61,253 nucleotides of DNA, taken from positions 1-61,253 of the forward strand of contig JAJZDN010000022.1 of NCBI GenBank assembly GCA_021805985.1. Reading direction: 5' to 3'. Below the pieces are notes generated by a model. The model searched no databases. It was given only the letters and a program-made list of their open reading frames with translations, and had not been told where the DNA came from. The stretch is from Planctomycetota bacterium (lineage in GTDB: Bacteria; Planctomycetota; Phycisphaerae; WQYP01). Shown piece after piece: positions 1 through 61,253 of this stretch. The position numbers and the translations under genes were made by a program. How positions within the stretch are numbered: position 1 is the stretch's first letter; the number at the start of each line of letters is the position of its first letter.

Positions 1-4
1 CTAT

Positions 5-33
5 TTGACACAGCTTGTTATCTGTGATTAAAT
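5..33 (+). promoter_or_regulatory. Sigma-70-type promoter of the S24 repressor gene
   Basis: TTGACA at 5-10, a 17-bp spacer and TTAAAT at 28-33. Transcription would be expected to start about 7 bases downstream, at or within a base or two of the ATG at 41, and there is no ribosome binding site, so the mRNA would be leaderless. Confidence 0.65.
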
Positions 34-38
34 ATCAC
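24..38. promoter_or_regulatory. Candidate operator, inverted repeat over the -10 box
   Basis: GTGAT and ATCAC form 5-bp arms around a 5-bp centre that covers the -10 box. The position suits autorepression by the adjacent repressor. The arms are short, so this is suggestive only. Confidence 0.35.
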
Positions 39-40
39 GT

Positions 41-706
41 ATGCCTGCATTTGGTGACATCTTAAAAGAGTTGCGGAACAAGGCTGGTTGGAATCAAGAG
101 TACCTTGCCGACAAGGTGGGTATATCACGCGAACAGATCGCCCGACTGGAATTGCAACGCAACATGCCCCAGCCCGGCACGTATCGGCGTATTGCCGAAT
201 CATTTGGCTTAACCTTGGATGAGCTTGACGGACTCTGGCGGGCTTCACGCATCGAGCAGTACCGTGGAACACTGGAACGCAAAGCACCGGTAATCAACAA
301 GGTTCCGGCCGGCCACGCCCAGGATTATTGCGATCTGGGACTGGATAACGGCATTGGCTATGACTATGTGTCCACCGTCGGTACAGGTATAGACGATCCC
401 CTGGTCTTTGCCTTTGAAGTGGTGGGCGATTCCATGCTTCCGGCTTTTGCGCCGGGAGAACTATGTCTCTGTTCACCCAATACGCCCATTGAAGATGGGG
501 ATGCGGTATATGTACGCTTCAGTTCCGAACGTGATAGTGAATGCACTTTCAAACGTGTCTACGATCTCCAGGATGGCCGTGTGGAACTGCGTGCCGACAA
601 TACGATCTACAAGCCGCTGATCGTACCCAAGGAACACATTGTACGTATGAGTTTTGTGGCTGCAAAAATCACACGCTTTGACCGCAAAAAGCGCGGTGCA
701 TACTAA
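41..706 (+). CDS. XRE-family repressor with S24 (LexA/CI-type) peptidase domain
   Basis: 221 aa. Residues about 5-60 are a helix-turn-helix of the XRE/Cro type. Residues about 120-210 are an S24 peptidase domain with Ser131 in the motif GDSM and Lys171 in FKRVY as the expected catalytic dyad. An Ala90-Gly91 pair lies in the linker where LexA and CI proteins cut themselves. The likely role is to keep the integrated element silent and to be inactivated by RecA-stimulated self-cleavage after DNA damage. It is not the host LexA, whose N-terminal domain is of a different type. It is the first gene in the window; what it controls to the left is not visible. The ATG at 41 is chosen because the promoter leaves no room for a leader. 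Confidence 0.85.
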   Translation: MPAFGDILKELRNKAGWNQEYLADKVGISREQIARLELQRNMPQPGTYRRIAESFGLTLDELDGLWRASRIEQYRGTLERKAPVINKVPAGHAQDYCDLGLDNGIGYDYVSTVGTGIDDPLVFAFEVVGDSMLPAFAPGELCLCSPNTPIEDGDAVYVRFSSERDSECTFKRVYDLQDGRVELRADNTIYKPLIVPKEHIVRMSFVAAKITRFDRKKRGAY

Positions 707-902
707 TTCTCTCTCCCTCTCTGGCACCTGCTTTCCTTCCATTTTTCCACGTACGTTGGCCAGACACCGGGTACCGTGGTTCACTGAAGTTTGGAATTGT
801 TTAATGTTGTCAGTGGCACCCAAAGCGTTCATGAGTAGTTCTAATGCGAATATTACGCTTATGCCATAAGGCGAACATGCCGAATCGGGTGGAGGATATG
901 GC

Positions 903-1148
903 TTACGGTTCAGTCGAATTGCCGAATCGTTTGCGGTGCCGCAGCGCCAAGTTGCTGCGGGTGGCAGCGTCACCTTCCAGCCAGTGCAGAATCAGAGCTT
1001 CCAGCACCAGCTTGGGATTGGCCAGATGCCGGGCGCAATCTTCTTCAAACGAGTCAAAGAGTTCGGTGTTGAAACGATAGGTGCGTTGCACGGTCAGAGG
1101 TTTGCGGGCCAGGTCCGAAGATTTCGCCGATTTACTTTGCTTTGCCAT
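903..1148 (-). CDS. Small protein of unknown function, shared by both elements
   Basis: 81 aa, basic N-terminus (about 20 residues rich in Lys, Ser and Ala), then a conserved core containing YRFNTELF, FEEDCARHLANPKLVLEAL and a basic tail. I do not recognise the family. The core, with a short strand-like segment followed by helices, could be a ribbon-helix-helix DNA-binding fold, but that is a guess. A homologue at 60273-60521 is nearly identical across the core and clearly similar at the DNA level. The gene is divergent from the excisionase-integrase unit, as its homologue is from the serine recombinase unit. The ATG at 1148 is preceded by AAGGTAG. Confidence 0.8.
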   Translation of the reverse strand: MAKQSKSAKSSDLARKPLTVQRTYRFNTELFDSFEEDCARHLANPKLVLEALILHWLEGDAATRSNLALRHRKRFGNSTEP

Positions 1149-1209
1149 AATGCATCTACCTTATGCCAAGATAATGGAAACTGCAAGGGGACTACATCCA
1201 ATGACTTTG

Positions 1210-1239
1210 TTGACTTTATTTATACCAAAATGCTATAAT
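1210..1239 (+). promoter_or_regulatory. Promoter of the excisionase-integrase unit
   Basis: TTGACT at 1210-1215, an 18-bp spacer and a perfect TATAAT at 1234-1239 preceded by TGC (extended -10). The -35 region overlaps a 9-bp near-perfect tandem repeat (TGACTTTGT, TGACTTTAT at 1202-1219), which could be a binding site for a repressor or excisionase. Confidence 0.7.
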
Positions 1240-1278
1240 AAACACAATGAAGCCGTAGCCACCCATGAGGACACACCT

Positions 1279-1494
1279 ATGAAGACGATCACTGAAGTAA
1301 AGCAGCATGCTCAGCTATTAACTGTTCCGGAAGCCGCCCAGCGACTCTGCATCAGCCCACGCAAAATGTGGCAACTGATTTCAGAAGGCCAACTTCGAAC
1401 CATTCACATCGGCTTGCGCAACACGCGAATTGAGCAGGAGGAACTGGATGCCTTTATTGCAAGGCTCAGAACAATCGCGGCTCATCGTAATTAA
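1279..1494 (+). CDS. Excisionase-like / MerR-type helix-turn-helix protein
   Basis: 71 aa. The pattern LTVPEAAQRLCISPRKMWQLI followed by G-L-R and a C-terminal EELDAFIARL matches the small excisionase/DNA-binding domain family. Such proteins bind and bend DNA at att sites to favour excision, or act as simple regulators. It ends 84 bp before the integrase start and probably shares its promoter. The ATG at 1279 is chosen because GAGGA lies 6 bases upstream; the frame is open further up to a GTG at 1081, but that extension overlaps the promoter and has no conserved features. Confidence 0.75.
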   Translation: MKTITEVKQHAQLLTVPEAAQRLCISPRKMWQLISEGQLRTIHIGLRNTRIEQEELDAFIARLRTIAAHRN

Positions 1495-1578
1495 CGATTG
1501 TCGCGTTTTCTGTGGAAACGATATATTCGGTTTAGAAACGGTATCATTAACACCCGTGATAGATATGGAGTGCCCATT

Positions 1579-2901
1579 ATGGCAAGTCTTTTCAAAACTG
1601 GTGAGGCATGGCGAATCGATTTCTCCATCGGTGCCAATGGCCGCCGGAAAAGTATACGGTTGGGCAAGTTGAACAAGCACGCGGCCCAATCGGCGCGTCA
1701 ATGGATTGAAAAGCTGATTGCGGCCAAGGCCATGAACACTACCCCTGATCCTGAAACTGCGAATTGGGCCGGCGGGATCGACGACATGCTGCACGACCGA
1801 TTGGCCGCCGTCGGGTTGGTCAAACCGCGTGAACAGAGCCGAGCAACGCTGGCGGCCTTCGTGGATAGCTTGATTGCATCTCGGACTGATATCAAACCGG
1901 CAACCAAACGCTGGTATAAGGATGCGAGAAAGAATCTCGTAGATTGCCTGGGAGCAAATGTGCAGTTGCGAGACATAGACCCAGGAGATGCAGTGAAGGT
2001 GCGTCTGGCACTCGAAAAATCTGGTCTGGGACCAAATACGGTGCGCCGGCGGGTCGGCGTATGCCGTCAGATTTTTAACGCCGCTCAGCGATTTAAGCTG
2101 ATTGAGGACAATCCTTTCGCCGGTATGGCCGCAGATGTCCGCAGTGATCCATCAAAGTTCCGGTTTGTCACGCAAGCGGAAACCACCACGATCTTGGAAC
2201 ATTGTCCGGACGTGACATGGAAGGTTATCGTATGCCTTGTCCGATATGGTGGTCTTCGGTGTCCAAGCGAAGTGCTGGCGCTCAAGTGGGGGCATGTGAA
2301 CTGGGAAAAGCTCCGCCTTACAATTCCATCCTCCAAAACCGCCTGCCATGAGGGCAAAGCCAGCCGCGTATGCCCGTTATTTCCTGAACTGCGGGCCGTA
2401 CTCGAAGAGGCGTTTGCTCAAGCTGCCACGGGGGAGGAATGCATCATCCCGCGATATCGGAGCAATGCCGTCAATCTACGGACACACTTCCAGCGAATCA
2501 TCGAGCGGGCTGGCGTAACGCCGTGGCCCAAGCTGTTCGTCAATCTCCGCAGCAGCCGGGAAACCGAATTGGTGAAAGATTTTCCAATCCATACTGTCAC
2601 CGCGTGGCTGGGGAACTCACCCAAAGTAGCCATGAAGCATTACCTGCAGGTGACGGATGACGAGTTTGAACGAGCCGCAGGTATGGTCAAACAACCCGCA
2701 GCAAAATCCGCAGCATTTGAGCAGCAAAATCCGCAGCAGCAAGGGACGGTGCCAATGTGCAGTAGCGTGCAGAAAAATCAAAAAAGCCCTGTAAATATTG
2801 GCCTTTTGCACGCCCCGGCGCTAAACGGCATAACCTTGCAATATGGGCCGAATGCTCGGGACAGGAATCGAACCTGCACTCCTTTCGGAACCGGAACCTA
2901 A
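1579..2901 (+). CDS. Tyrosine-type site-specific recombinase (integrase)
   Basis: 440 aa. The N-terminal third (arm-binding and core-binding, about 5-190) is followed by the catalytic domain. Visible catalytic residues are an Arg in GGLRCPSEVLALKW (about 227), an Arg in NLRSSRETEL (about 327, where most integrases have H-x-L-R), a His in HTVTAWLG (about 338) and the nucleophile Tyr in KHYLQVT (about 355). After a Gln/Ala-rich tail, the last 16 or so residues (containing DRNRTCTPFGTGT) are read off the antisense of tRNA-Leu, the hallmark of an integrase whose att site is the tRNA. GGAG 8 bases before the ATG at 1579 decides the start. Confidence 0.92.
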   Translation: MASLFKTGEAWRIDFSIGANGRRKSIRLGKLNKHAAQSARQWIEKLIAAKAMNTTPDPETANWAGGIDDMLHDRLAAVGLVKPREQSRATLAAFVDSLIASRTDIKPATKRWYKDARKNLVDCLGANVQLRDIDPGDAVKVRLALEKSGLGPNTVRRRVGVCRQIFNAAQRFKLIEDNPFAGMAADVRSDPSKFRFVTQAETTTILEHCPDVTWKVIVCLVRYGGLRCPSEVLALKWGHVNWEKLRLTIPSSKTACHEGKASRVCPLFPELRAVLEEAFAQAATGEECIIPRYRSNAVNLRTHFQRIIERAGVTPWPKLFVNLRSSRETELVKDFPIHTVTAWLGNSPKVAMKHYLQVTDDEFERAAGMVKQPAAKSAAFEQQNPQQQGTVPMCSSVQKNQKSPVNIGLLHAPALNGITLQYGPNARDRNRTCTPFGTGT

Positions 2902-2934
2902 ATCCGGCGCGTCTGCCAATTCCGCCACCCGAGC
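2853..2934 (-). tRNA. tRNA-Leu (UAG)
   Basis: Minus-strand gene running 2934 to 2853. Acceptor arms GCTCGGG and CCCGAGC pair perfectly. The anticodon arm CCGGA/TCCGG encloses TTTAGGT, giving anticodon UAG. There is a short class II variable arm, and the T arm contains GGTTCGATTCC. CCA is not encoded. The 3' half overlaps the integrase reading frame antisense and is the presumed attachment site. Confidence 0.95.
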
Positions 2935-3051
2935 GGGCAATGCACTATTTTAACATAGTCGCTGCGTCTTGACACACGTGTGGTGGGAAAGCGAAATAAT
3001 CGGCCTCTTGCCATGTCCCAGCCATAAAAGTGTTTGAATCTAACACGAGAT

Positions 3052-3080
3052 TTGACATCCCCCTCGCCAGCCGTTATACC
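3052..3080 (+). promoter_or_regulatory. Promoter of the imuB-dnaE2 operon
   Basis: Perfect -35 TTGACA at 3052-3057, a 17-bp spacer and TATACC at 3075-3080. The leader to the ATG at 3110 is about 22 nt and contains AGAGGG as ribosome binding site. Confidence 0.7.
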
Positions 3081-3095
3081 TAACATATACCTAAC
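3075..3095. promoter_or_regulatory. 11-bp tandem repeat, candidate operator of the mutagenesis operon
   Basis: The decamer TATACCTAAC occurs twice, exactly 11 bp apart (3075-3084 and 3086-3095), starting at the -10 box and running past the likely start of transcription. One-helical-turn spacing puts both copies on the same DNA face. This suits a damage-responsive repressor, but does not match a LexA box that I know. Confidence 0.45.
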
Positions 3096-3109
3096 TTTTA
3101 GAGGGCTAT

Positions 3110-4687
3110 ATGAGTCTGTTTTTATGTATTTATCTGCCCGATTGGGATATTCAGGCGATGCGGTTAAAACAACGGCGGGCTGATGCACTATTATCCGCCA
3201 AGGTACCGCGGCCCCTGCTGTTGATTGCAGAACAGGCACGGCAGGAAATTGTGGGGCGATGTTGCGACATTTGCCGCCGGCGAGGTATTGTTCCCGGCAT
3301 GGCGGCGGCGGAAGCACGGGCCTTATTGCCCCGCGTGGAGATAATGCCTTTGGATGGCATGGCCAGCACGCGGCTGCTGGAAAAGTTGGCGCGATGGGCG
3401 TTGCGATTTTCTCCTCTGGTAAGTATCGGGGAGTCATTCCCGGATCATCACCCTTGCCCCGCTGCGGATTGTCTGTTACTTAACATCACCGGAATGGAAC
3501 ATCTGTTTAACGGGCCGCTCGCCTTAGCCCGGCGCATCACCGCCCTGCTGCGGCATAACGCATTAACCTGCCGCACCGCTATTGCCCCGACCCTCTCCAG
3601 TGCGGCAGCGCTGGCACGTTATGCAGAAACGCCTGCATTCATTGACGATCCTGCGGATATTCCCGCAGCTGTGCGGAACTTTCCTCTGGCGGCATTACGC
3701 ATCAGTGCCGACACGCAGGCGGCATTGCGCGAAACAGGCGTGACGTGCCTGGGGGAAATAATGACCCTGGCGCGTGATCAACTGGCGGTTCGCTTTCCAC
3801 CAGAATTACTGCTGCGATTGGATCAACTGCTGGGGCACCGGATGGAATTGCCGCCCTTGATCACCTTATCCAGTACGCCACAGGCCCAGTGGCGGGCGGA
3901 TGGACCGGTGGAAAATCTGGAGGGGATTCTATTGGCGGCTCAAGCATTAACCGATCAGTTATCACAGACGTTAACTCAACGCAACCTGGGTACCACGCTG
4001 CTGACTATAGAAATGCAGGGGGAATATACGGGGACATCCACCGTCACGATTCCTCTGACACAGGCGGTGCGACGTGCCGACCGGCTGTGGGCCGCCATCC
4101 GACCACGGATAGAGCAACTGCGGCTCACCGGTGGCATTGAAGTCCTCACCATCCGTGCGGAACAAACACATCTTCTTCCACCGGAGCAATTGCACGCTGA
4201 TACCTGCACCGCCTGGCGCAGCAATCCCACCATGGCACCGCTGGCTCCGGTGCTGGACATTTTGCAAACGCGACTGGCCGGCCGGCGCATCGGCATGGCC
4301 GCAGGCGGACAGTCGCATATTCCCGAGCAGGCCATGCGCCTGAACAGGCTCAACACAATGCAGGACCCTATGGCGTCAACAGCCTCACACGCATCGCCCA
4401 GTGGATTTGCCATCATTCCCCGGCCGTCGCTGCTGCTGGCTCCGCCGCAACAGGCGCTGGTGATAACCGGAGGCCCTGCTAACGCACCAGAGCATATTCA
4501 ATGGCAGGGCCGCATTTATACCTGTCAGCAGGTGATCGGGCCGGAGCGATTAACCACGCCCTGGTGGACAGGCACGCCATCGGTTACACGGGACTACTTT
4601 GCCGTGCTGGACCAGACGGGGCAATGGCTGTGGTTATTTCATGAAGTGGAAACCGGGCAATGGTTGCTGCATGGAGTGTGGGTCTAG
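3110..4687 (+). CDS. imuB: ImuB-like Y-family polymerase homologue (mutasome accessory protein)
   Basis: 525 aa, related to Y-family polymerases. The N-terminal segment YLPDWDIQAMRL and the motif LLLNITGMEHLFNG stand where true DinB/UmuC enzymes carry the metal-binding acidic residues and S-I-D-E. The usual acidic set is absent, as in ImuB proteins, which are not polymerases but bridge DnaE2 to the beta clamp. The palm and thumb cover about 1-240, followed by a little-finger-like part and a long C-terminal tail. It is 49 bp upstream of dnaE2 in the same direction, so the pair is surely an operon for damage-induced mutagenesis. ImuA and LexA, usual partners elsewhere, are not nearby. Confidence 0.9.
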   Translation: MSLFLCIYLPDWDIQAMRLKQRRADALLSAKVPRPLLLIAEQARQEIVGRCCDICRRRGIVPGMAAAEARALLPRVEIMPLDGMASTRLLEKLARWALRFSPLVSIGESFPDHHPCPAADCLLLNITGMEHLFNGPLALARRITALLRHNALTCRTAIAPTLSSAAALARYAETPAFIDDPADIPAAVRNFPLAALRISADTQAALRETGVTCLGEIMTLARDQLAVRFPPELLLRLDQLLGHRMELPPLITLSSTPQAQWRADGPVENLEGILLAAQALTDQLSQTLTQRNLGTTLLTIEMQGEYTGTSTVTIPLTQAVRRADRLWAAIRPRIEQLRLTGGIEVLTIRAEQTHLLPPEQLHADTCTAWRSNPTMAPLAPVLDILQTRLAGRRIGMAAGGQSHIPEQAMRLNRLNTMQDPMASTASHASPSGFAIIPRPSLLLAPPQQALVITGGPANAPEHIQWQGRIYTCQQVIGPERLTTPWWTGTPSVTRDYFAVLDQTGQWLWLFHEVETGQWLLHGVWV

Positions 4688-4695
4688 GAGCCTGT
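4682..4695. repeat. Dispersed repeat fragment at the imuB stop codon
   Basis: GTCTAGGAGCCTGT matches exactly, in reverse complement, the repeat at 15446-15459 at the end of pepA. The imuB stop codon lies inside it. Confidence 0.4.
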
Positions 4696-4736
4696 GCACG
4701 CAGAAACTTTCTGCAGGTTTTGTGATGTGAGCGGAT

Positions 4737-7700
4737 ATGCCGGAACAGCCTGAAAAGCGTTATAAACCGGCAGTGACACAGCGACGTGCCGGGGCTGGCG
4801 GAGCAAGGCACTATGTGGAATTGCAAACCACCAGCAACTTCACATTTTTGCATGGAGCCAGTCACCCGGAGGAACTTATTCAGCGGGCCGCCGAACTGGA
4901 ATATGATGCCATTGCCCTGACGGATCACGCCACAATGGCCGGGATGGTGCGGGCGCACACCGCGGCCAAACAGGCCGGCATACAACTGATTGTCGGAACA
5001 TATATACGCATTGATTTGCCAACATCTGACTCTTATTCGCGGCCTTGTTGTAATGTGCTGTTATATCCCACCGATGTGGCCTCGTATGGTCGCCTGTGCC
5101 GCCTGATTACGCTGGGACGCAGACAGGCCGCCAAGGGATCTTATCGCATCACATTAGAAAATGTATTGACGCATCAGGCCGGTCTGCTGGTTATCGCCTT
5201 GCCACCGATGCACCCGGATGCCGCATTTACCGATACTCTGATGACCTTAAAATCCGTAGTGGATGATGATCGACTTTCACTGGCGATAAGCCGCCGCTAC
5301 GGTTGCGATGATGCTCAAACGCTTCAACAACTGGCGGAAATATCTCGTCACACGGAACTTGCACTGGTAGCAGTGAATGATGTGCTGTATCACGCGCCGC
5401 AACGCCAGCGGCTTCAGGATGTGCTGGCGTGCATCCGCCTGGGCTGCACGATTCATGAATTAGGCCTGCAGCGCATCACCCATGCTGAACGCCATTTGAA
5501 ATCACCAGGGGAAATGCACCACTTATTCCGGGATTACCCGCAGGCCTTGAAACGGCCGCTGGAAATAGCGGCACGGGCTAAAGCCTTTTCCATGGATCAA
5601 TTAACTTATCACTATCCACATGAAATTTGCCCGCCCGGCTTTACTCCGATGGACTACCTGATTCACTTAACACTAAAAGGGGCCGCGCAACGCTATCCGG
5701 ATGGCGTGCCGGAATCGCTGCAACGGCGGCTGGAACATGAATTTTCCCTGATCCGGGAATTAAATTATCCCGCGTACTTTCTTACCGTGTATGACATTGT
5801 GCGCTTTGCGGTATCACAGAATATTTTATGCCAGGGCCGCGGCGCGGCGGCCAATTCCGCAGTCTGTTATTGCCTGGGCATTACGGCGGTGGATCCGCAG
5901 CGCATTGACCTGCTGATGGAGCGGTTCATCAGTAAAGAACGCAATGAGCCGCCGGATATTGATATTGATTTTGAACATGAACGCCGCGAGGAAGTCATTC
6001 AATATATCTATAAACGTTTTGGCCGAAATCGTGCGGCCATTACCGCGGAAATTATTTCCTATCGCCGTAAAAGTGCGCTAAGGGATGTGGGCAAAGCCAT
6101 GGGCCTTTCCTTGGATTGTGTAGACAAACTGGCGAAAAGCGGCGACTGGTGGGAGAAGGGAATGATCCGGGAAAACCAACTGCGAAGCCTGGGGCTTAAC
6201 GCCTCAGACCCAACGCTTGCCCAGGTACTGGAGCTGGCGGGAGAATTAATCGGTTTTCCCCGCCATTTATCGCAGCATGTCGGCGGTTTTGTTATTACAG
6301 AACAACCGTTGTGTGAACTGGTTCCCATTGAAAATGCTGCCATGCCGGATCGCTCCATCATTCAATGGGACAAGGATGATCTGGATGCGATGGGCATTTT
6401 GAAAATTGATATTCTGGCTCTGGGGATGCTTACCTGCATCCGCAAAGCCATTGATCTGGTAAATAGCCAAAACACGCCCTGCCCTGCCGGACAGGACATC
6501 ACCTTTGCCACCGTGCCGGCAGAGATAACCAGCGTTTATGACATGCTGTGTCAGGCGGATAGCATTGGCGTGTTTCAAGTGGAATCACGGGCACAGATGG
6601 CCATGCTACCGCGGCTTAAACCGCGATGTTATTACGATCTGGTTATTGAAGTGGCCCTGGTGCGGCCCGGCCCCATTCAAGGCGGCATGGTGCATCCCTA
6701 TTTACGCCGACGTAGCGGACGGGAACCGGTGGACTATCCATCGGCGGCGGTGCGCGGGGTGCTGGAACGTACCTTGGGCGTACCGCTTTTTCAGGAACAG
6801 GTTATGCGACTGGCCATGGCGGCGGCAGGTTTTACACCGGGGCAGGCGGACGCATTACGCCGCAGCATGGCGGCGTGGAAACGCAAGGGCAACCAGTTGG
6901 CGGCATTCGGCGGACAATTGATCACCGGGATGTTGGGCAACGGCTATACGCAGGAATTTGCACAGCGCTGTTTTGAGCAGATCAAAGGCTTCGGAGAATA
7001 TGGGTTTCCCGAATCTCATGCCGCCTCGTTTGCGCTGTTGGTTTATGTGTCCGCATGGTTGAAATGCTTTTATCCGGCAGCTTTCGCGGCGGGGCTGTTA
7101 AACAGTCAGCCGATGGGATTTTATCAGCCAGCACAAATTATCCGCGATGCGCAAAATCACCGCGTACAAGTGCTGCCGGTGGATGTGAACCATTCTCAGT
7201 GGGACTGCACACTGGAATGGGCGTCGGGCGATGTGGCGTCGGCAAGCCGCCCGCTCTGTGCCGATGGGCCGGCTCTGCGATTGGGCTTGCGGATGGTGCG
7301 CAGCCTGCATCAGAGCGGCGCAGATTTAATATGCGATGCGGTGACACACCATGGCCGGATGGAATCGATTTCCACCTTACGCCGATTGAGCCGATGTAGC
7401 CTGGCGGATTTAAAATCTCTGGCACGGGCAGATGCGTTTGGTTCCATGGGCCTGGATCGGCAGGAAGCATTATGGAGCCTGCGGCGATTACGATCGCAGG
7501 CGATGCCCCTGCTGGATGAATTAAATCCGCCGGAACCGCGGCCCGGTTTGCCCATCATTGCGGAATCTGACAAAGTCATCGGCGATTATCAGAGCGTGGG
7601 ACTATCTCTTAAAGCCCATCCCATGTCCTTCGTGCGAGCGGTCCTTAATCAGCGCGGCATTATAGCAGCCGGCGAGTTAGCGGATGCCATTCGCCACCCC

Positions 7701-7997
7701 GATGCCAGCAAAGTGGCGGTGGCTGGATTGGTATTGGTGCGGCAGCGCCCCGGCACCGCATCCGGGATTTTATTTATCACCATGGAAGATGAAACCGGCA
7801 CCGTGAATCTGATTGTCAAACCGCGAATCTATCAGCGGTATCGCATGGACCTGCGCCACAGCACCGCCCTGGTGGTATGGGGTCAGGTGCAACGCCAGGA
7901 AGGCGTCACCCACATCATCGCCCGGAGGGCGGTCAATCTGCAAACCTTAACCCGCAGCACCGACACATTACAAAGTGTCTCGCGGGATTTTCATTGA
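4737..7997 (+). CDS. dnaE2: Error-prone DNA polymerase III alpha subunit DnaE2
   Basis: 1086 aa, a normal DnaE2 length. The N-terminal PHP domain (about 25-230) starts with the DnaE2-typical ELQTTSNFTFLHGASHPEEL and contains LTDHATMAG. The polymerase core has GRGAAANS and the active-site acidic run PPDIDIDFEHERREE (about 405-418). A helix-hairpin-helix region and a C-terminal OB fold (about 995-1060) follow. It carries out error-prone lesion bypass with ImuB at the replication clamp. It is co-transcribed with imuB. The ATG at 4737 has only a weak purine-rich site upstream, consistent with dependence on imuB translation. Confidence 0.95.
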   Translation: MPEQPEKRYKPAVTQRRAGAGGARHYVELQTTSNFTFLHGASHPEELIQRAAELEYDAIALTDHATMAGMVRAHTAAKQAGIQLIVGTYIRIDLPTSDSYSRPCCNVLLYPTDVASYGRLCRLITLGRRQAAKGSYRITLENVLTHQAGLLVIALPPMHPDAAFTDTLMTLKSVVDDDRLSLAISRRYGCDDAQTLQQLAEISRHTELALVAVNDVLYHAPQRQRLQDVLACIRLGCTIHELGLQRITHAERHLKSPGEMHHLFRDYPQALKRPLEIAARAKAFSMDQLTYHYPHEICPPGFTPMDYLIHLTLKGAAQRYPDGVPESLQRRLEHEFSLIRELNYPAYFLTVYDIVRFAVSQNILCQGRGAAANSAVCYCLGITAVDPQRIDLLMERFISKERNEPPDIDIDFEHERREEVIQYIYKRFGRNRAAITAEIISYRRKSALRDVGKAMGLSLDCVDKLAKSGDWWEKGMIRENQLRSLGLNASDPTLAQVLELAGELIGFPRHLSQHVGGFVITEQPLCELVPIENAAMPDRSIIQWDKDDLDAMGILKIDILALGMLTCIRKAIDLVNSQNTPCPAGQDITFATVPAEITSVYDMLCQADSIGVFQVESRAQMAMLPRLKPRCYYDLVIEVALVRPGPIQGGMVHPYLRRRSGREPVDYPSAAVRGVLERTLGVPLFQEQVMRLAMAAAGFTPGQADALRRSMAAWKRKGNQLAAFGGQLITGMLGNGYTQEFAQRCFEQIKGFGEYGFPESHAASFALLVYVSAWLKCFYPAAFAAGLLNSQPMGFYQPAQIIRDAQNHRVQVLPVDVNHSQWDCTLEWASGDVASASRPLCADGPALRLGLRMVRSLHQSGADLICDAVTHHGRMESISTLRRLSRCSLADLKSLARADAFGSMGLDRQEALWSLRRLRSQAMPLLDELNPPEPRPGLPIIAESDKVIGDYQSVGLSLKAHPMSFVRAVLNQRGIIAAGELADAIRHPDASKVAVAGLVLVRQRPGTASGILFITMEDETGTVNLIVKPRIYQRYRMDLRHSTALVVWGQVQRQEGVTHIIARRAVNLQTLTRSTDTLQSVSRDFH

Positions 7998-8112
7998 CCG
8001 AAAGCACAAAACAAACGCTATTTTCGATATTTTACGTCATAACTGGCATATTTTTTGCTTTATTGCTACAATATTATGCAGTATTGATTCCCTTTGAGAA
8101 AGGCCTTAATCC

Positions 8113-9435
8113 ATGTTACTTTCTTTTTCAGTAGAGAACTTCTATTCCTATCGGGAGCGGCAGACCCTAAGCCTGTTGGCTGAAGACCGCGAGGACTTGA
8201 TAGAAAACACAATCCCGATTGACGCTCCGGCCCTACGCGGACACCGAATAGTAAAGTTCGCCGGCATTTATGGTGCCAACGCATCCGGAAAAACCAACTT
8301 TCTCCTTGCCTTTCATCGGCTCACCGAGATCGTTGCAAATTCCGCTAAAGAAAGCACGTCGGCTGATCAATTACTTATCACGCCGTTCCAACTCGATGAT
8401 GCCTGGGCAAAACGACCAACTCACTTTTCCGCGACATTCGTGATCGATAACGTGGTCTACGTATATGACGTTTCGCTTAGCAAAGATCGCATACACTCCG
8501 AGGAACTGACGGCTTTTCCCAAAACACATCCTCAGCGACTTTTTAGTCGACGCGTAAACTCTCACGGAAAAAGCCAATGGCATTTCAGCCGCACGCACTT
8601 CCGACGGGACAAAGCCCTGGAAAGTCGAACCAGGCATAATAGCTTGTACCTTTCGGTTGGAGCATTATTCAACCATCCACAATTGGCAATGATCTCGGAA
8701 TATTTCTGCCGCTGCAGCCTGCGTGCGCCCCACTCCGCTGACACGGACTTTATTAAGCTTATGTCCCGGTGTGATACTGATACGAAGTTCAGTCGATGGG
8801 CTTCAGAGATGCTCTCCACAGCCCATACTGGGGTCGCCGCGTTGCGCCTGCGTGACGTGGATATACATGATCCGCATCTTGCGCATCTGCTGCTGGCGCA
8901 ACGTGACACCACGAAGCCGCATTCCTTCGGGGCAAAAGAAATGCAGGTAGCCCACGTGAAATCCGATGGGCAAACGGTTTGGTGGCCGATGCGATGGGAA
9001 TCTCAGGGAACAAAGCAATTATTGAGCCTTCTTCGCTCCTGGTATGACATACTAAACCAAGGGGGACTGGTTCTCGTGGACGAAATTGAGGCCAGCCTTC
9101 ACCCGTTGCTTTGCCGCCGCCTGCTTACAATGCTCGCGGAAACCCGCCCGAGCGAACACCACGGACAGCTGATATTTACAACGCATGACGCCACACTGCT
9201 GGACCTGAGCATTTTGCGCCGGGACCAGATTATTCTGGCGGAAAAATCCGGTGACGGAGCAACACAATTGGTTTCATTGCTTCATTACACACCCCGCGCC
9301 GGCGAGGCCCTCCAGAAAGGGTACCTTTCAGGCAGGTACGGTGCTATTCCTCTTTTAACGGAGTTGAAGCTTCATGGACAAAAACCGGCGAAAGGCAATT
9401 CCAAAAAAATTACACTATCTTCAACAAGCAGTTGA
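8113..9435 (+). CDS. rloA: RloA-like AAA15-family ATPase, anti-phage defence
   Basis: 440 aa. It starts with LSFSVENFYSYRE and has a Walker A GANASGKTN at 54-62, a Walker B with LVLVDEIEASLHP near 318-330 and an H-loop TTHDATLLD. This is the OLD/AAA15 type of ABC-like ATPase. With the TOPRIM protein encoded next it forms an RloA/RloB (AbiL-like) pair. By analogy with OLD, PARIS and AbiL systems, the ATPase is expected to sense a phage signal and release or activate the TOPRIM nuclease; that role is inferred. It overlaps rloB by 62 nt, implying coupled translation. It follows dnaE2 by 115 bp of AT-rich DNA, which probably carries its promoter. Confidence 0.85.
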   Translation: MLLSFSVENFYSYRERQTLSLLAEDREDLIENTIPIDAPALRGHRIVKFAGIYGANASGKTNFLLAFHRLTEIVANSAKESTSADQLLITPFQLDDAWAKRPTHFSATFVIDNVVYVYDVSLSKDRIHSEELTAFPKTHPQRLFSRRVNSHGKSQWHFSRTHFRRDKALESRTRHNSLYLSVGALFNHPQLAMISEYFCRCSLRAPHSADTDFIKLMSRCDTDTKFSRWASEMLSTAHTGVAALRLRDVDIHDPHLAHLLLAQRDTTKPHSFGAKEMQVAHVKSDGQTVWWPMRWESQGTKQLLSLLRSWYDILNQGGLVLVDEIEASLHPLLCRRLLTMLAETRPSEHHGQLIFTTHDATLLDLSILRRDQIILAEKSGDGATQLVSLLHYTPRAGEALQKGYLSGRYGAIPLLTELKLHGQKPAKGNSKKITLSSTSS

Positions 9436-10030
9436 TGACCGCAAAGTCACTCCCGTTATGCTCATTGTATGCGAAGGCTCGGCTACGGAGCCGACCTATT
9501 TTCAGGCAGTCACCAAGCACTTGCGCCTAGCGGCAGTTACCGTTCGAGGAGCCAAAGGTTCCGCGCCGATGACGGCCGTTCACGACGCCGTTGAGGCCAA
9601 GTTAAATCGCGAACAAATTGCCGATCAAAGCGCCTCGATTGCCCCTTATGACCACGTCTGGTGCGTGTTCGATGTTGACCAACATCCTAAAATGAAGGAT
9701 GCACTTGCATTTGCGGAGAAACATCAAATTAACGTAGCCCTTTCAAACCCCTGTTTTGAGTTCTGGCTCCTGTTGCATTTCGGGAGGTTTGCAACAACAG
9801 GTCAGTCACGTAATCAGATCCATCGGGAGCTGAAGCGGCACATCCCCGAGTATTGCAAAGGCGGCAATTACAGCCACCTATTATTGCCTGGCCTCAGCAG
9901 CGCAGTCGGGCACTCCGCAGATATTTGGAAGGCCCAATGGAGAATTACCAATCCGACGGCGTATAGCGCTTTGGCCAATAGCCCCAGCACCTTGGTTCAC
10001 AAGATCATTGAATGCTTGCAGCCAAAATAA
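9374..10030 (+). CDS. rloB: RloB-like TOPRIM-domain protein, partner of RloA
   Basis: 218 aa. After a basic N-terminus, MLIVCEGSATEPTYF supplies the TOPRIM glutamate and VFDVDQH the D-x-D pair. SNPCFEFWLLLHF is the signature of the RloB family. The likely role is effector nuclease of the RloA/RloB defence pair. The start at 9374 is preferred over an internal ATG at 9458 because GGAG lies upstream and the basic N-terminal segment is usual in RloB. The gene ends 41 bp before the left copy of the 73-bp repeat. Confidence 0.85.
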   Translation: MDKNRRKAIPKKLHYLQQAVDDRKVTPVMLIVCEGSATEPTYFQAVTKHLRLAAVTVRGAKGSAPMTAVHDAVEAKLNREQIADQSASIAPYDHVWCVFDVDQHPKMKDALAFAEKHQINVALSNPCFEFWLLLHFGRFATTGQSRNQIHRELKRHIPEYCKGGNYSHLLLPGLSSAVGHSADIWKAQWRITNPTAYSALANSPSTLVHKIIECLQPK

Positions 10031-10071
10031 CCGGTGTGAAGCTGAACCATTGAAAATACCAAGCCCCTCGG

Positions 10072-10144
10072 TCACACATGCCAAACGCGTAACACGATCT
10101 GTAAAATTATATTCACCTGTATGCCCGCGGCGATGTCGTCCAGC
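10072..10144. repeat. Left 73-bp direct repeat (orphan copy of the pgpA 3' end)
   Basis: Matches 12084-12156 at 72 of 73 positions (T at 10107 versus G at 12119). Read on the minus strand it would encode the last 23 to 24 residues of PgpA and its TGA. The single difference changes one Leu codon to Ile. No pgpA sequence continues beyond it: 5 bp later the endonuclease gene ends. Confidence 0.9.
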
Positions 10145-10148
10145 GGCG

Positions 10149-10676
10149 TCACCGACCAGTCCGGCGCGGGTCACTTTCTTTCTTACCGTCGCTGCTCTCA
10201 AAGACTAGCGTTCCAACTCGCCGCACCAAAGCCAACGGGATTTTTGGGTTGTTAATATCCGGCCGACCTGATTCAGCCAACTTTCTTTCTTGGGCCTTAA
10301 ACCATTGTTCCAGATCTCTGGTTTCAACTCGCCATACCTCCACCAATTCGATACCACTGTAAACGGAAAAATACCACGCTCTGACCCCGCGATATTTTTT
10401 TAAGATGACGGGGTTCAGGTGGTGATGCGTTGAAATACCCTTGGTAAGCAAGATATTGACCGATTTAAGTTCATATTCATAACCCTCCGCATCACGGCAG
10501 TCGTTTCCCTCACGACAACCAAGACCCTGCATGTTTAAGATCAGCAGTATCTGAAGGAGCTTACCGCCATTATCCTGAAAAATATCACGTATTCCATGCT
10601 TGCTGGCTAATTCTTGATATTTCCGAATATAAGGAAATAACACCTTTAACTTTTCCAGGTCCGAATGATGCCTCAT
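10149..10676 (-). CDS. pvuIIR: PvuII-family type II restriction endonuclease
   Basis: 175 aa, close to R.PvuII in length and clearly similar along its whole core. The metal and catalytic residues of PvuII (Asp34, Asp58, Glu68, Lys70) correspond here to Asp35 in FQDNGGK, Asp59 in REGND, and Glu69 and Lys71 in YELKS. The DNA-contacting histidines are in STHHHLNP (84-86). INNPKIP is also shared. It is therefore expected to cut CAGCTG between G and C; the specificity is inferred from homology. Its start overlaps the controller stop (ATGA, 10673-10676), as in the PvuII system, so the two are translationally coupled. A further 20 or so basic residues follow the PvuII-like end. Confidence 0.93.
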   Translation of the reverse strand: MRHHSDLEKLKVLFPYIRKYQELASKHGIRDIFQDNGGKLLQILLILNMQGLGCREGNDCRDAEGYEYELKSVNILLTKGISTHHHLNPVILKKYRGVRAWYFSVYSGIELVEVWRVETRDLEQWFKAQERKLAESGRPDINNPKIPLALVRRVGTLVFESSDGKKESDPRRTGR

Positions 10677-10933
10677 CGGGCTGGCCTCCCCTTCCCTCGG
10701 GAAGCATGTGGAATGAGATCAGCGGGTTCAATATTTAACGCAAGCGCCAAACGTTCCAGCGTTTCAAGACGAACAGAGCGGTGGTTACGCTCAATGAGGC
10801 TGATGTGTGTGCGGTGAATCCCGGCCCGATTAGCCAATTGCTCCTGTGACATCCCGCGCGCAATGCGAGCCTCACGCAGTAATTTGGAAAACTGCCTGGT
10901 AAAATCAGTTTCTCGCATTCGCTTTCCCGTCAT
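10673..10933 (-). CDS. Controller (C) protein of the restriction-modification system
   Basis: 86 aa from ATG at 10933 (81 aa from the next ATG at 10918). XRE-type helix-turn-helix: RGMSQEQLANRAGIHRTHISLIERN is typical of C proteins, which are about 80 residues long. C proteins bind boxes upstream of their own gene, activating C and R expression late and so delaying restriction until the DNA is methylated. It is divergent from the methyltransferase and overlaps the endonuclease by 4 nt. The open frame extends up to 11011 but would cover the control region, so the shorter start is preferred. Confidence 0.88.
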   Translation of the reverse strand: MTGKRMRETDFTRQFSKLLREARIARGMSQEQLANRAGIHRTHISLIERNHRSVRLETLERLALALNIEPADLIPHASRGKGRPAR

Positions 10934-10937
10934 CACC

Positions 10938-10962
10938 GACTCGCACTGACTCGCAACGTTGC
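10938..10962. promoter_or_regulatory. Candidate C-box region between C and M genes
   Basis: Two copies of GACTCGCA lie 10 bp apart (10938-10945 and 10948-10955), followed by the perfect palindrome GCAACGTTGC (10953-10962). It lies just upstream of the C start and overlaps the -35 box of the divergent methyltransferase promoter. C proteins of the PvuII type bind GACT/AGTC-containing boxes at this position. The arrangement here is direct rather than symmetric, so the exact operator is uncertain. Confidence 0.5.
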
Positions 10963-10987
10963 AACAAGGATAGGGAACTGGTAAAAT
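10959..10987 (+). promoter_or_regulatory. Promoter of the methyltransferase gene
   Basis: TTGCAA at 10959-10964, a 17-bp spacer and TAAAAT at 10982-10987. The leader to the ATG at 11036 is about 42 nt and includes AGGGA. Confidence 0.6.
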
Positions 10988-11035
10988 TCCTCTACAGACA
11001 AAGCGCAACATTGTGCCAAGCAGGGATATGGAAAA

Positions 11036-12034
11036 ATGCTACTGAACAACACTCATCAAAGGCACGACCATCGCCCCACGTTTACCACGCCGCTGGGACA
11101 AGCCATCGCCGGAGATTCCATGACGGTGCTAACCTCTTTAGAGCCGGAGTCCGTTGATCTCGTGGTAACCAGCCCCCCTTTTGCCCTGCTGCGGGAAAAA
11201 GACTACGGCAATCGGAGTCAGGAGGACTATATCGACTGGCTGTGTGATTTTGCGCCACTGGTTCATCGGGTTTTAAAATCCACTGGCAGCTATATCATTG
11301 ATATGGGCGGCGCTTATCAGCGAGGCGTACCGGTGCGATCGCTTTACAACTACCGCGTACTGTTGCGCCACGTCGACCAGCATGAATTTCATCTGGCGGA
11401 GGAATTCTTCTGGCATAATCCAAGTAAACTGCCATCACCGATTGAATGGGTAAACAAAAGAAAAATGAGAGCCAAGGACTCTGTCAATACCATCTGGTGG
11501 CTCAGTAAGACGCCGTGGCCCAAGGCCAACGTTTCGAATGTGCTCACGCCATATTCTCAACGCATGAGAACCCTGCTGAAGGATGCGAAAAAATTCTATA
11601 CGCCCAAGCAGCGCCCTTCGGGGCACAATATCAGCGAGGCTTTCGGCAAGGACAATGGGGGCGCTATTCCATCAAATCTGCTGCAATTCCCGAATACGGA
11701 GAGCAACAGCACGTACCTCCGCCTTTGCGAGACCTTTAATATCCGGCCCCATCCGGCCCGCTTCCCGCGACTGCTCCCCGATTTTTTTATAAAATTCCTT
11801 ACCGATCAAGGTGATATAGTACTGGACATCTTCGGGGGAAGTGGCACGACCGCGGAATCTGCCGAACTGCTGGGTCGAAGGTGGAAAACCGTCGAATTGG
11901 ACCCGGATTATGTCAAATCTGCTTCATTCCGCTTTCTGGGTGATCGGTCCGAATGTGAAGTTAAAGTGGCACTTAGCGCCATTGACGCCGGCGCATCCCC
12001 AATCATAGCGCCACGCCAACTCCAACTGCTGTAA
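11036..12034 (+). CDS. pvuIIM: PvuII-family N4-cytosine DNA methyltransferase
   Basis: 332 aa. The catalytic motif TSPPF is at 45-49, near the N-terminus, and the AdoMet-binding motif FGGSGTT is at 266-272, near the C-terminus. This permuted (beta-class) order and the stretches LPSPIEWVNKRK, NTESNS and HPARFP match M.PvuII closely. It is expected to methylate the inner cytosine of CAGCTG and so protect the host from the neighbouring endonuclease; specificity is by homology. It is divergent from the C-R operon. The ATG at 11028 a few bases upstream runs into a stop after five codons, so 11036 is the start. Confidence 0.94.
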   Translation: MLLNNTHQRHDHRPTFTTPLGQAIAGDSMTVLTSLEPESVDLVVTSPPFALLREKDYGNRSQEDYIDWLCDFAPLVHRVLKSTGSYIIDMGGAYQRGVPVRSLYNYRVLLRHVDQHEFHLAEEFFWHNPSKLPSPIEWVNKRKMRAKDSVNTIWWLSKTPWPKANVSNVLTPYSQRMRTLLKDAKKFYTPKQRPSGHNISEAFGKDNGGAIPSNLLQFPNTESNSTYLRLCETFNIRPHPARFPRLLPDFFIKFLTDQGDIVLDIFGGSGTTAESAELLGRRWKTVELDPDYVKSASFRFLGDRSECEVKVALSAIDAGASPIIAPRQLQLL

Positions 12035-12083
12035 ATGACATGGCATATTTACGTTCTTTCGGAATTTTTAGCCACTATAAAAA

Positions 12084-12156
12084 TCACACATGCCAAACGC
12101 GTAACACGATCTGTAAAAGTATATTCACCTGTATGCCCGCGGCGATGTCGTCCAGC
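12084..12156. repeat. Right 73-bp direct repeat (in-frame 3' end of pgpA)
   Basis: Begins exactly at the pgpA stop codon and covers its last 24 codons. It differs from the left copy at one position. After the repeat the two sequences have nothing in common. Confidence 0.9.
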
Positions 12157-12632
12157 AGAATGCCCCAGCCGGCGGGTAGGTTTTCCAATTGCCGGCACGG
12201 CGGAAGCTTGAGCGTATCAAAAAGGCGAAAGAGAATGTACACGGCCGCGGTGGCCAGCCACGCATGCCACAAACTGCTTGTGGCGCTTACGGGCAGAGGT
12301 AAAAACAGGCACGCGACCCAGTAGCCGCAATACTCATCAAGAACCACAGAGCCGGGATCTTCCCGACCGAAATATCGGATCGCCCAGGGCGACAATTGCA
12401 CGGTCAAAATGCCTGCGATGATCGCGCCAACCAGGCACACCACCGATCGCCAGGGCTCAGATACCTTCCCCCATAGCAGCATCCAAAACAGAATTGCCGG
12501 GCCAAGAGTCCCCCAACTTCCCGGTGCCGGCTTAAGCAATCCCAACCCTCCACCAGTGATAACCCATTTACGCCAGGACGATAACGTCGGCGGCTGATTT
12601 TCTGTTTTTTGGATGGATGGATTAGTGTTCAT
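12084..12632 (-). CDS. pgpA: Phosphatidylglycerophosphatase A
   Basis: 182 aa membrane enzyme that removes the phosphate from phosphatidylglycerophosphate, the last step of phosphatidylglycerol synthesis. Family motifs are LKPAPGSWGTLG near the N-terminus, the acidic DEYCGYW (E. coli has DEFVG) in the middle, FRLFDTLKLPP and a final DDIAAG. Several hydrophobic segments span 45-165. It lies upstream of the restriction-modification insertion and its last 24 codons are duplicated at 10072-10144, so the present end may be native or brought in by the cassette. It is about 126 bp downstream of pgsA, which makes the enzyme's substrate. Confidence 0.9.
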   Translation of the reverse strand: MNTNPSIQKTENQPPTLSSWRKWVITGGGLGLLKPAPGSWGTLGPAILFWMLLWGKVSEPWRSVVCLVGAIIAGILTVQLSPWAIRYFGREDPGSVVLDEYCGYWVACLFLPLPVSATSSLWHAWLATAAVYILFRLFDTLKLPPCRQLENLPAGWGILLDDIAAGIQVNILLQIVLRVWHV

Positions 12633-12717
12633 ATATCAACTCGTCAATTAATACTTAAACGCACTGTAAGAAACAGTATTAACATAATTTCCCGAGTTTT
12701 GCTGCCTTCGGAAACGG

Positions 12718-12745
12718 CACCGCCGGCAGAGCCGGCGGCTTTGTG
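12718..12745. repeat. Hairpin repeat, copy 1
   Basis: An 8-bp perfect stem CCGCCGGC/GCCGGCGG with loop AGA, flanked by CA and CTTTGTG. It lies just past the end of pgsA. It may serve as a terminator-like structure, but no T-run follows on either strand. An almost identical 28-bp copy is at 13573-13600. Confidence 0.7.
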
Positions 12746-12757
12746 GGGTTAATGGGA

Positions 12758-13393
12758 TCACGCATCTATAATACGCCAGGCTCGGGAAATGTACTGCCAT
12801 GCGGATGCGATGGTGACAATCAGCATGGCCCAGATGGCGATATTGCGCGCCCAGCGGAACGCCGTCAGCACGCTCTGGTTTTGGATTTCATAGATTAGGG
12901 CCAGATACACCAGCACGCCGATCACTGCGGTACACTGCACAATCATTTTGACTTTCCCGGTCCACATGGCACGAAAATCAATGCCTTGGGATTCGGCCAA
13001 TCCGCGAATGCCGGTTACCAGAAATTCGCGCGCTATCAGCACCACCGCCATCCATGGAGCCACGCCTGTAAGGGCCGAGCGTTGTGCCACAGGAGTAATG
13101 GTAAGATGCGGCAACATCAGTTGCGGGGCGGCAAAAAATATAAAGGCCCCGCAAATAAGAATCTTGTCCGCAAATGGATCTACCACCCGCCCAAACGCAC
13201 TCTCAACTTTCCACGATCTGGCCAGATACCCATCCAGTACGTCGCTGGCCACGGCAAGCAGAAAAATAACCAAAGCAGTCCACATGCAGGGGGGAATATC
13301 CCGCTGCCGGCCCGCAAAATTGATGGCGATAAAAAATAGTGCTGTGAGCACCAGGCGGCTTAATGTTATGAGATTAGGAATTTGCCGGTACAT
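12758..13393 (-). CDS. pgsA: CDP-diacylglycerol--glycerol-3-phosphate 3-phosphatidyltransferase
   Basis: 211 aa from the ATG at 13393. Polytopic membrane enzyme that makes phosphatidylglycerophosphate from CDP-diacylglycerol and glycerol-3-phosphate. The CDP-alcohol phosphotransferase signature is complete: SDVLDGYLARSWKVESAFG followed by RVVDPFADK gives all the required Asp, Gly and Arg residues. MYRQIPNLITLSRL is the usual N-terminus of the family, so the in-frame ATG at 13441, which adds 16 odd residues, is less likely. The next enzyme of the pathway, pgpA, follows. Confidence 0.92.
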   Translation of the reverse strand: MYRQIPNLITLSRLVLTALFFIAINFAGRQRDIPPCMWTALVIFLLAVASDVLDGYLARSWKVESAFGRVVDPFADKILICGAFIFFAAPQLMLPHLTITPVAQRSALTGVAPWMAVVLIAREFLVTGIRGLAESQGIDFRAMWTGKVKMIVQCTAVIGVLVYLALIYEIQNQSVLTAFRWARNIAIWAMLIVTIASAWQYISRAWRIIDA

Positions 13394-13521
13394 ATTGTTC
13401 CACACCTGAACCGAACCACTTTCGCGTTTCCTTAGCACCATTGTATGCCATGAAAGGCGGAATCACAGCATGACTGCGTGTCTGAAGTCTCACACCGTAC
13501 TGGTTTTCGCCGGGAACCCCA

Positions 13522-13551
13522 GGAGTCTGGCCCTTACTCGGATAGGCTCCT
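13522..13551. repeat. Dispersed repeat with imperfect hairpin
   Basis: GGAGTCT (13522-13528) and AGGCTCC (13544-13550) form an imperfect stem. The 18 bases from 13534 to 13551 match 15438-15455 with one mismatch. It is in the gap between rimO and pgsA. Confidence 0.5.
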
Positions 13552-13572
13552 CGATGCTTTTATGGTGTGTTC

Positions 13573-13600
13573 CACCGCCGGCAAAGCCGGCGGCTTTGTG
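13573..13600. repeat. Hairpin repeat, copy 2
   Basis: The same 8-bp stem CCGCCGGC/GCCGGCGG with loop AAA and the same flanks as at 12718-12745, differing at one base in 28. It lies 47 bp past the end of rimO. Confidence 0.7.
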
Positions 13601-13646
13601 AAGTTTCCCCGCACGGCTGTGTGGGGCGGAAATATTGCCACGCCCT

Positions 13647-15161
13647 TTACACCGCATCATGCGCAAACACAGGCAAACTTACTGGCTTATGCCCCTTGCG
13701 GATTTTTTTATAGTTGATCGGCTTGGCGATTAAATCATAATGCTTCCAATCTTCGATTTCCGCCTGAATTAAATCGCCGGCAGTCGCATCAATACCATGC
13801 AGCAGCACCTGTCCGTCGATATCCGGTGCCTGTCCGCTGTGCCGCCCCACCGCCGTGCGGCGTTTTTTATCCACTGCGTCTATGAGCACTGCAACGGTCT
13901 TGCCAACTTGGGCCTGATTGATCTTAAACACCACCGCCTGCTGCGCGAGCATAATTTCCTCGCGCCGGGCCGCGGCAACCGCCCCATCCACCGCCTGTGA
14001 TTTCCAGAGCCGCCCGGCCGGCGTTTCCGGCTCCGGTGAATATTCGAACACGCCCAGACAGTCAAATTCAAATTGCCGCACAAAGTCCACCAGCTCTTCA
14101 TGTTGCGCTGCGGTTTCACCGGGGAACCCACTGATAAACGTGGTGCGAATACTGATGCCGGGAATCCATTTTCGAAGCTTTTCCAGAAGCGTGGTAATTT
14201 GTCGTCGGGATGTTTTGCGGCGCATGGCATGAAGGACATCATCATTGATATGCTGCAAAGGCATATCAATATATTTAACCCATCGCCCGGCTTCGGCCAG
14301 GGCTTTAATCATGTCGTCGGTAAAGCAGCTGGGATAGGCGTACATCAGGCGAATCCAGCCGGCGCTATCCAGTTTATCCAAGGTTTTAATCAGCCCGGTC
14401 AGGCCTTCGCCCGGTTTGTCATAACCAATATCAGTTCCGTAACTCGTGGTATCCTGCCCGATCAGATTTAATTCAAAGGCACCATCAGCAATGAGTTCGC
14501 GAGCTTCATTGACAATATCCACCAGCGGTTTGCTCCGCATGCGTCCGCGGATACTGGGGATCGTGCAAAATGTGCAGCCCTGATTGCACCCTTCTGAAAT
14601 GCGCAGATAGCCAAAGTGGCGCGGCGTCAAACGCAGGCGACCCGTATCGGATTCAAAATAACCGACTTTGCTGCGGTCATGGCGGTGAATCATCTGCGTA
14701 ACCGGGTGAAATTCGCCTAAATTTACATCCGCGGCAGCAGCCGTTGTTCCGCGAACCGCGGTGACAATATTTTCCCGATCAAACACGCCGACCAGTGCAT
14801 CGATGCCGGGAACTTCATCCAACAATTTGGCCCGTTGCCGTTGCACCAGGCAACCGGCCACAACCACCCTCTTGCCTCGGCCTTTTTTCAGCGCTTTATT
14901 TTTTTCAGCCAACGCTTCATGAATAACTTCCAGCGCCTCGGTTTTGCTGGCTTCCAGAAACCCGCAGGTGTTAATGACAATCGCATCGGCGGCGGCGTGA
15001 TCATCCGTAATAGCTATACCGTCAGCTGCCAATAGTCCCAGCATCCGTTCACTATCAATAAGGTTTTTGGGGCAACCTAAAGAGACCAGCGCCACCCGTC
15101 GCATTGCCGGTGGTTCAGGAGTTATGGTTGTCTTGGATTTTATTTTTTTTTGTCCAGCCAT
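13647..15161 (-). CDS. rimO: Ribosomal protein S12 methylthiotransferase RimO
   Basis: 504 aa, slightly long for the family. The N-terminal UPF0004 domain begins with VALVSLGCPKNLIDSE and includes INTCGFL and VVAGCL, which provide the cysteines of one Fe-S cluster. The radical-SAM domain has EGCNQGCTFCTIP, with the C-x3-C-x2-C motif for the second cluster, followed by RGRMRSKP. A TRAM domain closes the protein. It adds a methylthio group to an aspartate of ribosomal protein S12. SLGCPKN and the IPSIRG stretch separate it from the tRNA-modifying MiaB. The first 18 residues are a Lys/Thr-rich extension. Confidence 0.93.
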   Translation of the reverse strand: MAGQKKIKSKTTITPEPPAMRRVALVSLGCPKNLIDSERMLGLLAADGIAITDDHAAADAIVINTCGFLEASKTEALEVIHEALAEKNKALKKGRGKRVVVAGCLVQRQRAKLLDEVPGIDALVGVFDRENIVTAVRGTTAAAADVNLGEFHPVTQMIHRHDRSKVGYFESDTGRLRLTPRHFGYLRISEGCNQGCTFCTIPSIRGRMRSKPLVDIVNEARELIADGAFELNLIGQDTTSYGTDIGYDKPGEGLTGLIKTLDKLDSAGWIRLMYAYPSCFTDDMIKALAEAGRWVKYIDMPLQHINDDVLHAMRRKTSRRQITTLLEKLRKWIPGISIRTTFISGFPGETAAQHEELVDFVRQFEFDCLGVFEYSPEPETPAGRLWKSQAVDGAVAAARREEIMLAQQAVVFKINQAQVGKTVAVLIDAVDKKRRTAVGRHSGQAPDIDGQVLLHGIDATAGDLIQAEIEDWKHYDLIAKPINYKKIRKGHKPVSLPVFAHDAV

Positions 15162-15415
15162 ATTGCTAACACATTATCCATCATCATGAAAAACCGTCGT
15201 TTAAGAGTGTTGAGGATAGCAGAAATCAGGGGGTAAAACCAGCAGTCTGCGCACAGCCTGTGCCCTATCCTGGCCGCCGATCACGCCCACACCGGACAGC
15301 CACACCGCGTGTTCATACTCCATCGCGTTTCGCATCCAACCGCGACACATGCCCTTAGCTCAATGCGGCAGCGTTGAGTTGAACGCGGAAATGAAATCTC
15401 ATGACACGATGCGCC

Positions 15416-17017
15416 TCACGCCGTCGCAACCCGGCGATTACTCGGACAGGCTCCTAGACTTTGCAAATATTCGATCACCAGTCGCACACCGAAACCGCTG
15501 GCATGATCGCCAATCCACCAGCGATCGTCTTTTTTGGGGTGCGCTACGCCGGCAATATCCAAATGGGCCCAGGGCACACCATCGGCCACAAATTCCTGAA
15601 GAAACATACCCCCCTGTATGGGATGGGCGTCCCGTCCAGCGCTGTTGACCATATCCGCATGAGGACTATCCAGCAATTTATGATACGCCGGGTCTAAAGG
15701 CAGCCGCCATAGACGCTCACCCGTGCTATTACCCGCTGCAATCAGTTGTGCGGCCAATGCGTCATCACCGGCCATCAGCCCGGCAAATACAGAACCCAAG
15801 GCAATAGCCACACCGCCGGTAAGCGTGGACATTTCAACAAGTGCGCTGGGCTTATATTTTTCACAGGCATAGGCCATGGCATCGGCAAGAATCAGCCGCC
15901 CTTCGGCATCGGTGTTGGTGACCTCCACTGTTTTACCATTGTACATGTGAAGGATGTCGCCGGGACGGTACGCCTGGGAATCCAGCGTATTTTCCGCAGT
16001 GGGAATCAGGCCGACAACGTAGTGCGGCAGTTGCAATTGTGCTGCGGCCTGCATAATGCCCAGCACCGCCGTGCCGCCGCATTTGTCATACTTCATATTT
16101 CCCATATCTGCTGCGGGCTTAATTGATATGCCGCCGGTATCAAACGTTACCGCCTTTCCCACCACCGCCACAGTTTTTCCAGCGTTGCTTTTTATGCCGC
16201 GCGGCACATATTCCAAAATCAGCAGGGCCGGCGGTGACGCACTACCGGCACCGACGGCACATAACCCCCCCATGCCCATTTTCTGCGCCATGGCGGCATC
16301 AATAACCGAAAATTTGAGTTTATTGGCGGCCGCGATATTGCGGGCTATGCCGGTGAGGGTACTGGGCGTAAGGACATTACCAGGATGGCATGCCACCGTA
16401 CGCGCCAAATTGGTAGCGGCAGCTATCACGGATTTTTCCGCCAAGACACTTTGCACAGCTTTCGCAGAATTTTGATCCGGGCAGCAGATCGAAAGCGTTA
16501 GCGGCTTGGACTTGCCAGTATATTCCAGCGGCGGTGGCGATTTTTTTTCGGTTTTATACGCCTGAAAACTAAAATCCCCCAGCGAGTACCCCTCTGCCAA
16601 GGCTCCGGCCAAGATAGGCCAATTCGTACGCTCAAGTCCGGCGGCGTGAAAGGTCGCCGAGTTAATTTTAATTTTACGCAGATGGCGTGCCAGCAGCGAT
16701 CCGGCCCAGCGAATCTGGTCAGCGCTAATTTTTTCTGGTTTCCCCACGCCCAGAAGAATCAAGCGCTCCGCCGAACCAATGCCGTTGGCCTGCATAAGCG
16801 TTCCGACCTTACCTTCAAAGCCATGAAGTTCGACGGCCTTGCTGATCGCTGCGGCGATGTCCGCGGGAAAGCTGCCCGACGCAAAGCGATTCTTGGAAGA
16901 TTCAAAAATTGGAATAACCAGTGCGGCACATTTCCATTCGGCCCGCGACAGAACATGAAATAGGGGTGGGTTTCCAGGAGCAATGGTTACGTTTTCCAAA
17001 CGCCGGGATTTTGCCAT
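15416..17017 (-). CDS. pepA: Leucyl (cytosol) aminopeptidase, M17 family
   Basis: 533 aa from the ATG at 17017, chosen because AAGGAA lies 8 bases upstream. The N-terminal regulatory domain is followed by the di-metal catalytic domain with VGKAVTFDTGGISIKPA, MKYDKCGGTAVLG and the signature NTDAEGRLILADAMA. It removes N-terminal residues from peptides in the cytosol. The last 12 residues (after EYLQSL) are translated from a dispersed repeat that also occurs at 13522-13551 and 4682-4695, so the original stop has probably been replaced. Confidence 0.93.
   Translation of the reverse strand: MAKSRRLENVTIAPGNPPLFHVLSRAEWKCAALVIPIFESSKNRFASGSFPADIAAAISKAVELHGFEGKVGTLMQANGIGSAERLILLGVGKPEKISADQIRWAGSLLARHLRKIKINSATFHAAGLERTNWPILAGALAEGYSLGDFSFQAYKTEKKSPPPLEYTGKSKPLTLSICCPDQNSAKAVQSVLAEKSVIAAATNLARTVACHPGNVLTPSTLTGIARNIAAANKLKFSVIDAAMAQKMGMGGLCAVGAGSASPPALLILEYVPRGIKSNAGKTVAVVGKAVTFDTGGISIKPAADMGNMKYDKCGGTAVLGIMQAAAQLQLPHYVVGLIPTAENTLDSQAYRPGDILHMYNGKTVEVTNTDAEGRLILADAMAYACEKYKPSALVEMSTLTGGVAIALGSVFAGLMAGDDALAAQLIAAGNSTGERLWRLPLDPAYHKLLDSPHADMVNSAGRDAHPIQGGMFLQEFVADGVPWAHLDIAGVAHPKKDDRWWIGDHASGFGVRLVIEYLQSLGACPSNRRVATA
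15438..15459. repeat. Dispersed repeat inside the 3' end of pepA
   Basis: 15438-15455 matches 13534-13551 with one mismatch, and 15446-15459 matches the reverse complement of 4682-4695 exactly. It encodes the start of the unusual PepA C-terminal tail. The 254-bp gap from 15162 to 15415 beyond it holds no gene that I can support. Confidence 0.5.
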
Positions 17018-17089
17018 GATGTTTTTCCTTATCATTAAACTTTTAGAACGATCTTTTAAAATACTTGCTCTAAAGAGTATACGCTTGAT

Positions 17090-18523
17090 TTATGGCTTGG
17101 AGTTTGCCGCCGAAAACGGATTTGCTGGCTCGCCGGGCCACATGACGCTGGATTGATGAGGCGGCGCGTTTGCAGGAAATAGCTGCTTGGCATACCAATG
17201 GATAATCGGGTTGCCGATAAACAGTGTTAAAATAGCGGCCATGCTAAGCCAGGGGCCATAAGGCAAAATATTGGGCTTCCCCTGAAATTTAAGCACGACC
17301 GCCCAAGCCAGGCCCAAAATCGGTGCCAGAAAAAATACCACAATCACCGCCGGCCCTCCCACCACCGCCCCGATGGCCGCCATTAACGGAGCATCCGCCG
17401 CCCCCATGGCCACGCGGCCGACAACCAGCGTTCCAAGAATTCTGATCACCCAAATCATCCCCCCACCCACCAGCAAACCCAGTAGAACTCCCAATAACCT
17501 CTCCAGCCATGGCAACGCCGGTAGAGCGATGGGAATTGCGGCCGCTAAAATCGCCAGACAGATCGGCGGCAAAAGAAATAATATTTCTTTGCTGATTTCC
17601 CTGCGGGCGTTGACGTCGGCAGATTCATCCAGCACAACCTGTGAATCATCGGGTGCTAACATCGGCCGCGGCAGCACACCTATAAGAAAGGCCAACATTC
17701 CGCCCACCATCGTTACCAGCGCGGCCGTTGTCGCCCAGCACAACATCCACACCAGCAAAACAATCACGGCGATTATAAAACCGGCGGCGATCTGCGGCCA
17801 AGATTTTTGCAACGTCGGCGGTGGAATCAGCGGCAACGGAACATTATCAACGTTATCCGCTGCGACGTGCGGTGTCGCAAAACTGCGAGGAAGAACTTTA
17901 AGGAAGAGCAGAGCGTTGGATAACAGCAGTCCTAGCGTGCCGCCAAACGCCAATTTTCCGCCAATGGATGAGGGCACTACCGACGGCAACATTTTTGGTG
18001 CACCAAAAATACAGGATACCAAAGCCACCGCCATGACCAGATACGGTAGCCGCAACGGAATGATAAAGAAATCAGCATCAATAGCCGAGGCTGCCAGGAG
18101 ACAAGAAACAAATACCAGATACAAAATCATCGCGACAACGCCGCCGCGGAAATCAGGCGTAGCACCGTGGCTCCAATGGGCGTCAAAAAAACCAAGATAA
18201 AGCGCCAGATAAATCAGACCCGTGCCCAGTTCCACCAGAGGGTAACGCGCAGAAATGGGTGCCTGGCATGAACTGCATTTTCCCCGCAGCATCAGCCAGC
18301 CTAACACCGGAATATTGCGATACCATGCAATGGCATTGTGACACATCGGGCAGTGGGAAGGCGGCCAGCTTAATGTCAACGGCCCGGTGCGGTTCTTAAA
18401 TGTGACAATCGTGCCAAGCGCCGGCAGGCGCCAAATCACGACATTGAGAAAACTGCCGACACAGCATCCCAGAACAAACAGAAAACCGGACATGAGCCAA
18501 AGTGGAAATTCCATGTCCGGCAT
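17090..18523 (-). CDS. Prepilin peptidase / N-methyltransferase (A24), enlarged
   Basis: 477 aa, almost twice the usual length of about 250-290. The N-terminal part has GCCVGSFLNVVIWRLP and two C-x2-C pairs (HCPMCH, KCSSCQ), the zinc-binding methyltransferase motif. The first catalytic Asp is in SAIDADFFIIPLRL and the second in GAADAPLMAAIGAVVGG. About 210 residues with extra hydrophobic segments separate the two aspartates, where normal enzymes have about 60. It cleaves and methylates type IV pilin-like or type II secretion pseudopilin precursors at the inner membrane. No pilin or secretion genes are in the window. Confidence 0.87.
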   Translation of the reverse strand: MPDMEFPLWLMSGFLFVLGCCVGSFLNVVIWRLPALGTIVTFKNRTGPLTLSWPPSHCPMCHNAIAWYRNIPVLGWLMLRGKCSSCQAPISARYPLVELGTGLIYLALYLGFFDAHWSHGATPDFRGGVVAMILYLVFVSCLLAASAIDADFFIIPLRLPYLVMAVALVSCIFGAPKMLPSVVPSSIGGKLAFGGTLGLLLSNALLFLKVLPRSFATPHVAADNVDNVPLPLIPPPTLQKSWPQIAAGFIIAVIVLLVWMLCWATTAALVTMVGGMLAFLIGVLPRPMLAPDDSQVVLDESADVNARREISKEILFLLPPICLAILAAAIPIALPALPWLERLLGVLLGLLVGGGMIWVIRILGTLVVGRVAMGAADAPLMAAIGAVVGGPAVIVVFFLAPILGLAWAVVLKFQGKPNILPYGPWLSMAAILTLFIGNPIIHWYAKQLFPANAPPHQSSVMWPGEPANPFSAANSKP

Positions 18524-18543
18524 TATGCCGTCAAGCCTGAAAA

Positions 18544-19704
18544 TCAGCCAGCACTTGGCTGTAAACGGCCATTATTGGCTTTCGCCTTGTTAGATTTTTC
18601 CTTTGTTTTTCCGGTTTCACTGGCGGATTTGACCTTTTCAACCTTGGTCGGTGCCAACCCGGCACCGCGATTCAGTGCATCAATGCGGCCCGAAAAATCC
18701 ATGGCTTTGCGGCTCTTCCAGCCTTTTTTATGGTAGGCATAGCCCGCAATTAAGGGGAAGGCCAACGTGGCTTCGCTGTATACCATCTGTTCATAAACAA
18801 TATCCACCTTGCCCCAACTGCTGGCTTCACGCAATGTGGAGCTGGACAACGCCCCATCGCGAACATCCGCTACGGTTATTTGTATGGCATATTTGTGCAT
18901 GGGGGCATCGGCACCAAGGATTTCTGCCGCTACGACAATATCCTGCGTAAAGTTCTTCGGCACGCCGCCGCCGATCATAAGTATACCGGTGTCCCGGTTC
19001 ATGAGTTTGATCTGCGTAAGTTCCCGGAAATCTTTTACCGAGTCAATGCTGACGTGGCTGTTTGGGCGGTTCACCTGATGTACCACCAGACCAAAGCCGG
19101 CGGAACAATCGGAAAACGCCGGGCAGAAAATGGGCACACCTTTCTCGTGGGCGGTGAGAATGATGCTATCACGATTTTTGGCATTCTTCGTCAGGTAGCG
19201 CCCCATGGCGGCAATAAATTCGCGGCTGCTGCACGGACCGGGCGGTAATGAATCGGCAATGAGGCGTGTGGTGTCATCGCAAATACGCAGTTCATCTTCA
19301 TCGATGTAGGTGTCATAAATGCGGTCAATGTGCAGGTCTCTTAATACGGTATCGTCCGCATATTGTGAACCTAAATAATGATGAAAGCCCAGTGCCTCAA
19401 AGAAATCCTGATCCACGATATTAGCACCGGTGGAAACAATCGCATCAACCATGTTGTTGCGAAGCATATCGACGATCACTTTTTTCAGCCCCGCGGAAAT
19501 CAGGGAACCGGCCAAGGTCAGAATCACCGCACACTGCGTATCGCGCAACATGCGATCAAAAATATCGGCCGCGCGGTACAGATCACGCGAGGTAAAGGCC
19601 ATGGACTTCATGGATTCCACCAGCGGCAAAATACCTGGCTGCGCGGTAATATCAATATGATTAACCGTTTGCTTCAGGAGATCCTTACGATTGACTTTAG
19701 CCAT
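18544..19704 (-). CDS. Deoxyhypusine-synthase-like protein
   Basis: 386 aa. It matches the NAD-dependent deoxyhypusine synthase family along its length: STGANIVDQDF, FCPAFSDCSAGFGL, GGGVPKNF and, near the C-terminus, EASSWGKVD, whose Lys is in the place of the catalytic lysine. In archaea and eukaryotes the enzyme modifies IF5A; bacteria lack that target, and some bacterial homologues make homospermidine or have unknown polyamine roles. The exact reaction here is unknown. The last 50 residues are a Lys/Ala-rich tail not found in the core family. AGGA lies upstream of the ATG at 19704. Confidence 0.85.
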   Translation of the reverse strand: MAKVNRKDLLKQTVNHIDITAQPGILPLVESMKSMAFTSRDLYRAADIFDRMLRDTQCAVILTLAGSLISAGLKKVIVDMLRNNMVDAIVSTGANIVDQDFFEALGFHHYLGSQYADDTVLRDLHIDRIYDTYIDEDELRICDDTTRLIADSLPPGPCSSREFIAAMGRYLTKNAKNRDSIILTAHEKGVPIFCPAFSDCSAGFGLVVHQVNRPNSHVSIDSVKDFRELTQIKLMNRDTGILMIGGGVPKNFTQDIVVAAEILGADAPMHKYAIQITVADVRDGALSSSTLREASSWGKVDIVYEQMVYSEATLAFPLIAGYAYHKKGWKSRKAMDFSGRIDALNRGAGLAPTKVEKVKSASETGKTKEKSNKAKANNGRLQPSAG

Positions 19705-20025
19705 AATTGCGATCCTCTAATTGCCTGTAATTAATTGGAAAAAATATCACGCACGAGTGTCAAATGTATCGTATGAAAACCTGCTGTCCCATCCCTGATG
19801 TGAAAAGTCGATTCGTTCCCACGGGTTATATTGCACATTCCATCCGACGTTACCGGACGGAGAAAAATTACAAAATAAAAAGCCACCGCTTTTTCTGGAA
19901 AGTGGGCTCACTGCCATCTGTCCGTTGCCGCTATATTTTGGGCACTTTCAGCACAGCCGTGTTCCACTTAGCGGTCGCGTCAGGATCGGCATTAAGCCCC
20001 AAAAAACCAGTTTCATCTGGTCAGG

Positions 20026-20043
20026 GTCAGAACTCAATCTGAC
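20026..20043. repeat. REP-like hairpin
   Basis: GTCAGA and TCTGAC form a perfect 6-bp stem around ACTCAA, with additional GG and CCC at the flanks. This resembles the GTCAGAACTCAA-type hairpins left by REP-associated transposases in other bacteria; no transposase is nearby. Confidence 0.4.
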
Positions 20044-20062
20044 GACCCGGTGCCAGCGACCT

Positions 20063-20094
20063 GCGGTGGCTACGTTAATTAGTATAGCCACCGC
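20063..20094. repeat. 10-bp perfect inverted repeat downstream of ftsH
   Basis: GCGGTGGCTA (20063-20072) and TAGCCACCGC (20085-20094) with a 12-nt AT-rich loop. It could act as transcription terminator of ftsH, about 85 bp past the stop, although no T-run follows. Confidence 0.4.
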
Positions 20095-20179
20095 CAACGG
20101 CAATGCAAGAGGAAAATTTTGTTTTTTTTAGCCCCGACCCAAGAGCCTCACACGAACACAAAAACCGTTGCTTTCTAGC

Positions 20180-22219
20180 TCACCCCGGCTGTGGAACCGG
20201 TCCCACGCCCGGCCCGGCCATGTCTGGAGTAACCGTCGATTCCGCCCCCCGGCGTTGCTGTTCCAGAGCCAGAATATCACCCACTGTCGGCTTGTTAAGG
20301 GTCTGCCCGGTCATGATGCGCTTTACATCTTCAAAATCAAGCGTTTCATATTTGAGCATCGCATCTTTCAGGTTGGCTAATTCGGTCTTCTTTTCAACCA
20401 GAAGTTCACGTGCTTCCACGTAGGCATTGCTGATAAAACGATGAACTTCACTGTCGATAAGTTCCGCAGTTTTGTCGCTGTATTCGCGTGAGGTTTCGTA
20501 CCACGGCACGTTTTCGTCGTGACCGAAACGTATCGGCCCCAGCGCATCGCTCATACCATAATTGCAGACCATCTCCCGTGCGATATTGCTGGCCATTTTG
20601 ATGTCCATGCTGGCACCGCTGGAAATTTCGCCGATGTACAGCTCCTCTGCGATTCGACCCCCGAAAAGAATCCGCAATTCCGCCAGCAAGTACTTGCGAC
20701 TGTAATAAAAGCGATCTTTCTCAGGCAAAGAGAATGTGGCACCGCCATACGAACCGCGTGGAATAATTGTCACTTTATGGATGGGATCCGCACCGGGTGA
20801 AAAATATTGCACCACCGCGTGCCCTGACTCATGCCAGGCGGTAAGCTGCCGCTCCTCTTCGTCCACCACCCGGCTCTTGCGGGCTTTGCCAAAGCGAATC
20901 TTATCCCGTGCTTCCTCGAGATCGACCATTTCAATGGCCTCCCGATTCAACATGGTGGCGATCAGAGCCGATTCATTAATCATGGCTGCCAAATCCGCAC
21001 CGCTGAACATGGGCGTTTGCCGCGCCAGGCGCAACATATCCACATCCGGCCCGAGTTTCACTTTCCGGGCATGAACTTTAAGAATTTCATAGCGGCCCTT
21101 GATATCCGGCAATGGCACAATGACCTGCCGATCAAACCGGCCCGGACGCGTCAACGCGGGATCTAGCACATCCGAACGATTCGTGGCCGCCACAACAATG
21201 ACCTGATCATTGGTATCAAAACCATCCATCTCTACAAGAATGGCATTGAGCGTCTGTTCACGTTCATCATGGCCGCCGCTCGAAAAGCCGTTGCCGCGCC
21301 GCCGCCCAACTGCATCAATTTCATCAAGAAATACAATGCAGGGCGAACTTTCCTTCGCCGTGCGAAATAAATCCCGCACCCGCGAAGCGCCCACGCCGAC
21401 AAACATTTCCACAAAATCTGAACCGCTGATGGAGAAAAATGGTGCTTCGGCTTCACCGGCAATGGCCTTGGCCAGCAATGTTTTGCCCACGCCCGGAGGT
21501 CCTACCAGCAAAACGCCGCGCGGAATTCTTCCACCCAATCGCTGAAATTTCTTCGGATTTTTCAAGAAGTCAACAATTTCAGCCAGTTCTTCTTTGGCCT
21601 CGTCAATTCCCGCTACATCACTGAACGTAATATTGGTAAGTTCCTTGGACATCATCCGATGGCGCGATCGGCCAAAATTCCCCAACATGCTCATACCGCC
21701 CCCGGCGGAACGGAACTGGCGCGACACCAGAAAATAGACAACCGCAAACACCAGAATAAACGGCAAGTAGTCCACCAGGAAAATATTCAGAAAATCATTG
21801 GACTTCTTGTAATTTAAATCCGGTACCGCATATTGATGCGATTGCGCTTCCAGAATAGCCCAACCGTTGCCATCCAACGCTGTGCGTGGAATATTAGTTT
21901 TTTCACTCAAAGAACTGCTGGCCGGCGAACCCGGGGCAATTTGCTTGAGCTTAAAATTAATCTGGCCGTCACTGTAAACAACCAGAGATTTTATATTTTT
22001 GTGCCGCAGCGCACTATAAAATGTCCCCGAATCAACCTTTTGCGCGCCGCCGGGGTGCTGCATGAGAATCAACGCAAATACGACAAGACACAATATTACC
22101 AGCCAGCCGAGCATGCTGCGGCTGAATCTGAAATTATTGTTGTCCCGCCCGGGCCGTTTGTTACCGGAGCCACCTTCACGTGAAGGGCCTCTTGAAGGGT
22201 CTTGCTGCGAGTCCGCCAT
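20180..22219 (-). CDS. ftsH: ATP-dependent zinc metalloprotease FtsH
   Basis: 679 aa inner-membrane AAA protease that degrades misassembled membrane proteins and regulators. A charged N-terminal cytoplasmic tail (1-35) precedes TM1 (37-53). The periplasmic domain and TM2 (about 149-165) are followed by the AAA domain with Walker A GPPGVGKT (240-247), Walker [12 protein letters not shown] and the second region of homology ending in [10 protein letters not shown]. The protease domain has the zinc site HESGH (463-467). The C-terminus is rich in Gly and Pro. GAGGAAA precedes the ATG at 22219. It appears to be transcribed alone. Confidence 0.96.
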
Positions 22220-22279
22220 GAAATTTCCTCATATAGGGCGACCGGTGTAATCATTCCGCCGGACGCGACGTTCCGAACC

Positions 22280-22285
22280 ATTATA
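22280..22285 (-). promoter_or_regulatory. Possible -10 box of ftsH
   Basis: TATAAT on the minus strand, about 60 bp upstream of the ftsH start. No good -35 hexamer is seen at the usual distance. Confidence 0.3.
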
Positions 22286-22515
22286 GTCGGTATTGGCAGG
22301 AAAATGGAACAGCGCAAGTGATAAAAACGGACGCACCGGATTTTAAGAGCTGAAATTCTTGCCGGAACCGGCAATTTCGCATCGCTTTTAATGCCACGTT
22401 CTTTCCAAATCCTAAGGGTTCAACCCCTCCAATATTCATGTGATAATAGAACATGCCGCCAACTTTCCGTCAAACAATTCAATGTACGATCCACACTTCT
22501 CACACCACTGCGGAA

Positions 22516-25380
22516 CTACGCGGAGGCCTCCACGAGTTGCGGCGATCCTGCACTGGCATGGCCCCGATGGGCATGGAGCCTGCACAACGTGTGCAACAAA
22601 GTTAAGGTCTTCCGATCCATATCTGCAAGGACAGTATCCGACAATGATCCGGAATCGATGAGCAGCCGGTTGGCTTTGGCAAAAGCCCGGTGCCAAGCGG
22701 ACTCCTGTTTCAAGGCTTTGTCCATGAATGCCGCAGAGCACGGCAACATCCGCAGGGATTTCTCCAACACACCGCTGGGGCCGGGGTTTGGAATTTTCAA
22801 GCGCCGGGTGGCATGCGTGGTATCGCCTGGGATCACGTCGGGTTCTCCAAACTTTGCGTTCGGCTTAAGCGCACGCAGATCCGCCAGCAAGCGAAGATGG
22901 GGAAAAATACTTGGAAGAGCTTTATCCAGCATCGGGAAGTTCCCCACCTGAGTCCAAAGCGACGGAGCTTTCCAGTTTGCCAGCCAGTTTAACATTTCCT
23001 CCGGCGGCAGGGGCTTAGCGATGGCATACCCCTGCGCCATGGTGCCCAAACCGCTGGCCAGAAGAATTAATCCAAGTTCCGGGCTTTCCACCCCTTCCGC
23101 CACCAGTTCCCGGTGCGTAATGCGACAAAATTCTGATAACGACGTGATAATGGCGTGGTTTTCATAACGCGCCCACATGCCTCGCACAAACCGCTGATCG
23201 ATTTTTACCGCGTAGCACTCAATTCGCTCCAAGTGCACCAGCGACGATGCGCCCGTGCCAAAATCATCCAACAACACGGGCAAGCCCAATTTCCTAGCGC
23301 CAGTGAGAAAATCGTCCAGTTCATTAAGATCACGTTCGGCCGCTCTTTCCGTAATTTCCAAATGCAATGCCCCTCGCGCTTCCGGGTATTGCGCCAGCAA
23401 ACCTTCCAGGAATGCCAGACTCTTATGATCGCGGAGAAATATCGGAGCCAGATTGACCGATACGGGGACAGCCAGCGGCGTGCCGTGCCATTTCTGAATC
23501 TGGGCGCAGGCCTGCTGCAGTACGCGTCGATCAAAGGTTAACAGGTGATGCGTGCCTTCAATGGCTGAGAGGAATTCCGCAGGATTCAGTATCTTGCCAT
23601 CCCGCTTAACGCGTGACAAAGCCTCCATTCCGCGGAGTTTTCCGGTGCGTAAATCCACCATGGGCTGGAAATAGAGTATCGGGTCCTGATCCTTGAGATA
23701 ATTGACCAGAAATTCGCGTACTTCCTCCTTGCGGCGCATTTCGCTTTCCATGGTGTGATTAAAAAAGTTGTACCGGTCCTTGCCAGCACTTTTGGCTTCA
23801 TAAAGAGCGATGTCCGCATGGCGCAAAAGATCCTGCGGTGTGGCCTCATCCATGGGAAATAGAGTCAGCCCCAGGCTGCCGCTGATACCGGTGTGCGTCT
23901 GACCGCCAATGACAAACGGCCTGTGAATTTCCGCTAAGAGCCGATCAATAATGGGTAGGACAACCGAGTCACATTCCAATCCGGGAAGAATAATCAGAAA
24001 TTCATCACCACCCAGCCGGGCCAGCGTGTCGCTGTCACGAATACATGGGCCTAGCCGTTCCGCCACGGTTTGCAGCAGCACATCCCCGGCCCCATGGCCG
24101 TACAAATCATTAATTTGTTTAAACCCGTCCAGATCAAGAATTCCTACTGCCATCAATCGCTGTCGCCGTCGTGCGTCCGCGGCACCCTGCGCCAGGCGAT
24201 CCAAGGCCAACTCGCGGTTGGGAAGTCCTGTGAGCATATCATGCGTGGCCTGATGGGAAATTTGCCGCTGTTCATCCCGGCGCTTTAAGCCAAAGGCGAT
24301 ATCTTCCGCGAAGCGCGTCAACAGATCGCGCTCCCGCTCGCCAAATGCCATGCAATGATCTTCATACAGCACCAGCACCGCTTCCACGCGACCGGCGATC
24401 CGCACCGGAACCGCAGCCAAAGATTGCAGGCCATGTTTAGTGGCACCGGCCCGCCAAGGTGCCATGCGACTATCGGTCATAAAATCATTCACGACCACCA
24501 GTTCGCCGCGCCGCCATGCTTCCGCGGCAGGGCTGCGTCCGGTTTCATCACGCCGATCCGCTGAAATAGGGGCCTGCCCCAGGGTTTTGACAACAAATTC
24601 GCTGGCGCGTCCGGCGTAAGCCATGGGTTCAATAACATCGCCCCGGCGCGCCCCCACCCACGCCAGCGGGAAGCCGCCCTGCTGGGTTGCGGCGGTACAA
24701 AACGCCGCAAAGAAACCTTCATGCCCACCAATAACCGCGCGCTGCACGGCAGCCAAAGCATCATAAAGGCGAGTCATACGCTTAGCCTGTTTCTGAGCCT
24801 CCCCGCTTTCCATGGCCAGTGCCAGCATTTTGGCCAACAGCCTCAGCCCCTGACGCTGCCAACCAACGGGTGCCGTTTTTTGCGGCTCATTCCATTCAAT
24901 CGCCAGGATTCCCCGATTGCTGCCTTTTCGTCCATGCAAGGGCGTGTACCATAAAGATCGGGTGCCTGCGACAATAAGTTCGGGCAGCGCATCCGCCTGG
25001 GCCGCATAATCCCGAATAAAAAGTTCACGATTTTCCGCGGGACTTAGCATAGGAACGGCATGTTGCATAGACATGCGAACATGCATAAGCTTTCCCTGCG
25101 AGCTTTGGGGCAGGCCATAAAAATGCGAATAGCGCCACCAGCCGTCCGTGTCCATTGTGGCCAACGCCGCCCCACGTCCCCCCGCAGTCCAGGCCGCAAG
25201 CTGTAGGGCCGATTGGACAAATTGGTCCGGGGCCGTAGGCAAACGCCGCACCTTTTTCCAGAATTGCGGATAACTTACTATTTCATCAGGCATTTCATTA
25301 CCGCCGCAGGCCGCAAAATTAACCCCGAAACCTGTCCGGGTAATCGCTTCCCCGCTTAAGTTATCGGCTAAAACCGCCAT
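22516..25380 (-). CDS. GAF-GGDEF-EAL cyclic-di-GMP signalling protein
   Basis: 954 aa, cytosolic (no membrane segments seen). Two GAF-like sensory regions fill about 35-395. The GGDEF domain (about 400-565) keeps RLGGDEF, so cyclase activity is possible. The EAL domain (about 570-820) keeps MEALSR, the Asn in VSVNLAP, LEITE, LLDDFGTG, VKID and VAEGVES, the residues needed for phosphodiesterase activity. About 130 further residues after NWLANWKAPSLW form a helical tail of the kind that follows EAL in some bacteria; its function is unknown. No partner gene is adjacent. Confidence 0.9.
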   Translation of the reverse strand: MAVLADNLSGEAITRTGFGVNFAACGGNEMPDEIVSYPQFWKKVRRLPTAPDQFVQSALQLAAWTAGGRGAALATMDTDGWWRYSHFYGLPQSSQGKLMHVRMSMQHAVPMLSPAENRELFIRDYAAQADALPELIVAGTRSLWYTPLHGRKGSNRGILAIEWNEPQKTAPVGWQRQGLRLLAKMLALAMESGEAQKQAKRMTRLYDALAAVQRAVIGGHEGFFAAFCTAATQQGGFPLAWVGARRGDVIEPMAYAGRASEFVVKTLGQAPISADRRDETGRSPAAEAWRRGELVVVNDFMTDSRMAPWRAGATKHGLQSLAAVPVRIAGRVEAVLVLYEDHCMAFGERERDLLTRFAEDIAFGLKRRDEQRQISHQATHDMLTGLPNRELALDRLAQGAADARRRQRLMAVGILDLDGFKQINDLYGHGAGDVLLQTVAERLGPCIRDSDTLARLGGDEFLIILPGLECDSVVLPIIDRLLAEIHRPFVIGGQTHTGISGSLGLTLFPMDEATPQDLLRHADIALYEAKSAGKDRYNFFNHTMESEMRRKEEVREFLVNYLKDQDPILYFQPMVDLRTGKLRGMEALSRVKRDGKILNPAEFLSAIEGTHHLLTFDRRVLQQACAQIQKWHGTPLAVPVSVNLAPIFLRDHKSLAFLEGLLAQYPEARGALHLEITERAAERDLNELDDFLTGARKLGLPVLLDDFGTGASSLVHLERIECYAVKIDQRFVRGMWARYENHAIITSLSEFCRITHRELVAEGVESPELGLILLASGLGTMAQGYAIAKPLPPEEMLNWLANWKAPSLWTQVGNFPMLDKALPSIFPHLRLLADLRALKPNAKFGEPDVIPGDTTHATRRLKIPNPGPSGVLEKSLRMLPCSAAFMDKALKQESAWHRAFAKANRLLIDSGSLSDTVLADMDRKTLTLLHTLCRLHAHRGHASAGSPQLVEASA

Positions 25381-25668
25381 TAATTTAAATAATTCGCCAG
25401 CTTGGCCAAAATATCATACCGACGCCCGATGCACTTTCAGATCGCGGATTCTAACAAATCCCAAACGGATTGCCGGGCGGCCTTACGGAAACTGCATTCG
25501 CAACGCGACACACATTTACCATTTCACTATCCGCCGTTGTTGTGCCCCCGCAAAATCAGACGGATGTCACTCTTTCGTATGTTCTCCGGTAGTGAGCAGG
25601 CGCTGTAACGTAAGGTCTATGGGGCACCTTCGCAAATTTTTAACCGGACACCAATAGTCCTTTTGTTG

Positions 25669-26262
25669 TTAGACGACACGATGTGCGGGTTGCTCAAGCG
25701 CCAGCATTCGCTTTTTTGCGGCGATTTTGCCGTAGCCGGAAAAGCCGGTCAGGGTGCCGTTGGAACCGATCACGCGGTGACAGGGAATGAGCACCGGCCA
25801 AGGGTTGCGGGCTAACGCTCCGCCGACAGCACGTGCAGCGCCGGGGCGTTTAATTTTTCCGGCCAGTGCGCCGTAGCTTATCGTGGTGCCGTGCTTAATT
25901 TGAAATGTTGCCTCCAGCACTCGGCGGGAAAAGGCGGTCTGGCCCTGCCAGAAGAGAAATTGTTTCAGCCACGGCCAATCCGGTTGTATGGTTACGGATT
26001 TACTTGCCTCGCCGGAATAATAAGCTTGAAGAAAATCCTGTACGCGGTGGACCCAGGGCGGAATTTCTGCGGTAGATGATTCAGCAGTGGGATATTCTTT
26101 CTGAAGCATTTTTAACAAAATCGCGGAATTCGGGCACGCCGGATACACGCGCAACAACTGTGGCGGGGCTTGCCTGTTTTCTTGCCACAGCAATCCGCAA
26201 GTGCCTGCAGGCGTTGAGACAATGGCATAATAGCAGTTATCAGATCCGATGTGATTGGACAT
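25669..26262 (-). CDS. ogt: Methylated-DNA--protein-cysteine methyltransferase
   Basis: 197 aa. The C-terminal domain has the active-site motif IPCHRVIG, whose Cys accepts the alkyl group from O6-alkylguanine in a suicide reaction. TISYGALAGKIKRPGAARAVGGALARNP is the DNA-binding helix-turn-helix with the Arg finger. The N-terminal domain is of the Ogt type and lacks the Ada zinc cysteines. GGAG 7 bases before the ATG at 26262 makes that start better than 26277. It is divergent from the S9 peptidase gene, sharing an 81-bp control region. Confidence 0.92.
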   Translation of the reverse strand: MSNHIGSDNCYYAIVSTPAGTCGLLWQENRQAPPQLLRVYPACPNSAILLKMLQKEYPTAESSTAEIPPWVHRVQDFLQAYYSGEASKSVTIQPDWPWLKQFLFWQGQTAFSRRVLEATFQIKHGTTISYGALAGKIKRPGAARAVGGALARNPWPVLIPCHRVIGSNGTLTGFSGYGKIAAKKRMLALEQPAHRVV

Positions 26263-26343
26263 ATTTTTACTCCGCATTAGATTACGCTTATAGGTTTATA
26301 CCGCAGCCTACGCTGCGGAGGCAAACTAACAGGAGCGTGGGCG

Positions 26344-28854
26344 ATGACTATAACGCGAAACCCCGGCATCGGTGATGGTGACACAACGGCCTCCTCGGTC
26401 CCGACGCCGGAGGCACCCGAACTGTCACGGCGCGGCTTCCTGGGAGCGGCTTTGGCGGGAGGCGTGTCTGCCGCAATCGCCCCGTCGGCCGCACAGTTCG
26501 CCGCCGCCGGCGCATTGCCCAACGAGCGGTCGGAACGGCCAGCCCAACCGGCCTATTCTCTGGCGGACGTACCGAGGGATGTTGCCATCCGCGACATCGC
26601 GACTCTGGAAGCGTATGAGCGGGCGGTGAATTTGTGGGCGGTTACCGATGGCAAGACACGCAACAGTCACATCGTTCCGCATTGGCTGCCGGATGGCAAA
26701 CGGTTCTGGTATGTGGCCACGCGCGCGGGTGGAAGGAAAGAGTACCTGCTGGTAACTATGCCCGCAGGGACGCGAGCGGAGGCATTTAATCATTTTCGCC
26801 TCGCGGATAGTCTGGGGCGATTAGAGAACGCAAAAATAAATGCCCATGACTTGGACATCACCATTACGGCTATCACCGACACCGCGATGGCGTTTAATAT
26901 GGGAAAAAGCGGATATTACTGTCAGCTTTCCGATTACACCGTTACATCGCATGCGTTGTGGAAAGCTCCAGTGATTCCTCCGGCATTTGCCGCTGCCGAA
27001 CCGAATCGGTGGTCGGCGGAATCCGCACAGTCGCCTGACGGCCGCTGGGTTGTTCATATCAACAATTACAATGTGCTTCTGAAATCGGCGCAGGGCCAAA
27101 GCGAAAAGCAATTAACACATGACGGCAGCGCCGATAATTATTTTGAGCCGCGTGTGTTCTGGGCACCCGATTCTCGTAAATTTCTGGTCCTCCGGACCAT
27201 TTCCGGATTTGATCGGCAAGTTCGGGAACTTGATTATGCGGTGCCCGAAAATGAAGCGAAACTGGTTTCTTTTTTTTACCAGAAACCGGGAGACAAAGTA
27301 GCCATTACCCGCCCCCACCTTTTTGATGTACCCCAGGCAAAAGAAATTCCCATCAGCACGGAGTTAGCTCCCAATCCATGGAGTATTACGGAGATACGCT
27401 GGAATCGAGACTCTCACTCTTTTACTTATTTGTACAATCAACGCGATCATCAGGTCATGCGGCTGATCAGTGTAGATGCTATTACCGGGGTTTCGCGACC
27501 GCTGGTGCAGGAGATATGCCATGACGATCAGTCGCCAAAGTTTTTTGATTACTCCGGCAAACAGTTCACCTTTTATCTGCCGGAAACAGATGAAATGATC
27601 TGGATGTCGGAGCGCGACGGATGGAATCATTTATATTTAATCGATTTGCGCAGCGGCACCGTGCGCCACCGCATAACGTCAGGTCCGTGGGTTGTGCGCC
27701 ATGTGGAGCACGTGGATCCAGTGAAGCGGCAGGTATGGTTTCAGGCCGGAGGAATCTTTCCGGATCAGGATCCGTATTTTGTACATTATTGCCGGGTTAA
27801 TTTCGACGGATCGGCCTTGACGCATCTCACGACCGCCAATGGTATGCACACAGTCGAATTTTCGCCCGGCCACCGCTTCTGTGTGGATACGTGGTCGCGG
27901 GTAAATGCGGCACCGGTGATAGAACTACTTAGCGCGGAAACGGGCGCAATATTGTGCGAGTTGGAGCGCGCGGACATAGTGGAATTGCATAAGACGGGAC
28001 TGCCGCTGCCGCAGCCATTTGTGGCCAAAGGCCGCGATGGCATAACAGATATCTTCGGCGTCATATACCGCCCCACGCACTTTGACCCCCGCAGGCAATA
28101 TCCGGTAATCGAACATATTTATGCCGGACCACAAAGCGCTTTTGTACCCAAAGCGTTTAAGCCATTCCATTGGCCGCAAACCATGGCGGAAATCGGATTT
28201 ATCGTGGTGCAGATTGACGGAATGGGAACATCCCATCGGTCTAAGCGCTTTCATGATGTGTGCTGGAAAAATCTGGGAGATTCCGGATTTCCAGATCGGA
28301 TGCTATGGATTAAGGCCGCCCAAAAAAGTGTGTGTCCGCAAATAGATCTCACTCGGGTCGGAATTTACGGCACTTCTGCGGGGGGACAAAGTGCCTTGAG
28401 GGCATTACTGGCATTCGGTGATTTTTATAAAGTCGCATCGGCCAATAGTGGCTGTCATGATAATCGTGTGGATAAAATCTGGTGGAATGAACAATGGATG
28501 AGTTGGCCCATTGGCCCCTGGTATAGCCAGCAGTCCAATGTCACCAACGCCCATATGCTCGCCGGCAAATTGCAGCTCATCGCGGGGGGGATGGATCATA
28601 ACGTGGACCCGTGCTGCACGATGCAGGTAATTAATGCGCTGCAAAAGGCGAACAAGGATTTTGAATTTTTGTTTGTGCCGCCCGGGCATCATGGTGCAGC
28701 GGGTTACCATTGGCAGTACACGTGGCGTCAGGTGCGAGATTTCATGGTACATCATCTCTGGGGAATTCAACCACGGCAGGGAAAAATATTGCCGCTGGCC
28801 GAGGCCCAAATGACTCCGCTTGATGAGCTGGAATTTACTGCTCATGAAGCGTAA
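26344..28854 (+). CDS. Tat-exported S9 (prolyl oligopeptidase / DPP-IV-type) peptidase
   Basis: 836 aa. A twin-arginine signal SRRGFLGAALAGG at 29-41 predicts folded export. Residues about 130-560 are a DPP-IV N-terminal beta-propeller. The C-terminal alpha/beta-hydrolase domain has the nucleophile Ser678 in GTSAGG, Asp751 in GGMDHNVDP and His in PPGHHGAAG (782-783). It cleaves short peptides, typically after Pro or Ala, outside the cytoplasm. AGGAG precedes the ATG. Transcribed alone, divergent from ogt. Confidence 0.92.
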   Translation: MTITRNPGIGDGDTTASSVPTPEAPELSRRGFLGAALAGGVSAAIAPSAAQFAAAGALPNERSERPAQPAYSLADVPRDVAIRDIATLEAYERAVNLWAVTDGKTRNSHIVPHWLPDGKRFWYVATRAGGRKEYLLVTMPAGTRAEAFNHFRLADSLGRLENAKINAHDLDITITAITDTAMAFNMGKSGYYCQLSDYTVTSHALWKAPVIPPAFAAAEPNRWSAESAQSPDGRWVVHINNYNVLLKSAQGQSEKQLTHDGSADNYFEPRVFWAPDSRKFLVLRTISGFDRQVRELDYAVPENEAKLVSFFYQKPGDKVAITRPHLFDVPQAKEIPISTELAPNPWSITEIRWNRDSHSFTYLYNQRDHQVMRLISVDAITGVSRPLVQEICHDDQSPKFFDYSGKQFTFYLPETDEMIWMSERDGWNHLYLIDLRSGTVRHRITSGPWVVRHVEHVDPVKRQVWFQAGGIFPDQDPYFVHYCRVNFDGSALTHLTTANGMHTVEFSPGHRFCVDTWSRVNAAPVIELLSAETGAILCELERADIVELHKTGLPLPQPFVAKGRDGITDIFGVIYRPTHFDPRRQYPVIEHIYAGPQSAFVPKAFKPFHWPQTMAEIGFIVVQIDGMGTSHRSKRFHDVCWKNLGDSGFPDRMLWIKAAQKSVCPQIDLTRVGIYGTSAGGQSALRALLAFGDFYKVASANSGCHDNRVDKIWWNEQWMSWPIGPWYSQQSNVTNAHMLAGKLQLIAGGMDHNVDPCCTMQVINALQKANKDFEFLFVPPGHHGAAGYHWQYTWRQVRDFMVHHLWGIQPRQGKILPLAEAQMTPLDELEFTAHEA

Positions 28855-28895
28855 TTCCAGCGTTTTACGGCAGAAACGATTATGGTAGCTGGTAT

Positions 28896-28917
28896 GGTTG
28901 CGCGAACTGACGCAACC
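28896..28917. terminator. Hairpin between convergent genes
   Basis: GGTTGCG and CGCAACC form a 7-bp perfect stem with an 8-nt loop in the 67-bp gap between the ends of the S9 peptidase and RND genes. The placement suits a bidirectional terminator. A T-run is missing. Confidence 0.35.
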
Positions 28918-28921
28918 TCCG

Positions 28922-31900
28922 CTAAGGTACTGCCCCGCCGTGGGCTTCTTCAGGAGTAGCTTCTATTTTCTCCTTGCGGCTAGCGATAAACGTATACGCC
29001 ACGGGAATAACATACAGCGAGAACAGACAGCCGATCGACAGGCCCGTCGCGATCATCAAGCCCATGTCAAATCGGCTGACGGCTCCGGCCCCGGAGGCCA
29101 CTAAAAGGGGCACTACGCCCAGCACCATGGCTCCCGTAGTCATGAGAATGGGCCGCAGTCGCACGGCTGAAGCGTGGATGACGGCATCATAAATAGACAT
29201 GCCCTCATTTTCCTGAAGCTTGTTGGCGAATTCCACAATTAAAATGCCCTGCTTGGTAATCAATCCAATAAGCGTAATCAGGCCGACTTCCGTATAGATA
29301 TTTAATTTCGCCACGCCGAGGAACATGAATAGTGCCGCACCAAATATCGACATAGGCACTGTGAAAAGCACAATCAAGGGATCGCGGAAACTTTCAAATT
29401 GCGCTGCCATGAGCAGGAAAATAAGTACAATCGCCAAAATAAATGTGATGTAGATCGTATTACCCTGCTGCTCAAATTGCCGGGACTCCCCGCCATAATG
29501 CACCGCATAGCCGGTGGGAAACAACGACTGAACTGTTGTATGCAAATAGGCCAAAGCGCTACCCATGCTGGTACCCGGCGCCGGCAGCGCGGAGATGGTT
29601 ACAGAATTAAGTTGTTGGAACTGCGGCAGAAACTCCGGCTCAACACGATGGTGTATCCTCACCACCGTGGACAGCGGAACCATTTGACCGCCGGCGGTTT
29701 TAATGTAAATGCGTTTAAGCATGGAGGCGGTAGCACGCAGGGTATCCTCAAGCTGAGGAATGACTTTATAGGTGTGCCCTTGCAAATCAAAACGGTTGAC
29801 ATAATTTCCTCCCAGCAAAGGCTGCAGGTCGGCTGCAAGGTCACTGTTATTAAGCCCCAGTGCGGCCACCAGGCTATGATTAATGGTTAATTGAACCTGG
29901 GGTGCGTCATATCTTAAATCCTTCGTAACAAACAGGAATTTTCCGCTTTTTTCAGCCGCGGCAATGATTTTTTCCGCTGCTTGATCCAGGTTCTGATAGC
30001 CTTTTGTGGACGTAATAACAAATTGAACCGGCAACCCCAGTGGTGCGCCGGGAATGGAAGGCAACGCGAAAGCCGCAGTTTGCAAACCGGCAACCTGCGA
30101 GAGCTTCTGCTGGAAGGGCTGCGTGATTTGCATCTGCGTGACCGTCCGCTGGGCCCACGGCTTGAGAAGCATCCCGCCGATTAACCCATTGTAGCCCGGG
30201 GTTAGCGGTGAAAAACCATTAATCTGGAACACCTGTTGAGTTTCCGGAAAGCTCTGGCAGATTTTGCGAATCTGTGTCGCATAGGCGCTCATGTAATGTA
30301 GCGTTGCTGTAGGCGGCCCAACTCCTGAGAAAAACAGAATGCCCTGGTCCTCGGTGGGAGCTAATTCGCTTTGCGTTTGCATGAGCATAAATGGAATGCT
30401 TACAAACAGCACCAGCGCCATAATTAACACCAGCCAGCGAAAAGCGAGAATAGCCCGCAAAGAGCCTTCGTACGCGCGGCGCAACGCCATGAATATAGTA
30501 TCCAGAAAATGAACCAATCCATGTTCCGAGGTTGGTTTAAGTGCCCTGCTGCTAAGCATGGGAGAAAGTGTTAAGGCGACAATCATCGACATAAACACTG
30601 TGAAAACCAGAGTAAATGCAAATTCTGTGAAGAGGCTTCCGGTTAAGCCTCCCATAAATCCAATGGGCGCGAAAACCGCAGCCAAACTTGTGGACATAAT
30701 AATAATAGGTCCGCCAAGTTCGCGTGCGCCCAGCATGGCAGCGCGCATTGGCGACAATCCTTCATCCACATGGCGGTGGATATTCTCGACCATAATAATC
30801 GCGTCATCCACCACCAGACCGATCGCCAGGATAATCGCCAGCAGGGTCAGTAAATTTATGGTAAAGCCAAAAGTGATCATCAAGATTCCGGCACCGATAA
30901 TGGATAACGGAATGGCCACGACCGGAATTAACAGAGACCGGACCGAGCCCAGGAAAAGAAAAATAACCAGTACCACAATGCCCAGGGTAATCAACAGCGT
31001 ATGTTCAACTTCTGAAATGGCGGCTTTAATATAAACAGTGCCATCATAAGGAACAGCGGCATGTAGGCCGGCGGGAAGATTAGCTTCAATTTGTCGCAGA
31101 GCCGTGTGCACTTCATGGCCGAGTGTAAGACTGTTGGCGGAAGGAGCTGGAAAGACACCGATAAACGTCGCCGGTACCCCACTCATGAATACGCTTTGAT
31201 TGTAATTCTGCGCCCCAAGTTGCACATCGGCCACATCTTTGAGTCGAATGGGAACCGCGTTGACATATTTAACCACGAGGTTCCGAAACTGCGAAAGATT
31301 GCTGATGGAAGTATTGGCGGTAATAACCTGGGCAATATTTTTCCCACGAATTCGGCCAATCGCGGAAACGAAGTTATTGCTGGTCAACGCTGATGAAATA
31401 TCCGCGGGTGTCAGTCCAAGCGCCGCGAGTTTAGCGGGCTTGAGCCACACCCGTAACGCGAAACTGTTGCCGCTGGAGCCGGTTCCGGCCGGCAAAATTT
31501 GCGCCTGACTGACTCCGGGCAGCGATTGAATCTTCGGCTGAACCACCCGCAGAAGATAATCGTCAATCTGCTGCTGGCTCATGGTTTTACTGGCAAATGC
31601 CAGATACATTAACGCTCTGGCATCTCCGACTTCTTCGTTGATGACCGGGGCTTGACTGGCGGGCGGTAACTGACTGGTCACCTGCTGCACCTTGGACAGA
31701 ATTTGTGCCACGGCCGCATTAGGATCGGAATTTAAGACCATGTTACAGGTAATTGTTGAGGTACTTTCCGAACTCGATGTCGTCATGTAATCAATGTTGG
31801 GAGCCTGCGCGACCGCCTGCTCAAGCCGTGAGGTAATATAAGCCTGAACCTGTGACGGGTCTGCTCCGGGATACGACGTGGTGACCGTGACAATGGTGCT

Positions 31901-32023
31901 GGTAATCGTCGGATATTCTTGCGTGGTCATGCTCATCCATGCGCGCAATCCTAGTACCAGAATGATGAGATTAATAGCGCTGGCCAGAACCCAACGCTTG
32001 ATAAATAAATCCGTGAACTTCAT
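28922..32023 (-). CDS. RND multidrug efflux transporter, inner-membrane pump (HAE1 type)
   Basis: 1033 aa, usual length. It starts MKFTDLFIKRWVLASAINLIILVLG and has the 12-TM, two-large-loop plan of AcrB/MexB. The proton-relay residues are present: the Asp pair in GLVVDDAIIMVENI (TM4) and Lys in GLITKQGILIVEFAN (TM10). It expels lipophilic compounds driven by the proton gradient, with the adaptor and outer-membrane channel encoded just upstream (18-bp gap to the adaptor). The sequence is nearer the MdtB/MexB-like drug pumps than the heavy-metal group. No local regulator is visible. Confidence 0.95.
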   Translation of the reverse strand: MKFTDLFIKRWVLASAINLIILVLGLRAWMSMTTQEYPTITSTIVTVTTSYPGADPSQVQAYITSRLEQAVAQAPNIDYMTTSSSESTSTITCNMVLNSDPNAAVAQILSKVQQVTSQLPPASQAPVINEEVGDARALMYLAFASKTMSQQQIDDYLLRVVQPKIQSLPGVSQAQILPAGTGSSGNSFALRVWLKPAKLAALGLTPADISSALTSNNFVSAIGRIRGKNIAQVITANTSISNLSQFRNLVVKYVNAVPIRLKDVADVQLGAQNYNQSVFMSGVPATFIGVFPAPSANSLTLGHEVHTALRQIEANLPAGLHAAVPYDGTVYIKAAISEVEHTLLITLGIVVLVIFLFLGSVRSLLIPVVAIPLSIIGAGILMITFGFTINLLTLLAIILAIGLVVDDAIIMVENIHRHVDEGLSPMRAAMLGARELGGPIIIMSTSLAAVFAPIGFMGGLTGSLFTEFAFTLVFTVFMSMIVALTLSPMLSSRALKPTSEHGLVHFLDTIFMALRRAYEGSLRAILAFRWLVLIMALVLFVSIPFMLMQTQSELAPTEDQGILFFSGVGPPTATLHYMSAYATQIRKICQSFPETQQVFQINGFSPLTPGYNGLIGGMLLKPWAQRTVTQMQITQPFQQKLSQVAGLQTAAFALPSIPGAPLGLPVQFVITSTKGYQNLDQAAEKIIAAAEKSGKFLFVTKDLRYDAPQVQLTINHSLVAALGLNNSDLAADLQPLLGGNYVNRFDLQGHTYKVIPQLEDTLRATASMLKRIYIKTAGGQMVPLSTVVRIHHRVEPEFLPQFQQLNSVTISALPAPGTSMGSALAYLHTTVQSLFPTGYAVHYGGESRQFEQQGNTIYITFILAIVLIFLLMAAQFESFRDPLIVLFTVPMSIFGAALFMFLGVAKLNIYTEVGLITLIGLITKQGILIVEFANKLQENEGMSIYDAVIHASAVRLRPILMTTGAMVLGVVPLLVASGAGAVSRFDMGLMIATGLSIGCLFSLYVIPVAYTFIASRKEKIEATPEEAHGGAVP

Positions 32024-32041
32024 TTAAATTCAAACCTTACT

Positions 32042-33142
32042 TTATGGTTTTATTGTGTTATTTATCACGACTACCGCACCAGGCCGCAGTTTGAGCTGCC
32101 CGGCGGTCACAACCTCTTCTCCGGCCTTCAGCCCCGAAGTTACTTCAACGTCGTTGCCAACAGGCTTGCCCGTTTTCACCAGCACCGAGGCAACCGTCAA
32201 TGTTGTTTTACCGGCTTTGACGGCTTTCTTTATGACGTATACATAGTCACCGAAGGTGTTATAGGTAATGGCATCGGCATTGACCACCAGCGATTTGGTG
32301 TTTATGCCGGTTAGTAATTTTACGCGACCAAATAACCCGGGCTTCAGCAGCAGTCGCTTATTAGCCAAGACGGCCTGCAGTTGAATGTTGCGCGAAGCGA
32401 TATCCACTTGTGACGACAAAGCTTCAACTTTGCCGGTAAATACCTGGTTGTGGTACGCATCAACTTGGAGCTTAACGGTCTGTCCTGTGTGCACTTTGGC
32501 CAGATCATTCTGCGGAACGGAGAAATTCAGATACAACGGATTCCATGTATTAAGTGTTACAATTGGCGAACCGGGAGAGACATATTGACCCAAGCTCACT
32601 TGGCGTAAGCCCAGATAGCCGGTAAATGGAGCTGTAATGGCCAACTTACTAAGCGTGGCACGATCTCCCGCCACCAGAGCCTTGGCTTGTAAAAGTGCGG
32701 CCTGATTGGCATCCAGTGTCGCCTGTGCGGCCGCGCGGTGTTTGATGAGGCTCTCGGTCCGGATCAGATTAGTGTGGGCCAGCGACTCGGCAGCCAGGTC
32801 CGCTTTTAGTTGTGCCAACTGCGTGGTGTTATCAATCTGAACAAGCTTCTGACCGGCCTTGATGCTTTTGCCAGAATGAAAATATATAGCGGTGACATTT
32901 CCAGATATCTGCGCTGAGATTTGCACACCCTGAACCGCTGTGAGGGTGCCTACAACGTGGATGGCCTGCGGCACAACAAGTGATTTCACAGTTCCCGTCG
33001 ATACCGTCACCGGTGGGATGGGCATATGCGCAATGGCGTAGGCCTGTTTTATATTGCTCGTGAGCTTGTGGTAAAACAAACCCCCGATCACCGCCAGAAA
33101 AATAACCAGCACAACCACAGAAATAATAATACGTTTTGCCAT
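32042..33142 (-). CDS. RND efflux periplasmic adaptor (membrane fusion protein)
   Basis: 366 aa. An N-terminal membrane anchor (about 5-25) is followed by the lipoyl-like, alpha-hairpin and beta-barrel domains of the family: VQISAQISGNVTAI, FTGYLGLRQVSLGQYV and the C-terminal VTSGLKAGEEVVTAG. It links the inner-membrane pump to the outer-membrane channel. It sits in the middle of the three-gene operon, with gaps of 20 bp to the channel gene and 18 bp to the pump gene. GGAGG lies about 13 bases before the ATG. Confidence 0.94.
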   Translation of the reverse strand: MAKRIIISVVVLVIFLAVIGGLFYHKLTSNIKQAYAIAHMPIPPVTVSTGTVKSLVVPQAIHVVGTLTAVQGVQISAQISGNVTAIYFHSGKSIKAGQKLVQIDNTTQLAQLKADLAAESLAHTNLIRTESLIKHRAAAQATLDANQAALLQAKALVAGDRATLSKLAITAPFTGYLGLRQVSLGQYVSPGSPIVTLNTWNPLYLNFSVPQNDLAKVHTGQTVKLQVDAYHNQVFTGKVEALSSQVDIASRNIQLQAVLANKRLLLKPGLFGRVKLLTGINTKSLVVNADAITYNTFGDYVYVIKKAVKAGKTTLTVASVLVKTGKPVGNDVEVTSGLKAGEEVVTAGQLKLRPGAVVVINNTIKP

Positions 33143-33162
33143 AATCTTTGCGGACCTCCGCT

Positions 33163-34779
33163 TTACTTTCCAACCGTCGGATGCGTTGCCGCAGGCCGGG
33201 TCATCTGGGTTTTGGAAACTTCAACCACCGAATGCTTGTGAACTGTTCTGTACTGCTTCGGCCACCAACCTCCGCCCATGGCTACGAATAATGCGGCAGT
33301 ATCCTCATAGCGTTGGGATTGTGCGGTCACCACCGCCAGGCTGGACTGCTGATATTGCACTTGCGCCGTCAACAGCGTGGTGTAATCCACCGAGCCTGCC
33401 TTATATTCCCAGCGTGCCAGTTTATACGCCCTAAGCGCCGAGACATAAGCCTGTTGCTCATATTGCAATGTCCGGGCGTCATTCTGCACAGCACGCAGGG
33501 CATTGGCTACCTGGGAGAAATCATTGAGAATCGTAATTTTATAATCAGCGACCACCGCCCGAAGTGCGGCCTCTGCGGCGCGCTTATTGGCCTCCAGAGT
33601 ACCGCCGTCGAAAATTGTCTGCGTCAAACCGCCGGCCACGGACCATATCAAACTGGAGGCGTCAAAGAAATTGGCGATTCTCCCATTCTCGAATCCAATG
33701 TTCCCGGTAATCTGGATCAGCGGATACATTTTCGCTACCGCCTCGCCTACCTGAGCATCGCCAGCCTCCAACTGAGCCTCGGCCGATAAAATATCCGGGC
33801 GCCGGTGCACCAGGGTCGAAGGCAGCGATACGGGTAAGGAAGCCGGCAATTTCAACCGGTCTAAATTCAAACTCGGAATGTGCGCCTGTGAAGGGATTCG
33901 TCCCAGCAATACGGCCAAGGCATGTCGCGCCGCTGAAAGCGACTGTTCCAGGGGAGGTAACGTGGCTTGGGTGGCTGCAAGCTGGCTTTCCTGATTGACT
34001 ACATCCAGATAAGTCACAGCCCCGAGATGGTACTGTTGTCGGATAATCTTCAAGATATAAGCTTCATTGCGCACCAGCGATTTCGTGGTATTAACGCGCG
34101 ATTCCAGAGAGGCAACTTGAATGGCTGTGGTAACCGTATTGCCTTCCAACGTCAGATAGGCTTCCTGGAGGGCATATCGTTGCTGATCCTCCTGTGCTTT
34201 AAACGAGTGCATGACAATGCGGTTAAGGCCAAATATATCCGGATCATAGCTGACCTGCAGCACGCCGGTATATAAGGAATATGTTCGTGTCGGGCCTCCA
34301 AAGCCCGCCCCACTTTGCCGGATTCTTTGCGCGGTTGGAGATAACCCTACCTGGGGGAAGAAATCGCCCTCAACGGATTTTAGATTCTGATGGGCTTCTT
34401 GTAATGTCGCCACCGCGGCGGCCAAGGTCGGACTATTTACGATGGCCCGATGCACCAGCGAATCAATGGCCTTGGAATTATAAAGCTTCCACCACCGGGC
34501 TTCCACCTTGGCGCCGTAGGCAAATGCCTGTGCCTGACCGGCCGCTCCTACACCGCCGATAGCGGGAATTTTCTTCGATATCGAGCCAGAAGTGTATGAT
34601 TTTACTGTCGGAGCCGGTGGGACCTTCAGCGGTGGCTCAAAGGAGCAACCTGCCGGAACCGCCGCACATAGCGCAAATAATACAACGCGCCAAGAAATGG
34701 ACTTCCGTCTCCGGACAGATGTTAAGAATTTAATTCGGGCGGGAAACAGCTTCATCCCCTTAGCGAAATACCCTGCCAT
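33163..34779 (-). CDS. Outer-membrane efflux lipoprotein (TolC/NodT family)
   Basis: 538 aa. The N-terminus has a hydrophobic stretch ending in VPAGC, a lipobox with Cys near residue 45, so the mature protein is probably a lipoprotein. Two TolC-type repeats follow, with long helical stretches rich in Ala, Gln and Leu, and HRRPDILSAEAQLEAGDAQVG, typical of the NodT/OprM group. It is first gene of the efflux operon. Several starts are possible (GTG 34782, ATG 34779, ATG 34755); 34755, right after AAGGGG, would give a more standard signal peptide. Confidence 0.92.
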   Translation of the reverse strand: MAGYFAKGMKLFPARIKFLTSVRRRKSISWRVVLFALCAAVPAGCSFEPPLKVPPAPTVKSYTSGSISKKIPAIGGVGAAGQAQAFAYGAKVEARWWKLYNSKAIDSLVHRAIVNSPTLAAAVATLQEAHQNLKSVEGDFFPQVGLSPTAQRIRQSGAGFGGPTRTYSLYTGVLQVSYDPDIFGLNRIVMHSFKAQEDQQRYALQEAYLTLEGNTVTTAIQVASLESRVNTTKSLVRNEAYILKIIRQQYHLGAVTYLDVVNQESQLAATQATLPPLEQSLSAARHALAVLLGRIPSQAHIPSLNLDRLKLPASLPVSLPSTLVHRRPDILSAEAQLEAGDAQVGEAVAKMYPLIQITGNIGFENGRIANFFDASSLIWSVAGGLTQTIFDGGTLEANKRAAEAALRAVVADYKITILNDFSQVANALRAVQNDARTLQYEQQAYVSALRAYKLARWEYKAGSVDYTTLLTAQVQYQQSSLAVVTAQSQRYEDTAALFVAMGGGWWPKQYRTVHKHSVVEVSKTQMTRPAATHPTVGK

Positions 34780-35216
34780 CACTTAGGTCCCCGGTACTTC
34801 CCGGAGAATCATTAGGCGGAAGTATAGACGCCAAAGCGACAGAGGTCAAATTCTCATTTGAAATCTCTATTTTGCCACGTTGGTTCATCTTATATCCTCG
34901 CATAGTAGACCATAAACCGCACGCCAGAAACGGAAGCTTACTAACGTGTTTTTTGCGGGTTTTGCGATAATATGCCCCAACTGTCCAACGTGCTGCGTTT
35001 GTCTTATGGGTCGATAATGCAGATTGTGGGCCATATTGCCGATAATGATAGTGGCGATGGTATTTTAGTTGCGGTTATCGCCAATTCGCTATCAATAGTG
35101 GCGAGCAATCCGTCGGTGGGAAACCCGGGTTTTGCGTTACTGCTGAGGGTGAATTTGACGGCTTTCCCATTGAGCCATCGGGTTCAGATGCAGACGGGAA
35201 TGAGGTTCATTCAGGC
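34780..35216. other. 437-bp divergent intergenic region
   Basis: It separates the efflux operon (leftward) from a GGDEF-EAL gene (rightward) and should carry both promoters. One 82-codon frame (34972-35220) overlaps the next start by ATGA, but its product has no recognisable feature, so I do not call it a gene. Confidence 0.5.
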
Positions 35217-38200
35217 ATGAGCGATCCATTAACAGCCTTTATGCAACGGCTGAAACATCCAACGAAATTCGCAATCGTAGGTTGTGCGCTTTTGCTGACC
35301 GTCGCGATTCCGCTTTATCAACTGTACGAATCCCAGACCAGCAAAATACGCACCGTGCAATTGGAATCCAAGTGGGCGCGCTACAGCCAATCAATCACCA
35401 AATTAATGACTCTCATTCAAGCTCATGAACAGGCCGTTGTTTCTGCGGATCGCCAGGGACTCTTACCGGCCGGGGCACCGGCCACTACCAGCGATGAAAT
35501 TGACTATCTGATAGCGAATATTGGCCGACAAAACAGAAATTTGTCAACGGCCCTCCATGTAAACGGATTGTGGAAGTCAGTGATTAAAAATTGGTACAAG
35601 TTGAAATCCGCCGACAGTAAATTGCCGGCCCGACTTTTGATTCCACATTACACGCGTGAATTATCCCAGATCTGGAACATCTCGCTGGTCGCCTCTGATT
35701 ATGCCCAATTGCGGCACGACGACGATCCGTCTACCACCGGGGTGATAGAAGTTGTGCGTAAGCAAATTCCTGATGCGCTTTCCGACATTGGCAAGTTGCG
35801 CATGGTATTACTTGAAAATCCGCGAACGCCCGCGCAGGCGTTGGCACAAAGTAGTCGTATTCACGGCCTGATAGCGCGTCTTCACTGGGGGCAAATCAGT
35901 TCCATTCGGCACAACTTGCGACTGCCGATGCAAACCAGTCCCGGCTTCCTGACACTTATGACTTCTCATTTATTCCACCTTTCGATCCTTAGTCAAAATC
36001 TTAGGAGGCTATCACAAAACCCCGGCAACCTAGACCTGGACACGCGGATCCAACTGCTTTATACCGCCGACAAAATTGCCGAAAATATGTCCAGCACATC
36101 AACTCTGGCCATGCACTGGCTGCAGAGCATGTTCTCCGCCAGACTTTCTAACTTGCGATTCTGGCTGGCGGTCACCGTGGGCATGACCGTGACCATTGCC
36201 GCAATCATGGCATTTTTATTTATCTCCATGTATCGGTCGTTAATCGGCGCAATCTTGGAACGGAGCACCGCCGAGGGACGAGTTCGTCAGATACGCGATT
36301 TGTATGATGCCCTTAGCCAGACCAACCGACTTATCGCCCATCATTGCCGACAGGAAGATCTTTTTTCAGAAGTATGCCAAATTGTTGTTCAAATGGGGCA
36401 TTTTGATCTCGCGGCAATTGTCACGCTTAATTCCGCTACCGGCCATCTGGTACCTGCCGCCAGCGCCGGCCCCGCAGTGAATACCTACTTAAAGCGCATC
36501 GTGTCGGCTGATGACAATTCGTTGCCTGCTGGTTGCCAGCCTATCGATAATTGCATCACAACGCGTAAACCAGTCATCATCAATCGGCTGGACTTCTTAT
36601 CACCGTCGCGTGAATGGGAAATCCAGGCGGTTCAGGCGGGCCTCAAATCAGCAGCCGCATTTCCCCTGGTCCGCCACGGCGCGGTCGTTGGCGCCCTGGT
36701 GATTTATTGTTCCGCGGAGGAACGGTTTGACGCTCAGTTCACTGATTTGCTGACGGAAATTTCCAATGGAGTATCGTTTGCTATCGAAGATAGAGCCCGC
36801 GAAGATTTCCGCAAGGCTTCCGATCAGGCCCTGCGAGATTCTGAGCAGCGTTATCACGTTGTCATGGAAGCTGCCGGCGATGCGATCATTCTGTCGGAAA
36901 GTGACGGGCGGATTATCGAAGCCAACCGTCGGGCGCAGGATCAACTGGGATATACCCGCGAAGAGCTTTTGCGTATGCCTGTGACGGCTTTGTTCCCGAA
37001 AAGCCAGCAATCAGAGATCTTGGCAAGATATGTTAAAATCTTGCTTACCGGTCGAACGGTGGATTCTGATGTCACCATTCTCCGCAAAGATCAACGCACT
37101 TTTCCGGCGGATGCCGTTGAATCCCGTGTGGACCTGCAAGGCCGTCACTTGATATTAAGCATTTTCCGGGATGTCAGCGAACGCAAGGCCGCCGAAGAGC
37201 GCATACACTACCTGGCGTTTCATGACGCCCTGACGGGTTTGCCTAACCGCACGCTGTTAATCGACCGCATTGAACAGGCCATCCGGGAAGCTCAGCGCCG
37301 GGACAGTCTCGTGGGTATTCTCTTTCTGGATCTGGACAATTTCAAAACGGTCAACGATACCCTGGGCCACGATTTTGGCGACGAACTTCTGCAAAGTGCC
37401 GCCATGCGCATCCGCAGTGCATTGCGCGCCGAAGACACTCTGGCCCGATTAGGCGGGGACGAATTTATTGTTCTGATAACCGATCCACAGTCCCCGGCGG
37501 ATGTGGCGGTGGTTTCCCAGAAAATTATTGACGCGATGAATGTCCCGTTTGTCATAGCGGGCCACACCTTCCATATTACATGCAGCATCGGCATGAGCGT
37601 GTTCCCGCGGGATGGTAAAGACAGCGGCGTATTGCTACGGACCGCAGACGAAGCGCTTTACGAAGTGAAGAAAGAGGGCCGTAATCGTGCGACCTTCCAT
37701 ACCCCGGAAATGCACGAAGCGGCGGTTGAATCGATACGACTGGAAAATGACCTGCGCGAAGCGATCAGACTGGATCAGTTCGTCCTGCATTATCAGCCAG
37801 TGATCGATCTTCAGACAGGGCGGATAGTCAGCGCTGAAGCCCTGATTCGCTGGCTGCATCCTGAACGCGGACTGATTTCTCCGTTGCGCTTTATTCCGTT
37901 GGCCGAGGAAAAAGGGTTAATACTTATTCTGGGCGAATGGGTCATGCGCACGGCGTGCGAACAAAATCGACAGTGGCAACTTGCGGGTCTTCCGGTGGTT
38001 CCTATTGCCGTGAATCTTTCTGCTCTGCAGTGCCGCGAGCCTTCACTGGAAAATACTGTTCGTACGATCCTGCAGGAAACAGGCGTAGACCCGTCGCTGC
38101 TGGAGTTGGAAATCACCGAAGGAACGTTGATGCAGCAGACCGATGCATTGCGCGATCGTATGCTGGAAATTAAGAAACTTGGAATTCGCTTTTCACTTGA

Positions 38201-38555
38201 CGACTTTGGAACCGGATACTCGAGCTTAAGTTACCTGACGCGTTTCCCCATTGACACGCTGAAGATAGATCGGTCCTTCATCCGCGATATGATGGACGAC
38301 CCCAAGGACCTCGCGGTGGTAGACACCATTGTCGATCTGGCGGACAACCTGCAATTACGTACCATTGCCGAGGGCGTAGAAAAAATTGAACAAGTGACGC
38401 TGCTGAAACTGCTGGGTTGCCATGCGATGCAGGGCTATTACTTCAGCCCGCCGGTGCCAGCGGATCAGTTTGCGCAGTTTTTGCTTACGGATCGCCGCTT
38501 GGAAGATGTAACGTCGGCACCCTCTGGACAAGAAGTATCTCCCGCCACGGCGTAA
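35217..38555 (+). CDS. Membrane-bound GAF-PAS-GGDEF-EAL cyclic-di-GMP protein
   Basis: 1112 aa. TM1 is about 18-36 and TM2 about 316-340; between them lies a helical periplasmic sensor. Then come GAF (about 375-530), PAS (about 545-665, with the S-E-S-D-G-R-I-I-E-A-N-R pattern), GGDEF (about 670-835, intact RLGGDEF near 748) and EAL (about 840-1095, with EALIRW, LEITEG, LDDFGTGYSSLSYL, LKIDRSF and IAEGVE). Both enzymatic domains look intact, so net activity must be set by the sensors. The ATG at 35217 is preceded by TGAGG at 11 bases. The last 15 residues are a short polar tail. Confidence 0.92.
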   Translation: MSDPLTAFMQRLKHPTKFAIVGCALLLTVAIPLYQLYESQTSKIRTVQLESKWARYSQSITKLMTLIQAHEQAVVSADRQGLLPAGAPATTSDEIDYLIANIGRQNRNLSTALHVNGLWKSVIKNWYKLKSADSKLPARLLIPHYTRELSQIWNISLVASDYAQLRHDDDPSTTGVIEVVRKQIPDALSDIGKLRMVLLENPRTPAQALAQSSRIHGLIARLHWGQISSIRHNLRLPMQTSPGFLTLMTSHLFHLSILSQNLRRLSQNPGNLDLDTRIQLLYTADKIAENMSSTSTLAMHWLQSMFSARLSNLRFWLAVTVGMTVTIAAIMAFLFISMYRSLIGAILERSTAEGRVRQIRDLYDALSQTNRLIAHHCRQEDLFSEVCQIVVQMGHFDLAAIVTLNSATGHLVPAASAGPAVNTYLKRIVSADDNSLPAGCQPIDNCITTRKPVIINRLDFLSPSREWEIQAVQAGLKSAAAFPLVRHGAVVGALVIYCSAEERFDAQFTDLLTEISNGVSFAIEDRAREDFRKASDQALRDSEQRYHVVMEAAGDAIILSESDGRIIEANRRAQDQLGYTREELLRMPVTALFPKSQQSEILARYVKILLTGRTVDSDVTILRKDQRTFPADAVESRVDLQGRHLILSIFRDVSERKAAEERIHYLAFHDALTGLPNRTLLIDRIEQAIREAQRRDSLVGILFLDLDNFKTVNDTLGHDFGDELLQSAAMRIRSALRAEDTLARLGGDEFIVLITDPQSPADVAVVSQKIIDAMNVPFVIAGHTFHITCSIGMSVFPRDGKDSGVLLRTADEALYEVKKEGRNRATFHTPEMHEAAVESIRLENDLREAIRLDQFVLHYQPVIDLQTGRIVSAEALIRWLHPERGLISPLRFIPLAEEKGLILILGEWVMRTACEQNRQWQLAGLPVVPIAVNLSALQCREPSLENTVRTILQETGVDPSLLELEITEGTLMQQTDALRDRMLEIKKLGIRFSLDDFGTGYSSLSYLTRFPIDTLKIDRSFIRDMMDDPKDLAVVDTIVDLADNLQLRTIAEGVEKIEQVTLLKLLGCHAMQGYYFSPPVPADQFAQFLLTDRRLEDVTSAPSGQEVSPATA

Positions 38556-38902
38556 GTGCCGCGCATCGGGTCCCGCGCTTGCGGCATGACCTGATCGATA
38601 GCCCTTATCGAGGCCGTGACGCAACGATTCGGTTATCTGCGTATTTCGCGTTGAAGAGGCGCTGCAAAAACACAAAATCGCTGGCGAAATACCGCCATTC
38701 ACCTTTTTTTGCTGGAAAGTTGCTATAATGAGGAGTGATCTGCAAGAGGGGTGTTTAAGCACGGTTCAAATGCTTACCGTGTAATACGAGCCTGAGACAA
38801 AAGATTGTGTAAAAAAACACACATACAGAAAAGCATCCCGAAGGCACAGCATGTTTTATTGCTGTGTCCGGGAGTTGTTGACATATTTAAGGATAATACG
38901 CA
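38556..38902. other. 347-bp gap with a possible promoter and structured leader
   Basis: No gene. A perfect TATAAT is at 38724-38729. The next 173 nt up to the ATG at 38903 contain CACGGT/ACCGTG arms (around 38759-38781) and a second hairpin built from CACAGCA/TGCTGTG (around 38845-38868). This would give the downstream small gene a long structured leader. Confidence 0.4.
38724..38729 (+). promoter_or_regulatory. Possible -10 box (TATAAT)
   Basis: Perfect consensus hexamer preceded by TGC. The best -35 candidate, TTCACC at 38698-38703, is 20 bp away, which is long. Confidence 0.4.
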
Positions 38903-39208
38903 ATGGCCAAGAAAATCGAATCTGACAATCCGCTGTATTTGGTGGCGACCGATCCAATTAACCTGTGGCAGAATTGTCGCGGCAAACCTGTTAACTCCTG
39001 GCTGATACGCTTTGATCGCTCCGTTGAAGTTCAGTTGATACATAGCCGTGAACAGAAAAAAGTGACGTTTGAACCTTTTGACGGAGGCGAAAAGGAAAAA
39101 GGCCTGCGAATCAGCGAAGCTGATCAGGCCTTTTGGACCAATCTGGTCAGCGGTGCCAGTGCCAAGGATCACCGTCGCTTTCAGATTTCCTGTCGATTCA
39201 CTGGTTGA
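38903..39208 (+). CDS. Small protein of unknown function
   Basis: 101 aa, soluble, no signal or membrane segment; mixed charged residues, two cysteines, no known motif that I recognise. AAGGA about 10 bases before the ATG supports translation. It is convergent with the PHP phosphatase gene, 27 bp apart. The long structured leader upstream suggests regulated expression. It could also be a fortuitous frame, but the ribosome site and promoter-like sequence argue for a gene. Confidence 0.55.
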   Translation: MAKKIESDNPLYLVATDPINLWQNCRGKPVNSWLIRFDRSVEVQLIHSREQKKVTFEPFDGGEKEKGLRISEADQAFWTNLVSGASAKDHRRFQISCRFTG

Positions 39209-39235
39209 ATTCAGCCGACTGACTGCATGTTTCGA

Positions 39236-39949
39236 TCACACCCAAAGTTTGGCGGGATTGTGAATCGTAAGTTGGTCGACGATGGTTTCTCCGACGAGTG
39301 ATTGGGCGCGTTCTAAACCATGCAGCCGGGCAGCGGCATGAGCAAACCGGTGGCAATCTGAGCCGAGCATAAAATATCGTCCCTCCTGGAGAAATCGCTC
39401 TGCCAGGAGTCGTTGGGCGTCAGGCTCAGAGCCACCCAGCGGCCCCAGATTACCTTGGAATAATAAACCGCGCTTCGCCAGTGTTTGGATAAGACTGGGA
39501 TTTTCCCGCATCACCATCATACGTTCAGGGTGGGCTAGAATCACCGTAAATCCATTTGCCTGAAGCCAGTCAACGCACTGATCTGCCCATGAAGGCCAGT
39601 CAGGCTCCCAAAGGTCCGCCAGGACATAGCGTGTGTTCATTCCGAAGGTGGGAACGCCGGAGGTATCTTTCCACCGGGCCATTTCTGGAGACAATCGCAA
39701 TTCCCCGCCGGGACGGAATTCTGCCGTAATTCCGGCGGAAAGCATCTGTCGGCGAAATTCTTCAATGGCCGCCAGGGTGCCCTCGGGACGAATATCGCAC
39801 ATATCTGTAGGGCCGGTATGGGGCGTGAGAAAGAACCGGCTGTACCCCTTCTCCATGAACGCCTGGATGCACGGCACAGCGTCTGCATAGGTGCGGCAAC
39901 CATCATCCATGCCCGGGAGATAATGATTGTGTACATCAATTCGGCCCAT
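39236..39949 (-). CDS. CpsB/YwqE-like PHP-domain phosphatase
   Basis: 237 aa from the ATG at 39949, preceded by AGGAAG. The metal-binding PHP motifs are visible: DVHNHYLPGMDDG near the N-terminus, LTPHTGP, LAHPERM and a final GSDCHRF. This is the manganese-dependent tyrosine-phosphatase family that dephosphorylates bacterial tyrosine kinases controlling capsule or exopolysaccharide export; the substrate here is unknown, as no kinase or polysaccharide genes are near. It follows typA by 44 bp. A start at 39997 would overlap typA and adds residues before the conserved start. Confidence 0.85.
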   Translation of the reverse strand: MGRIDVHNHYLPGMDDGCRTYADAVPCIQAFMEKGYSRFFLTPHTGPTDMCDIRPEGTLAAIEEFRRQMLSAGITAEFRPGGELRLSPEMARWKDTSGVPTFGMNTRYVLADLWEPDWPSWADQCVDWLQANGFTVILAHPERMMVMRENPSLIQTLAKRGLLFQGNLGPLGGSEPDAQRLLAERFLQEGRYFMLGSDCHRFAHAAARLHGLERAQSLVGETIVDQLTIHNPAKLWV

Positions 39950-39993
39950 GGCTGACTTCCTGTACTTCGACCATAAACGCAGACGACGGCCGA

Positions 39994-41850
39994 TCATCCG
40001 GAAACCGCTTCCATTGCAGCATCTGATCGTCCCATGCGCTTGCGATCATTCTCCTTGAGATAACGCTTACGCAGGCGAATGGTCTGGGGGGTAATTTCAA
40101 CCAGCTCATCATCTTCAATATATTCCAGAGCGATTTCCAATGACATATCCCGGGGTGGCTTGAGGATGATGTTTTTGTCGCTGGAAGTGGTGCGCATGTT
40201 GGAGAGTTTTTTCTCGCGGCACACATTGACGGTAATATCGGTGTCTTTATTGTATTCGCCGACGATCATACCTTCATACACGTCGTCGCCGGGCTTCACA
40301 AACATCACGCCGCGATCCTGCAGGGTATCAAGGGCATAAGCATTGGTGCTGCCCAGTTCCATGCTGACCATCACGCCGTTCTGCCGCCCCGGTAAGGCTC
40401 CGCGGATAAACTGATAATCATGAAACGTGTGGTGCATGACGGCTTCGCCCTGAGTGGCATTAAGCAGTCGCGTCCGCAACCCGATCAGGCCGCGTGCGGG
40501 GATAGTAAATTCCAGGTGAGTCATATTTCCCTTGGAGTCCATGCGGACCAATTCGCCCCGGCGGTTGCCGATGGCTTCCATAACTGAACCGACATGCTGC
40601 TGCGGAACATCAATGACCAGATTTTCTACCGGTTCGCATTTGTGACCGTTGAGTTCCTTGAAGATCACTTTGGGTTTGCTGACCTGAAGTTCATATCCTT
40701 CGCGTCGCATGTTTTCCAACAAGACACCCAGGTGCAGCAGCCCGCGCCCGCTTACCCGCAGTGAATCGGCCGAGGAGGTATCCTCCACACGCAGTGCCAC
40801 ATTGCTTTGCAATTCACGATACAACCGATCGCGGACATTACGGCTGGTGATAAATTTGCCTTCACGGCCCGCAAAAGGTGAATCGTTGACACTGAAAATC
40901 ATGCTTAAGGTGGGTTCGTCCACATCAATCAGCGGCAGCGCCACAGGATGCTCGGCCGCCGCAATGGTATCGCCGATATCTACATCTTCAATACCCACGA
41001 CGGCGCAGATATCTCCGGCTTCCACATGTTCGGCTTTTTCCCGGCCTAAACCTGCGAACAGATACAATTCAGTAATATTGTGCGCTTCATTTTTACCGTC
41101 GCGCTTTAACAGCGCAATTTTCTCGCCCTTGCGCAGATAACCGTTGAAAACGCGGCCAATACCGATACGGCCAACGTATTCGTTGTAATCAATATTTGTG
41201 ATCTGCATTTGCAGGGGCTTTTCCAAATCGGCCACCGGCCCGGGAATTTTCTTGACAATTGTTTCCATCAACGGACGCATATCCATATTGTTGTCAGCGG
41301 CCTCAAGCCGTGCGAAACCCGCGCGCCCGGATGCGTAAATGACCGGAAAATCAAGGGCGTCATCATCCGCCTCTAGTTCCACAAACAGATCGAAGATTTC
41401 ATTGAGCACTTCATCGGGCCGCGAATCCACGCGGTCGATCTTGTTGATAACCACAATAGGCTTAATGTGATAATGAAAGGCCTTCTTGAGCACAAAACGG
41501 GTTTGCGGCATGGGGCCTTCGAAAGCGTCTACCAGCAGCAGCACGCCATCGGCCATTTTCAGCACGCGCTCTACTTCCCCGCCAAAATCGGCGTGGCCGG
41601 GTGTGTCGATAATGTTAATCTTCCGCATAACGCCTGCAGAATCAACATAGTTCATCGCCACATTCTTGGCCAGGATGGTAATGCCGCGTTCACGTTCCAG
41701 CGGGTTATTGTCTAAAATCAGTGTGTCTTCCGACATTTGCCCCGTGCGAAACATGCCGGATTGCCTTAGCAAGGCATCCACCAACGTGGTCTTGCCGTGG
41801 TCAACGTGGGCGATAATGGCGATATTTCGTAATTCATCTCGGCGTTTCAT
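39994..41850 (-). CDS. typA: Translational GTPase TypA/BipA
   Basis: 618 aa, normal length. G1 is [14 protein letters not shown], followed by [11 protein letters not shown] (switch I), [12 protein letters not shown] (G3) and NKIDR (G4). The C-terminal part has the BipA-specific [15 protein letters not shown] and [22 protein letters not shown] stretches. It binds the ribosome and helps assembly of the large subunit and growth under stress or cold. It is 133 bp downstream of lipB and is followed by the PHP phosphatase. Confidence 0.96.
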
Positions 41851-41934
41851 GATAGAAATTCCAATATTTCGAGGTTTATCCGGCAGCTCTATGCCAGCCG
41901 CCGTCCAGTCCGCTTCGCGCGGTTACAGCGCTTA

Positions 41935-41955
41935 TGTGACCCTCACGCGGTCACA
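41935..41955. terminator. Hairpin between lipB and typA
   Basis: TGTGACC and GGTCACA form a perfect 7-bp inverted repeat with a 7-nt loop, 29 bp past the lipB stop and 85 bp before typA. It may be a weak terminator of lipB or a protein-binding site for typA control. No T-run follows. Confidence 0.35.
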
Positions 41956-41983
41956 ATGCCAAAGACCCTCATTATATCGCATT

Positions 41984-42739
41984 TCAGGGCAAATGACCAA
42001 GCAACGCGGATAATTCATAAATCAGGCGAGTTTTGACGTATTCCGCGGTGGGGCAGCGCTCGCCAAGCTCTGCCTGAAGCGAGGTCACCGGACGGGACAG
42101 TCCGCAGGGGTTTATCAACTCGAAAAAACTTAGATCCGTCGTTACATTTAACGCCAATCCATGCAGCGTAGTCCAGCGCCGCAGCTTGATGCCGATGGCA
42201 CAAATCTTTGCCAGTCCGTCCAAGCCTCCCCGTGTGGATTTCAGCCAAACCCCGGTAGCGCCTGCTTCTCGTGTTGCGGATAAGTGCAGTGCGGCCAGCG
42301 TCTGAATCACCGCCTCTTCTAATAATCGCATGTAATCATGTACTCGTAAATTGTAATGATTCAGAGGAATGATCGGATAAAGCACCAGTTGCCCCGGGCC
42401 ATGGAAGGTAATATCCCCCCCCCGATCAGTCGATTCCACTGCCACGCCGTAGCGCGCAAGCGTCGGTGCATCTGCCAGCAGATGCTCTGATGCGCCGGGA
42501 TGCCGTCCAATGGTAATAACTGGAGGATGCTCCACAACAAGCAGTACCCCACCGGGATAGGAGCCGTCAAGCACTTTTTCGTGCCATTGCAATTGGACGT
42601 TCCATGCAGCACGATAATCCATGACACCCAGGTCCACGGCAACCAGAGCGAAGAGCGGCGAGTGCGGCTCTGTGCGGCCATCGACAATTGTCACGGCGCG
42701 ATTTGCCACGCCCATCGCAATGGAACTTTCGTCGCTCAT
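41984..42739 (-). CDS. lipB: Octanoyltransferase LipB
   Basis: 251 aa. Transfers octanoyl groups from acyl-carrier protein to lipoate-dependent enzymes. Motifs are VVEHPPVITIGRHPG, RGGDITFHGPGQLVLYPI, a catalytic Lys in AKICAIGIKLRRW and Cys in INPCGL. The N-terminus carries about 30 extra residues. Its ATG overlaps the lon stop (ATGA), so it is translated with lon; the lipoyl synthase gene usually found near is not in the window. Confidence 0.94.
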   Translation of the reverse strand: MSDESSIAMGVANRAVTIVDGRTEPHSPLFALVAVDLGVMDYRAAWNVQLQWHEKVLDGSYPGGVLLVVEHPPVITIGRHPGASEHLLADAPTLARYGVAVESTDRGGDITFHGPGQLVLYPIIPLNHYNLRVHDYMRLLEEAVIQTLAALHLSATREAGATGVWLKSTRGGLDGLAKICAIGIKLRRWTTLHGLALNVTTDLSFFELINPCGLSRPVTSLQAELGERCPTAEYVKTRLIYELSALLGHLP

Positions 42740-45378
42740 CGCGCCGGATTCTCCATAGCATGAAGAGCTGAGGCGGCATGGCGTTTGGTCTTTTTATGAA
42801 TTAATCCATTACTTTTCGCCAGATTCGCGGATGGCGATTCAGCGGTGTTACCGGTTTCAAGTGCTGCGGCCAGGACTTCTCCAACCGTCTTAACAAACAC
42901 AAACTTCATATCCTTTTTTAACTGCTGCCGGACTTCCTGCAAATTCTTTTCATTGCGCTGGGGCAGGATAACGGTTTTGATGCCGGCATGTTGCGCGGCA
43001 ATGACTTTTTCCTTCACCCCGCCGATGGGTAATACCAGGCCGCGCAGCGTAATTTCCCCCGTCATAGCCACGTCGGGCCGCACCGCTTTATTAATAAATA
43101 GCGACGCCAATGCGGTGTACATGGCAACGCCCGCAGAAGGTCCGTCCTTAGGGACCGCCCCCGCCGGTACATGTACATGCACATCGATATCACGGAAAAT
43201 TGTAGGCGTTATCGATAATTTTTCTGCGTTATTTTTCAGCAGTGAGTAAGCGGCATGCGCCGATTCCCGCATCACGTCTCCAATTTGCCCGGTAAGCCTT
43301 AGCCGCCCCTTGCCGGGCATCCGCGTGGCTTCAACAAATAATATATCTCCCCCGGCTGGAGTATACGCCAGGCCAGTGGCTACTCCGGGGGTCGCCGTGC
43401 GCAGGGCCACTTCACTTTCAAATATCAGGGGTCCCAGATATTTCTCCAAATCATCTACCTTCACAGTTATTTTGCCCACTTTTACAGCCGGCAATTCAAC
43501 GGCATTCACCTTAATGTTAACGCCGGGTTTCTTGCCTTTTCCAACGGCTACGGGTTTCCCGGCCGCACCAACCAGGGTTGCCGCGACACCACGCATGACT
43601 GAGCCGATCGTGCGCTCCAGATTTCGCACTCCGGCTTCACGGGTGTAGCGCTCGATGATTGCTTCGAGCGTGGCGGCGGGAATTTCGCAGTCTTTGCGAG
43701 TAATACCGTTTTCCTTGAGTTGGCGCGGCACCAGATATTTGCGAGCGATAAGCAGTTTGTCCTGCTGGGTATAGCCGGGAATTTCAATCACCTCCATACG
43801 GTCGCGCAGGGCGGGCGGAACCGGTTCCATATAATTGGCGGTGCATATAAATATGATGTTGCTTAAGTCAAATGGGACACCCAGATAATGGTCCTGAAAG
43901 CTGTTATTTTGCTCCGGGTCCAGGACTTCCAGCAGAGCCGCCGATGGATCGCCCCGGAAATCCGCTCCGAGTTTATCCACTTCGTCCAGCATCATCACCG
44001 GATTGTTGGTGCCGACTTTCCGCAACTCCTGAATAATACGTCCCGGCATGGAACCGACGTACGTGCGGCGGTGACCGCGGATGTCGGCTTCATCACGCAC
44101 GCCACCGAGGCTCATGCGCACAAACTTTCTTCCCAAAGATTCCGCGATGGACTTTCCCAGGCTGGTTTTTCCGACGCCCGGCGGCCCAAGAAAGCAGAGA
44201 ATGGGTCCGCGGCCGGCAGGATTGAGCTTGCGGACCGCCAGAAATTCAACGATACGCTTTTTTATTTTTTCCAGATCATAATGATCGCGATCCAAAATCG
44301 ACCGTGCCCGATTAATATCCAGATCATCCTGCGTGGATTTACTCCAAGGCAACTCCGCAACTGTTTCCAGAAATGACCTTATAACGCCATACTCCGGCGA
44401 CGCCTGCGGTACCGCCGCCAAACGCGCTAATTCACGATCCGTCTCTTTTTTCACCACGTCCGGCACTTTGGCTTCATCAATTCGCTTTTTAAGATCAGCG
44501 AGTTCCTGGCTTTGTTCATCAGCCTGTCCCAGTTCCTTTTGTATGGCCTTCAACTGCTCTTGAAGAAAATAGTGCCGCTGATTTTTATCAATACTGGAGC
44601 GCACCTGCGATTGAAGTTTCTCTTCAAGTTCCAGAAGTTCTATACGCGTAGCGAGCTTTTGCCGGACCATTAACAGACGCTTAACAACATCGATTTCCTC
44701 CAGCAGTGCCAGCTTGTCCTCAACGGAGTCATGCAGATTAGCCGCCAGAAAATCCGCCAGCGTGGACGGAGAATCAATATCATTAAGAATAGTTGCCGCT
44801 TCATCGGGGATGTTAGGCGACAATTCAATCATCCGCTTGGCGGCCTGTCGGACGCTACCCACCAGCAATTCCGTTTCCGGACCGACATTTTCCGCGGCAT
44901 CAGGCAGAGCCTCCACGCGAGCTTTAAGGTAGGGTTCCTGTTGTACAAATTCCAGCACACGAAAACGCACCAGACCATGGACGACAATGCTCTGCTGGCC
45001 ATCTGCCGGGCGCAGCATTTTCAACACAATCGCCACGGTTCCTACCGCGTGCATGTCTCCAGGTTGCGGGTTTTCCACGCTCTCGTTTTTCTGCGTGAGC
45101 ACACCGATAATTTTGTCGCCGGGCATCACATCATCAAGCAGGCGGCGGCTTTTATCCCGTCCTATACTCAGGGGTATGACCGCACCGGGAAATGCCACTG
45201 CATCGCGTACGGGCATGATGGCAATAATTTCCGGAATCCGCACCTGATGCAGCATAGGCCCAGCGACATCCGCGGTTGTTGCGCCAGCTGCTTCCGGCGA
45301 TACAGGTCCTTTAGGCCCTGACGGCTTATTTTCGCCTGACTTGGAATCCGGTAATTGTTGTGTCTTTTCTTCCGCCAT
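42736..45378 (-). CDS. lon: ATP-dependent protease Lon
   Basis: 880 aa from the ATG at 45378, chosen because CAGGAC lies just upstream; the frame is open to a TTG at 45438. The N-terminal substrate-binding domain (about 45-245) and a coiled linker are followed by the AAA domain with Walker A GPPGVGKT (398-405) and the C-terminal protease domain with PKDGPSAGVAM (catalytic Ser near 745) and its Lys partner in LPIGGVKEK. It degrades misfolded and regulatory proteins in the cytosol. The C-terminus has a 40-residue low-complexity tail. It is 63 bp behind hsp20 and overlaps lipB by 4 nt. Confidence 0.96.
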   Translation of the reverse strand: MAEEKTQQLPDSKSGENKPSGPKGPVSPEAAGATTADVAGPMLHQVRIPEIIAIMPVRDAVAFPGAVIPLSIGRDKSRRLLDDVMPGDKIIGVLTQKNESVENPQPGDMHAVGTVAIVLKMLRPADGQQSIVVHGLVRFRVLEFVQQEPYLKARVEALPDAAENVGPETELLVGSVRQAAKRMIELSPNIPDEAATILNDIDSPSTLADFLAANLHDSVEDKLALLEEIDVVKRLLMVRQKLATRIELLELEEKLQSQVRSSIDKNQRHYFLQEQLKAIQKELGQADEQSQELADLKKRIDEAKVPDVVKKETDRELARLAAVPQASPEYGVIRSFLETVAELPWSKSTQDDLDINRARSILDRDHYDLEKIKKRIVEFLAVRKLNPAGRGPILCFLGPPGVGKTSLGKSIAESLGRKFVRMSLGGVRDEADIRGHRRTYVGSMPGRIIQELRKVGTNNPVMMLDEVDKLGADFRGDPSAALLEVLDPEQNNSFQDHYLGVPFDLSNIIFICTANYMEPVPPALRDRMEVIEIPGYTQQDKLLIARKYLVPRQLKENGITRKDCEIPAATLEAIIERYTREAGVRNLERTIGSVMRGVAATLVGAAGKPVAVGKGKKPGVNIKVNAVELPAVKVGKITVKVDDLEKYLGPLIFESEVALRTATPGVATGLAYTPAGGDILFVEATRMPGKGRLRLTGQIGDVMRESAHAAYSLLKNNAEKLSITPTIFRDIDVHVHVPAGAVPKDGPSAGVAMYTALASLFINKAVRPDVAMTGEITLRGLVLPIGGVKEKVIAAQHAGIKTVILPQRNEKNLQEVRQQLKKDMKFVFVKTVGEVLAAALETGNTAESPSANLAKSNGLIHKKTKRHAASALHAMENPAR

Positions 45379-45441
45379 AGAGTCCTGCATGTAATATCCG
45401 CTACTTTCACCACACATGAAGTGCAATTCTCGCTTCAATGC

Positions 45442-45858
45442 TCACCGCGCTTTTGGCAAGGTAATCCAAAGCATTCCCGCCTCGTAGTGGGCGGAAATTT
45501 CGCTGTGATCCACATTCGCCGGCATTTCAATGGTTCTGCCGAAACAGCCATGATCGATTTCCATTAAATGCACAGCCACCGCCTTTTCCTTACCGCTGGG
45601 CATGGGGCAAATCCGACGCCCCCGGATGATCAGTTGATTGTCCGCCACGCTGATCTGAATAGCATTTTCATCCATCCCCGCCAAATCCGCACAGACCATA
45701 AAAGCACTTTGCGTTTCGTATAAATTCACTTCCGGACGCCATGAATCCGTTGCCCAGGACTGAAACATACCTCGGCTTATTACCGTATCTGCCAAAACTT
45801 TAGCCATGCGATTCATCATCGCGGATTCTTCCAGACCTGCGAATTCAATATCACTCAC
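45442..45858 (-). CDS. hsp20: Small heat-shock protein, Hsp20/alpha-crystallin family
   Basis: 138 aa from a GTG at 45858, which follows AAGGAG by 6 bases; the open frame above it (to 45894) has no ribosome site. The alpha-crystallin domain (about 35-135) has WRPEVNLYETQSAFMVCADLAGMDENAI at its start and the typical G-x-L motif as AGMLWITLPK at its end. It is an ATP-independent holdase that keeps unfolded proteins soluble. Being immediately upstream of lon in the same direction suggests a protein-quality-control operon induced by heat. Confidence 0.9.
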   Translation of the reverse strand: MSDIEFAGLEESAMMNRMAKVLADTVISRGMFQSWATDSWRPEVNLYETQSAFMVCADLAGMDENAIQISVADNQLIIRGRRICPMPSGKEKAVAVHLMEIDHGCFGRTIEMPANVDHSEISAHYEAGMLWITLPKAR

Positions 45859-45910
45859 GGTAGACTCCTTGGCAATCAGAGCGCCTCGGGACAATCAGTC
45901 CTGCGGCTTG

Positions 45911-45916
45911 ATTATA
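45911..45916 (-). promoter_or_regulatory. Possible -10 box of hsp20-lon-lipB
   Basis: TATAAT on the minus strand, about 53 bp before the hsp20 start. The -35 region does not match TTGACA well. No CIRCE element was seen. Confidence 0.35.
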
Positions 45917-46048
45917 GACCCTATTGTAGTTATTTAGCGCCGGTTGGCCAATCCAAGGTTTTACCCTTCTGCCTCGATGCCGGTAGAACAGCGTAAAACT
46001 CATGAAATCGCCGCGAGCCATGCGACAGTTGCGGAAATTATTGAGTTG

Positions 46049-46609
46049 TTAGACTTCCGTGATCTCTTTGTGCTTGGCCTGCACAAGTTCATCAACTTTG
46101 GCTTCAAATTTTTTTAGCAGTTCCTGCACATTTTCTTTGCCCTGTTTGGCTTGGTCCTCAGGAATTCCTGATTCTTTTTCATCCTGATCAATGTGCTTGT
46201 TGGCATCCCGACGCACATTGCGCATTGAAATTCGGGCGTGTTCCGCCGCTTCTTTTACTTTGCCCAGAAGCTGCTGGCGTCTTTCGCCGGATAAAGGCGG
46301 CAGCACCAGTCGGATCTGCTTGCCGTCGTTAATAGGATTAATACCCAGGTTGGCAGCTTCAATGCCCTTGACGACATCTTTGATGGAGGCGGGATCAAAG
46401 GGTTTAATGAGAATCGATGTCGCATCCGGTGTGGTCAAGGATGCCAGCGAGCGTAAATCTGTTGGTGCCCCGTAATAATCCACCTTGATGAATTCTACCA
46501 GCGAAGTACTGGCGCGGCCCGTGCGGAATCCGCGTAACTCATGCCTCAGGTGCTCAATGCCTTTCTCCATGTGTTCTTCAGCATTGAAAAGTATTTCGTC
46601 AATTGACAT
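46049..46609 (-). CDS. frr: Ribosome recycling factor
   Basis: 186 aa, usual length. Splits post-termination ribosomes with EF-G. Typical stretches are LRHELRGFRTGRASTSLVEFIKVDYYG, INPINDGKQIRLVLPPLSGERR and the KEAAEHARISMRNVRRDAN helix. Its start overlaps the end of pyrH by 11 bp, with GGAG inside pyrH as ribosome site. It belongs to the conserved tsf-pyrH-frr cluster. Confidence 0.97.
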   Translation of the reverse strand: MSIDEILFNAEEHMEKGIEHLRHELRGFRTGRASTSLVEFIKVDYYGAPTDLRSLASLTTPDATSILIKPFDPASIKDVVKGIEAANLGINPINDGKQIRLVLPPLSGERRQQLLGKVKEAAEHARISMRNVRRDANKHIDQDEKESGIPEDQAKQGKENVQELLKKFEAKVDELVQAKHKEITEV

Positions 46610-47402
46610 TTTTTGACACTCCGGGGTTCGGGGATATTTTTTCGGTGCGCAAATGCGCAGGCATGGCTTGGCCGTTGCCGTCGGTGTGGGTGATCAGAGT
46701 ACCGATAGATTCTCCGGATATAACCCGCATAATGTTACCCGACGTTTTCAAATTAAAGACAATAATCGGAATCTTGCTTTCCATCGCCAAGCTGATGGCG
46801 GTCATATCCATGACCCGCAGATTATCTGTAATCACCTGCCGATACGTTAATTCGGTGTAACATTTGGCATGGGGATTTTTTTTGGGATCAGAGTCGTATA
46901 CCCCATCTACTTTCGTGGCTTTTAACAGCACATCGGCCTGCAACTCCGTGGCCCGGAGAGCCGCGCAGGTATCGGTGGTAAAAAAAGGATTACCAACGCC
47001 CGCTGCCAGGACAACCACGCGGCCTTTTTCCAGATGACGCAGGACTTTTCGACGGATAAATGGTTCAGCAACCTGAATGACATTCAGGGCACTAGCCACC
47101 CGCGTGGGTCGCCCCAAGTGCTCCAGAACTTCCTGCAAAGCCATCGCGTTTATTACGGTAGCCAGCATGCCCATATAATCGGCAGTGGAACGCTGAATTT
47201 CACCGGATTTGGAGAGCGCTTCGCCACGGATGAAATTTCCTCCGCCAATCACCACCGCCACCTGAACGCCCAACTGTGCTATTTCGGCAATTTGCCGCGC
47301 AATGGCGGTAAGCTCCGCCATATCAAAGCCAAAACCGCCCTCGTGGCACAGTCCTTCGCCGGAAATTTTTAACAGAACGCGACGATAGCGCGGTTGGGTC
47401 AT
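46599..47402 (-). CDS. pyrH: Uridylate kinase (UMP kinase)
   Basis: 267 aa. Phosphorylates UMP to UDP for pyrimidine nucleotide supply. Family motifs are RVLLKISGEGL at the N-terminus, VVIGGGNFIRG, GNPFFTTDTCAALRA and VDGVYDSDPKKNP. A 30-residue C-terminal extension after GTLITH is longer than usual. It lies 30 bp downstream of tsf and overlaps frr. Confidence 0.96.
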   Translation of the reverse strand: MTQPRYRRVLLKISGEGLCHEGGFGFDMAELTAIARQIAEIAQLGVQVAVVIGGGNFIRGEALSKSGEIQRSTADYMGMLATVINAMALQEVLEHLGRPTRVASALNVIQVAEPFIRRKVLRHLEKGRVVVLAAGVGNPFFTTDTCAALRATELQADVLLKATKVDGVYDSDPKKNPHAKCYTELTYRQVITDNLRVMDMTAISLAMESKIPIIVFNLKTSGNIMRVISGESIGTLITHTDGNGQAMPAHLRTEKISPNPGVSKNVN

Positions 47403-47432
47403 GTAAAACTCCAGCCAAACCAGATTAAATTA

Positions 47433-48305
47433 TCAGACTTCGCCAACTTTAAAGCGGGCGAATGCAACTACGCTTAGCGGAGCGGCCACGGCCTTGCCGG
47501 TTTCTGCCACCAGGTCGCTAATGCGCTTGTTTTCGTCTTTCACGAATGGCTGCTCCAGCAGAACATTATCCGCGAAAAATTTATCTAACTTACCGGTTAC
47601 GATTTTCTCAACAATATTCGCCGGCTTGCCCTTAATGCTTTCGGCGGCAAGTTCTTTTTCACGCTGCACCACGGCCGCATCTACCCCCTGGCGGCTCACC
47701 GCTAATGGCACAAATGGCATTCCCGCCGTGACATGCATGGCTATCTCGCCGATGAGTACGCGAACGGCGTCATCAGGGCTGCCATCCACTTGTACCAGCG
47801 CGCCGACTTTGGCATTGTGATGCACGTACTTACCCACCAAGCCGCCCGCGGATTTATAACGCGCCAGGCCTGTGACAGCCATGTTCTCTTTGATTGAGCC
47901 GCCAACCAACTCCTTGATGACAGCTTCCACCGTTCGCCCGGAACCATCCGGATACTTGATCGCATTGAGCTGCGCCGGCGTGGAAACATCATGCGCAAAC
48001 GCCAATTCCACGAGGTCATGCAGCAACTTCTGGAAGGCTTCATTGCGGGCGACAAAATCAGTCTGGCAGCCCAGGCGCACCATGACACCCAATTTGCCGT
48101 CCTCGCTGATTTTTCCGCCGACCAGCCCTTCTTTCATCTCATTAGATGTTTTACTTTCCGCGCGGCCCGCCCCCCATTTACGCAGCAACTCCCCCGCCGC
48201 GTCCATATCGCCATTGGCCTCAACAAGAGCCTTTTTCGCATCCATCATGCCGGCATTTGTCCGTGCCCGCAGTTCCATGACATCTTTTGCGCTGATTTCC
48301 GCCAT
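47433..48305 (-). CDS. tsf: Elongation factor Ts
   Basis: 290 aa from the ATG at 48305, preceded by AAGGAAAG. Guanine-nucleotide exchange factor of EF-Tu. The N-terminal UBA-like domain has LRARTNAGMMDAKKALVEANGDMD, followed by the core with QTDFVARNEAFQ and the second half ending EQPFVKD. rpsB, which commonly precedes tsf, is missing: the upstream neighbour is a divergent cold-shock gene 301 bp away. Confidence 0.96.
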   Translation of the reverse strand: MAEISAKDVMELRARTNAGMMDAKKALVEANGDMDAAGELLRKWGAGRAESKTSNEMKEGLVGGKISEDGKLGVMVRLGCQTDFVARNEAFQKLLHDLVELAFAHDVSTPAQLNAIKYPDGSGRTVEAVIKELVGGSIKENMAVTGLARYKSAGGLVGKYVHHNAKVGALVQVDGSPDDAVRVLIGEIAMHVTAGMPFVPLAVSRQGVDAAVVQREKELAAESIKGKPANIVEKIVTGKLDKFFADNVLLEQPFVKDENKRISDLVAETGKAVAAPLSVVAFARFKVGEV

Positions 48306-48462
48306 TGTATCTTTCCTTCGGTGATCTAAAACCAAAACAACCCGTTTAATAAAGCCGGCGCATCAAAATTACGCCATAGCCATGAAATTTTACGCCGGTT
48401 CGATCAAAACGTCCACCCCTGCTCTAATTCGCTCGATTTTGCAAAATTTTGTCCCGTATTTC

Positions 48463-48491
48463 TTGACAAATCGTTTGTAGCGTATCATACT
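48463..48491 (+). promoter_or_regulatory. Promoter and long leader of the cold-shock gene
   Basis: TTGACA at 48463-48468, a 17-bp spacer and CATACT at 48486-48491. The transcript would have a leader of about 108 nt before the ATG at 48607, the long leader usual for cold-shock mRNAs, ending with GGAGG at 48594-48598. The remainder of the 48306-48606 gap should hold the divergent tsf promoter. Confidence 0.6.
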
Positions 48492-48606
48492 TTATTGCCC
48501 TGGCGCAAATCCATATAGGATTTGTATCCGTTGGCGTAATTTGGTCTTTGTCGCTTGTTGTTTCGTTTTTTATGTATGGCGATTAGTTTCGCCGGAGGTA
48601 ACGACT

Positions 48607-48837
48607 ATGGCAACTGTAGTAGGCAAAATCAAATGGTTCAATGATCGCAAAGGCTTCGGCTTTATTGCAGGCCCAGAGAACCAGGACATCTTTGTTCACC
48701 AGTCGGACATCATTGCCGAAGGTTATCGCTCACTTGCCGAGGGCGATACGGTTGAATATGAATGTCAGCCCGGCCCGAAAGGGGTAAAAGCTGTAAGTGT
48801 GCGCCGGATACAGGCCGCAGTTGAGCAGCCGGCGTAG
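48607..48837 (+). CDS. csp: Cold-shock domain protein (CspA family)
   Basis: 76 aa. The single cold-shock domain has both RNA-binding motifs, KGFGFI (RNP1) and DIFVHQS (RNP2), after IKWFNDR. It is a single-stranded nucleic-acid chaperone. The ATG at 48607 follows GGAGG by 8 bases and gives the usual length; the upstream in-frame start at 48541 would add an unrelated hydrophobic segment and lies in the leader. Confidence 0.95.
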   Translation: MATVVGKIKWFNDRKGFGFIAGPENQDIFVHQSDIIAEGYRSLAEGDTVEYECQPGPKGVKAVSVRRIQAAVEQPA

Positions 48838-48941
48838 GTGCCCCATCGGAAAAACTTTCCCTTCTAACGCCGCCTACCAAAAATCCGCTTAAATTTGCGA
48901 TGCTGATTCCTTACTAACCATCGGGTGGATGCTGTCGCGGA

Positions 48942-50660
48942 TTATTTGCGAGTCGTAATTATTTTCGTTACCAGATCTTTGGCGACGGACAAATGAATGC
49001 CGTTCCAGTTTAGATGATAGTAAAAATCTCCCGTGGTGTATGTTGTCGCTTCCATCTTTGTTCCGCTTTTCATACGAAAAACGTAACCGGTGATAGGGTC
49101 GCTGGCCGCGGGTTTTCGCGAGGGGGTATAACGCGGAGAACGCCCGCAGTAAAGAATCCTCGCTGTGTAGACCGAACAAGGCGCGATCGCTTCGGCGGGG
49201 ATATTCACGTTCAAGACACTCCCCAGAAAACTCCCGATTTGATAAAGTGGAAATACTTTTTGCAGTCCACGTTGGTAGGCCTGCGATCTCAATTCCTGCC
49301 CTGACGGCAGGGATATCTGCGGTGTCTCGCGGGAAGCGCTTTGCGAAGCGATACCGACGACGATCCCATAAACCGCGCCGCTATGGGGTTGGTGCCTTGA
49401 AGCGGGCGAAACAAGATCGCCATGGTTCGGCACCGTGCGAAATGCAATAGCGACTAATCGCAGATCTTTTCGCTGCTGGCTATAGGCCGCTTTGGTAACC
49501 GTGGAGCATTCATCTTTCTCCGCGAACAACAGGTTCTGGTTGACTTGCCACCCCAACGCGTTGGGCGAACGTCGCTTCAGCCGGTCGAGCTGGTACCGGT
49601 ATTCTGCCTTCTTTCGCAGCCGAGCCTCCCGGCGAATTAAGCGGAAGTGTTCGGTGATCTGACGGCGGAGAGCGAGTTCTTGAAGCCGCTCCTGGCGTGG
49701 AAGCGGGGCGATGGCACCAGCGGGTAAGGTAAATTTTCCAGCATGTGAACCTTTTGCGAGAGAGGAAACCACCCGCCGCCCAATTATTTTTCCAGGTTCG
49801 TTACGATAGCGGGCGAATTCAGAGCTAAGCGACGGAATCGAATTCCACGGCACCGGTTTGGCCGCACGTGCCAGGAGTTTCGCCCACTCGTCGGATGGAA
49901 TCGATCCCAAGCTGGTGCCAGCACCCGCAGTTGGTTGTCCCGCCCCACCGCCGGACAGCGACTGCGGAACGAGCGGCCCGAACGGACCCGGCCGGAAAAC
50001 ATTCTGCGGACCTGGCCCTCTTGGCCGGAAAAAATTCCCCGGATACGGCGTTCTCGGAGGCGCAGAAAATCCCACCCCGGGGGGACCTTGCGATGCTTGC
50101 ATCTTCAGGGCCATTTGGTCCTGATTCCACCGGGCCTGCGCCGCTTTTAATTGTGCCACGCCGGCCACCACCGCATTTACATCGCCGGCTTTCATACTCT
50201 CATTGACGAGCCGCCTAAGAACCGCGACACGCTGCCCCTCCGCGGCGACGGCCGCATTGTTGCGCTGGATGGCAATTTTCTCGATGGATGGCAGCAGGCC
50301 CATAGTAGCCACAACCGGCTGGAAATAGGGTGGAAATGGAGGCCAGGTTTTCTCCATTTGCAACCGAGCCTTCACCGCAGTCAAAGCCTGTTGCGCCGCC
50401 ACCACCGCATTGGCATTGCCTGATTTCATGGATACGGCCGTTTGCGTATTAAGTGCCGATATTTCCGCTTGATCGGCCGCGAGCACTGCATTCCACGCTG
50501 CGGCAAGTTGCTGTTTCAGTATGGCTGCGCGGAATATGGCGGCGTTCGGCGTGTTGGCGGCCGGGGCGGAAAACACGGGCGGAATTCCCTGCAAGAATAC
50601 AGTGCAAAAACTTGTCGCGAGAAATCCCAAAAGGATAGATCGTCTACGCAATTTTCCCAT
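48942..50660 (-). CDS. Secreted protein of unknown function with an internal duplication
   Basis: 572 aa. A signal peptide (about 1-31, ending FSA-A) predicts export. Residues about 75-105 (SMKSGNANAVVAAQQAL) and about 160-190 (SMKAGDVNAVVAGVAQL) are copies of one helical repeat separated by about 80 residues. A Gly/Pro/Phe-rich low-complexity segment (about 195-255) follows, then a basic region, and the last 50 residues (GYVFRMKSGTKMEATTY onwards) look like a small beta-barrel domain. I do not recognise the family. AAAGGAAA precedes the ATG. It is divergent from purA and convergent with the cold-shock gene; nothing nearby explains its role. Confidence 0.7.
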   Translation of the reverse strand: MGKLRRRSILLGFLATSFCTVFLQGIPPVFSAPAANTPNAAIFRAAILKQQLAAAWNAVLAADQAEISALNTQTAVSMKSGNANAVVAAQQALTAVKARLQMEKTWPPFPPYFQPVVATMGLLPSIEKIAIQRNNAAVAAEGQRVAVLRRLVNESMKAGDVNAVVAGVAQLKAAQARWNQDQMALKMQASQGPPGVGFSAPPRTPYPGNFFRPRGPGPQNVFRPGPFGPLVPQSLSGGGAGQPTAGAGTSLGSIPSDEWAKLLARAAKPVPWNSIPSLSSEFARYRNEPGKIIGRRVVSSLAKGSHAGKFTLPAGAIAPLPRQERLQELALRRQITEHFRLIRREARLRKKAEYRYQLDRLKRRSPNALGWQVNQNLLFAEKDECSTVTKAAYSQQRKDLRLVAIAFRTVPNHGDLVSPASRHQPHSGAVYGIVVGIASQSASRETPQISLPSGQELRSQAYQRGLQKVFPLYQIGSFLGSVLNVNIPAEAIAPCSVYTARILYCGRSPRYTPSRKPAASDPITGYVFRMKSGTKMEATTYTTGDFYYHLNWNGIHLSVAKDLVTKIITTRK

Positions 50661-50953
50661 GGTGCGTTTCCTTTCCGTTGACAGTAAGACTTTGTAGTTA
50701 ATATGGTACCGTCGCAGGGCGAATCACGCAAAGCGGATGACTACGGTATATAAATCGGGGATTTTCTGCAGGGCCTTTTGTTTCTGGGCTTTTGTTTCTG
50801 TTGTTTGTGTGTAGCATTTTTGCGTTGCAGGACTTAGAATCCCATCGAGCGTTTTTAGTCGTGCGGATTCGCTCCCCGCGGCGGGCAGTAACGGCATTGT
50901 GGCCGTGAGACAAGATGTTATGACACGGACGTTTGTTTTAATAAAGGCATTGC

Positions 50954-52267
50954 ATGGAGCCTGAATTGGCGTTACCGGATTCCCTGGGCAATACTTCCAT
51001 TGTCGGCCTGCAGTGGGGCGACGAGGGCAAAGGGAAGATTGTTGATCTTTTGACCCCGCAATTTGATTTTGCGATTCGCTGGAATGGTGGCAGTAATGCC
51101 GGGCATTCGGTGAAAGTGGGCGATAAAAAATATGCTTTTCATTTAATTCCCAGCGGTATATTGCATCCGCAATGCACCTCCGTTTTGGCCAATGGCGTAG
51201 TTATTGATCCGGTGCAGCTTTTGCAGGAAATGGATCAATTGGTCGGCCAGGGAATTGCGGTGGAAAATAATCTGCGCATCAGCAGTCAGGCACATGTGGT
51301 GATGCCCTACCATAAATTACAGGATCAGCTTTCAGAACAACGGCTGGGAGATAACAAAATTGGTACAACGGCACGCGGCATCGGCCCCTGCTACGCCGAT
51401 AAAGCCGGGCGATCCATGGCAATCCGTATGGCGGATTTACTGGATGAAACGCGACTAGGCGAGAAATTGCAGCGTGTCACGGCGGAAAAAAATCTGCTGC
51501 TCAAAGGCGTTTATGGCGCTGCTGCTTTGGACTGGGAGTCGATGTTTGAACAATATCGCGGCTATGGGCAATTGTTGCAGCCTTATGTGTGTCACACGTC
51601 GGCGCTCCTGCACCGTGCCATGGACGATAAAAAGCGAATGCTCTTTGAAGGTGCCAACGCCGTACTATTAGATCTGGATCATGGGACGTTTCCATTTGTA
51701 ACCAGCAGCAATTGCGGTACCGGGCTTTCCGCAGGTACGGGCGTGCCGGCCCAGGCGGTACAGACGGTACTGGGTATTGTGAAGGCATATTGCAGCCGCG
51801 TGGGTTCCGGCCCGTTTCCCACCGAGCAGGATAATGCCCTTGGCCAGCGCATCCGGGAGCGCGGAAATGAATACGGTACGACGACCGGGCGGCCTCGGCG
51901 ATGCGGCTTTCTGGACCTTGTGGCGTTACGCTATGCGGCACGCGTCTGCGGCGTGACGGGTCTGTGTATCATGCTGCTGGATGTGCTTTCTACATTTGAC
52001 ACGCTGCGCGTCTGTACAAGTTATAAAATCAACGGGCAGGCCACTACCGAATTTCCTCCCGACGCCTATGAACTGCACAAGGCCGAACCGGTTTATCAGG
52101 AATTGGCCGGTTGGCATGAAACGCTGGATGATGTGAGAACGCTGGCCGATCTTCCCAGTAACGCACGTAAATATCTTGATGCGATTGCAAGTTATGTCAA
52201 CGTGCCGATCCGAATTGTCAGTGTCGGGCCGGCCCGGCATCAAACGCTGATGTGTCCGGTGCGGTAG
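50954..52267 (+). CDS. purA: Adenylosuccinate synthetase
   Basis: 437 aa. Converts IMP and aspartate to adenylosuccinate with GTP, the committed step to AMP. The N-terminal IVGLQWGDEGKGKIVDLL holds the GTP-binding loop and catalytic Asp; HDHGTFPFVTSSN (here LDHGTFPFVTSSN) and TTTGRPRRCGFLDLVAL are the other signatures. A ten-residue N-terminal extension is present. AAAGG precedes the ATG at 50954. uppS follows 55 bp downstream in the same direction. Confidence 0.96.
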   Translation: MEPELALPDSLGNTSIVGLQWGDEGKGKIVDLLTPQFDFAIRWNGGSNAGHSVKVGDKKYAFHLIPSGILHPQCTSVLANGVVIDPVQLLQEMDQLVGQGIAVENNLRISSQAHVVMPYHKLQDQLSEQRLGDNKIGTTARGIGPCYADKAGRSMAIRMADLLDETRLGEKLQRVTAEKNLLLKGVYGAAALDWESMFEQYRGYGQLLQPYVCHTSALLHRAMDDKKRMLFEGANAVLLDLDHGTFPFVTSSNCGTGLSAGTGVPAQAVQTVLGIVKAYCSRVGSGPFPTEQDNALGQRIRERGNEYGTTTGRPRRCGFLDLVALRYAARVCGVTGLCIMLLDVLSTFDTLRVCTSYKINGQATTEFPPDAYELHKAEPVYQELAGWHETLDDVRTLADLPSNARKYLDAIASYVNVPIRIVSVGPARHQTLMCPVR

Positions 52268-52322
52268 GCATGACGGTATAATTTATAAATGTTTTGGCGC
52301 AATGGATAAGAGGCGGGGCGTG

Positions 52323-53078
52323 ATGAGCAATTCATCTTCAGATAAACAGTCGCAAAAGCGTGCTGATCCACAAATGCCGCAGCACGTTGCGGTGATTATG
52401 GATGGCAATGGCCGCTGGGCCAGGCGGCGGGGGAAACCCCGCACCGAAGGCCACCGCGCAGGAGCCGTTGCCGCGCGGGAAATTGTCGAACACGCCGCGC
52501 GACTGGGGCTCAAACAACTCACGCTTTACAGTTTTTCCATTGAAAACTGGAGCCGCCCTGTGGATGAGGTGAACACCCTCATGCGGCTCTATATAGAATA
52601 CCTCATCAGTGAACGGCCGGTGATGCTGAAAAATAACATCCGATTCCGCCAGATTGGCCGCCGGGACGGCCTGCCGCCGGATGTGCTGGAAGAATTGGAC
52701 CAGACCATAGCTGCGTTGGATCATAATACGGGCATGACCTTGTGTCTGGCGGTCAATTATGGTTCGCGCGCAGAAATTACGGATGCGGTACGAGCGATAG
52801 CATCTAAAGCGCAGGCCGGTATGCTTGATATCGGGGCCATCAATGAACAAACCATTGCGGATCATCTGTACACGGCAGGCATGCCCGATCCGGACTTACT
52901 GATTCGCACGGCAGGCGAAATGCGCGTAAGCAATTATTTGCTATGGCAAATCAGTTATGCAGAATTATTTGTCACGGATGTCTGCTGGCCTGATTTCACC
53001 GCCGCCGAGTTTGATCGCGCACTGGCGGATTACGCCCGCCGCGAGCGCCGCTTCGGCGGGTTAAACCCGACAGCATGA
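52323..53078 (+). CDS. uppS: Isoprenyl transferase (undecaprenyl diphosphate synthase)
   Basis: 251 aa. Makes the C55 lipid carrier for cell-wall precursors, by cis-condensation of isopentenyl diphosphate. HVAVIMDGNGRWARRRGKPR contains the catalytic Asp, and TLYSFSIENWSRP and DLLIRTAGEMRVSNYLLW complete the signature. The ATG at 52323 follows AGGCGGGG; an ATG at 52302 in the same frame is possible but has no such site. It is probably co-transcribed with purA and converges with the response regulator gene, 7 bp apart. Confidence 0.95.
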   Translation: MSNSSSDKQSQKRADPQMPQHVAVIMDGNGRWARRRGKPRTEGHRAGAVAAREIVEHAARLGLKQLTLYSFSIENWSRPVDEVNTLMRLYIEYLISERPVMLKNNIRFRQIGRRDGLPPDVLEELDQTIAALDHNTGMTLCLAVNYGSRAEITDAVRAIASKAQAGMLDIGAINEQTIADHLYTAGMPDPDLLIRTAGEMRVSNYLLWQISYAELFVTDVCWPDFTAAEFDRALADYARRERRFGGLNPTA

Positions 53079-53085
53079 CGGCGTT

Positions 53086-54636
53086 TTATTCCTCAACGCC
53101 ATATTCTTTTATTTTGCGATAGAGCGTGCGCTCGCCGATACCCAGCAATTTTGCGGCGTGCTCGCGATTCCCCCCCACCATTTCCAATGTTTTCTGGATG
53201 GCCTCTTTTTCCAGTTCCGCCAGACTTACACCCGCGAGGCTGGTAATGGCGGTTCCGGTGCTGCCCGCTCCACTGAGGGTAATAGGTGCTAAAGCCGTCG
53301 AAGAGACGGTTTCCACTGAATAATGTCCGAGAATTTCCGGCGGGATATCTTCGACGGCCAGGCGTGGGCCGGCCGCCAGTGCAATCATGTTTTCAATAAC
53401 GTTTTCCAATTGTCGGATGTTTCCTGGCCAATTATACGAAACCAGAATATCACGGGCTTGATTATCCATGCCGTCAACAGTCTTATTCAAGCGCTGCGAA
53501 CTTTTCTTTATCATGTGGTTGATCAGCAGGGGAATATCTTCCCGCCGCTGCCGCAACGGCGGCAGAATAATGGTCGCACCTTTAATACGAAAATATAAAT
53601 CATCTCGGAATTCGTGCTTGCGAACGGCCTCTTCCAAATCTTTATTTGTGGCGGCAATGAATCGGACATCCACATGTATGGGGTCATTGGTTCCCAGACG
53701 AACCACCTGCCGATCCTGCAATACACGCAGCAGCTTGGCCTGCATGGTCAGGGGCATATCTCCAATTTCATCCATGAATAAGGTGCCGCCGTCCGCATAT
53801 TCAAACCGCCCCAGACGATCCGAGCGGGCATCGGTGAACGCACCGCGAACATGGCCAAAAAGTTCATCCTCCAGCGTGCTGTCATTTAGGCCAGCACAAT
53901 TCAGGGCGACAAACCGCCCCGCATGGCGCCGGGAATTCTGGTGCAACGCCCGCGCAATAAGTTCCTTACCGGTACCGGATTCGCCCAACACCAGGACGTT
54001 AATATCCGTCGGCCCGATTTGCCGCACCAGTTGTAAGGCCCGTTGCATAGCCGGTGAATTGCCGATGATGCCCTCCATGCCATACCGCTCGTCCAGAGCC
54101 AACTTAAAATTCTCGTTCTGCCGTGCCATCACCACTTTTTCAGCAGCTCGCCTGATCTGGGCACGGATAAGATCCAGATCCAGCGGCTTTTCAATAAAAT
54201 CATAAGCACCAGTACGCATGGCTTGAACGGCGGTGGAGACATCTCCATGGGCAGTAACAACAATGACCTGCGTTTCGGGACGCGTTTTGTGAACAAATTG
54301 CAGTAGCTCAAAACCATCCAGTGGATCATCCATGCGCAAATCGGTGATGACAAGATCGAATTCCCCTTCGACAAAATAGCGCTTGGCATCGATGAGGTTA
54401 TGCGCCTGTTTTACACCATATCCGATGCGAGCGACGGCTTCACTTAAGGCATCGGCGTGGTCGATTTCATCGTCCACAACCAGTACACGAATTACAGGGT
54501 CTTTACTCATGTGATAAAAGATAGCCGCTGGCGCGGATGCTTTCCAGTGCCGAGCCGCCGGGCTTAAGCCGGGAGAGGCGGCAATTCTTCCCGTACAGCC
54601 TTGTTGTTGATATTGTTTTTCTTTTCCAGCTTCCAT
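53086..54636 (-). CDS. Sigma-54-dependent response regulator (NtrC family)
   Basis: 516 aa, or 474 aa from the ATG at 54510. The receiver domain starts IRVLVVDDEIDH, with the phospho-acceptor Asp in LVITDLRMDD. The central AAA domain has Walker A GESGTGKE, the sigma-54 contact loop as GAFTDA instead of the usual GAFTGA, and LFMDEIGDMP as Walker B. A Fis-type helix-turn-helix ends the protein. It would activate sigma-54 promoters after phosphorylation. Its kinase is not in the window. The 42 residues before the receiver are low-complexity; neither start has a strong ribosome site, so the shorter form is at least as likely. Confidence 0.92.
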   Translation of the reverse strand: MEAGKEKQYQQQGCTGRIAASPGLSPAARHWKASAPAAIFYHMSKDPVIRVLVVDDEIDHADALSEAVARIGYGVKQAHNLIDAKRYFVEGEFDLVITDLRMDDPLDGFELLQFVHKTRPETQVIVVTAHGDVSTAVQAMRTGAYDFIEKPLDLDLIRAQIRRAAEKVVMARQNENFKLALDERYGMEGIIGNSPAMQRALQLVRQIGPTDINVLVLGESGTGKELIARALHQNSRRHAGRFVALNCAGLNDSTLEDELFGHVRGAFTDARSDRLGRFEYADGGTLFMDEIGDMPLTMQAKLLRVLQDRQVVRLGTNDPIHVDVRFIAATNKDLEEAVRKHEFRDDLYFRIKGATIILPPLRQRREDIPLLINHMIKKSSQRLNKTVDGMDNQARDILVSYNWPGNIRQLENVIENMIALAAGPRLAVEDIPPEILGHYSVETVSSTALAPITLSGAGSTGTAITSLAGVSLAELEKEAIQKTLEMVGGNREHAAKLLGIGERTLYRKIKEYGVEE

Positions 54637-54693
54637 ACGTTACACTACCTTTCAGGCGGTTTTTGTATTTGCTGTTTATGAGGGTTCTAGGCC

Positions 54694-55563
54694 ATGTCTG
54701 ACTCTTCTTCCGGCGGCGTAAAAGTTATGGGCTTGATCATCGTGGCGGTGATTGTTATTGGCGTTGGCTTCTGGTTGTTTCAAACCCCACCGGCCAGCCC
54801 GATCTTAAAATATCCCACCAGCCGCACGGCCCTGCTGCGACGTTACATGAACTTGGTAGCGCAGGGACGCACCCTAACGGTTCAAGAAGCGTACAAGCTC
54901 ATTTCATGGCCCGTGCGTCAACAACATAAAAATCATCCGGGGCGCGTCTGGCAGACCATGGAAAATATGAACCGATATCTCACCGGACTTTTTGGCGACA
55001 ACTGGGGGCCTGAGGCAAAAATTATTCCACCCTCGGATACCGCCAGTAATAAGTATGTTGTTACCGTGCGAACTGAGAAATTCCACTTTACCCTCGCACC
55101 GCAAAACAAATTAGCCTCCCCCACGCTGGGCGGCACTGAGCATTGGGGCATTGCGGCCATTCGAGAATTTCCGTTTACCGGAGGAGGGCAGGAACAGCAC
55201 GTTGCAGCGGTAACATCTGTACTTGGTGCGGTAAACCCCGGCGCGGCAGCTAACGTAGGTGGAATTGCCGCAGCCTACAGCGAGGCAGACAATGGCACCG
55301 CCTGGCAGATTAAAGAGAGGTTACTGCCAACGGTAGAAGACCCCCATGCGGCGGCATTAAAGCAGTGCATTTACCAGTTATGGCCTGTAAGAAAAGACCC
55401 CACCGTCATATGGATGCTGAAAAAAATCAGCCACGACACGGCGTACGCCCCCAACATTCAAAATGACGCCAAGGCCGTCCTATCCGGCCGTGTGTCCAAT
55501 GCCATTCTCATCGGCAATCAGGTAACGCATATTCATACCCCCCTGCCGACCGAACCGCCGTGA
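54694..55563 (+). CDS. Single-pass membrane protein of unknown function
   Basis: 289 aa. One hydrophobic segment (about 9-27) near the N-terminus, then a soluble domain that would face the periplasm. No motif that I recognise; there is a Gly/Ala-rich stretch near 170-195. AGGG lies before the ATG. It is divergent from the sigma-54 regulator with only 57 bp between, so it may be one of its targets, but no -24/-12 promoter (TGGC-TTGC) was seen. It ends 1 bp before the convergent ribB. Confidence 0.7.
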   Translation: MSDSSSGGVKVMGLIIVAVIVIGVGFWLFQTPPASPILKYPTSRTALLRRYMNLVAQGRTLTVQEAYKLISWPVRQQHKNHPGRVWQTMENMNRYLTGLFGDNWGPEAKIIPPSDTASNKYVVTVRTEKFHFTLAPQNKLASPTLGGTEHWGIAAIREFPFTGGGQEQHVAAVTSVLGAVNPGAAANVGGIAAAYSEADNGTAWQIKERLLPTVEDPHAAALKQCIYQLWPVRKDPTVIWMLKKISHDTAYAPNIQNDAKAVLSGRVSNAILIGNQVTHIHTPLPTEPP

Positions 55564-55564
55564 G

Positions 55565-56725
55565 TTATTGGGGCTTGATGGGCCGCTGCTCAACAACGGT
55601 AAGGTCAAAGCCCTCAAGGCCGTGAAGCTTTTTTGGCCGATTGGTCAAAATAATTAATTCCCGCAGGCCAAGGTCACGCAGGATTTGCGCCCCCATACCG
55701 AAATCCCGTCGCCCCATCGCAGTGGAAGCTTCGGCGGAATTAGCAGGCATTTCAGCTTTGCGCATTTCCCGCAACCGAGCCAAAAGCGCCAGGCCACGCG
55801 ACTCCTGCCGCAGATACACTACAGCCCCCCTGCCGGCCTGTTGAATGATACGTAAAGAATTCTGCAGTTCGCTGCCGCTGTCGGTAAACGTAGCAGCAAA
55901 CACATCGCCCAGTAAATGTTCGGAATGCACGCGTACCAGAACCGGATCCGTCTGAATAACCGATTTGCCCGTGGCGGGGTCGATAGCGCCCACACCGCCA
56001 GTGGTAATAGCTAGATGCAACAGCGGGTCATTGAGTGTTTCATAAACATGCAAATCAAAGGTGCCGAACGCCGTCTTTAGTTCCGTTGATTCAATGCGTT
56101 TTACCAGAGCATCGCGCTGCAGCCGATATTGAATAATATCTGCATTGCTGCACATCAGCAGGCCGTGTCTGCGGCAAAACTTCTCCAACTCCGGCAGCCG
56201 GGCCATGGTGCCGTCTTCCGACATAATTTCAATGATCACACCGGCCGGATATAGTCCGGCCATTTTTGCCAGATCCACCGACCCCTCTGTTTGCCCCGCC
56301 CGCTCCAGCACGCCGCCGGGTCTGGCGTTCAATGGGTTAATGTGTCCTGGACGGCAAAGATCATCCGGGCCGCATTTGGGGTTAATCAGCGTTTGGATGG
56401 TCAGTGCACGTTCCGCCGCTGAAACGCCGGTTGTAATTCCCAATCGCGGATGAGCATCAACGGAGACGGTAAAGGCGGTGCCTAATGGTGCCGTGTTATA
56501 AGCGGCCTGCGGATACAAGGCCAGCCGGCGGCAGTCTTCAGGAGTCATGGCAACGCATAAAACGCCCCGCGCTTCTTTAAGCATAAAATTTACAATCGCG
56601 GGTGTAATAAACTGTGCCGCACAGACCAAATCACCTTCGTTTTCACGGTCTTCATCGTCCACCAGAACAATCATTTCACCCCGTTTTAACGCGGAGAGCA
56701 CATCTTGAATGGGAGCAAATTGCAT
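55565..56725 (-). CDS. ribB: 3,4-dihydroxy-2-butanone-4-phosphate synthase with degenerate GTP cyclohydrolase II domain
   Basis: 386 aa. The N-terminal RibB domain (about 1-205) has LVDDEDRENEGDLV and the GHINPL motif, and makes a riboflavin precursor from ribulose 5-phosphate. In the family motif G-H-T-E the His is Gln here (RAGQTEGSVDL). The C-terminal domain aligns with GTP cyclohydrolase II, but its three zinc cysteines are gone: the normal H-S-E-C and C-D-C-G are HSEH and TDSG here (about 265-285). It should therefore lack cyclohydrolase activity, as in RibBX proteins, and a separate ribA is expected elsewhere. Confidence 0.9.
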   Translation of the reverse strand: MQFAPIQDVLSALKRGEMIVLVDDEDRENEGDLVCAAQFITPAIVNFMLKEARGVLCVAMTPEDCRRLALYPQAAYNTAPLGTAFTVSVDAHPRLGITTGVSAAERALTIQTLINPKCGPDDLCRPGHINPLNARPGGVLERAGQTEGSVDLAKMAGLYPAGVIIEIMSEDGTMARLPELEKFCRRHGLLMCSNADIIQYRLQRDALVKRIESTELKTAFGTFDLHVYETLNDPLLHLAITTGGVGAIDPATGKSVIQTDPVLVRVHSEHLLGDVFAATFTDSGSELQNSLRIIQQAGRGAVVYLRQESRGLALLARLREMRKAEMPANSAEASTAMGRRDFGMGAQILRDLGLRELIILTNRPKKLHGLEGFDLTVVEQRPIKPQ

Positions 56726-56837
56726 GATCAGATTATCTCCACCGATATTCCGCTAACTCCGCATCGGCCTGCGGCATATCGCCGGGCACGAGCGTTGGCA
56801 TGGACGTTATCATAACGCAGTTTTAATGGGTCAAAAG

Positions 56838-56877
56838 AAATTGCCTGCCGCGGAATAGTCTCCTCGACAGGCAATTT
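56838..56877 (-). terminator. Rho-independent-type terminator
   Basis: AAATTGCCTG (56838-56847) and CAGGCAATTT (56868-56877) form a 10-bp stem with a 20-nt loop. On the minus strand it is 27 bp past the stop of the gene at 56905-57468 and is followed by a short T-rich stretch (CTTTTG). It separates that gene from ribB. Confidence 0.65.
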
Positions 56878-56904
56878 TATTCGTCCAATAACCCACGTGC
56901 GGTC

Positions 56905-57468
56905 TTAACTGGGGTTACAGGCTTTAAGTTGACCGCTGGAACACGTCGGAGGCGTGGCGACCTGCATTCCCTGCGGAGATTCCAAGGGATACCACTTCGA
57001 GCCTTTCTTGGGGCTGCGTACCAAAATTCCGCCACCTTGCATGGCCATTTGCATCATGGCAAAATTAGGCGGTTGGTCCTTGGCCTTCGGGCTGCTCTGC
57101 TGCGTTTGAAGTTGTTCCATCGCTTTTTTAGCCTGAGGCGAATATTTTTCGAGATAGGCCAGAATCTTATCTGAGCATGATGCGCAGGAATAGTATTCCG
57201 CCCAAACGAGCGTCGGTTTGCCTGTCTTACCGATTAATGGCGGCAATTTGGATCGCGCCAGAACCTGAACGCTGCTATCCGAGGTGTCATAATAATAGGC
57301 TGTTGTCGGGCCGTAATTATTGCTGTGGAACATTGTCCGGACAATAAAAGCGATAGCCACAATAGCCACCACGGCTGCAATAATGCTCATCACTGCAGAA
57401 TTTTCATTTATAGTGTTCCGAAAATTTGATGGCTTGAGCTTTTCTTTCCAGTTGTAGGGGAGAATCAT
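56905..57468 (-). CDS. Single-pass membrane protein of unknown function with C-x2-C motif
   Basis: 187 aa from the ATG at 57468, preceded by AGGAAGG. One hydrophobic segment (about 27-44), then an extracytoplasmic part with YYSCASCSDKI, a C-x2-C pair, a Gln/Met-rich stretch and two more cysteines near the end (PPTCSSGQLKAC). The cysteines might form disulfides or bind a metal. I do not recognise the family. The frame is open up to 57534, but the ribosome site supports 57468. It has its own terminator downstream. Confidence 0.75.
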   Translation of the reverse strand: MILPYNWKEKLKPSNFRNTINENSAVMSIIAAVVAIVAIAFIVRTMFHSNNYGPTTAYYYDTSDSSVQVLARSKLPPLIGKTGKPTLVWAEYYSCASCSDKILAYLEKYSPQAKKAMEQLQTQQSSPKAKDQPPNFAMMQMAMQGGGILVRSPKKGSKWYPLESPQGMQVATPPTCSSGQLKACNPS

Positions 57469-57930
57469 ATAAGGCACCTTCCTAAAAAAACTACACCAAT
57501 CGCTTGCACACAAAAGGCCCGAATAATGGGCCAAAATAAAGCTCTAAATCTCTGCGCCGCGGAGTTGCCGGGCACGGATTAATATCCGCCCCGATCTCGC
57601 ATGTCCATGACTTTAACACGTTTTTATTAAATTACAAGTTATCAATCGCGGATATTCTCAACGCCGGAAGTAACCCGATACCTCTGGCGTACAGCGTACC
57701 GCGACATTCCCCGAAAATTGGTCAATGAAATTGAGCGTGATCAAGTCGAAGCCGTGATGGCATGACCCAATTCGGCCAAGTCTTGACCCCCGGCAGACTA
57801 CGCCTGCCCCTGGCGGCATTCGACTAACATGATGAAAGCGATCGTCAGAATAAAGACCGATGGACATAAAGATGAATGGCTACCGAGCACTTTAAGTTTT
57901 TTTCATAATGTGTTAAGCTAATAGTCAAAT
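57469..57930. other. 462-bp gap upstream of tRNA-Pro
   Basis: No supported gene. Open frames are short and without motifs. It should contain the promoters of the membrane protein gene (leftward) and tRNA-Pro (rightward); CATAAT at 57904-57909 is a possible -10 for the tRNA. Confidence 0.5.
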
Positions 57931-57986
<56 letters not shown>

Positions 57987-58005
<19 letters not shown>

Positions 58006-59468
58006 TTATCTGGCGGAATCAGACCGCTGGTGAGCACATCGAAGGGTTTTCGCATTGAAAAATCAAGCTTTTCTTCTTTTAACGTCAAGTTCAAACAGAC
58101 AATTTCCAGAAGCTGCCGCTTTTCCTGACTTTCCGCTGTAAGCCATTTCTCTTTCAGGCTTTGCGAAAGTTCAAACACTTTCAACGCCAAATCCCCGTGT
58201 TCATCCCGGCCCCGGCCTTGGGCCTGCAATTGCAATTCCAGACTCGCCAGGCGATCCCGCAATTCGGTATCCTTAGCCGCGTAAGTATCGGTGGTGATTT
58301 CTTCCATGATCCGCAAATTCAATAGCCGGTCCCGGAATTGCTTGGCTTGCGTAATCTGCCGCTGTAAATCCTTGGCTGTATCTTCCGTTTCGCTCCGTTG
58401 CTGTTTGGACCAGGCCAGCAGGCTTTGCTGGAACCAGTGTCGGAGATCATCGGGCAGGCGGATGCGATCAAACAGGGCCAGCACCTGCACGTCCAGTGCG
58501 TGTTCCGTCAGGCGAATGCGGGGATGGCCCGGCGCGGTGTACTTGCTGCATCGGTAATACACATACTCTTTTCCGGTTTTCTTTTTCGTCACCGATTCCC
58601 CGGTAATCACCGCGCCACAGTGCCCACAGGTTACCAGGCTGCCCGCATATGTGAGATCATGACCTTGGTATCGCTTGCCGCCCAGTAGAACCTGTACACG
58701 GTCAAAGGTGGCCCGATCCACCAAGGGCTTATGTTTTCCGGCATACCATTGATCCTGGTATCGCACTTCCCCGATGTACGCCCGATCCCGCAGGATGGAA
58801 TGGATCTTGCTGCGGGTCCACTGGGGCATGGTATCAATGTACGTGATACCCTCGGCTTCCAGCTTTTTCCGCATACTGTCGATGGTATGGCTTTCATAGG
58901 CGTACATCTGGAACAGGCGTTTTACTTTCGGGGCCTGTTGCTCATCCACTTCGATCAACCCCCGGCCATCAATTCGGATATTCCGGTATCCGTGGGGCGC
59001 TGCACCGCAGAACAATCCGCTTTGCACTCTTCTGGCATGGCCCTCCCGTACATCCAACCCTTGCTGTTCCGTGGTGTAGCTGGCGAACATGGCCAATTGC
59101 CGCCGCATCATTCTGCCGGCCGGGCTATTGTCGGTAGGCTGGCTGGTGGAAATGAAGGGAATGTGGTATTCCGATTCCAGCCTTTCAAGTTCAATGTAGT
59201 CATACAGATTCCGGGCTGCCCGATCCACTTTGTAGAAGAGCAGGCCGTCTATCTCGGCAGCGTGTTCCATGGCGTAGGTAATGAGTTCCCGGAAGGTTTT
59301 GCGTTCATCCCGCCGGGTGGCTGTTTCGGCGATGCGGTACAGCTTTGCAATAGTGCCATCATGCCGCTGAGCATAAGCTCGCAGGGCATCTTCCTGTACA
59401 TCCAGTGAAAAGCCTTCACGTTCCTGTTCCCGACTGCTGACCCGTGCTAATGCTACATACCGTTTCAT
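57987..59468 (-). CDS. Large serine recombinase (site-specific integrase)
   Basis: 493 aa from the ATG at 59468. The N-terminal resolvase domain has YVALARVSSREQ with the catalytic Ser, and conserved KVDRAARN and GRMMRRQLAMFA. The recombinase domain follows (about 165-270, AAPHGYRN, IHSILRDRAYIGEV), then a zinc ribbon (CGHCGAVI and a later YYRC) and a coiled coil (about 350-450). It would integrate and excise the element at tRNA-Pro. The last residues (NRGDRI) are read from the antisense of the tRNA 3' end. A longer open frame starts at 59510 but lacks conserved sequence. Confidence 0.93.
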
Positions 59469-59715
59469 GCTTGTTGACCCCCGACAAGACCCCAAAGAGA
59501 TTACCGACATTCAATAGAATGCCAATGGCATCTTCCGGCGTCAAGGGTTGAGCATAATAAGGTTGCCAGACACGTAGCGTCGAGGCAATCAGATCGGCGG
59601 TGATCCATGCGGGTAAACCGGCAGGCACAGCCCGCGCTGCGGCATCAGGATCAACCCGCCGGTCAACCGGTGCGTTGGCCACCTTATCTTTGGAGAATCG
59701 ATTGACGCGTTGCAT
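59416..59715 (-). CDS. Small accessory protein overlapping the serine recombinase
   Basis: 99 aa from an ATG at 59715 (another at 59721). The middle (WITADLIASTLRVWQPYYAQPLTPEDAIGILLNVGNLFGVL) looks like a compact helical domain. I think I have seen this pattern in small genes beside serine recombinases in related bacteria, but cannot name a family. It overlaps the recombinase start by 53 bp in another frame, pointing to coupled translation. The residues past the recombinase start look like non-conserved tail. It may be a directionality factor or regulator, by position only. Confidence 0.65.
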   Translation of the reverse strand: MQRVNRFSKDKVANAPVDRRVDPDAAARAVPAGLPAWITADLIASTLRVWQPYYAQPLTPEDAIGILLNVGNLFGVLSGVNKHETVCSISTGQQSGTGT

Positions 59716-59842
59716 AACCATCCCGCACTTCAAACATCCGTCTATCGCACTGCGTGAAGCCAGCCCGCAGGCCTACGCGAATAAGGTGGCCGCCGGAACA
59801 CACAAACTCCCCGGCCAGGACACCCTAGCATCATACGAACAC

Positions 59843-59870
59843 AGTATGGCATTGTCATTAACAAAGTCAA
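59843..59870 (-). promoter_or_regulatory. Candidate promoter of the serine recombinase unit
   Basis: On the minus strand TTGACT (59870-59865), a 16-bp spacer and CATACT (59848-59843). Its TTGACTTTGTT resembles the -35 region of the left element. TGTCATT is repeated on either side (59853-59859 and 59871-59877). Confidence 0.4.
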
Positions 59871-59907
59871 TGTCATTATTACAGTTATATGGCGTTGCAC
59901 CGCCATT

Positions 59908-59924
59908 CGGCCTGATGCACAACT
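59908..59924. repeat. 17-bp direct repeat, copy 1
   Basis: CGGCCTGATGCACAACT, identical to 60219-60235. The two copies are 311 bp apart in the non-coding part of the right element. Confidence 0.6.
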
Positions 59925-60218
59925 GTCTTACCAAAGCTAAACGGAAATATGGCGCGGGCATCGCGGTTGTTGCCGGCCATGGCACAACCCGCACGCCTCT
60001 GTCGCCGGCGGGGCGACTTGCAACTCTCCTCCCACATCAAACGGTGGGAGCGCTACGCGGCCGTTATTGCGGCTTGTGGGACCGCCACACCTGCGACCAT
60101 CCCGATCCCGTCGCAAGGGGCCGTGGCCACGCCCACCAAGACCAGCCGCAGGCCCGCACGATGGCGTTGCCCAAAGGGCGCAATGCACCCAGGCGGACAT
60201 TTTAACTTTGGCGTGACA

Positions 60219-60235
60219 CGGCCTGATGCACAACT
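60219..60235. repeat. 17-bp direct repeat, copy 2
   Basis: Identical to 59908-59924. It lies 37 bp before the small gene at 60273. Confidence 0.6.
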
Positions 60236-60272
60236 TGCCCAGCGATCGGCGACCCTGTAGACTTTGTTCGTT

Positions 60273-60521
60273 ATGGCCAAACGAACCAAACCAGCAAAGA
60301 CCGCCAAGAGCGCCGACAGGCCCCTGACCGTCCAGAGAACCTATCGGTTCAATACCGAACTCTTTGAATCCTTTGAAGAGGATTGCGCCCGGCACTTGGC
60401 CAATCCCAAGCTGGTGCTGGAGGCGCTGATTCTGCACTGGCTGGAAGGTGACGCCAAGGCCCGAAGTGCCATCGCGATGCGTCATCGCCAACGCTTTGGA
60501 TTATCTTCCCAGGACCAGTAA
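60273..60521 (+). CDS. Small protein of unknown function, homologue of the 903-1148 gene
   Basis: 82 aa from the ATG at 60273; a TTG nine bases upstream is less likely. Basic N-terminus (KRTKPAKTAKSADR), then the same core as the left-element protein: PLTVQRTYRFNTELF, FEEDCARHLANPKL and LILHWLEGDA are shared. The tails diverge. High conservation of protein and DNA in two different elements suggests a maintained function or recent exchange. A DNA-binding role is a guess from size and charge. Confidence 0.8.
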   Translation: MAKRTKPAKTAKSADRPLTVQRTYRFNTELFESFEEDCARHLANPKLVLEALILHWLEGDAKARSAIAMRHRQRFGLSSQDQ

Positions 60522-61253
60522 TTCCCGCATCGGCATCGGCCCCCACGATCACCAAGGCACCACGCCGCGGCAACGCTCCAACCGGCGGCATCAATCGTGT
60601 AATTACCATGCTTTGTCCTCGGCTTGTGCCGGGCAACCGTCGCGCCCTCGGCTATGTTCCACTTCGCTCCGTCACGCCGGATTGCTCCGGCTCCAACCGG
60701 TACAAAGCACTGGCCGAAACACACTTCAGACCGCCCGCCTTGGCTTCCCGCCCTCTGACGTGGAAGGCCAAGGTGCGTCCCGATCTATCGGGATTGTGGA
60801 CGCAACCGGATGGACGAATGGGAGGGTGTTGAAAGCTCCCCCCGCTGGCATTGGCGAGGTAACAACAACCGACCGGCGCGACGTTTCGAGGCGGTTCCGA
60901 ATCGCCGGTGGAGCTTCCTCGGCAGCCCCGTCGCCCATGATCCATGGCGAAGTCAATGCCAAGTTGCCGAGGGGCGCTTCACCTTGGCTGACTTGGTTCG
61001 GTGGATGGTTTTGCCGCGCCCCATGGCACCGACACATTGGCGTTCCGCACCGTTGCCCGCCGTCCCGTGTCGGCACATGGCCACGCCATCAAGAAGGATA
61101 ATGGTTCTCTCCCGCGCAGGCTTTTCGCGCTGCTTGTCGCGTGGGCCAATGGCTCCCGGCGATGCCGACGATCCGCGCCAACAGGCTGTCAAGCAGGCCC
61201 TGTTCTTTCCCCGATCAAGCCGACTAAACAACCGCCAAGGTTTCCCGGAACAC
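60522..61253. other. 732 bp at the right edge without a supported gene
   Basis: G+C-rich sequence with several overlapping open frames on both strands, none with a motif I recognise. One frame starting at an ATG at 61101, after AAGGA, is still open at the window end after 51 codons and may be the start of a gene. Confidence 0.4.

Follow-up and report, generated by a model that had tools for sequence, protein, structure and literature searches.

Why should two elements that integrate by unrelated recombinases carry the same small gene? The question is raised by contig JAJZDN010000022.1 of a Planctomycetota bacterium (GCA_021805985.1), analysed here in its whole length of 61,253 nt and called the window below. 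Its left and right ends each lie inside an element, and it shows the following features.

41-706, + strand: S24-family repressor gene, convergent with copy A of the small gene; marker of the ICE-type core
903-1148, - strand: small predicted control gene, copy A, 81 aa; type-A (ICE) core
1199-1239, + strand: excisionase/integrase promoter of copy A, TTGACT-18-TATAAT
1210-1228: weaker variant of the predicted operator, overlapping this promoter; matrix score 15.7
1279-1494, + strand: excisionase-like HTH_17 protein
1579-2901, + strand: tyrosine integrase (PF00589); the ORF opens at 1498, the likely ATG is at 1579 and the 3' end overlaps tRNA-Leu
2853-2934, - strand: tRNA-Leu, integration target of element A
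about 2935-57930: chromosomal part of the window
57930-58006, + strand: tRNA-Pro, integration target of element B
57987-59510, - strand: large serine recombinase (PF00239, PF07508, Zn ribbon)
59416-59733, - strand: 105-aa ORF, lying upstream of the serine recombinase gene and overlapping it, conserved in loci L009, L012 and L013
59852-59888, - strand: two predicted operator units of copy B, ATAACTGTAATAATGACAT and TTGACTTTGTTAATGACAA; scores 28.5 and 27.8
60273-60521, + strand: small predicted control gene, copy B, 82 aa; type-B (oriT-mimic island) core
60522-61253: start of the conserved non-coding region of type-B islands, whose oriT block lies past the contig end

A small gene at the junction with exchangeable integration modules

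An earlier note on this DNA had described the two small proteins as nearly identical through their core, and they indeed share 76% identity over 80 aa (E = 7.6e-38), residues 19-58 being almost invariant. Among 12 close homologues, all substitutions in codons 21-40 fall on third positions (0/0/34), hence the protein is under strong constraint; together with the E value, this excludes a chance similarity of the two copies. Pfam and tRNA calls agree with the note in placing one copy beside a tyrosine integrase at tRNA-Leu and the other beside a serine recombinase at tRNA-Pro, and both copies are divergent from the integration unit, as it had stated. The protein itself finds no family match in Pfam, PHROG or NCBIfam.

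The source genome has 7 copies of the gene, which also occurs in about half of the genomes sampled from its family (all genomes analysed are MAGs), nearly always within integrated elements. A few homologues occur outside the family, in other members of the same class, and none was found in phage, plasmid and viral collections, on which a phage or plasmid origin was rejected. This previously unnamed gene marks a mobile-element family in acid-loving Planctomycetes.

Homologues scattered without any link to recombinases, which the earlier note had named as the observation that would speak against it, were looked for. A tyrosine or serine recombinase lies at most 3.4 kb from the small gene at all 19 same-family loci whose upstream sequence is long enough (both window copies, L009-L012, L015-L018, L020-L022, L024-L027, L033 and L035); L019, with an integrase truncated at the contig end, comes in addition to these. 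Two distant loci of another family likewise have a recombinase nearby. Four distant loci depart from this rule and have toxin-antitoxin genes as neighbours, and trbE adjoins at least two of them: there the homologues stand between AbiE or RES genes and, where the sequence allows, trbE. Elsewhere the homologue is divergent from an excisionase-integrase pair with a relaxase near (L099, genome G120) or immediately precedes a serine recombinase gene of the same orientation (L096, G170). The distant homologues support a link with conjugative elements, and the arrangement is not universal. One locus, L030, is on a contig labelled Methylococcaceae (CADDYU010000157.1) and is a close relative of the planctomycete element L028; mis-binning or cross-phylum transfer are both possible.

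The order tRNA, integration module, small gene and core is kept in nearly every same-family locus, with eight types of tRNA as integration targets. What changes is the module: a tyrosine integrase of the L022 type with its own HTH protein, integrases of the IntA type and further tyrosine integrases paired with a second HTH type, a third tyrosine integrase in L010 (which L014 resembles in its upstream region), or a serine recombinase. Type-B cores with 88-95% DNA identity are joined to unrelated integration modules, most pairs of which have no detectable DNA similarity; modules have thus been swapped at the small gene. The same is seen on the type-A side, where copy A and the C28 copy are 97.7% identical in the gene segment and 98% in the S24 gene with unrelated integrases. 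The serine label does not form a cluster on the core tree, where it needs 4 changes versus a shuffled mean of 3.3, and by eye L023 is recombinant in the operator region and L020 inside the small gene.

Some details of the window deserve mention. The 105-aa ORF in front of the serine recombinase, without Pfam match, could at a guess be a directionality factor. Between the operator and copy B, the window carries about 300 bp more than L009 and L012 (59890-60240), with CGGCCTGATGCACAACT repeated at the ends, possibly a small insertion. On the chromosomal side, ImuB-like and DnaE2-like genes (judged by eye) adjoin the end of the tRNA-Leu element, followed by an AAA_21 ATPase (3110-9435).

The two cores and the shared oriT

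In the type-A core, the S24 repressor gene adjoins the small gene. The ICEs of this genome are each assembled only in part; the L022 and L027 contigs carry genes for a TraF-like protein, TrbI, G, F, L, J, E and B, TraG and a DUF3363-relaxase. Pfam supports seven of the ICE genes, namely the relaxase, TraG (T4SS-DNA_transf), TrbB (T2SSE), TrbE, TrbG/CagX, TrbI and S26/TraF, and the relaxase combines its DUF3363 match with a sub-threshold match to MobA/VirD2. Integrase, relaxase, coupling protein and T4SS genes, which define an ICE, thus stand together on both contigs; the far attachment site of these two ICEs was looked for and not found. The Tn4371 gene set comprises a TraF-like peptidase, an RlxS-type relaxase, TraG and TrbBCDEJLFGI-type genes (PMC2789088), and judged by the same transfer genes the type-A core is that of a Tn4371-like ICE. 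Membership of the Tn4371 family proper is defined by an integrase more than 70% related to intTn4371 and by the TTTTTCAT target (PMC2789088), whereas the elements described here target tRNA genes, their likeness being drawn from the transfer genes rather than from the integrase. The gene order also differs from Tn4371, TraF lying beside the S24 repressor and the small gene. In the trbB-trbE interval of the L022 and L027 contigs (there L091 and L094) lies cargo whose ORFs, some TIR-like, some nucleotidyltransferase-like and some very large, look to the eye like anti-phage defence genes.

In the type-B core, about 1.3 kb of conserved non-coding DNA come after the small gene, and beyond them lies variable cargo, which by eye includes RHS-like giant proteins and glycosyltransferases among others. 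The window stops within the non-coding region; its last 127 bp are shared by contigs C174 and C6, both of which continue into the same region and the oriT block. A coding function of the 1.3 kb was rejected on the lack of codon periodicity and on indels, 50 out of 52 of which are not multiples of three, and an Rfam search at the gathering threshold returned no family besides tRNAs, that is, no known structured RNA in this region. In L009, both strands give a folding signal between about +320 and +545, counted from the start of the gene, with an alifold z of about -4 to -5; the corresponding segment, at about 60590-60820 of the window, is conserved, separate from the oriT block and without Rfam match. 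In the C73 copy (L033:16520-17711), a stretch of about 1.2 kb bearing transposase-like ORFs breaks up the non-coding region.

The terminal block of this region is a homologue of the DNA just upstream of the ICE rlxS gene (87% over 108 bp, E = 1e-32), and the island copy contains the nick core TATCCTGC with a covarying hairpin. In MOBP systems, the nick consensus (C/T)ATCCTG(C/T) is found beside an inverted repeat (PMC3772185). Here, 31 distinct oriT blocks were collected, most of them with TTTATCCTGCC and a minority with TAGCTTGCC, TAACTTGCC or other variants, and the hairpin shows two fully compensatory positions and 88% pairing against a shuffle maximum of 81.5%; a nick core in most blocks and a covarying inverted repeat are what a MOBP-type oriT displays. 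Several loci carry two oppositely oriented oriT-like blocks with different hairpin subtypes (L009:11455/11670, L010:8845/9059, L034, C6, C174, C119 and G024:C72).

As in IMEs and MGIs, the islands have their own integration module with attachment repeats: besides the recombinase, direct repeats of the tRNA 3' end, 16-20 bp long, bound L010 (12.9 kb), L009 (15 kb) and L012 (17.7 kb). In these three islands no relaxase match was obtained and no trb genes were seen, and the helper-like oriT, carried without a T4SS of their own, is found in the type-B loci that reach far enough. By its sequence, the type-B core is that of an island of 13-18 kb mimicking the oriT of the ICE.

A direct-repeat motif at integration and relaxase promoters

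Upstream of the small gene, loci with different module types have in common a tandem direct repeat, of consensus TTRACTTTRNTAATGACAT, which overlaps the -35 box of the divergent promoter; at copy B, its two units overlap the -35 box of a promoter reading toward the serine recombinase. A matrix trained solely on these integrase/excisionase-side sites scored 28.3 and 26.4 at two rlxS promoters, compared with a chromosomal maximum of 15.1 in 55 kb, and on the two ICE contigs containing rlxS, the rlxS promoter is the best or second-best site. There the motif lies downstream of a separate promoter, TTGACG-16-TATAAT, which rules out that it is a mere -35 box. Exact matches are restricted to such positions: the 4.68 Mb of the genome contain 11 of them, five at int/xis promoters, four at rlxS, two at island oriT copies and none elsewhere. 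In nine operator-positive relatives of the same family there are 20 further exact sites, 13 at rlxS, six at the small gene and one as an island oriT pair. Type-A loci with IntA-like modules, including copy A, carry at the integrase promoter a weaker variant with scores of about 13-16, that of copy A (15.7) being close to the best chromosomal background (15.1).

Gene and operator occur together: counted over 150 genomes, gene versus operator gives 10/5/2/133 (p = 1.6e-10, with phylogeny ignored), and within the family p = 1.5e-4. All operator-positive genomes of family f1 carry the small gene, three of them without a full S24 match. Five genomes have the gene and no exact operator match (G022, G025, G026, G009 and G120), of which G026 gives matrix matches of 29.3 and 19.3.

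A predicted switch coupling excision and transfer

We suppose, with a probability of about 70%, that the small gene is a regulator which ties excision to transfer, in helper ICEs as well as in islands that mimic their oriT. Sitting where the exchangeable integration module plugs into the conserved core, it encodes a predicted operator-binding protein, as its position and its co-occurrence with the operator suggest. The protein would bind the tandem repeats at two kinds of site. At the divergent excisionase/integrase promoter it would cover the -35 box; at the relaxase promoter it would sit just past the -10 box, some 60 bp away from the oriT nick site. Its action there is probably repression, which at both promoters would keep the element integrated and untransferred, relief freeing both steps together. 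Type-B islands, which keep an integration module, the gene of this regulator and an oriT mimicking that of the ICE, would leave the chromosome on the same signal as the ICE and be mobilised in trans by its relaxase and T4SS.

That the shared gene serves a function common to the elements, as the earlier note had proposed, is well supported. Among the functions that it had envisaged, regulation of integration or excision and initiation of transfer are those retained here, while copy control has gained no support, no replication or partition neighbours being seen at the small gene. In an assembly of two contigs, a remote homologue (L097) lies on one of 81 kb. The note had also called for structure prediction in search of a ribbon-helix-helix fold. 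Proteins of this superfamily (MetJ/Arc/CopG) fold as strand-helix-helix and pair into an intertwined dimer. The AlphaFold2 monomer (pLDDT 64, pTM 0.30) displays three helices after an unstructured stretch, with helices 28-41 and 45-58 following the invariant T-x-QRTYRF stretch, and no strand. Comparisons with the PDB by fold (Foldseek) and by sequence gave no match, nor did hhalign to CopG or the profile searches. Such a fold stays plausible: the protein is probably of ribbon-helix-helix type, an assignment drawn solely from its sequence pattern, with which the weak model is compatible.

The main rival holds that the small protein is chiefly a relaxosome accessory factor, whose binding beside the nick site would bend oriT and bring in the ICE relaxase; islands would then be hitch-hikers of the 'oriT plus accessory factor' kind and transcriptional control a by-product, as for MobC of RA3. 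It is the main rival because the operator lies near the nick site, at about 60 bp in the ICE, and because RHH proteins like MobC combine both roles (PMC4175270; compare SmpO, PMC8136818). Moreover, several islands lacking rlxS keep the operator beside one oriT copy (scores 22.7 in L009, 18.8 in L010 and 24.1 in C6). This role nevertheless leaves aside the strong sites at the int/xis promoter, distant from oriT, and the forward oriT block of the islands, which has no adjoining operator; the ICE site, for its part, occupies a repressor-like position right after the TATAAT of the rlxS promoter. We hold a mainly relaxosomal role to be rather unlikely.

The operator could also be read by another protein of the element, an S24 repressor or the excisionase, with the small protein serving elsewhere, for instance in toxin-antitoxin function or exclusion. 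S24 repressors control many integrated elements, S24 co-occurs with the operator (p = 2.9e-7), and distant homologues of the small gene are divergent from AbiE and RES toxin genes. The operator-gene association is somewhat tighter, however, and operator-positive genomes G003, G006 and G024 have no S24 match at E <= 1e-40 (G003 has an S24 fragment at a contig end), which weakens S24 as the only reader. Excisionases vary among modules whereas the operator is constant, and the small gene is the sole protein seen in all types of carrier. Another reader seems to us quite improbable, and we retain the small protein as the predicted binder and the coupling of excision and transfer as its likely task.

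Networks of helper ICEs and hitch-hiking islands are known mainly from Proteobacteria and Firmicutes; for Planctomycetota, a search of open-access text found no description of such a system. The system described here is a Planctomycetota variant of the known oriT-mimic island/helper-ICE kind. Its nearest parallel is SXT/R391, whose islands of the MGIVflInd1 type have their own integrase, an oriT mimicking that of the ICE and excision under the ICE regulator (PMC5397120). Own integrases, mimicked oriT and shared control are common to both; in SXT/R391, however, control is shared through the ICE-made activator SetCD, whereas here a small regulator gene, probably for a repressor, is present in ICE and island alike. 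The phylum differs, and the present system has swapping of serine and tyrosine modules and islands with two oriT subtypes. More generally, 'oriT only' and 'oriT plus accessory factor' are recognised modes of IMEs (PMC5704250). MobC of RA3, a small DNA-binding protein, has its site at the promoter of the relaxase operon, next to a MOBP oriT (PMC4175270), as is predicted for the small protein, and the RHH relaxosome and regulatory proteins TraY and SmpO are to be likened to it in the same way. At 176 aa, MobC is nonetheless longer than the 81-82 aa of the small protein, its gene adjoins that of the relaxase, and a control of integration is not known for it. The small protein has no detectable sequence similarity to MobC or other RHH relaxosome proteins. 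Several oriT subtypes common to conjugative elements and non-conjugative hitch-hikers are found with staphylococcal elements of the pWBG749 type (PMC8136818). The mimics there are plasmids, whereas here they are integrated islands, some with two opposed oriT subtypes.

In a wider reading, to which we would give about even odds, the small protein represents a new family of DNA-binding regulators that delimits a network of full ICEs and non-autonomous islands, all carrying the same switch and operator. The promoter/operator would be a socket for unrelated tyrosine and serine modules, and some islands would hedge with two opposed oriT subtypes for different helper relaxases. The results point to a helper/island network in Planctomycetota that combines a defined operator and a MOBP oriT with several islands in each genome, and that provides a signature by which genomes can be searched. 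It would offer a clean test case of unrelated integration modules placed under one regulator and of islands adopting the control circuit of their helper.

Follow-up and report, generated by a model that had tools for sequence, protein, structure and literature searches.

How does a restriction-modification (R-M) system come to lie between two copies of the last 73 bp of a conserved housekeeping gene, with no recombinase found between them? The question is posed by the window, the whole stretch of 61,253 nucleotides analyzed here (contig C129), which belongs to a planctomycete genome of 4.68 Mb in 197 contigs. From left to right, the locus contains dnaE2, rloA and rloB on the forward strand, the left 73-bp copy, the R and C genes on the reverse strand, the divergent M gene on the forward strand, a spacer, and pgpA on the reverse strand. 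The left wall of the interval is a polymerase gene with Pfam DNA polymerase III alpha domains (4737..7997, forward strand), which we take to be dnaE2. It is followed by rloA (8113..9435, forward strand), encoding an AbiLi-like ATPase (PADLOC AbiLi match), and the AbiLii-like gene rloB (9374..10030, forward strand; PF13707, 6.4e-39; PADLOC AbiLii match), both adjoining what we read below as the old end of pgpA. The right wall is pgpA itself (12084..12632, reverse strand), encoding phosphatidylglycerophosphatase A (PF04608, 2.7e-34).

The R gene (10149..10676, reverse strand) encodes a PvuII-type restriction endonuclease (PF09225, 1.7e-56; PDB PvuII 1eyu, 1.4e-53) with 16 residues outside the Pfam match. 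All four catalytic residues, presumably Asp34, Asp58, Glu68 and Lys70 in PvuII numbering, are kept in an alignment to 3ksk. The C gene (10673..10918, reverse strand) encodes a controller protein (PADLOC Control_protein; C.BclI and C.AhdI structures), its start being set at the ATG at 10918 while the longest open reading frame starts at 11011. M (11036..12034, forward strand) is a PvuII-type N4-cytosine methyltransferase (PF01555, 6e-38; M.PvuII 1boo, 2.2e-120). It is divergent to R, as in the PvuII system, and five other loci of the class (L056-L060), compared for R/M order, have the same arrangement. To judge from its sequence, the R-C-M cassette looks intact, with the R family and the divergent M of a PvuII-type Type II system. 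It shares the R, C and M families and the R/M order with the system of the Proteus vulgaris plasmid NC_002632 (57% identity in R), but lies on a 61-kb contig beside housekeeping genes rather than on a small plasmid. PvuII-type systems cut and methylate CAGCTG. This hexamer occurs five times in the window against 10.5 expected; it is low in the relatives too, as are other palindromes (GAGCTC, 0 against 5.3). PF09225 was found in seven of the 397 genomes of the class, and the window's genome is the sole carrier among eight of its genus, some of them 67-88% complete. Close relatives of R on phages or plasmids were also sought; the 11 viral loci reach 37-56% identity and the 11 plasmid records all stay below 60%.

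The original prediction placed these genes between two 73-bp direct repeats with one mismatch, and this description holds: 10072..10144 (reverse strand) and 12084..12156 (reverse strand) are identical at 72 of 73 positions. As also predicted, the right copy is the functional, in-frame end of pgpA, beginning at the stop codon and comprising 24 terminal codons, counting the stop, and one further base, and the left copy is an orphan without attached pgpA body, separated by four bases (10145-10148) from the R stop codon (10149-10151). Matches to the 73-bp sequence in the 4.68-Mb genome are these two copies (E 6e-32 and 1e-30), and among the repeats listed for the window they form the sole direct repeat of at least 36 nt. 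An inverted repeat pair of 188 nt, 81% complementary, lies near the two ends of the window (922-1109 and 60312-60499) and has seven matches in the genome including itself, at 80-100%. No recombinase or integrase was found between the 73-bp copies, in line with the prediction; the open reading frames R, C and M fill the stretch and gave only endonuclease, helix-turn-helix and methylase families. We rejected an older, longer duplication of pgpA, which had been named as a sign that the duplication predates the cassette: beyond the 73 bp, the sequence beside the left copy is no more similar than stretches drawn at random from the window (of 3000 such stretches, fractions of 0.34, 0.44 and 0.62 reached an equal score inward, and 0.36 and 0.17 outward).

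We compared the locus with seven genomes of the same genus (G001-G007); all 13 named records of relatives are metagenome-assembled. In a wider search, pgpA was matched in 55 of 61 genomes and a second match, the left copy, was present only in the window's genome. Two copies without a cassette, the other finding named in advance as contrary, were thus absent from the 54 other genomes with a pgpA match, each of which has one match, although a strongly decayed 73-bp copy could escape such a search. Three of the seven same-genus genomes (G003, G005 and G007) have the order dnaE2-rloAB-one copy-pgpA, i.e., an empty site. The comparison proposed with the prediction gave the expected outcome here: these cassette-free genomes have exactly one copy, adjoining rloB, and its 73 bp continue into pgpA as they do after 12156 in the window.

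Three further genomes contain the second kind of allele, in which M or a piece of it adjoins pgpA and R-C is absent. G002 has dnaE2-X-M-pgpA with an M that is 85% identical in amino acids to that of the window, G006 has dnaE2-X-M remnant-pgpA, the remnant being a 3' one, and G004 has dnaE2-M 3' end-pgpA. No match to rloAB or the left copy was found in these three. G001 has neither allele type; by eye, a trpF-like gene follows its pgpA. G003 and G006 carry different alleles although their pgpA bodies are 97.5% alike. Between the window and G002, pgpA differs by 24%, and the synonymous divergence (dS) is 0.91 for M and 1.6, near saturation, for pgpA; M and pgpA may have been kept together for long. 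More distant M relatives (51-53%) are located elsewhere in G003 and G007 (L048, L049, L054), in which no PvuII-type R was found.

The gene X encodes 291-325 aa (L035:5913-6788 and L037:18571-19548) and is found in 21 of the 397 genomes of the class, including G006 and G002. It has no Pfam match at 0.1, no NCBIfam match and one weak PADLOC match (E 0.002). We considered X as the cognate endonuclease of M and rejected this, there being no methyltransferase near X in 10 other loci (L078-L087), where open reading frames of at least 100 aa were read by eye over about 1.5 kb at most on each side. X seems to stand on its own, perhaps as a nuclease judging by eye only, and M in G002 looks like an orphan.

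The empty site would suit an ancestral arrangement of cassette and both copies, followed by loss of the cassette, through recombination between the repeats, in the rloAB-pgpA genomes and of the left part in the M-pgpA genomes, since such recombination would be expected to give exactly the one-copy state. We disfavor this reading as very unlikely: the copies differ at only one (window) or five (a second carrier, see below) of 73 sites, against the 24% by which pgpA differs between G002 and the window, and neither rloAB nor a left copy was matched in any M-pgpA genome.

The window agrees with the rloAB allele up to 10144, and from 11017 on its M, spacer and pgpA agree with the M alleles. The 49-bp spacer between M and pgpA (12035..12083) shares homology with the one beside the M remnant of G006 (none of 5000 shuffles scores as high); no such homology was found with the spacers between rloB and pgpA in G007, in G003 or in the window. 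The window's left spacer, in turn, is similar to its counterparts in G007 (p 0.0006) and G003 (p 0.02). The 17-bp spacer of G002 has 29% identity to that of the window, with no convincing alignment. With M or its remnant next to pgpA in G002, G004 and G006 and a homologous spacer in G006, the right border (M-spacer-pgpA) is, by this comparison, older than the event and not a new insertion border. The outer edge of the repeat coincides with the pgpA stop codon because the rloAB-type and M-type alleles diverge at that point.

The junction between R and the left copy, by contrast with the M-pgpA junction, has no counterpart in the seven genomes of the genus. Here, the 3' flank of R is joined to pgpA sequence 73 nt before the gene end (10144..10145), and an exact 25-base pattern spanning the joint occurs, among 98 loci, only in the window's genome and in the second carrier; in viral contigs it was not found. 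Likewise, positions 10145-11016, covering R, C and some of the C-M gap, lack a counterpart in the seven genomes. Since the divergent R/M order recurs in five other loci, R-C-M is taken as one unit, which is suggested to have come, and to travel, as such; 10144|10145 is then the one new junction. A second new junction before M is conceivable, given that 10145-11016 has no counterpart.

We consider it moderately probable that two alleles of the dnaE2-pgpA interval were joined unequally, homologously at pgpA and illegitimately beyond R. Both alleles would have met in one cell, the recipient being dnaE2-rloAB-pgpA and the incoming DNA carrying R-C-M directly downstream of pgpA. Pairing by homology at pgpA would have brought M, the spacer and the pgpA 3' end into register, forming the right border, while the other end, just past R, would have been attached, with no long homology, to the recipient's pgpA at a point 73 nt short of its end (10144|10145). 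The recipient's old pgpA end would thereby have been displaced and left beside rloB, with the other copy completing the gene. The donor segment was probably already linked to a pgpA end. We infer a one-sided (homology-facilitated illegitimate) mechanism, with R-C arriving together with M, and exchange between the two copies.

Four observations support the joining of two alleles: the empty site, the M-pgpA linkage in three relatives, the presence of the joint in a second contig, and the low cassette divergence between two backgrounds. Moreover, the left copy lies beside an rloB spacer as in G003, G005 and G007, and the right copy beside an M spacer as in G006, as displacement would have it. The left copy is therefore best read as the displaced old pgpA end, and it carries the base usual in relatives at the sole difference between the copies, 10107 T (left, Ile) versus 12119 G (pgpA, Leu). 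The left-copy base is present in six of eight other pgpA ends (L068, the second carrier, and G001-G007), G004 and G001 carrying other bases, and the right-copy base is found in none. On this base comparison, the changed copy is the functional one. The Leu/Ile swap had been taken to fit a copy from a related genome rather than decay; the difference is no sign of a foreign orphan, which keeps the usual base.

Two features stand against the joining of two different parents. A T located 13 nt from the gene end (third base of a Val codon) is present in both window copies and in the left copy of L068 but missing in seven of the eight other pgpA ends; the eighth, in G001, has it in a stretch only 68% identical. 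Both window copies also end in His-Val like the rloAB alleles, unlike the M-linked ends (Arg-Met in G006 and G002, His-Met in G004). Two parents are not expected to share a rare base; the common T calls for, and fits, either conversion between the copies or a true duplication of a single target. In addition, a complete R-C-M was found at pgpA only together with the left copy (PF09225 being present in the seven genomes of the class mentioned above).

In a target duplication, R-C-M and the spacer would have entered a staggered break at the pgpA end, and fill-in would have doubled the recipient's own 73 bp. The shared T, the His-Val ending and the one-copy empty site all agree with this, and R-M genes inserted with duplications of around 100 bp are on record (PMC3874152). 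We nevertheless consider it rather unlikely. The spacer at the end of the inserted segment already abuts the pgpA stop codon in G006, so that an unguided insertion in precisely that register would be a coincidence. Only one border is new at the target, the M-spacer-pgpA border being common to G006 and the M-pgpA adjacency to G002 and G004. As to the origin of the copies, the rare base common to those of the window speaks for the recipient's own target; those of L068 differ at 5/73 sites. The original prediction of an insertion into a native locus is thus borne out in its direction, the synonymous divergence given below suggesting that the cassette is the newcomer, and fails at the right border, which is not new.

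The second carrier, L068 (JAJZEQ010000014.1, 3135 bp), encodes pgpA-M-C-R-left copy-rloB remnant-dnaE2 end with the same joint. It is one short contig with a coverage of 2.3 in a bin labelled Proteobacteria, where it is probably misplaced. The 13 metagenome-assembled records and the 197 contigs of the window's genome could raise the suspicion of an assembly artefact of the metagenome bin. This is unlikely, indeed scarcely credible, because the same joint recurs in L068 with its own substitutions; besides, a mistaken fusion of two strains at their common pgpA end would not be expected to yield the joint of R to the left copy. L068 itself might be a chimera joined within 57 bases that are identical to the window, which is disfavored because both of its flanks are G007-like. 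The two L068 copies have a common private base 16 nt from the end, which suggests conversion.

The cassette of L068 is close to that of the window (dS 0.073 for R, 0.105 for C and 0.10 for M) compared with a dS of 0.423 for the pgpA body. The L068 pgpA body is 95.9% identical to that of G007 and 88.6% to that of the window, and its dnaE2 end is identical to G007 at 99 of 99 bases and 94% identical to the window. Among 14 differences between the window and G007 located 189 to 94 nt from the gene end, L068 agrees with G007 at 13 and with the window at one (160). Five such differences lie in the last 73 nt, where L068 has the window base at 73, 39 and 37 and the G007 base at 36 and 13; G007 alone changed at 73, its base is common to G002 at 39 and 37, and the window alone changed at 36 and 13. 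A change-point fit places the start of the tract shared by window and L068 at 10044-10067 and its end at 12155-12188, so that it covers the repeat-flanked unit and extends 5-28 bp beyond it on the left and no more than 32 bp on the right. As far as these alignments tell, the cassette unit has moved: a window-like cassette lies in a G007-like background, with borders close to the repeats.

Such a transfer between backgrounds, with borders close to the repeats, could also point to a circle of R-C-M, the spacer and one 73-bp pgpA end that integrated through one crossover at the pgpA end, with no recombinase involved, the repeat-flanked unit being the transferable form. Circular intermediates of this kind have been proposed for the C-terminal displacement of rhs tips (PMC2935791). 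We regard this as quite improbable here. A single crossover should place both borders inside the 73 bp, but on the left the border is 5-28 bp beyond the repeat, and at the separating sites the left copy of L068 has the bases of the window, not those of G007.

The rloB remnant of L068 (L068:2489-2600) is about 64% like that of the window (0.36 differences per base) and, by eye, not clearly closer to G007 or G003; this divergence, despite the G007-like outer flanks, is explained by no model considered, including the joining of two alleles. The place of most of rloAB in L068 is occupied by a dispersed repeat (L068:2600-3040; window 15325-15409), for which 41 matches are listed in the window's genome. 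The C-M control region (10926-11035) has 85% identity between window and L068, compared with 96-97% in the flanking genes.

The rloA genes of the window and its relatives have a dS of 0.325 (G007) and 0.508 (G003). Respective values are 0.227 and 0.314 for dnaE2, 0.379 and 0.483 for pgpA, and 0.458 and 0.452 for pgsA, so the window's rloA diverges 1.4-1.6 times as much as dnaE2 and 0.9-1.1 times as much as pgpA. These values suggest that the rloAB-pgpA allele is native to the window and no recent import, with R-C-M as the newcomer. We further infer that the 73-bp repeats should permit a RecA-type excision that restores an intact rloAB-pgpA locus.

A different picture emerges between G003 and G005, where dS is 0.006 for rloA and 0.007 for rloB against 0.078 for dnaE2, 0.16 for pgpA and 0.044 for pgsA. 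The rloAB tract (L034/L036) is 99.7-99.8% identical, compared with differences of 3-5% in dnaE2 and pgpA; it starts in the last part of dnaE2, and the first mismatch lies inside pgpA, 30 nt from the stop. By these divergence values, G003 and G005 have recently exchanged rloAB, one border of the exchange lying about 30 nt into pgpA. This suggests that exchange at the dnaE2-pgpA interval goes beyond R-M and that defence genes are swapped there. We raise as a tentative and still doubtful possibility that the last ~90 nt of pgpA are a recombinase-free docking site in this genus, where species trade defence cassettes (rloAB, R-C-M, perhaps X-M) by recombination with a border at the pgpA end, the R-C-M flanked by 73 bp being a mobile form with its own homology arm.

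The locus is a clear case of a known kind, combining an R-M system with long flanking duplication and a 3'-end displacement. Work by Nobusato in 2000 and Furuta in 2010 reportedly described R-M insertion with long target duplication. The locus is like such insertions in that R-M genes have a long direct target duplication that is absent from the insert-free genome. It is unlike them in that the M-spacer-pgpA border predates the event and is common to relatives, and in that the duplicated stretch is the end of the would-be anchor gene. Elements integrating at tRNA genes restore the gene 3' end; a restored gene end and a second copy of it at the far side are seen here as well, but no integrase or other recombinase family was found between the repeats. 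Three reports describe R-M genes that insert with target duplications of the order of 100 bp (PMC3874152, PMC3031569, PMC1643837). Homology-facilitated illegitimate recombination leaving orphan 3' ends is described, and called rare, in PMC5361080, and the displacement of rhs tips in PMC2935791. In those rhs and T6SS effector loci, as here, a new gene end arrives with new downstream genes and the old end is orphaned beside its old neighbor. Here, however, the anchor is a conserved housekeeping gene whose product is hardly changed, and the cargo is a restriction system.

The value of this locus lies in its relatives, which show both kinds of parental allele and a border that recurs at the pgpA end. 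The puzzle of R-M insertion with duplications of about 100 bp and without a transposase would thereby receive a testable answer, namely that two alleles of a single interval were joined unequally, with the flanking gene as anchor. The locus also points to a small interval in which defence genes are exchanged across species, with the end of a housekeeping gene as the border.
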